A stretch of 22,629 bases of DNA from positions 1 through 22,629 of IMG/VR virus record IMGVR_UViG_3300047195_000053; one strand, 5' to 3'. Below the pieces are notes generated by a model. The model saw only the letters and a program-made list of their open reading frames with translations, had not been told where the DNA came from and made no database searches. Positions within the stretch are counted from its first letter, which is position 1, and each line of letters starts with the position of its first letter. Positions 1 to 22,629 of the stretch are shown piece by piece. Origin of the DNA: a virus. The position numbers were made by a program, and so were the translations under genes.

Positions 1-1
1 A

Positions 2-1438
2 TCTTCGTTAACTACTGGGTATATTCCTTATGGCGCAGGTACTGGAGCTTTTGCATCGTCCGCAAACATAGTTTTTGATGGCACTGCATTAATTTTAGGT
101 AATGGAACTGCCCCTTATTCTTCAAAACTTGGTGTTAACGGTAATGCATATATAGCGGGCGGTTTAAAAGGGTGTTATGGAGCTGGTGCAGGTGTTGCTA
201 ACCTTTCTGTTGGAGACCTTTCCCTTAACGCAAACAGTAGTGGGCAATATATTACAGCGGTTGGGTATAGTGCGCTTAAATCAAATACTAGTGGAAGTTA
301 TAACACAGCCTTAGGTACTAGTGCACTACAAACTAATACTATAGGTTATTACAATACGGCAGTTGGTTATTCTGCTCTTTTTAGTAATTTAGGAAATGCT
401 ACAGGGCCTTTAGGGTATTACAACACCGCATTAGGATTTCAAGCATTAAGGTCTGTTACTGGGTCTAATAATATAGGTATAGGGCCTAATGCTGGACAGT
501 TAGTAACAACAGGGTCTAATAACGTACTTATAGGGGCTTATGATGGTTATGCAGCTCCTGTTTCTGGTACAGGGTCTAACTATATTGTACTGTCTGATGG
601 TGCGGCTAATATAAGGCAAGTTATTGATAGTAATGGAAACGTAGGTATAGGGACTACAACTACAAGCGGAGCAAGACTTACTGTATCAGCTGCTGGTACT
701 TCGACTGCTTTATCACTAAGTTCTGGAACTGGGACTTTAAGTTATTCAAGCATTGCTGGAGTAGGGTCTTTACTATCAGGCAACGAAATTAATATGGGTA
801 GTATTAATGGTTATACTGCTCTTTATTCAAATAATACAGAATACGTACGACTTACAACTACAGGTGCTTTAGCTTTTGGCGGTGCAACTAACTACGGGTC
901 TGCAGGACAAACATTATTATCTGCGGGGTCAACAGGAGTTCCTACTTGGGGAAGTTCTTTAGTTTCCGGTACTGCTCAAACTGCTACAGGATCGCCTGCC
1001 TCAATAGACTTTACAGGAATTCCATCTTGGGCTAAACGTATTACTGTAATGCTTCAAGGAGTATCTTTTGGTACTAACCTTTCTGAAATTCTTATTCAGA
1101 TTGGAACTGGATCCACACCGGATGTTTCTGCCTATACAGGGTCTAATACAAGGCAAACAAACGCTGGTGCAACTACTACATCTGCTTATGCAGGCACAGG
1201 GTTTACTATAACTTACGCTAATACTAGTGGTAATATAATTAATGGGTCAGCCTCTATTACTCTTATGGGGAGTAACACTTATGTAGTTTCAGGGGTATTC
1301 GCAGGCCTAGTAGTAAATGCACAAACTACAACAGCAGGTATTCATACTATACCAAGCGGTGCTTTAAACATAGTTCGTATTACAAACTTAGCGGGCTCAG
1401 GTATAACTGCTGGAACAATTAACATAATATATGAATAA
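2..1438 (+). CDS. Tail fibre / receptor-binding protein, 5' truncated by window edge
   Basis: The frame is open from base 2 to the TAA at 1436-1438 (478 residues visible); an internal ATG at 794 is not the true start. About residues 84-182 carry repeats of the form G-x-Y-N-T-A-x-G-x-x-A-L followed by SNNIGIG and SNNVLIG, the pattern of the YadA-like trimeric beta-roll head found in autotransporter adhesins and phage fibres. A G-N-V-G-I-G-T motif, frequent in phage fibres, lies near residue 212. The last ~155 residues form a separate beta-rich domain containing IDFTGIPSWAKRITVML, which resembles a C-terminal domain I associate with environmental phage fibres. The role inferred is a trimeric fibre contacting the host surface. 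No C-terminal chaperone motif is seen. The lysis genes follow directly, so it ends a late-gene block. The class is fairly certain; the receptor is unknown. Confidence 0.75.
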   Translation, partial: SSLTTGYIPYGAGTGAFASSANIVFDGTALILGNGTAPYSSKLGVNGNAYIAGGLKGCYGAGAGVANLSVGDLSLNANSSGQYITAVGYSALKSNTSGSYNTALGTSALQTNTIGYYNTAVGYSALFSNLGNATGPLGYYNTALGFQALRSVTGSNNIGIGPNAGQLVTTGSNNVLIGAYDGYAAPVSGTGSNYIVLSDGAANIRQVIDSNGNVGIGTTTTSGARLTVSAAGTSTALSLSSGTGTLSYSSIAGVGSLLSGNEINMGSINGYTALYSNNTEYVRLTTTGALAFGGATNYGSAGQTLLSAGSTGVPTWGSSLVSGTAQTATGSPASIDFTGIPSWAKRITVMLQGVSFGTNLSEILIQIGTGSTPDVSAYTGSNTRQTNAGATTTSAYAGTGFTITYANTSGNIINGSASITLMGSNTYVVSGVFAGLVVNAQTTTAGIHTIPSGALNIVRITNLAGSGITAGTINIIYE

Positions 1439-1447
1439 GAGGTATTT

Positions 1448-1621
1448 ATGAAAGACTGGATAATTGAATGGTTGGCAGAAAGAACAACTTGGGCTGGAGC
1501 TCTTACTTTAGCAGGTGCTTTTGGGTTTGCGCCTCATCTTAGCGATCCGCAACAGACTGCATTAATTGCTTTTGCTGCATCTTTATTTGCAATGAATGAC
1601 CGCGTTAAAAAGCAAAAATAA
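1448..1621 (+). CDS. Putative holin (57 aa, small membrane protein)
   Basis: This short ORF starts with ATG at 1448, preceded by AAGAGG at 1437-1442 with five bases of spacing, and ends at TAA 1619-1621, which overlaps the next start (TAATG). The protein begins MKDWIIEWLAERTTWAG. It has two hydrophobic stretches, about residues 15-30 (WAGALTLAGAFGF) and 38-50 (TALIAFAASLFAM), separated by a short polar turn, then a basic tail (DRVKKQK). Size, two possible membrane spans, charged C-terminus and position directly before an endolysin are typical of small phage holins that permeabilise the inner membrane to release the lysin. No catalytic motif is present. The holin call rests on topology and context; another small lysis-timing or membrane protein is possible. 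Confidence 0.72.
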   Translation: MKDWIIEWLAERTTWAGALTLAGAFGFAPHLSDPQQTALIAFAASLFAMNDRVKKQK

Positions 1622-2157
1622 TGGAAAAGAACTTTCCTAAAGCATTGCAACACGTCCTTGATGCTGAAGCGGGGTTTCAAAATGACCCTAAAGATGCAGG
1701 TAATAAGCTTCCTGATGGACGACAAGGGTGTACTAACTTAGGAGTAACCCAATATATGTGGGAAGCCTTTGTTGGACACCCTGTATCTACAGAAGATATG
1801 AAGCGGCTGAATAAAGAGAGAGTAGCAAGATTTTATAAACATAAATACTGGGATCCTGTTAAAGCAGATAACTTACCAAATGGAATAGACTACCTTGTGT
1901 TTGATTTTGCTGTTAATGCTGGGCCGGGTCGTGCTATTAAAATATTACAATCAGTTGTGGGTGTACCAGAAGATGGGTTAATAGGCCCTAAGACATTAAA
2001 AGCAGTAGAGTCCATAACTCCTGCTACTCTTATTCAAGTGTATACTGAGGCTAAAGAAGACTTTTATAAGTCATTAGATGCGTTTAAAATATATGGTAAA
2101 GGGTGGTTAGCACGGGCGGATACTGCTGAAAAAACAGCATATACTTTACTAGGATAG
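1621..2157 (+). CDS. Endolysin, GH108-type N-acetylmuramidase with C-terminal peptidoglycan-binding domain
   Basis: The 178-aa protein matches the layout of GH108 phage/bacterial muramidases. The N-terminus has the short helix ending in E16-A-G-F followed by NDPKDAG, corresponding to the family's EGG-Y-NDP-D-GG signature with Glu16 as the expected catalytic acid. The middle has NLGVTQ and KYWDPVKADNLP. From about residue 90 the segment DFAVNAGPGRAIKILQ and the later DGLIGPKTL look like the family's C-terminal peptidoglycan-binding region. The usual second Gly of EGG is Ala here, a mild deviation. No signal peptide is evident, so export should depend on the holin encoded immediately upstream. 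The ATG at 1621 overlaps the holin stop and has only a poor Shine-Dalgarno sequence, which suggests translational coupling. It would cut the glycan strands of peptidoglycan at lysis. Confidence 0.85.
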   Translation: MEKNFPKALQHVLDAEAGFQNDPKDAGNKLPDGRQGCTNLGVTQYMWEAFVGHPVSTEDMKRLNKERVARFYKHKYWDPVKADNLPNGIDYLVFDFAVNAGPGRAIKILQSVVGVPEDGLIGPKTLKAVESITPATLIQVYTEAKEDFYKSLDAFKIYGKGWLARADTAEKTAYTLLG

Positions 2158-2160
2158 CTT

Positions 2161-4509
2161 ATGCCATTAACAAAACTTCAAATAGTAGCAGGTATTAACA
2201 GAGAAGGAACTAACTATTCTAACAATAATGGTTGGTATCAAAGTAATAACGTACGGTTTCGTTCTGGGTTTCCTGAAAAAATAGGGGGATGGGCTAAAGT
2301 TGACAACACTACATATTTAGGTACAGCAAGAAACCTTTGGAATTGGGTTACTTTTAACGGTTTTAATTATCTATCTATCGGTACCAATATAAAGTTTTAT
2401 ATTAATTCTGGGGGGGTTAATAGTGATATTACTCCTATTCGGGCTACTTTTGTTTCTCCTACTACTAATAATTGTTTTGCTACTACAAATCTATCAACTA
2501 CAGTTGTAGTTACTATTTCTGGACATGGGGCAATTACTGGAGACTTTGTAACTTTTTCAGGGGTATCAGGTACTGTTGGGGGTATTGCTTCTGCTACCTT
2601 AAATGCAGAGTTTCAGATTACTTATATTTCTTCAACCACATTTTCTATTGTAGTACCCAACGCAGCTACGTCAACTACATCGGGTGGTGGCACTGCTATT
2701 ACAGCAGCTTTTCAAATTAACACAGGGTTAGATGTATATACTGTAGGTACAGGATGGGGAGCAGGGCCGTGGAGTAGAGGAGCTTGGAACTCTAGTTATT
2801 CTTTAGGTATTGGTGACCAGTTGATGTTGTGGTCTAGTGATAACTACGGACAAGATCTATATTTTGCTACTCGTGGTGGGGCTATATATCAATGGAGTAA
2901 TTCAACTGGACTTAATGTAAGAGGTAAATACCTTTCTGCAGTTGCATCTACTCAAATAGCTGTTACAGCAAGTGCTACATTTTCTTCAGGCGTAACTTCT
3001 ATTACTGTACCTTTTCCCTCAGGGATTGTTGGTGGAGCTTATATATCAGGAACAGGTATTCCTGCTAATACTTATGTATCTTTATCCTATGTAGTAGGAT
3101 CACAAACGGTACCTATATCTTCTACAACAACAGCGTCAAGTAGTACTACGGGGTATACTTTTACTTATTCAGGGAGTTACATTCCAACTAATACAAATCA
3201 AATATTATGTTCTTCTGTTCAACAATTTATTATTGCTTTTGGCGCTAACTCATACATACCTAATACTCCTACTAGTGATTTTGATCCCATGCTTATACGT
3301 TGGTCAGATCAAGCTAACCCTTATCAATGGGTTCCTGATGTAACTAACCAATCTGGTGAATATAGACTTTCTCATGGGTCTTATATAATTCAAGCTCAAG
3401 TTACTAGACAAGAAACATTAATTTGGACAGACACCTCTATTTATTCTATGCAGTATATAGGCGCTCCTTATGTATGGGGTGTTCAATTACTTATGGATAA
3501 TATTACTATTATAGCCCCTAACGCGGTTATTACTGCTAATGGAACTACTTATTGGATGGGGTTGGATAAATTTTATGCTTATGATGGCTCTGTTAATACG
3601 CTGTATTGCTCTTTAAAACAATATATTTTTACGGATATTAATCTAGATCAAGGGTTTCAAGTGTTTGCTGGAGGTAACTTTGGTTACAACGAAATTTGGT
3701 GGTATTACTGTTCTGAAAATTCTTCAATAATAGACCGTTATGTAGTCTATAACTATGTTGAAAAAGTATGGTTTTCAGGGAATATGACTAGAACTGCATG
3801 GTTAGATTCTAGCTTACAGCCTGCTCCTATAGCTGCATCTTATAGCCCAGTTACTGCATTTAAAGGCTCTATATCGGGTACAACATTAACTGTATCTCAA
3901 GTATATTATGGGACTGTACCATTAGGGCAATATATTACAGGCATGGGGATTATTGCTGGTACCTCTATAGTTAGCCAGTTAACAGGAACAACAGGAGGAA
4001 TAGGTACTTACCTTATTAACTATACACAAACAGTAGCTGAAACTTCTATAGAAATAATTACAACCAGCACTGGTCTTTTGTTAGCGCATGAAACAGGAGT
4101 AGATAATGTCTCTGGCTCAGTTCCTGTGCCTATAGATGCTTTTATTCAATCATCAGATATTGATATAGAAGACGGACAACATTTTGGGTTTGTGTGGCGT
4201 ATACTTCCTGATATAAACTTTAATGGGTCTGATGTTTCTAGTCCTTACGTTAATATGACTGTATGGCCTAGATTAAATTCTGGTGCTCCTTATGGTTCAG
4301 CTGATAGTCCAGCAGTTATAAGTGATAATAACTATGCTCCTCCGTACCCTCCTAATTCTAGTGTTTATGTTGTTCAACAATATACAGGGCAAATTTATAC
4401 TCGCTTAAGGGGTAGACAATTAAGTTTTAGAGTAGAGTCTAACTCATTAGGCACTGCATGGCAGTTAGGATCTCCCCGTATAGACGTTAAAGTTGACGGC
4501 AGGAGATAA
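2161..4509 (+). CDS. Tail nozzle / DNA-stabilisation-like beta-propeller virion protein
   Basis: The 782-aa protein is almost entirely beta-prone and aromatic-rich. The N-terminus (GINREGTNY...[14 protein letters not shown], residues 11-44) resembles an environmental-phage family I recognise as virion structural proteins. The core includes SDQANPYQW (382-390), [13 protein letters not shown] (398-410) and repeated short strand patterns such as [12 protein letters not shown], in keeping with propeller proteins of the P22 gp10 (stabilisation) / T7 gp12 (nozzle) type. Length is close to the T7 nozzle (794 aa), and a gp13-like gene and large ejection genes follow downstream as in T7. Three segments, about 107-185, 266-340 and 566-635, look like inserted Ig- or FCCH-like beta modules that could decorate the surface. 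AGGA at 2151-2154 precedes the ATG. The structural role is well supported; the nozzle assignment is inference from length, composition and order. Confidence 0.6.
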
Positions 4510-4512
4510 GTA

Positions 4513-4806
4513 GTGGCTATATTAACTCCTTCTATAGCGCCTAATTTAATAACTGCGCCTGTTGAGTACGACCAGCAAAACCAACAGCAACTTTTAAATA
4601 TGCTAAGGTTGTATTTCAACCAGCTTGATAACTTCACACAAACACAAATACAAAGCACATTAAACGGTATTGTTGTACCTAATTTTACTACTACACAAAA
4701 AGATGCCCTTGTAGCCCCAGTTGCAGGGCAAGTTATATTTGATACTACATTAGCTAAATTATGTGTATATTCTGGCACGGCATGGCAAACAGTTACTTCT
4801 GTATAA
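4513..4806 (+). CDS. Small tail/fibre-associated virion protein (97 aa)
   Basis: Translation starts at GTG 4513, supported by AGGAG at 4501-4505 with seven bases of spacing; no ATG lies nearby in this frame. The N-terminal half contains a Gln-rich helix (about residues 20-50, QQNQQQLLNMLRLYFNQLD) likely to form a short coiled coil. The C-terminus ends with GQVIFDTTLAKLCVYSGTAW, a motif I associate with phage tail and fibre proteins, where a beta-hairpin of the form I-F-x-T-x-x-x-K-L-x-V-Y-x-G-T-x-W recurs at domain ends. It sits four bases after the nozzle-like gene and before the cupin gene, so it is probably a minor virion component or fibre adaptor. The exact role is not known. Confidence 0.55.
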   Translation: MAILTPSIAPNLITAPVEYDQQNQQQLLNMLRLYFNQLDNFTQTQIQSTLNGIVVPNFTTTQKDALVAPVAGQVIFDTTLAKLCVYSGTAWQTVTSV

Positions 4807-4847
4807 AAATATGGTAAACTCAATAAAATCAATCCATAAGGCGTAAC

Positions 4848-5270
4848 ATGAACAACTTAGCTGAACTTGGTAACATGCCAGAAATATTACGCATAGAAGC
4901 AGAATTATTAAAAATGCCACAGGTAGAGTTGCCTATACAGCATTACCAAATAAAAGGTGTTTATGCTCGTAGTATGTTTATTCCAGCGGGCACTATGTTA
5001 ACAGGCAAGATACACAACTTTGAAAATATTGCTATCTTAGCGCAAGGCACTATTAGGATTACTAATGGTAATGATTCTTATATTTTGCAAGCTCCTCATA
5101 TTATGGTTGATCCACCGGGCGTTAAGCGCTTGGGCTATGCGGAGACGGATGTGACTTTCATTACTATACACAGAACAGATACAACAGATATTGAGAAGCT
5201 AGAACCAGAACTAACATCTAGCACTTTTGAAGAATTTGAACAGCAAAAGCTGTTAGGAGAAATAGTATGA
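4848..5270 (+). CDS. Cupin-fold protein encoded among virion genes
   Basis: The 140-aa product has the alternating short-strand pattern of an RmlC-like cupin barrel: GVYARSMFIPAGTMLTGKIH (about residues 37-56), ILAQGTIRI, then VDPPGVKRLGYAETDVTFITIHRT. Only one His remains in the first cupin motif (GKIH) and the canonical HxH...E metal site is incomplete, so metal-dependent catalysis is doubtful and a structural or ligand-binding role is possible. The N-terminal ~30 residues are helical and Leu/Glu-rich. AAGGCG lies five bases before the ATG. Its TGA overlaps the next ATG (ATGA), coupling it to the Ala/Gly-rich virion gene, so it is expressed with structural genes. Whether it is in the particle or acts during assembly cannot be told. 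Confidence 0.6.
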   Translation: MNNLAELGNMPEILRIEAELLKMPQVELPIQHYQIKGVYARSMFIPAGTMLTGKIHNFENIAILAQGTIRITNGNDSYILQAPHIMVDPPGVKRLGYAETDVTFITIHRTDTTDIEKLEPELTSSTFEEFEQQKLLGEIV

Positions 5271-6826
5271 CTTGGGTAGCTGTAGCGGTAGGTGTGGGTG
5301 TTGGAGCTGCTGCTAGCGGTATTCAAGCGGGTATAAAAGGGGGGTCTGCTGGAGATATTCTTGAGAGCATGGCTATTGGCGGTGCTATGGGGGGTGTTGG
5401 TGGTGGTATTGGTGGCGCTATAGCAGGCCCTGCTGCCGGTGCTGCAGCTAGTGGTGCTGAAGGTGCAACTGCTCAAGCGGCTACTCAAGCGGCTAACCAA
5501 GCTACTGCTCAAGCGGCTACTCAAGCGGCTAACCAAGGTATTACAACCGCAGTTACTGCACCTTTATCTGAATCAGTTGGCCCTCAAGCAATAGAACAGT
5601 TTGGTATAAATAGCGCAGATGCTGTAGTAGCTCCTGCTACGGAAGCAACACCGGGATGGACTCCTGCTGGACTTACTTCTATAAGTGCAGATGCTGCACC
5701 CTTACAATCAGCAACTCCATTACAACAAGGTATAACCCAAGGATCTCAAGCTGCGAGCCCCGGAGCATTTACTAATCCTGTTGCTGATGAGTTAGCTGCA
5801 GCTGCGCCGGGAGGAGAACCCAGTATATATCAGCCTATGACTCAAGAAGCTAGTGCTAATTTAGCTAAACAAGAAGCTATGGTAGGGTCACATGCTGGAG
5901 ATGAAGGGGGTATATTACAAGCAACAAAAACATTTGAACCTAATGTTCCTGTAACCGAATCAGTAGGCACCCCCGTACCTAAACCTAATATAAGTGGGTA
6001 TGTTAAACAAGGCGCTAATTGGTTAAAAGCTAACCCAGAAAAAGCAATGATAGGCGGTGCAGTTCTACTTCCTCTTATGAGTGGGGGTGGTGGGCCTAAT
6101 AACGGTACTCCTTACCAAGCAGATAATACTAACTATCTGTCTCCTAACTTCCAACGTAGTGTGCCTCAAGGATATGATCCAGCTAAAGGGTACGCTAATG
6201 GCGGCGGTATTTTAAGTGGTATACCCGGTGCAGGTATATATAAAGACGCTTTTGGGTCTACTATAGGCCAAGTAGTTCCGGGTTTAGGAGATGAGTTATT
6301 TGGTAGTAATGCCCCTGCAGCTAAACCTATGAACCCTATAGTAGCTAAAGCGTTACAAGCTCAACAAGCTCAAGGAGCTCAAGGAGCACAACCAGCTCAA
6401 GGTATGCAACCTGCAACTCAAGCACAGCCTATGCAAATGACTCCTCCTGCTCCACAACAACAACCACAACAACCACAACAAACTCAAGTGGCTACTCAAA
6501 CTGCCGCTAATGGTGGGGTTTTGCAAGTTGATGGGCACTTAGGCGGTTATGCACATGGAGGTATCCCAAGATTATTAAGTGGTGCAGGTGACGGCGTTAG
6601 TGATTCGATCCCCGCTACTATTGCAGGTAAAGAGCCTGCTAGACTTGCCGATGGAGAATTTGTGGTTCCTGCGAGAATTGTATCTGAGTTAGGTAATGGG
6701 TCTACTGAAGCAGGCGGTAAAATACTACAAGCAATGGTAGATAGAGTACAAGCTCGTAGATCTAAAACAGTAGGCAAAGGAAAAGTAGCTGTTAATTCAA
6801 AAGCACGTAAGGATTTACCCGCATGA
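5267..6826 (+). CDS. Ala/Gly/Gln-rich internal virion protein with GDGVSDSIPA C-terminal domain
   Basis: The 519-aa protein starts with a hydrophobic Gly/Ala-rich region (VAVAVGVGVGAAASG, then glycine-zipper-like GGAMGGVGGGIGGAIAG) that could interact with membrane. It continues through low-complexity Ala/Gln segments, including a tandem repeat at 5471-5536 and a Gln/Pro run near residues 360-415. It ends in a compact domain: GGIPRLLSGAGDGVSDSIPA followed by PARLADGEFVVPARIVSELGNGS and a basic tail. I recognise that C-terminal domain as recurrent in structural proteins of environmental podoviruses. Short A-N-G-G-[GV]-[IL] motifs occur near 6196 and 6504 and recur in the 953-aa protein. ATGA overlaps on both sides tie it to the cupin and GNAT-like genes. 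An injected or internal core protein is the best guess; no enzymatic motif is visible. Confidence 0.58.
   Translation: MTWVAVAVGVGVGAAASGIQAGIKGGSAGDILESMAIGGAMGGVGGGIGGAIAGPAAGAAASGAEGATAQAATQAANQATAQAATQAANQGITTAVTAPLSESVGPQAIEQFGINSADAVVAPATEATPGWTPAGLTSISADAAPLQSATPLQQGITQGSQAASPGAFTNPVADELAAAAPGGEPSIYQPMTQEASANLAKQEAMVGSHAGDEGGILQATKTFEPNVPVTESVGTPVPKPNISGYVKQGANWLKANPEKAMIGGAVLLPLMSGGGGPNNGTPYQADNTNYLSPNFQRSVPQGYDPAKGYANGGGILSGIPGAGIYKDAFGSTIGQVVPGLGDELFGSNAPAAKPMNPIVAKALQAQQAQGAQGAQPAQGMQPATQAQPMQMTPPAPQQQPQQPQQTQVATQTAANGGVLQVDGHLGGYAHGGIPRLLSGAGDGVSDSIPATIAGKEPARLADGEFVVPARIVSELGNGSTEAGGKILQAMVDRVQARRSKTVGKGKVAVNSKARKDLPA
5471..5536 (+). repeat. In-frame tandem repeat, 36-base unit (1.8 copies)
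   Basis: Copy one is 5471-5506 and copy two 5507-5536, which lacks the last two codons. The encoded unit is A-Q-A-A-T-Q-A-A-N-Q-A-T. The two copies are identical over the shared 30 bases, and each unit itself holds two related half-units (CAAGCGGCT...). This points to a recent slippage or duplication inside the low-complexity arm of the virion protein. Confidence 0.9.
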
Positions 6827-7245
6827 GTTTAAAAGTACAACATGTAGATACAATGTACATACAACAGATATGGTCTTTAGTTGAGCCTTGGTTTATCCCC
6901 GTGTTTAAAAAAAGTGCTATAGCAGACTATTACAGCATTGATAATATTAAAGACTACCTCATACGTGGGGAACATACGCTTGTAGTTGCTAGTGATGATA
7001 ATGGTGCAATACATGGAGTTATTAGTTTACAGTGGCTAAACTTACCAAAAGCAAGGATTGCATATGTAGCAGCTATAGGCGGTAAGTTTATTGCTTCTAA
7101 AGAAACCAACCAAGAATTTGTGAACTGGGTTCGCGCAATGGGGGGTACAAAAATTCAAGGGTATGCTAGAGAATCTGTAGCTAGGCTGTGGAAACAAAAA
7201 CTAGGATACACCCCCGCACATATTGTTATGGAGTTAGATGTATGA
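6823..7245 (+). CDS. GNAT-like small protein in the position of T7 gp13
   Basis: The 140-aa protein has a GNAT-like order: N-terminal helices (IQQIWSLVEPWF), a strand pair (HTLVVASDDNGAIHGVISLQW, about residues 51-71), another strand near AYVAAIGGKF, and the C-terminal YARESVARLWKQKLGYTP, which matches the typical last helix and 'LGF' turn of GNAT folds. A clear acetyl-CoA loop (R/Q-x-x-G-x-G/A) is not seen, so it may be a catalytically dead fold. T7 gp13, a GNAT-like protein needed for virion assembly, occupies the same place before the large ejection genes. ATGA overlaps with both neighbours indicate co-translation. An assembly factor for the ejection proteins is therefore likely; a genuine acetyltransferase remains possible. 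Confidence 0.55.
   Translation: MSLKVQHVDTMYIQQIWSLVEPWFIPVFKKSAIADYYSIDNIKDYLIRGEHTLVVASDDNGAIHGVISLQWLNLPKARIAYVAAIGGKFIASKETNQEFVNWVRAMGGTKIQGYARESVARLWKQKLGYTPAHIVMELDV
7230..7233 (+). promoter_or_regulatory. Shine-Dalgarno site deciding the start of the 953-aa gene
   Basis: GGAG lies eight bases before the ATG at 7242. The in-frame ATG at 7188 lies deep inside the upstream gene with no comparable site, whereas 7242 forms an ATGA overlap like the other junctions in this operon. Confidence 0.6.
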
Positions 7246-10103
7246 TATTTAAATTAAGCACTTTACACAGAATTTTCTTTACCTACTTCTGCCCTACCTT
7301 TTATGGTGGGCCTCCAAGTACTCCGTCTAATACTACATCTACTGTAAACCAAAATACAATCCCTAAAGAGTTAATGCCCTATGCTACGGGTATGCTCCAA
7401 GCAGCTAAACAGCAGTTATATACTACGGACTCTGCAAATAAAATTACAGGGTACCAACCTTATAAGCCTTTTAGTGCAGACCCAAGTAAGTATTTTGCAG
7501 GTTTCACACCGCTACAACAACAAGCCCAACAAGGCGCTGCCGATATGCAAATGCCGGGTCAATTTGGTGTAGGTACAGGGTTAGCAGCTGCAGGCGGTAT
7601 GGGGCAGTTAAACACTGCGGGACAAGCGCAAAATATTGGAATACAAGGTGGTTTAGGGTATGGTGGTATGGGTGCGGGTTTAGGTGCTCAATCTGTACAA
7701 GCAGGTCAAAATTTACAAAATACGTATACTGACCCTAATGCTATGTCTCAGTACATGAACCCCTATATTCAAAATGCATTAAATCCAGCTCTTCAGTTAC
7801 AAAACCAGTCTTTTGGTATGAAAGGAGCTGAACAACAAAGTAATGCCACTAGATCAGGAGCGTTTGGTGGAAGTCGTGAAGCGTTGATGAATAGTTTAAA
7901 TTCTCAAAGTAATGCTATGGCTAACCAACAAATGATTGGCACTGCCTACAGTAATGCATATCAAAATGCACAAACAGCTGCACAGCAGGCTAACCAAGCT
8001 CAACTTCAAGGATTGCAACAAGGTATGCAAGGCGCGGGCATCGGTCTTCAAGGTGTAGGCCAAGCTTTACAAGGCGTTCAAGGAGCGCAAGCTGGGTATG
8101 CAGGTGCGACAAACGCAGCTCAAACATTAGGTCAATTAGGTGGTCAGCAACAGCAATCCTATATAGATATGCTTAATGCACAAAATGCAGCGGGCTCTCA
8201 ACAACAACAATATAACCAAGGTATTATTAACCAAGACGTTCTTAACTATCAAAATGCGGTTAACCAACCCTATCTTGCGGCTGGTACTATGTCTGATTTA
8301 ATCAGAGGCACCCCTGTAAATAACGTAACTCAAACTACGTATCAAGCTCAACCGGGAATAGGCCAACAGTTAGGCGGTGCATTAGGTTCTGCAGCTAGTT
8401 TATATGGTGCTTATAACTCAACTAGAAAAGCTAATGGCGGTATTATTCAGGCTTATGCAGAAGGCGGTGTAACTGATGTAAGTGCTGTATCTTCTTACCT
8501 AGATAAGCTAACCGTACCTCAACTAGAGACACTCCTTGCTAAATCTACAAGTGTAGAGAATTCCAAAACTATCCAAGATGTGATTGATAGTAAGAGTGGT
8601 GAAAGAAACGTACAAACAGCTAAAAATGGAGGTATCCTTAGGTTTAATGGAGTGCATGGAAGTTCTGTTGAAGATAAAGATAAAGAAGATGATAGCATTG
8701 CTTCAGGTTTATCTGCTTTATATCATAAGGGTATTATAGGAGGACTAGAACATGCAGGGCCTATATGGAAAAAACACGCCCGTAATATGTATGAAGGGGT
8801 AAAACAAGGAGCAATAGGTGCATATGGTTTATCTGATAAATTAGGTAAAGCGGTTTTATATGGAGCAGATAACCCTTCAGTAGAACAACCACAACCAACA
8901 GATACAACGGCTGCACCTGTAAATACACAACAACCAGCTCCAACAGAAAATCCAAAAGCCATTACAGCAGCTGCACCTGTAAATACGTCAGATTTACCGG
9001 GTAGTATTGTAGGGGCACAAGCAGCTAATCCATTGGATAAACCTAAAATAAATCTAGCTAATTCTTCTAGTATTGTAGGAGCACAACCTAATACACCGGC
9101 TAACACAGGAGCTAATACTTATTTAGATAGGACTATTCATAATGCTATGGTTAATCAAAATATGACTCAGCCTGTAGTATCTAATGCAGATGAGCGTGGA
9201 GCGCCTAAAGATGAGGCTAACTATGACGGCATGGAAGAAGATAAACGCTTATCAAAGATGTCTGCTGAAGATATTATGCGTGAGCGTAATGAAGAGAAAA
9301 AGCGTCTAGGTATTTTATCGCCTGAAGATGTAGGTACAGAACAACGCAAACAAATCATGGAAGAAAGAGCAAATGCAAAAGATGAGATGAAACGTAATAC
9401 TTATGTACGTATGGCTGAGTTCTTTGCTAACTGGGGTTCAACTCCGGGTGCTCCATTAGTTGCTGGTTTAAAAGCGTTGAAAGAAACAATACCCGGTTAT
9501 ATGGAAGATACTAAAGCACACCATAAATTAGTAATGGATCTTAATAAGTCTATTCGAGATATGGACATGGCTGTTAACCTAGAGAAATCAGGTCAGTATG
9601 ATAAAGCATCTTCTATAAAAGAATCCGTATCTGAAAGGTTACAAAAACACGGCGAAACAATGGCTATTATGGCTGTGAAAAAAGAGATAGCTGAGAAAGA
9701 GTTAGCTAGTGCTGAAAGACGTACTAATGTAACGGCTACTGCAGGTCTGGCAGAGGGTGTATTAAGAGCTAATGCTAGTGGGAATTCAGCTGCATGGACC
9801 CCTCAAAAACGAGCTATTGCTAATACAAAAGTAGATGTGGCTACTCAAAAAGACATGAAAGAATGGGCTGCTGAACATAAATACAACTTAGACCCAAAAG
9901 AAAAAGAAAAACAAAGAGCAGCGTATGAGAAAGAAAGGTATGAATACCATTACAATAAGCAGTTTAATGGTGTACCTAATGAATCAGGTACTAACAACCT
10001 ATACTCAAAAGAATTTATTCCCCCTACAACTGAAGAAGAAAAACAAAGAGTCAAAGAACAAATTAGAAAAAAAGCGGGTATGCCTGTAGAAGGAGCTCAA
10101 TAA
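7242..10103 (+). CDS. Large internal virion (ejection) protein, Gln/Ala-rich N-half and helical C-half
   Basis: The start is placed at ATG 7242 (953 aa) rather than 7188 because of the ATGA overlap and GGAG site. The N-half has features I recognise from an environmental-phage virion family: IPKELMPYATGML, then FTPLQQQAQQG, QYMNPYIQN (near residue 170), SGAFGGSREALMNS (near 205) and long Gln/Ala/Gly helices (to about 390). KANGGIIQAYAEGG (near 396-409) and AKNGGILRFNG (near 460) echo motifs of the 519-aa protein. The C-half is charged and helical (ERNEEKKRLG, EKEKQRAAYEKERYEY) with probable coiled coils. By position it corresponds to T7 gp14/gp15, which form the injected core tube with the following protein. 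The N-terminal stretch KLSTLHRIFFTYFCPTFYGG is hydrophobic and could aid membrane insertion. The TAA overlaps the next ATG. Confidence 0.6.
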   Translation: MIFKLSTLHRIFFTYFCPTFYGGPPSTPSNTTSTVNQNTIPKELMPYATGMLQAAKQQLYTTDSANKITGYQPYKPFSADPSKYFAGFTPLQQQAQQGAADMQMPGQFGVGTGLAAAGGMGQLNTAGQAQNIGIQGGLGYGGMGAGLGAQSVQAGQNLQNTYTDPNAMSQYMNPYIQNALNPALQLQNQSFGMKGAEQQSNATRSGAFGGSREALMNSLNSQSNAMANQQMIGTAYSNAYQNAQTAAQQANQAQLQGLQQGMQGAGIGLQGVGQALQGVQGAQAGYAGATNAAQTLGQLGGQQQQSYIDMLNAQNAAGSQQQQYNQGIINQDVLNYQNAVNQPYLAAGTMSDLIRGTPVNNVTQTTYQAQPGIGQQLGGALGSAASLYGAYNSTRKANGGIIQAYAEGGVTDVSAVSSYLDKLTVPQLETLLAKSTSVENSKTIQDVIDSKSGERNVQTAKNGGILRFNGVHGSSVEDKDKEDDSIASGLSALYHKGIIGGLEHAGPIWKKHARNMYEGVKQGAIGAYGLSDKLGKAVLYGADNPSVEQPQPTDTTAAPVNTQQPAPTENPKAITAAAPVNTSDLPGSIVGAQAANPLDKPKINLANSSSIVGAQPNTPANTGANTYLDRTIHNAMVNQNMTQPVVSNADERGAPKDEANYDGMEEDKRLSKMSAEDIMRERNEEKKRLGILSPEDVGTEQRKQIMEERANAKDEMKRNTYVRMAEFFANWGSTPGAPLVAGLKALKETIPGYMEDTKAHHKLVMDLNKSIRDMDMAVNLEKSGQYDKASSIKESVSERLQKHGETMAIMAVKKEIAEKELASAERRTNVTATAGLAEGVLRANASGNSAAWTPQKRAIANTKVDVATQKDMKEWAAEHKYNLDPKEKEKQRAAYEKERYEYHYNKQFNGVPNESGTNNLYSKEFIPPTTEEEKQRVKEQIRKKAGMPVEGAQ

Positions 10104-13100
10104 TGCCAGCACCAGAGTGGTTTCACAATGCAATACTAGCAGCTGAAGGTAGTAGTGATTATGATGTTTCCCCTAAAGGTGCTAGGTCTCGTTCTCAAGT
10201 TATGCCTGCTACAGCAAGAGATCCGGGGTACGGCATAACTCCTGCACAAGACGACTCTATAGAAGAGTATAACCGAGTAGGTAGAGATTACAGAGATGCT
10301 CTTTATGATTTACATAATGGTGATGCAGAGTTAGCGGCAGCTGCTTATAATGCTGGAGAAGGGAATGTTCAAAAATATAACGGCATACCTCCTTTTAAAG
10401 AGACTCAAAATTATATAAATAAAGTTAAAAACTACATGGAAGAACAAGGCTATCCTGTAGGTCAAGAAGACCAAGGAGTATCTCCAGAAGAACATAAATG
10501 GATGTTAGAAAATGATCCTGAGTATGCTGCTTTTATTAAAAGTCAACAAAGTGATGAAGCAACTACAGAAGGCGTATCTCCAGAAGAACATAAATGGATG
10601 TTAGAAAATGACCCTGAGTATGCCGCTTTTATTAATAAACAAACCCCTCAACAAGAACTTCCTTCGAGAACAGCAGGGCAATACTTAGGCGATATAGGTA
10701 CGACAGCACAGAAGTCTATTGTGGGTATTCCTCAAGGGATTATTGGTCTAGCTGATATTGCTACAGGCGGTAAAACGGGTAAGTACATAGATGAGCATGT
10801 CTATGACCTAGGCAAAACCCAAAAAGAGTTATCTGAACAATATTCCCCACAAACAAAAGAAGCAGTTAAGAAACTCTCTGAAGCTGAAGGTATTGCAGGT
10901 AATATTAAAGCCGCAATAGAAAACCCATCTGCTGTAGCTGCTATGGTAGGGGAGAATATTGGTAGTATGTATGTTGGAGGTGCAATAAGTAAAGCTATTA
11001 GAGTTGCAGGTGTAGCTAGTCCATACATTGCCGCTGGTATAGGGGAAGGTGCTATGCAAGCAGGGCAAGCCGCAGAACAAATAAGAGAACAAACTCCAGA
11101 TAAAGAGCTCACTACAAAACAATCATTGTCTGCTCTAGGCTCAGGTGTAGGTGCAGCTTTAATTGGGCGTTATGGTAGTGAGTTTACTACAAAACTAGGC
11201 GGTATTGATCCTACCCTATGGATATCTGGGGGAGTTAAAAAAGTTTTAGAAGATAGTGTTGGCGAAGTAGCTAAGACTCCGGGGTTCTTTAGAAAAGCTT
11301 TAACCTCTGCATTTGGCGAAGGTATCTTAGAAGAAGCACCTCAATCTGCAGTTGACCAGCTGTTTCAAAACTATGCTACGGATAGACCGCTGCTTGAAGG
11401 TGTAGAGAACGCATCTATTAAAGGTGCAATCTTAGGCGCGGCTATGGGTACTGGTGTTAGTGCAGTTCACTCAACTCTTGGAGGAGGAGAAGAGGAAGAA
11501 CCTAAAGGTAAATATGCACCTGAGCTATGGGAAAAACTTCCAGAATATATGAGGAATAAACAGGAGGCGCCTCCTACATTTGAGTCTAAAAAAGAAGCAT
11601 TTGACTTTATAAATAGCTCACGTGGGTTTAGTACTCAAACTCATAAGCCTACAAAACTAGAAGATGGGTCTTGGACAGTTGGGCCTAATAAAGCAGAAGC
11701 ATCAGGAGAAATCCCAGAGCCTACAATAGCAGAACCTGCAATGGCGGCGACCCTAAGATCATGGGGGTTAAATAATAAGAACAAACTATACAAAGACTTA
11801 GTTGATGTAGATCCTAATACGCCTGAAGGTTTTGCTAAGATAAATAAAGCGGTAAACCTAGCAGCAAATAAATTCACTAGTACAGGCACTCCTCTACTCA
11901 CTGCACGGTTTAACTATAAAGCGTTTGCAGATTTCAAAACCCAACAAGAAGCTAAACTTGCAGAGCAAGCGGCAAACCCTCCGGAGGCAGTAGAACAACC
12001 TGCACCTGTAAAACAACCTGTAGAACAACCTGCACTTGTAGAACAACCTGCACCTGTAGAACAACCTGCACCTGTAGAACAACCTGCACCTGTAGAACAT
12101 CCTGCACCTGTAGAACAACCAGTAGAGGAACCTGCACCTGTAGAACCCCCAGTTAACGTACCTCCAACGCCTCTTGAAAAAGGCGCACCAGCGGAGGTCA
12201 TCCCTACGCCTAAAGCTAAAGTAGAACCGACTGAGTTTAAATCTAAACAAGGAGCTAATCAGTACATTAAAAAAACTGAAGGGTTAAGTCTTCAAACTCA
12301 CGAAGCTGTTGAACAAGGAGATGGTAAGTGGGGAATTGTCCCTCTACCGCCATTAGAGGATATTACAGAATTACCTATTGTTGCCCAAGCTAAAAAGAAA
12401 ACTACCTCTAACGCACCTGTAAAACAAACGCCCGTACAAAAACAAGAGCTAGTTAAAGGTCAAGAGCAAGCACTTAAAGAAGCTATATCACTTACACCAG
12501 AGAGCAAGTTTGAGCCTACAGAAGATAATTTAAGTCATCTAAAGCAGTTTAGTCCTAGTCGTTCTTTAATAAAAGAGATTAGTTCAGACAAAGGACTTAC
12601 TATCAAAGAGGTTACAGAAAAGCTAAAGAATAGGTATAAAACTGACTTCTTAACGGGTATGATTGAAGTTAAGAAACCGGGAATTAGTAGTAAGGAAACC
12701 CAAGACTTTTTACGTAAAACAACACCTAAAAAAGCTCCTGTAGTTAATAAACAGGAAGAGTTATCCCCCTTAGAAAAAAGTCAGCGGCGTCAAGAACAAC
12801 TCGCTAATCAGGTTAAGGAAAAAAATAAAGCTAAAGCAGCTGCAGAACAAGCAATACAGGATGAAAATGCGCGTAAACGTGAAGCTGCTAAAAAGAAAGA
12901 AAAAACAACTACTCCCCCTGCTAAACAAACTACACGTAAATCAGCAGCAGAGGAAAATAAATTAGTTGAAGAATTAAACGCAGAGCACCCAGAAGACTAT
13001 ACAGATTTAACTGAACAAGGAGAAGATAGGTACTCAGTAGCTTCTAGTGCTAGGGATACAGGACATACCATTGAGTCCTTATCTAAATCGTTATCCCCAG

Positions 13101-16100
13101 AATTAAGACGCTTAGTTAAATCAGGTAAAGTTGTTTTGCATAATACAGCCGACACTCTCCCCGGAAAAAACCATCCTGCAAACGTGCAAGGTATGACGAC
13201 TAAAGAAGGAGTATCCCACTACGTAGCTAATAAGTTAAACCCTCAAACCTTACATAAAGTTGCATTACATGAAGTAGGTGTTCATGTTGGTATGGAAAAA
13301 ATGGTAGGGGCAAAAGTATGGGCAGACATCAAACACCAAGTACTTACTAATAAAGGTAGTGCTTTTGATGAAGCACGTGCGGCGGTGCCTGCGGGTACTG
13401 CAGAGAGCTTACGTGCAGAGGAAGCCTTGGCTTATTTAGTTGAGAACTCCCCTACACTACCTTTAATCCGCCGATTAATAGCTGCTATTAGAAACTGGGC
13501 AAGAACTGCATTGGGTATGAATATCACCCTAACAGAAAATGATGCTCGCCACTTAGCAGAAAGAGTATTACGTAGGGAGTCTAAAACAACACAAAAAACT
13601 ACGGGTACTACGGACATAAAATATTCCCTATCAGACCCAGACCTCAATGCACGTTTAGCTGAAATGGAAGCTGACATAAAGAAAGCTGTGACTCCAGAAG
13701 CTTCAGGGTTTAGAAGGAAGTTAGGACGTATTGCTACATATATGCAAAGTGATGATGCATGGTTCCAAATGCAAAGTGCTAAACAGTTACGTAGACTAGG
13801 TATGCCTCATAAGATGGCACAAGATTTATTGTTGTCTATCTCTAAATCGCAAGCTGTACATGCTACAGGGCAAGCAGGTGCCGCTATAGAAATGGGCGGT
13901 TTAGAATACGATAAAGAATATAAAATGTTTAAAGGTGTGCTTAACGAGAATAACTTACGCTCTTTAGCAAACTTATTTATTCCTATCGGAGAGAAGTACA
14001 ACAAATCCAAAGAAGAAATCAATACTATCTATGATGAAGTAATGACAGCTAGAAGGGTTAAAGAAGTACGAGATCGTGCAAATGATATCCTAGATACTGC
14101 AAGTAAACTATCCCCTAAATTAGCTACACAATACTTAAGCAAACCTAATAACATAGCAGCTATAGACTTAGCAAAGAATATACATCCTATGACAGATGCT
14201 GAGATGAATGCATACTTAGCTAAACTAGATGCAATGCCTGAGTTAGAAAAACCTATTGCTATGTGGGATGAGATTCGTAAGAACGCTATTAAGACTCTTG
14301 TTGATACTGGGTATTGGACTGAAGATAAGGCTACTAATTATATAGACAACGCAGCTTATGTTCCGTTCTACAGAGATATGACCCCTAAGGAAGTTAGTGA
14401 GTTTGAAGAAGATATGCAAACAAACAGAGTCTTTGGAGGTAGAGGTCTTACTCGTCATGCAAAAGAACATAAGATTAAAGGTTCAGAAAGAGCAGTGTTG
14501 CCTATCATACAGAACATGGAAGCGTGGTTAGCAACTGCATATAGCAAAGCTATTAAAAACCATAAAGCCGTACAGATGGTAGACTTCACCTTTGATTATA
14601 TGCCTGAAGGTTCTATTACTAAACTATCTGATACTGCTAACCATGATAAAGCCTTTTATGTATTTAGAAACGGTATTAAAGAATGGTATGAGATGGAAGA
14701 TCCTTTAGCTGCAGCTGCCTTTATTGGTATGCCTTCTACAGTATCGAGCGGGTTTGTTAAACTAGCAGCTCCTTATGCAAATATGCTAAGAAATATCATC
14801 GTATTAAACCCTTTGTTTACTGTGGCTCAGTTACCGCAAGATACGTTTGCGGCGATGTATACGTCAGGTGTAAAGCGTCCCTTTGCACTACCTTTAGAAG
14901 TTTTGAAAGAGTTTACTAAAACCTTAGCGGGTAAAAGTAAAACGCATGAACATTTAAAAAGTGTAGGTGTTGCAGGTACCTTTGATATTTCTGATATACG
15001 AGTACGTAGAGAAATAGAGGACTATATAGGTATATCAAAAGCATCTCAAACATGGAGAGCTAAGACTCAGAAATCTTTAGAACGCTTTGCTATGATAGGA
15101 GATAATGCTCTTCGTCAGGCTGTGTATAACCAAACTAAAAAAGAACTAGGCAATACTCCATTAGCAGAACGACTTGCAGTTGAAAGAGCTTTTGAAATAG
15201 TTAACTTCCGTAGAAGAGGATCTAGTGCTAGTGTTGATGCATGGAGACAAATCGTTCCTTTCTTTGGTGCTTATTTACAAGTACAAAGCGTTGCATTAAA
15301 AACCCTATCGGGTACAGGTATCACGCCTACTCAGCGCAGTCAGGCATTAAAAACATTAGCTAGTACAACCGCCCAAGTTATGGCAATGAGCTTTTTATAT
15401 AATGCTTTAGCGGGGGGTGATGATGAGTATGATAAGAAAGCTCCAGCTAATAGGGATAAATCTTTATTTTTCTTTGGTGCAGATAAACCTTTTACTGTTC
15501 CTCTTCGTCAAGATATTTTCTTGTTGCCTCACGTTATTATGACGCACATGTACGATTCTTTAATTAAAGAGGTAGAACATCCTGAGGTAGCAAAACAGAT
15601 AATAGCCGAAGACTTATGGAGAGAGATATCTACTATACCTTCATTACCCACTATAATTAGAGCACCTTTAGAAGTTATAACTAACCATGACTTTACTACT
15701 GGTCGGGGCTTAATCGGTACACATTTTAAAGACATCGCTACTGCCTATAAAGCAAACCCTACTACATCAGAAACAGCTAAACAGTTCGGTAAGTTAGAAG
15801 AGGCAGTTTTGCCGGAAAGTATGCATATCAGTCCTATCAGTATAGATCACTTACTTAAAGGGTATTTTGGTACCGCAGCGGGTGCAATACTTCAGATCAC
15901 AGATTCTGCATTACGTGCTGGTTTAGGGTTGCCTACTACTGAGATGTCTGACCAAGAGTTTATTAGAAAGATTCCGGGTATGGCTCCCTTCATCGCTAGT
16001 GAAACGGGTAGTAGAGACTTAGAACAATATTATCGGTTTAGGAAAGGTACTGATGAGGCTGTAAGAACTATAAAAGATTTAGAGACTTCTCCTAAAGAAC

Positions 16101-16330
16101 AAGAAGCCTATTACGAAAGTCATAAGAAGTTAATAGAACTTGCTCCTGCTATGCAATCTATGGAACAAGGATTAGCAGCTATCAGAAAAGCGGAAAAAGA
16201 AAATAGATCTTTACCTGACGATTATAGGTCCCCTAAAGAGAAGAGGGAGTTTGCTGAGATGCTAGATAAAGAGCGGGATAAAACAGTATCGGGTATCGCT
16301 CAAATCCTAAATGAAGCTTACAGAAAATAG
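10103..16330 (+). CDS. Giant multidomain ejection protein: lytic transglycosylase + HExxH domain + polyvalent C-terminal domain
   Basis: This 2075-aa protein parallels T7 gp16 in position and in its N-terminal SLT-type domain. E15 (AAEGSSDYDVSPKGA) is the likely catalytic Glu, followed by QVMPATARDPGYG and AYNAGEGNVQKY; the usual G-L-M-Q is replaced by S-R-S-Q. A duplicated 21-residue motif follows (125-145, 157-177). Residues ~186-460 are Gly/Ala-rich and hydrophobic, suiting insertion into the host envelope. Then come charged linkers with a duplicated 38-residue module and Pro-Ala-Pro-Val-Glu-Gln repeats. H1056-E-V-G-V-H1060 with E1106/E1107 downstream looks like a zincin metallopeptidase domain of phage polyvalent proteins. 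The C-terminal ~400 residues (FRRRGS at 1702, VPFFGAYLQ, GGDDEYDKKAPANRD) resemble the LPD38-type domain of such proteins. Likely role: peptidoglycan passage and delivery of effector domains with the DNA. AAGGAG precedes the ATG. Confidence 0.75.
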   Translation: MPAPEWFHNAILAAEGSSDYDVSPKGARSRSQVMPATARDPGYGITPAQDDSIEEYNRVGRDYRDALYDLHNGDAELAAAAYNAGEGNVQKYNGIPPFKETQNYINKVKNYMEEQGYPVGQEDQGVSPEEHKWMLENDPEYAAFIKSQQSDEATTEGVSPEEHKWMLENDPEYAAFINKQTPQQELPSRTAGQYLGDIGTTAQKSIVGIPQGIIGLADIATGGKTGKYIDEHVYDLGKTQKELSEQYSPQTKEAVKKLSEAEGIAGNIKAAIENPSAVAAMVGENIGSMYVGGAISKAIRVAGVASPYIAAGIGEGAMQAGQAAEQIREQTPDKELTTKQSLSALGSGVGAALIGRYGSEFTTKLGGIDPTLWISGGVKKVLEDSVGEVAKTPGFFRKALTSAFGEGILEEAPQSAVDQLFQNYATDRPLLEGVENASIKGAILGAAMGTGVSAVHSTLGGGEEEEPKGKYAPELWEKLPEYMRNKQEAPPTFESKKEAFDFINSSRGFSTQTHKPTKLEDGSWTVGPNKAEASGEIPEPTIAEPAMAATLRSWGLNNKNKLYKDLVDVDPNTPEGFAKINKAVNLAANKFTSTGTPLLTARFNYKAFADFKTQQEAKLAEQAANPPEAVEQPAPVKQPVEQPALVEQPAPVEQPAPVEQPAPVEHPAPVEQPVEEPAPVEPPVNVPPTPLEKGAPAEVIPTPKAKVEPTEFKSKQGANQYIKKTEGLSLQTHEAVEQGDGKWGIVPLPPLEDITELPIVAQAKKKTTSNAPVKQTPVQKQELVKGQEQALKEAISLTPESKFEPTEDNLSHLKQFSPSRSLIKEISSDKGLTIKEVTEKLKNRYKTDFLTGMIEVKKPGISSKETQDFLRKTTPKKAPVVNKQEELSPLEKSQRRQEQLANQVKEKNKAKAAAEQAIQDENARKREAAKKKEKTTTPPAKQTTRKSAAEENKLVEELNAEHPEDYTDLTEQGEDRYSVASSARDTGHTIESLSKSLSPELRRLVKSGKVVLHNTADTLPGKNHPANVQGMTTKEGVSHYVANKLNPQTLHKVALHEVGVHVGMEKMVGAKVWADIKHQVLTNKGSAFDEARAAVPAGTAESLRAEEALAYLVENSPTLPLIRRLIAAIRNWARTALGMNITLTENDARHLAERVLRRESKTTQKTTGTTDIKYSLSDPDLNARLAEMEADIKKAVTPEASGFRRKLGRIATYMQSDDAWFQMQSAKQLRRLGMPHKMAQDLLLSISKSQAVHATGQAGAAIEMGGLEYDKEYKMFKGVLNENNLRSLANLFIPIGEKYNKSKEEINTIYDEVMTARRVKEVRDRANDILDTASKLSPKLATQYLSKPNNIAAIDLAKNIHPMTDAEMNAYLAKLDAMPELEKPIAMWDEIRKNAIKTLVDTGYWTEDKATNYIDNAAYVPFYRDMTPKEVSEFEEDMQTNRVFGGRGLTRHAKEHKIKGSERAVLPIIQNMEAWLATAYSKAIKNHKAVQMVDFTFDYMPEGSITKLSDTANHDKAFYVFRNGIKEWYEMEDPLAAAAFIGMPSTVSSGFVKLAAPYANMLRNIIVLNPLFTVAQLPQDTFAAMYTSGVKRPFALPLEVLKEFTKTLAGKSKTHEHLKSVGVAGTFDISDIRVRREIEDYIGISKASQTWRAKTQKSLERFAMIGDNALRQAVYNQTKKELGNTPLAERLAVERAFEIVNFRRRGSSASVDAWRQIVPFFGAYLQVQSVALKTLSGTGITPTQRSQALKTLASTTAQVMAMSFLYNALAGGDDEYDKKAPANRDKSLFFFGADKPFTVPLRQDIFLLPHVIMTHMYDSLIKEVEHPEVAKQIIAEDLWREISTIPSLPTIIRAPLEVITNHDFTTGRGLIGTHFKDIATAYKANPTTSETAKQFGKLEEAVLPESMHISPISIDHLLKGYFGTAAGAILQITDSALRAGLGLPTTEMSDQEFIRKIPGMAPFIASETGSRDLEQYYRFRKGTDEAVRTIKDLETSPKEQEAYYESHKKLIELAPAMQSMEQGLAAIRKAEKENRSLPDDYRSPKEKREFAEMLDKERDKTVSGIAQILNEAYRK
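10475..10633 (+). repeat. Duplicated 63-base segment coding GVSPEEHKWMLENDPEYAAFI-type motif
   Basis: Copy one is 10475-10537 and copy two 10571-10633, with 33 bases between. The 21 residues are identical, but three codons differ at third positions (GGA/GGC, GAT/GAC, GCT/GCC). The amino-acid identity with synonymous drift suggests retention of the peptide, perhaps as a binding motif between the transglycosylase and the membrane-prone region. Confidence 0.92.
11579..11692 (+). repeat. 38-residue module, copy 1 (partner at 12236-12349)
   Basis: Encodes residues 493-530, starting F-E-S-K-K-E-A and ending before the Glu/Pro linker. Shared positions with copy 2 include F-x-S-K, A, I, G-x-S-x-Q-T-H and D-G-x-W; I count about 14 identities in 38 without gaps. 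It looks like a small duplicated fold rather than low complexity. Confidence 0.75.
11990..12151 (+). repeat. 18-base repeats coding V-E-Q-P-A-P (proline-rich hinge)
   Basis: About nine imperfect copies of GTAGAACAACCTGCACCT, with shortened units interspersed, encode residues 630-683 of the ejection protein. The run separates the two 38-residue modules. Such Pro/Ala/Glu runs usually form extended spacers, and the near-identity of units suggests copy number can change by slippage. Confidence 0.9.
12236..12349 (+). repeat. 38-residue module, copy 2 (partner at 11579-11692)
   Basis: Encodes residues 712-749, starting F-K-S-K-Q-G-A-N and containing L-S-L-Q-T-H and D-G-K-W. It is paralogous to copy 1 and lies just after the proline-rich hinge, so the hinge joins two related modules. 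Confidence 0.75.
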
Positions 16331-16347
16331 GGGGCTAAGCCCCCCTA
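16328..16347. terminator. Convergent-gene hairpin containing both stop codons
   Basis: The arms TAGGGGGC (16328-16335) and GCCCCCCTA (16339-16347) pair around a TAA loop, with one extra C. The left arm begins with the TAG of the plus-strand ejection gene and the right arm, read on the minus strand, begins with the TAG of the primase-helicase gene. On the minus strand the hairpin is followed by TATTTTC, a weak T tract; the plus side has none. It probably stops or slows converging transcription, more convincingly for the minus strand. Confidence 0.7.
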
Positions 16348-19134
16348 ACTAATCTTAGTTGAATCTAAAACCAATGCCATTACAGCAGGGCTGTCTTGAG
16401 GTGTCCCTGCTGACATCCTAATCTTAGAAACGTCAATAAGTATACCTACTGTTGCTAAGTCTTTAAGCATGTTCTTATAAGACACTTGCTTCTTTGCACA
16501 CCATGCTTTTAATATAGAAGCTATTATATATGCACGTTTAACATCAGGTTCTCTTCGTATAGCCAGTGGGCCTCTAGGAGATTCAATCGGTGCAGATAAT
16601 ACACCCTCTATAGTAGATGCCGCTTGATTAATGATTAACTGGTTCTGTATATACTCAGACATAAAAGTTCCTAAGTACGTGCAGGACACCTCAACTGTAG
16701 ACATATCCCCTTCATCTGGTTTACGAAACCGCTTAACCATATCATCAAACACAGGTTTTACAGGAATATTAATTAGCCCTAAAGCGTTAGCTATCTTACC
16801 GCCCCACATAGCTGTTGCACACAGCGCAGAGTAATATCTTTCTCGTTGCTTAAACCTAACAGCCTTATCAAACTCTATTTGAGTAGCATATAAACTCTTA
16901 ACGCATTCCTCATAATTATCCAAAACATACTGCATAATAATCTCTCCAGTATGTCCATAGTTGTCCAGCAAGTCTCTTGAGAATATCTGGTCTGTCTCTT
17001 GTTTAGACATGTCATCACTGCGTACAACTTCAATTTCTAATACTCGCATCAACTCCCCTTCAGGGTCTGCTTTCTCAGACTGCAATACTTCATGCAAACT
17101 ATTATTACCAGAAGTTAAACAAGGCAAAGACCACGTAGTTTTATTAACACGCTCTGAGTTACTAGCGGCCTCCATTCTATTTCTTCCCCTACCGTTTGTT
17201 ACACCGAAGGCTAAATCACTAACTTCTTTAGGTGGTAGGTTTGTTAATTCGTCTATACATAGGATCATATTCTGTACCACACCCATGCGGTGGTATTTAG
17301 ACAACACTTTATCATCCCTCATTAACATAGCTTCATCAGGATGACCCCAAACACTATTAGCTACTTTTTGTATTGTAGACTTACCGACACCAGAAGACGC
17401 ATTAGTTAAATGCACTATAGCCCCACCTAAAGAGAACAACTTAAACATAGGAGCGCCCAAACTTAGGAACAAAGCAAAAGCTCTAACCTCATTGCCCGGT
17501 AATGCATAATTATTTACAACGCCTTTCCATGCATCTAATGTACCTGCTTTAGAATATACAGATACTACGGTTTCAGTTGCAGTTGACGGCGGGCTATACA
17601 CAGGCAGGTTATTTTTAGTTAGCTCTCTAGTACCAATAACAAAAGCTGTATTATCATCATGCCAACCAAACTGTGTTCTTACTAACTCTGCTCTCGAAGT
17701 ATTTTGTAAGTGTTTTGTCCATGCAATCAAGTAGCTCATTAAACCTTGCATTTGTTTTGCACTTGCGGCGACACCACGTTGAGACAACATATCACGGCAC
17801 TTATCACTAGCAGTTACCGTAGCTAATGGCGCTGTAAAATCGCTCACTCCATCGTGTGGTCTGATAAGCCTCATATGGATAACTTCACCTGCATCAGGAT
17901 CTGTACGTCTACCCACTACATATAAGTCGTTTTCATAAACTAAATTTTTATCTAACTCTCCTTCTTCCAAATCATCCAACGGCTTCTTAATATATACGCC
18001 ACCTTTTGGGCCTCTGAAGTATGGGTACGGGTACTCTGGGATTTCAATATCTACTACACCTAAATCAGGACTCACTGCTGTGATAATATTATCTGTAGGT
18101 AGTGCTTCCAGTATGTCCCTGCCTAGCAACAAGGGAGAGCTTATAGTCCCTGCATATTTACATCCATCACATGTAAGGCTATCAAGTGTTTTAAATGTAC
18201 TGCATAAATGAGGGCCCTTAATATTATTAGCTTTAGTTTCAGTTTCTACTGGGTCATACTCAGGATGCCTACAAGATATTTTATGTATGGCTGTCTCTCT
18301 GTCTTCACAAAACTGCGCTATAGATAAACCTGCTCTCCATAAAGGCTCTGAAATTTCATCTTGATTAGTATAAACATTTAGCATCTGAGCACATCCATTG
18401 CCCCCCGCTGTTTTTTGCATGATACGAGAGAACTTATAAACTGTATTACCTAATAAAGCTCGTGTCGTTTCATTTAAAGAATTTGATGCCGACCCTGATA
18501 ATTCCAGCATAGATACTGGAGATAGAGCGCCTACTTTTAAAATATTTTTTAGCTGTTCTACTGGAGTTGACGGACTAGTAAATAGAACCTTTACATCTAT
18601 CTGACTGTCGTTCTTAAAATTCTTAGTGCTTGGAATACGTAGGATACGAGCCGCATCCGTAGTTAACCCTTTATCTTTTACTTCAAATCCCTCTGCAGAT
18701 ATATGCTGTACTAAGGCAGTAGCTAAAGGTTTCCAGATGTTATAATCCACCTCTTCTTCAAACGCCCAGTAAACATGAAGCCCATACCCAGAAGATACTA
18801 CAGTTGGCTTTGGTAGTTTAACAGTATCTATAAATTTTCTTAGTGCCGCTAACCCTACAGCTTGATCTGCAAATGCAGTATTCTTACCGATATCTAAATC
18901 AACCCATAACGATCTAAATTTATCTGAGTTCTTAGCATTTCTACCTGACGGTTCTTTATATGAAGCCAAAGAAAAATAGGTATCTATACCCTTCTCTACT
19001 TGTTGGTCAGCCCAAACATTTATCTCCTCTATTGAATCAACAAATATCTGCTGTACCTTTCCCTTAACAATCCCTACTACGCAGTACTTACCTGTGCTAG
19101 GAAGTATGGTGGATAAAAATTCTAGCCTATTCAT
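16345..19134 (-). CDS. Primase-helicase fusion: AEP-type primase + zinc-binding region + DUF927-like helicase
   Basis: The 929-aa replication protein joins two enzymes. The N-terminus carries archaeo-eukaryotic primase motifs: D79-L-D81 in LWVDLDIG, SGYGLHVYW (115-123, H120) and DAARILRIPSTKNFK (160-174). Cysteines 288, 311, 322 and 325 (CDGC) suggest a zinc site before SPLLLG. From about 485 it matches DUF927-type ATPases: FGWHDD, LGAPMFKLFSLGGAIVHL, Walker A ASSGVGKST with K585, Walker B MILCIDEL with D628/E629, and a sensor-like LTSGNN (673-678). It would prime and unwind phage DNA at the fork. AGG lies eight bases before the ATG, a weak ribosome site. An intrinsic terminator lies between it and the upstream gene and no strong promoter of its own is visible, so expression may depend on readthrough. 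Confidence 0.8.
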   Translation of the reverse strand: MNRLEFLSTILPSTGKYCVVGIVKGKVQQIFVDSIEEINVWADQQVEKGIDTYFSLASYKEPSGRNAKNSDKFRSLWVDLDIGKNTAFADQAVGLAALRKFIDTVKLPKPTVVSSGYGLHVYWAFEEEVDYNIWKPLATALVQHISAEGFEVKDKGLTTDAARILRIPSTKNFKNDSQIDVKVLFTSPSTPVEQLKNILKVGALSPVSMLELSGSASNSLNETTRALLGNTVYKFSRIMQKTAGGNGCAQMLNVYTNQDEISEPLWRAGLSIAQFCEDRETAIHKISCRHPEYDPVETETKANNIKGPHLCSTFKTLDSLTCDGCKYAGTISSPLLLGRDILEALPTDNIITAVSPDLGVVDIEIPEYPYPYFRGPKGGVYIKKPLDDLEEGELDKNLVYENDLYVVGRRTDPDAGEVIHMRLIRPHDGVSDFTAPLATVTASDKCRDMLSQRGVAASAKQMQGLMSYLIAWTKHLQNTSRAELVRTQFGWHDDNTAFVIGTRELTKNNLPVYSPPSTATETVVSVYSKAGTLDAWKGVVNNYALPGNEVRAFALFLSLGAPMFKLFSLGGAIVHLTNASSGVGKSTIQKVANSVWGHPDEAMLMRDDKVLSKYHRMGVVQNMILCIDELTNLPPKEVSDLAFGVTNGRGRNRMEAASNSERVNKTTWSLPCLTSGNNSLHEVLQSEKADPEGELMRVLEIEVVRSDDMSKQETDQIFSRDLLDNYGHTGEIIMQYVLDNYEECVKSLYATQIEFDKAVRFKQRERYYSALCATAMWGGKIANALGLINIPVKPVFDDMVKRFRKPDEGDMSTVEVSCTYLGTFMSEYIQNQLIINQAASTIEGVLSAPIESPRGPLAIRREPDVKRAYIIASILKAWCAKKQVSYKNMLKDLATVGILIDVSKIRMSAGTPQDSPAVMALVLDSTKIS

Positions 19135-19159
19135 GGCGACTACCTAAATTACAGAGGAT

Positions 19160-19185
19160 AAAAAAGGGACGGGGTTAGCCGTCCC
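19160..19185 (-). terminator. Rho-independent terminator inside the replication module
   Basis: On the minus strand GGGACGG and CCGTCCC form a perfect 7-bp stem around a 6-base loop (19185-19166), followed at once by six T (19165-19160). It stands just after the Cys-rich gene and before the primase-helicase, so it ends or attenuates the three-gene transcript from the promoter at 20769-20741. Confidence 0.85.
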
Positions 19186-19202
19186 TAGTACATAAAGCTA
19201 TA

Positions 19203-20093
19203 TTATGAGTCCGACCATTCCGCAAGTACGGCATCCATTGAAGTCACTGTGGCAGATGCCTCTTTCTTTCTTACTACAGGCTCCTCAACACTTGCCTCTG
19301 GCTTTTTAGGACTGGTTGGTTTAGCAGTTTGTACAAATACTAACTCTTCAGGTTCAGATCTTTCTGCAGTACTAGCAGATGCGGCATACGATACAGTGAT
19401 TGCCTCTTTAGCTTCTAAAGTTTGACCGTGCTCTTTAACAGCTTCTAACTCTGCAATCTCTAACGGACGTACTGCTCTAAATATTAACTTAGGTGTAGCA
19501 CTATCTGTATCAAACCGCATCTCTGTTACTACATCTGTGATGTTCATGCCATGTGCGCCTAATAATTTAGCATATTGGAACAATGGCATTTTACCGTTCT
19601 CACCTTTACCAAAGAGAGAGGTAGCGGCAAGCGTTAGACCGTACACATCCCCATTAACTGCATCATTCTCTAAGACAACAGCTAAACGGTGTAAGTGTCT
19701 ACATGCTCTGCTATTACCTTGACCAGACCCAGCAATATTCTGTGGGCACGTAGCACATGAGTTAGACTGTTTATTAGCACAAGTTGCACTAGGTACAGAG
19801 CCATCAGCAGACCAGCAGTCAGGTGCAGTAGTTACACCCTCTTGATAGATTGCCGCGTAGTATTGTCTAGATGTTTTAGGTGCCGCCGCAACAATGATAA
19901 TATTCATTGCACGATCTTCATTCTTAGCAACCTCTTGACTACCTACAATCATACGGAAGATACCGCCTTTGATAGAGATACGTCTGTTATCTGAACTACC
20001 CATAAGGGCTTTGGTTGTCTCACTTAACTCTACATTTTTATAATGTGCTGGTACAGCCGCACCGTTCTTAAAGATACTCATTTCATTGCTCAT
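19203..20093 (-). CDS. Cys-rich conserved phage protein, putative ssDNA-binding protein
   Basis: The 296-aa protein belongs to a family I have seen beside phage replication genes. Conserved-looking blocks are RRISIKGGIFRMIV (37-50), a Cys cluster at 93, 105, 113, 116 and 131 (SCATCPQN...SRACRH) that may bind zinc, and VVTEMRFDTDSATPKLIFR (188-206). The last ~70 residues are a low-complexity Ser/Glu/Lys linker ending in MDAVLAEWSDS. A flexible linker with an acidic, Trp-containing tip resembles the protein-interaction tails of SSB proteins and T7 gp2.5, so ssDNA binding with recruitment of partners is the working idea. No OB-fold can be proven from sequence alone. AGGAG precedes the start, which follows the HTH gene after one base. 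It is the last gene before the terminator. Confidence 0.5.
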   Translation of the reverse strand: MSNEMSIFKNGAAVPAHYKNVELSETTKALMGSSDNRRISIKGGIFRMIVGSQEVAKNEDRAMNIIIVAAAPKTSRQYYAAIYQEGVTTAPDCWSADGSVPSATCANKQSNSCATCPQNIAGSGQGNSRACRHLHRLAVVLENDAVNGDVYGLTLAATSLFGKGENGKMPLFQYAKLLGAHGMNITDVVTEMRFDTDSATPKLIFRAVRPLEIAELEAVKEHGQTLEAKEAITVSYAASASTAERSEPEELVFVQTAKPTSPKKPEASVEEPVVRKKEASATVTSMDAVLAEWSDS

Positions 20094-20094
20094 A

Positions 20095-20322
20095 TTATGC
20101 TCCTACTGGATTTACTGGATGTTTTTTAATTTCTGTACGGGATATTAAGAAGGCTTTTACATTCTCGGATTCATACAATAACTTCTTTCCTCGATAGTAT
20201 GTATCGAGAGCGCCCGCCTTTCTTATTTTAAGCAGGGTTTGTCGCGAGAGGCCTAGTATCTTACTAACCTCCGTTTCTGTCAAATAGACTTTCTCATCCC
20301 CTTCTTGTATTACGTTATACAT
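20095..20322 (-). CDS. Small helix-turn-helix DNA-binding protein (excisionase/AlpA-like)
   Basis: The 75-aa protein has VYLTETEVSKILGLSRQTLL followed by KIRKAGALDTYYRGKKLLY, a winged-helix HTH of the MerR/AlpA/excisionase type: first helix at T16-L24, recognition helix at S26-K32, then a wing whose RGKKLLYESENVKAFL part fits the 'x-x-R-Y-x-x-x-D-V-x-x-W/F' ending of HTH_17 proteins. It starts after a strong AAGGAGG site seven bases upstream and only one base after the preceding stop. No integrase is in view, so excision is not implied; control of the cassette promoter or replication-origin binding fits its place between two replication genes. The HTH is well supported, its target unknown. 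Confidence 0.7.
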   Translation of the reverse strand: MYNVIQEGDEKVYLTETEVSKILGLSRQTLLKIRKAGALDTYYRGKKLLYESENVKAFLISRTEIKKHPVNPVGA

Positions 20323-20323
20323 C

Positions 20324-20716
20324 TTACTTCCTCCTTACGGTTATACTATATCGACTATCAACATTCATTCCCGGAGGCATTAAATCAGGGTGCTCCTCCA
20401 AGAAGTTCTTCATATTAGTCTGATGCACTCTCTGTTCTAATAACTCAAACGCATCATGCTCTTTAATGAATTCTTTCATACTACCCCAGTCATTTGACCA
20501 GTACCTAGTCTTAACTGTTCTAAACACACTACCAGCAGGAGTACGTAAACCTTCTGCACCTTGCTCTTTGCATATCTCTAAGAGGGCTTGGGTAACTGCA
20601 TCTTGCTGTTCTTTAATCTTACCATCAGCTTCGTCATACTCTCGTTGAAGTTGTTGTCTTTTATCTCTCATCTTTATATAGACGGATACTAATTGTTCTG
20701 CGTTTAAGTTACTCAT
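20324..20716 (-). CDS. Conserved phage protein with N-terminal coiled coil, unknown function
   Basis: The 130-aa product begins with a charged helix (residues ~5-45, KMRDKRQQLQREYDEADGKI) likely to be coiled coil, then AEGLRTPAGSVFRTVKTRYWS, a beta hairpin, and EFIKEHDAFELLEQRVHQTNM...PPGMNVDSRYSITVRR. This plan resembles a phage family I recognise from replication regions but for which I know no function; it superficially recalls Gam-type proteins without enough to assign that. It is the first gene after the near-consensus promoter, with AGGAG six bases before its ATG, so it should be made early and strongly. Its last codons contain the ribosome site of the HTH gene. Confidence 0.65.
   Translation of the reverse strand: MSNLNAEQLVSVYIKMRDKRQQLQREYDEADGKIKEQQDAVTQALLEICKEQGAEGLRTPAGSVFRTVKTRYWSNDWGSMKEFIKEHDAFELLEQRVHQTNMKNFLEEHPDLMPPGMNVDSRYSITVRRK
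20330..20336 (-). promoter_or_regulatory. Strong Shine-Dalgarno for the HTH gene, inside the preceding coding sequence
   Basis: AAGGAGG on the minus strand, seven bases before the ATG at 20322, is formed by the final codons of the upstream gene. It decides the HTH start and couples the two genes. Confidence 0.75.
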
Positions 20717-20740
20717 CTTGTTCTCCTAAAATGGAATTAT

Positions 20741-20769
20741 ATTATAATATATACGTTAATTGTCGTCAA
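20741..20769 (-). promoter_or_regulatory. Near-consensus sigma70 promoter for the 3-gene replication cassette
   Basis: On the minus strand TTGACG (20769-20764) and TATAAT (20746-20741) are separated by exactly 17 bases. The -35 box matches 5 of 6 and the -10 box 6 of 6 consensus bases. A start near 20734 would leave a leader of roughly 18 bases containing AGGAG before the ATG at 20716. The -35 box lies within the last codons of the HNH gene. Confidence 0.85.
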
Positions 20770-21286
20770 TAGCTAAAGCACTACATCTTTGAATAGGGTT
20801 AAATATATGGTATTGTTGTTTAGCTTGTTTATAGGCCTCATTCGCTGCCTCTATAGAATTATAGATCCCTAAATATATAGCTTTCCCATCTACCCTTATT
20901 TGTGCTATCCATGTATTAGGTTTTTTATGAGGGTATACACCTATACACCCCGATGTGTTGTTACTACGCATCTTTTGGTTCTGGGCTTGTTCTTTATGTC
21001 CTTTAGCCAATCTTAGATTTAGTAATCTATTATCATCTCTATTCCCATTTATATGATCTATAGTAAATCCTTGTGGAATGCTACCGTATAGGTATACCCA
21101 AGCCAGCCTATGAGCCATATAGCTAGATTTATTTATTCTGATAAGCCTATACCCGTAAGGGTTTATACTCCCTGCTTTACTCCCAAGTTTTATACTCCAG
21201 TTAGGAGACTGAGCCCATGTAAATTCTCCCGAATCAGGGGCATACATTAGTATATTTTTTAATACTTCTTGTTCTATTACTTTCAT
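20756..21286 (-). CDS. Free-standing HNH homing endonuclease with AP2 DNA-binding domain
   Basis: The 176-aa protein has the HNH_3 plus AP2 layout of phage homing endonucleases. The nuclease core is H59-R-L-A-W, then TIDHINGNRDDNRLLNLR (75-92) with D77-H78 and N90 as the expected beta-beta-alpha-metal residues. The AP2-like domain (about 112-160) shows SGCIGVYPHKKPNTWIAQI, VDGKAIYLGIY and EAANEAYKQA. Such proteins cut an allele lacking the element and spread by repair. The ATG overlaps the TGA of the SNF2 fragment (ATGA) with AGAGG eight bases upstream, so it is coupled to the helicase gene, and its 3' end carries the promoter of the next cassette. All key residues appear intact. Confidence 0.88.
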   Translation of the reverse strand: MKVIEQEVLKNILMYAPDSGEFTWAQSPNWSIKLGSKAGSINPYGYRLIRINKSSYMAHRLAWVYLYGSIPQGFTIDHINGNRDDNRLLNLRLAKGHKEQAQNQKMRSNNTSGCIGVYPHKKPNTWIAQIRVDGKAIYLGIYNSIEAANEAYKQAKQQYHIFNPIQRCSALAIDDN

Positions 21287-22356
21287 AATATTACCTCTTT
21301 ATATAAATCTAAAAGTTTAGTCTGCGCGGCATCTTTATTCTCTAGCACATGCAATACTTTTTTCTCTACTGGACTTCCTATTAAATGCACCACATTACAT
21401 GCGTTAACTTGCCCTGCTCTATGTATTCTAGCATTTGCTTGTTTGTATGTCTCTAGAGAAAGTGTTATACCCCACCAAACAATCGTGTTAGCCGCATGTA
21501 AAGTTACTCCATGTGCCGCCGCTTGCGGCTGGATGACCAGTATGCGTGGATCTTTAGCTGTCTGGAAGTCAGAGAAGATTTGATTTCTTTTACCTACTGC
21601 AATTCCCCCATGTATTACATCTACTGAATGCCCTGCATTTGATAATGCTTTTTCTACTAGCTCTATAGAATGTCTAAACATAACAAACACAATTACTTTA
21701 TGTGATGCTTCTTCTATGATGCCTAATAACTCTGCCGTACGTTGCTTAACATCAAACTCTATAACCTCACCGCTATCTGAATAGACTGACCCTGCACTTA
21801 ACTGCAATAACTTATTTAAGGCTACCGCCGCATTTGCCGCAGATATTTCCTCACCTCCAGCCTGCATAAGCATTTCTTTCTTTAAGAGCTTATAGTATTT
21901 CTCTTGTTGTGCAGACAAGGGCACTTCTCTAGTTTGGTATAGTAACTCTGGTAAATCTAAGCATTCTTCTTTGGTAAAACGTATTGCAGGTTGAAGAATA
22001 CTATGTACTATCTGTTCTGCTTCAGGTCTATTCACATAAGTGAACACCGATTGTTTTATCTGAACTATATCTCTAAAAGCATTAAAGGCTCTAGGTACGC
22101 TCTTAGGATCCATCATTTTAGCTAAGCCATACGCATCTACTGGAGACTGTGCCGCTGGAGTTCCTGTTAATTGCCACAACCATGTGGTAGGTGTTACGAG
22201 TTTATTAATAGACTTCCATCGGTTAGTAGTATGAGTCTTTATAAATGTACAGTTATGTACCAACATACCTTCTATAACATAATCGTGGGGCCCCTCTACT
22301 TCTAAATTCCAAACATCGCAAACACTGTCTTGTTGGACACTCTTAACACAGTCCAC
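21283..22356 (-). CDS. C-intein fused to the C-terminal half of a SNF2-family helicase
   Basis: From GTG 22356 the product is 357 aa. Residues 1-35 are an intein C-terminus (VWNLEVEGPHDYVIEG, then MLVHN) with Cys36 as the +1 residue. The extein that follows is a SNF2 helicase lacking its N-half: CTFIK, the tail of motif II (DE|C), LTGTPAAQSPVDAYGL (motif III, 63-78), LQPAIRFTKEECLDLPELLYQ, KVIVFVMFRHS (motif IV), AAAHGVTLHAANTIVWW (motif V) and QANARIHRAGQ (motif VI, 306-316). The Walker A half must lie beyond the window's right edge. Protein splicing in trans, or in cis if the frames are joined, would restore a helicase able to remodel replication or recombination intermediates. AAAGGGG five bases upstream supports independent initiation at GTG. 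The stop overlaps the HNH start. Confidence 0.85.
   Translation of the reverse strand: MDCVKSVQQDSVCDVWNLEVEGPHDYVIEGMLVHNCTFIKTHTTNRWKSINKLVTPTTWLWQLTGTPAAQSPVDAYGLAKMMDPKSVPRAFNAFRDIVQIKQSVFTYVNRPEAEQIVHSILQPAIRFTKEECLDLPELLYQTREVPLSAQQEKYYKLLKKEMLMQAGGEEISAANAAVALNKLLQLSAGSVYSDSGEVIEFDVKQRTAELLGIIEEASHKVIVFVMFRHSIELVEKALSNAGHSVDVIHGGIAVGKRNQIFSDFQTAKDPRILVIQPQAAAHGVTLHAANTIVWWGITLSLETYKQANARIHRAGQVNACNVVHLIGSPVEKKVLHVLENKDAAQTKLLDLYKEVIL
22252..22356 (-). other. C-intein (IntC, ~35 residues), splice junction at 22252/22251
   Basis: Block F is D-V-W-N-L-E-V-E-G-P-H-D-Y-V and block G is G-M-L-V-H-N followed by Cys (codon 22251-22249). The penultimate His and terminal Asn needed for Asn cyclisation and the Cys nucleophile at +1 are all present. 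The length from GTG to Asn matches natural split inteins, whose IntC parts are about 35 residues. The insertion point is in SNF2 motif II (Walker B), a typical conserved-site choice for inteins. Confidence 0.85.
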
Positions 22357-22628
22357 CCTAACCCCTTTAAAAAAGCTTCCTTCTTTTTGTCTTGTGCTTG
22401 ACGTATTAAACTGTTGTGGCTGTTCCCATCTACCTCTACCACTATCATTTTGGTAGGGTTTGCAAAGTCCGCTTTGTAGTGCGTTGGATAACCGCTCCCC
22501 CGCTTCTGGTGGGTAGGGATTACATAATTGTGTTGAAACTCGTTTGATATTACTCGAGCTAATAACTCTTCTGCTGGAGTCATTCCAGTACCATTCCCGC
22601 CTCGTATTTTTAAAAAAGCTGTTTTGTC
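22302..22628 (-). CDS. Homing endonuclease of the Vsr-like EDxHD type, 5' truncated by window edge
   Basis: The frame is open from the window edge to TAG 22304-22302. Upstream of an internal ATG (22583) it reads DKTAFLKIRGGNGTG, matching the R-G-G-N-G-x-G that I recall before this nuclease family, so the true start is probably outside. The body has GSGYPTHYKADFANP, VVEVDGNSHNSL, QAQDKKKEAFLKGLGWTVLR: the Asp, Glu-x-Asp, His and Asp positions of Vsr/DUF559-like nucleases and the closing L-G-W-x-V-L-R strand. This family is known between halves of phage genes split by inteins. It overlaps the C-intein frame by 55 bases. It would cut intein-less helicase alleles and so mobilise the element. Confidence 0.8.
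   Translation of the reverse strand, partial: DKTAFLKIRGGNGTGMTPAEELLARVISNEFQHNYVIPTHQKRGSGYPTHYKADFANPTKMIVVEVDGNSHNSLIRQAQDKKKEAFLKGLGWTVLRVSNKTVFAMFGI
22362..22368 (-). promoter_or_regulatory. Shine-Dalgarno-like site for the C-intein GTG start
   Basis: AAAGGGG on the minus strand ends five bases before GTG 22356. It lies inside the nuclease coding sequence and supports separate translation of the C-intein/helicase fragment. Confidence 0.5.
22368..22374 (-). other. Candidate -1 frameshift heptamer U_UUU_UUA
   Basis: In the nuclease frame the codons GCT TTT TTA give T_TTT_TTA in slippery phase. A -1 slip continues as AAA GGG GTT AGG GTG, exactly the frame of the C-intein. AAGGA lies a few bases upstream; downstream only a weak 5-bp stem (TGGAC...GTCCA) is visible. 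The same 12-mer AGCTTTTTTAAA also occurs at 22620-22609 in the same phase. Confidence 0.4.
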
Positions 22629-22629
22629 C

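What the first reader, a model, noticed from the sequence alone, without database searches (positions are those of the whole stretch)
21283..22628. SNF2 helicase broken at motif II by an apparently split intein with its own nuclease
Seen: a canonical intein C-terminus (W-N-L-E-V, H-D-Y, L-V-H-N|C) is fused to a helicase lacking its N-half, and an EDxHD/Vsr-like nuclease lies just upstream in a different frame. Known: phage 'fractured genes' pair split inteins with this nuclease family, and natural IntC parts are about 35 aa. Inference: this is such a fracture in a SNF2 helicase, placed in the Walker B motif, so the helicase is inactive until trans-splicing joins the halves. I do not recall this host protein among the commonly cited fractured genes.
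Basis: partly seen in the sequence, partly recalled or inferred. Interest (0 to 1): 0.88.

Follow-up and report, generated by a model that had tools for sequence, protein, structure and literature searches.

The report
Intein hiding a nuclease out-of-frame
A phage helicase gene carries a self-splicing protein insert (intein) whose DNA also encodes, in a second overlapping reading frame, the DNA-cutting enzyme that probably spreads the insert, and the same two-in-one layout recurs in about a hundred other phage and bacterial genes.

Summary
The key inference, a split intein in a fractured gene, is very probably wrong. The intein's frame stays open through the entire visible nuclease (108 codons, to the end of the record) with 0 stops where 11.0 are expected (0 of 40,000 codon-resampled versions). 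The only other carrier found at this helicase site (L082) is a continuous in-frame intein with a partly deleted nuclease. Among 115 nuclease relatives, 111 (95 distinct) have the nuclease nested in the +1 frame inside one continuous ORF (0 host-frame stops observed, 821 expected). Fifty-three more distant relatives used as controls show 348 observed, 336 expected. Two relatives (L172, L188) are true split genes, so fracturing looks like a minority derivative. The nuclease frame is under purifying selection and usually has its own Shine-Dalgarno/ATG inside the intein. The window is therefore a member of a widespread dual-frame intein class homing to Walker B sites. No paper I could read describes it; the nearest is the out-of-frame HNH 'ShiLan' insertion (not an intein), and one relevant preprint could not be read.

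The parts
22252..22629 (-). C-terminal part of the intein, in the helicase frame. It includes the linker region that overlaps the nuclease, then the block F/G region (GVRVDCVKSVQQDSVCDVWNLEVEGPHDYVIEGMLVHN). Its 5' end runs off the record.
   Evidence: Open frame to the record edge; TIGR01443 at LVHN|C; same-site continuous intein in L082; 0 stops vs 11.0 expected
22302..22628 (-). EDxHD/DUF559 homing-endonuclease gene nested in the +1 frame of the intein. The C-terminal catalytic domain is complete; the N-terminus lies beyond the record edge.
   Evidence: DUF559 2.4e-10; own-record HMM match 2.9e-44; AlphaFold pLDDT 87.6 with I-Bth0305I (3r3p) as top fold match
22389..22469 (-). Catalytic EDxHD motif residues of the nuclease (D54, E65, D67, H71, D80 of the visible frame), invariant in 30 aligned relatives
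   Evidence: Alignment A4
22249..22254 (-). Splice junction Asn|Cys+1 (AAC|TGT); insertion after the DE of helicase motif II (Walker B)
   Evidence: Intein-free allele GACGAA|GCG in L002/L053
21283..22251 (-). C-extein: C-terminal half of the phage SNF2 helicase
   Evidence: Pfam and PHROG hits; 85% nucleotide identity to intein-free L002

Best explanation
This is a continuous, cis-splicing intein inserted after the DE of the Walker B motif of a phage SNF2 helicase. Its DNA is dual-coding. In the helicase frame it encodes the two halves of the HINT splicing domain joined by a disordered linker. In the +1 frame, across the linker and into the start of the C-terminal splicing block, it encodes a complete EDxHD (Vsr/I-Bth0305I-like) homing endonuclease. 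Shown in relatives: the host frame is kept stop-free, the nuclease frame is under purifying selection, and the nuclease usually has its own internal Shine-Dalgarno/ATG at the end of IntN. Inferred: ribosomes read straight through to give a precursor that splices itself to restore motif II, so the helicase is inactive until splicing; other ribosomes start internally and make the free nuclease; the nuclease cuts intein-free alleles at the Walker B codons and so spreads the element. Truly split (fractured) genes arise when a stop or indel breaks the host frame but IntN and IntC can still associate.
For: Window host frame: 0 stops vs 11.0 expected over 108 nuclease codons, and 0 vs 9.55 upstream of the would-be IntC start (0 of 40,000 draws each). 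L082 at the same site: one continuous ORF with intein N and C motifs above curated cutoffs, predicted HINT fold (pLDDT about 95 outside the linker, about 32-48 in the linker), best PDB fold match gp41-1 intein. 111 of 115 nuclease relatives, plus L268-L271, are nested at offset +1 in a continuous ORF, while the +2 frame is full of stops. Over 95 distinct loci, 821 stops expected and 0 observed; 53 more distant relatives as control, 348 observed and 336 expected. In all 1,279 pairs nuclease identity exceeds host-frame identity in the core, with substitutions concentrated at nuclease position 3; window vs L082 75% vs 43%. SD-like match of at least 4 nt before the nuclease start: 80% vs 33% at control codons. 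Intein and nuclease distances correlate after correcting for the host gene (partial r 0.41, permutation p about 0.0005). Nearly all insertions whose N-side could be read follow DE of a P-loop motif II.
Against: The window's own IntN and the start of its nuclease lie beyond the record edge, so continuity is shown only for the last 108 nuclease codons. No expression, splicing or cleavage data exist. The window's intein C-terminal model score is just under the curated cutoff (15.1 vs 15.6). Two relatives (L172, L188) with the same nuclease family really are split. The only same-site relative, L082, has lost the first part of its nuclease.
Confidence: 0.86

Rival explanations
1. Fractured gene with a split intein: the helicase N-half plus IntN is a separate gene with its own stop, the nuclease is a separate gene, and IntC starts around GTG 22356 and trans-splices.
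For: Same nuclease family and similar IntC length. L172 and L188 are exactly such fractured helicases, with the nuclease overlapping both halves. A GTG start exists at 22356.
Against: The frame upstream of 22356 is open with 0 stops vs 9.55 expected. In L172/L188 the IntC frame is open for only about 45 codons of the nuclease, and they show 14 and 10 stops across it. Same-site L082 is continuous.
Confidence: 0.09
2. The nuclease is reached by programmed ribosomal frameshifting from IntN rather than by internal initiation, giving an IntN-nuclease fusion. (This is a rival about expression only; it is compatible with the nested layout.)
For: The constant +1 offset in all nested cases would fit a fixed shift.
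Against: Most nuclease ORFs have an internal start codon with an SD-like match (80% vs 33% control). No conserved slippery site was looked for. A fusion would also lack IntC.
Confidence: 0.08
3. The out-of-frame nuclease is a decaying relic (an indel moved a formerly in-frame domain out of frame) or a sequencing error.
For: L082 shows deletion of the first part of the nuclease.
Against: Same +1 offset in 111 loci, including independently sequenced isolates; strong purifying selection on the nuclease frame; invariant catalytic residues; and the host frame, not the nuclease frame, is what drifts.
Confidence: 0.04

Closest known systems
Fractured genes with split inteins and EDxHD endonucleases (Dassa et al. 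2009, e.g. gp41-1, NrdJ-1)
   Same: Same nuclease family (I-Bth0305I is the top fold match). Intein fold closest to gp41-1. Nuclease lies between IntN and IntC. L172/L188 are genuine examples.
   Different: Here, and in about 97% of relatives, there is no break: one ORF runs through both intein halves and the nuclease overlaps it in the +1 frame.
Canonical large inteins with an in-frame homing-endonuclease domain (LAGLIDADG or HNH)
   Same: The nuclease occupies the usual position between IntN and IntC, and the intein carries the standard splicing blocks.
   Different: The nuclease is encoded in another reading frame with its own start, so it is not part of the intein protein.
[quoted passage not shown]
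   Same: A stop-free insertion whose second frame encodes a homing endonuclease.
   Different: ShiLan has no splicing domain and is thought to stay in the protein; it is HNH-type with no detectable RBS. Here the insert is an intein with an EDxHD nuclease and usually an SD-like site.
Gosselin, Arsenault and Gogarten 2025 preprint on actinobacteriophage inteins with 'non-canonical architecture' (10.1101/2025.01.02.630785)
   Same: Cited in PMC11855218 in connection with overlapping reading frames in actinobacteriophages; it may describe related cases.
   Different: Text not held here, so overlap with this finding is unknown.

Membership tests
Intein (class 1) | C-terminal block G (hydrophobic...HN) followed by Cys/Ser/Thr +1 | tested here: met
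   MLVHN|C; TIGR01443 15.1 bits (cutoff 15.6) at the junction
Intein (class 1) | N-terminal Cys1 (block A) and block B TxxH | not testable with these tools
   Beyond the record edge in the window. Met in same-site L082: TIGR01445 9.5e-8, C83...TPEH
Intein (class 1) | Absent from homologous alleles, precise insertion | tested here: met
   L002/L053 read DE|ATFIK without insert
Fractured gene / split intein | Separate IntN and IntC ORFs (host frame interrupted) | tested here: not met
   No interruption in the 108 visible codons; 0 stops vs 11.0 expected. The part beyond the edge is unseen.
Fractured gene / split intein | EDxHD endonuclease between the halves | tested here: met
   Nuclease 22302-22628
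EDxHD (I-Bth0305I/Vsr) homing endonuclease | Conserved catalytic E-x-D...H...D and PD-(D/E)xK-type fold | tested here: met
   E65, D67, H71, D80 invariant; top fold match 3r3p, Vsr 1vsr also listed
EDxHD (I-Bth0305I/Vsr) homing endonuclease | Cuts the intein-free allele and drives homing | not testable with these tools
   Needs biochemistry; a polymorphic insertion is consistent with it
SNF2 helicase | SNF2_N plus Helicase_C domains with DE motif II | tested here: met
   motif II interrupted at DE|C, N-half seen in L002
ShiLan-type out-of-frame insertion | Insert lacks any splicing domain | tested here: not met
   The insert has intein motifs and a HINT fold in same-site L082

The most novel reading that the evidence does not exclude
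A widespread class of dual-frame mobile inteins: the linker DNA of a continuous intein encodes a full EDxHD homing endonuclease in the +1 frame with its own ribosome-binding site. The class specialises in Walker B motifs of P-loop ATPases (SF2/SNF2 helicases, terminases, DnaX-like proteins) and is the evolutionary source of fractured genes with split inteins.
Probability: 0.8. Interest if true: 0.84.

Novelty: new variant of a known kind. Interest (0 to 1): 0.78.

Why it matters
It would explain how natural split inteins with free endonucleases arise: the nuclease is already an independent overlapping gene inside a continuous intein, so a single stop codon yields a fractured gene. It offers a large natural set of overlapping genes in which one frame is kept merely stop-free, a clean system for studying overlap evolution. 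None of the eight isolate phage records inspected annotates the nuclease, so intein surveys that look only in frame would score these as endonuclease-less inteins with odd linkers. It also gives a source of continuous and split gp41-1-like inteins.

Tried and rejected
The split-intein reading was tested by stop-codon resampling and same-site relatives and was not upheld. Search for the missing N-half: the window is the whole record, and scans for near-identical nuclease or IntC gave only L082 and intein-free alleles. No DNA-level match to isolate phages. Sequencing-error and relic explanations were rejected because of the constant +1 offset and the selection pattern. Programmed frameshifting was judged less likely than internal initiation but no slippery-site survey was made. 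The prior-art papers Dassa 2009, Taylor 2011, Gorbalenya 1998 and the 2025 preprint are not held, so what is said of them rests on other papers' citations or on my own knowledge.

Full report
What was checked. The finding lies at the right edge of a 22,629-base virus record, and the window is that whole record. On the minus strand there are two overlapping open frames: 22629..21283 (448 aa, open at its 5' end), which ends as an SNF2 helicase C-half, and 22628..22302 (108 aa, open at its 5' end), a DUF559 nuclease. The helicase frame contains an intein C-terminus ending MLVHN|C. NCBIfam's intein C-terminal model hits at exactly that place, just below its cutoff. Of the eighty viral helicase relatives fetched, those whose sequence covers the site are uninterrupted. 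Two of them (L002, L053; 95-96% identical protein) read LDE|ATFIKTHTTNRWK where the window reads LVHN|CTFIKTHTTNRWK, so the insertion is exactly after the DE of motif II.

Is it split? The decisive observation is that the helicase frame stays open all the way through the visible nuclease. I held the nuclease protein fixed, redrew synonymous codons from the phage's own usage, and counted stops in the helicase frame. Expected 11.0 over 108 codons, observed 0, with none of 40,000 draws open; upstream of the would-be IntC start GTG 22356, expected 9.55, observed 0. A frame that is not translated would not be kept open.

The same-site relative. L082 carries an intein at the same helicase site. It is a single 572-aa ORF...VIDE|CFPKGTKVFTPSG...CTPEHPF...LVHN|CNHYKNSNSKRWK. 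N- and C-terminal intein models score above cutoff. AlphaFold gives a HINT domain at pLDDT about 95 with a disordered segment at residues 96-126, and the best PDB match is the gp41-1 intein. Its +1 frame still encodes the C-terminal nuclease region, 75% identical to the window's, while the overlapping intein frame is 43% identical; differences fall 12, 8 and 25 at nuclease codon positions 1, 2 and 3.

The family. Searches with the nuclease gave 115 loci that were analysed. In 111 of them (95 distinct nucleases; phages of Vibrio, Pseudomonas and Corynebacterium, IMG/VR contigs, bacterial contigs) the nuclease lies in the +1 frame inside one long ORF, with intein motifs recognised on one or both sides in most; never in frame, never +2. 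L268-L271 add four more. Summed over the 95, 821 host-frame stops are expected and 0 observed, 78 of 95 individually at P<0.01. Fifty-three more distant DUF559 relatives serve as control: 348 observed, 336 expected. The ascertainment used nuclease similarity only, so openness of the host frame was not selected for.

Both frames are genes. In 1,279 pairwise comparisons the nuclease identity exceeds host-frame identity over the core overlap every time, and nuclease third positions change fastest. Over the last part of the nuclease (from the GW motif on), which overlaps the start of the intein's C-terminal block, the two frames are more equally conserved. Nuclease ORFs start near the end of IntN. 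In many, GAGG of the DEV(L) codons sits the right distance before an ATG; SD-like matches of at least 4 nt occur in 80% against 33% at matched control codons. Intein and nuclease distances correlate after removing the host-gene signal (partial r 0.41), so the composite tends to travel together.

The nuclease. All 30 aligned members match DUF559, and the E-x-D...H...D residues are invariant. The window's domain is predicted at pLDDT 87.6, and its best fold match is the I-Bth0305I catalytic domain, the EDxHD homing endonuclease; Vsr is also listed. The top E-value is only 5.5e-3 (Foldseek probability 1.00), so this rests on motif, profile and fold together.

Target sites. Nearly all insertions whose N-side could be read follow DE of a Walker B / motif II: SF2 helicases mostly, also SNF2 helicases, terminase-like ATPases (L083, L157) and DnaX-like proteins (L192, L193). 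The host assignments are from the flanking sequence, not a full family scan.

Link to fractured genes. L172 and L188 are real fractured helicases: IntN ends in a stop, the nuclease overlaps both halves, and a separate IntC-helicase ORF follows. Their host frame carries 14 and 10 stops (expected 13.1 and 18.5). The nested form therefore looks like the common state and the fractured form its derivative; direction is inferred from frequency, not from a rooted tree.

Mechanism, with status. Shown by sequence: continuous frame over the visible part, dual coding, purifying selection on the nuclease, internal starts in relatives, polymorphic precise insertion. Inferred: cis-splicing restores the helicase; internal initiation makes the nuclease; the nuclease homes to the empty site. 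Not shown: any expression, splicing or cutting.

Known or new. The closest readable precedent is the ShiLan insertion (PMC11855218), an out-of-frame HNH without any intein. Fractured genes share the nuclease and intein type but are split. A 2025 preprint on actinobacteriophage inteins with non-canonical architecture may contain similar cases and could not be read, hence 'new variant of a known kind' rather than 'categorically new'.

Noticed in passing
window 20756-21286 (-): A freestanding HNH_3 + AP2-domain endonuclease gene sits directly after the helicase. In intein-free L002 it is absent and the helicase stop is followed at once by the TTGACGACAATTAACG stretch that ends the HNH gene in the window, so this looks like a second homing-type insertion at the helicase 3' end.
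   Followed up: partly
L259:3205-3828 (-) inside host ORF 2161-4044 (+): An intein in a phage minor-head-like protein contains a DUF559-type nuclease with an N-terminal HTH-like part encoded antisense to the host gene, a second overlapping architecture.
   Followed up: partly
L149:4870-5010: The helicase frame is broken by exactly 4 extra bases at the motif II point where these inteins insert, with a freestanding nuclease of the same family just upstream; possibly a cleavage/repair or intein-loss scar.
   Followed up: partly
L172:3214-5433 and L188:3196-5487: Genuine fractured SNF2-type helicases: IntN ORF with its own stop, nuclease overlapping both halves, separate IntC ORF.
   Followed up: partly
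L085-L092 (isolate phages of Vibrio, Pseudomonas, Corynebacterium): The nested nuclease is not annotated in any of the eight public records inspected; only the long helicase/hypothetical CDS is.
   Followed up: yes
L144:3355-3996: A freestanding member of the nuclease family directly upstream of an intact, intein-free SF2 helicase, resembling intronless homing next to its target.
   Followed up: no
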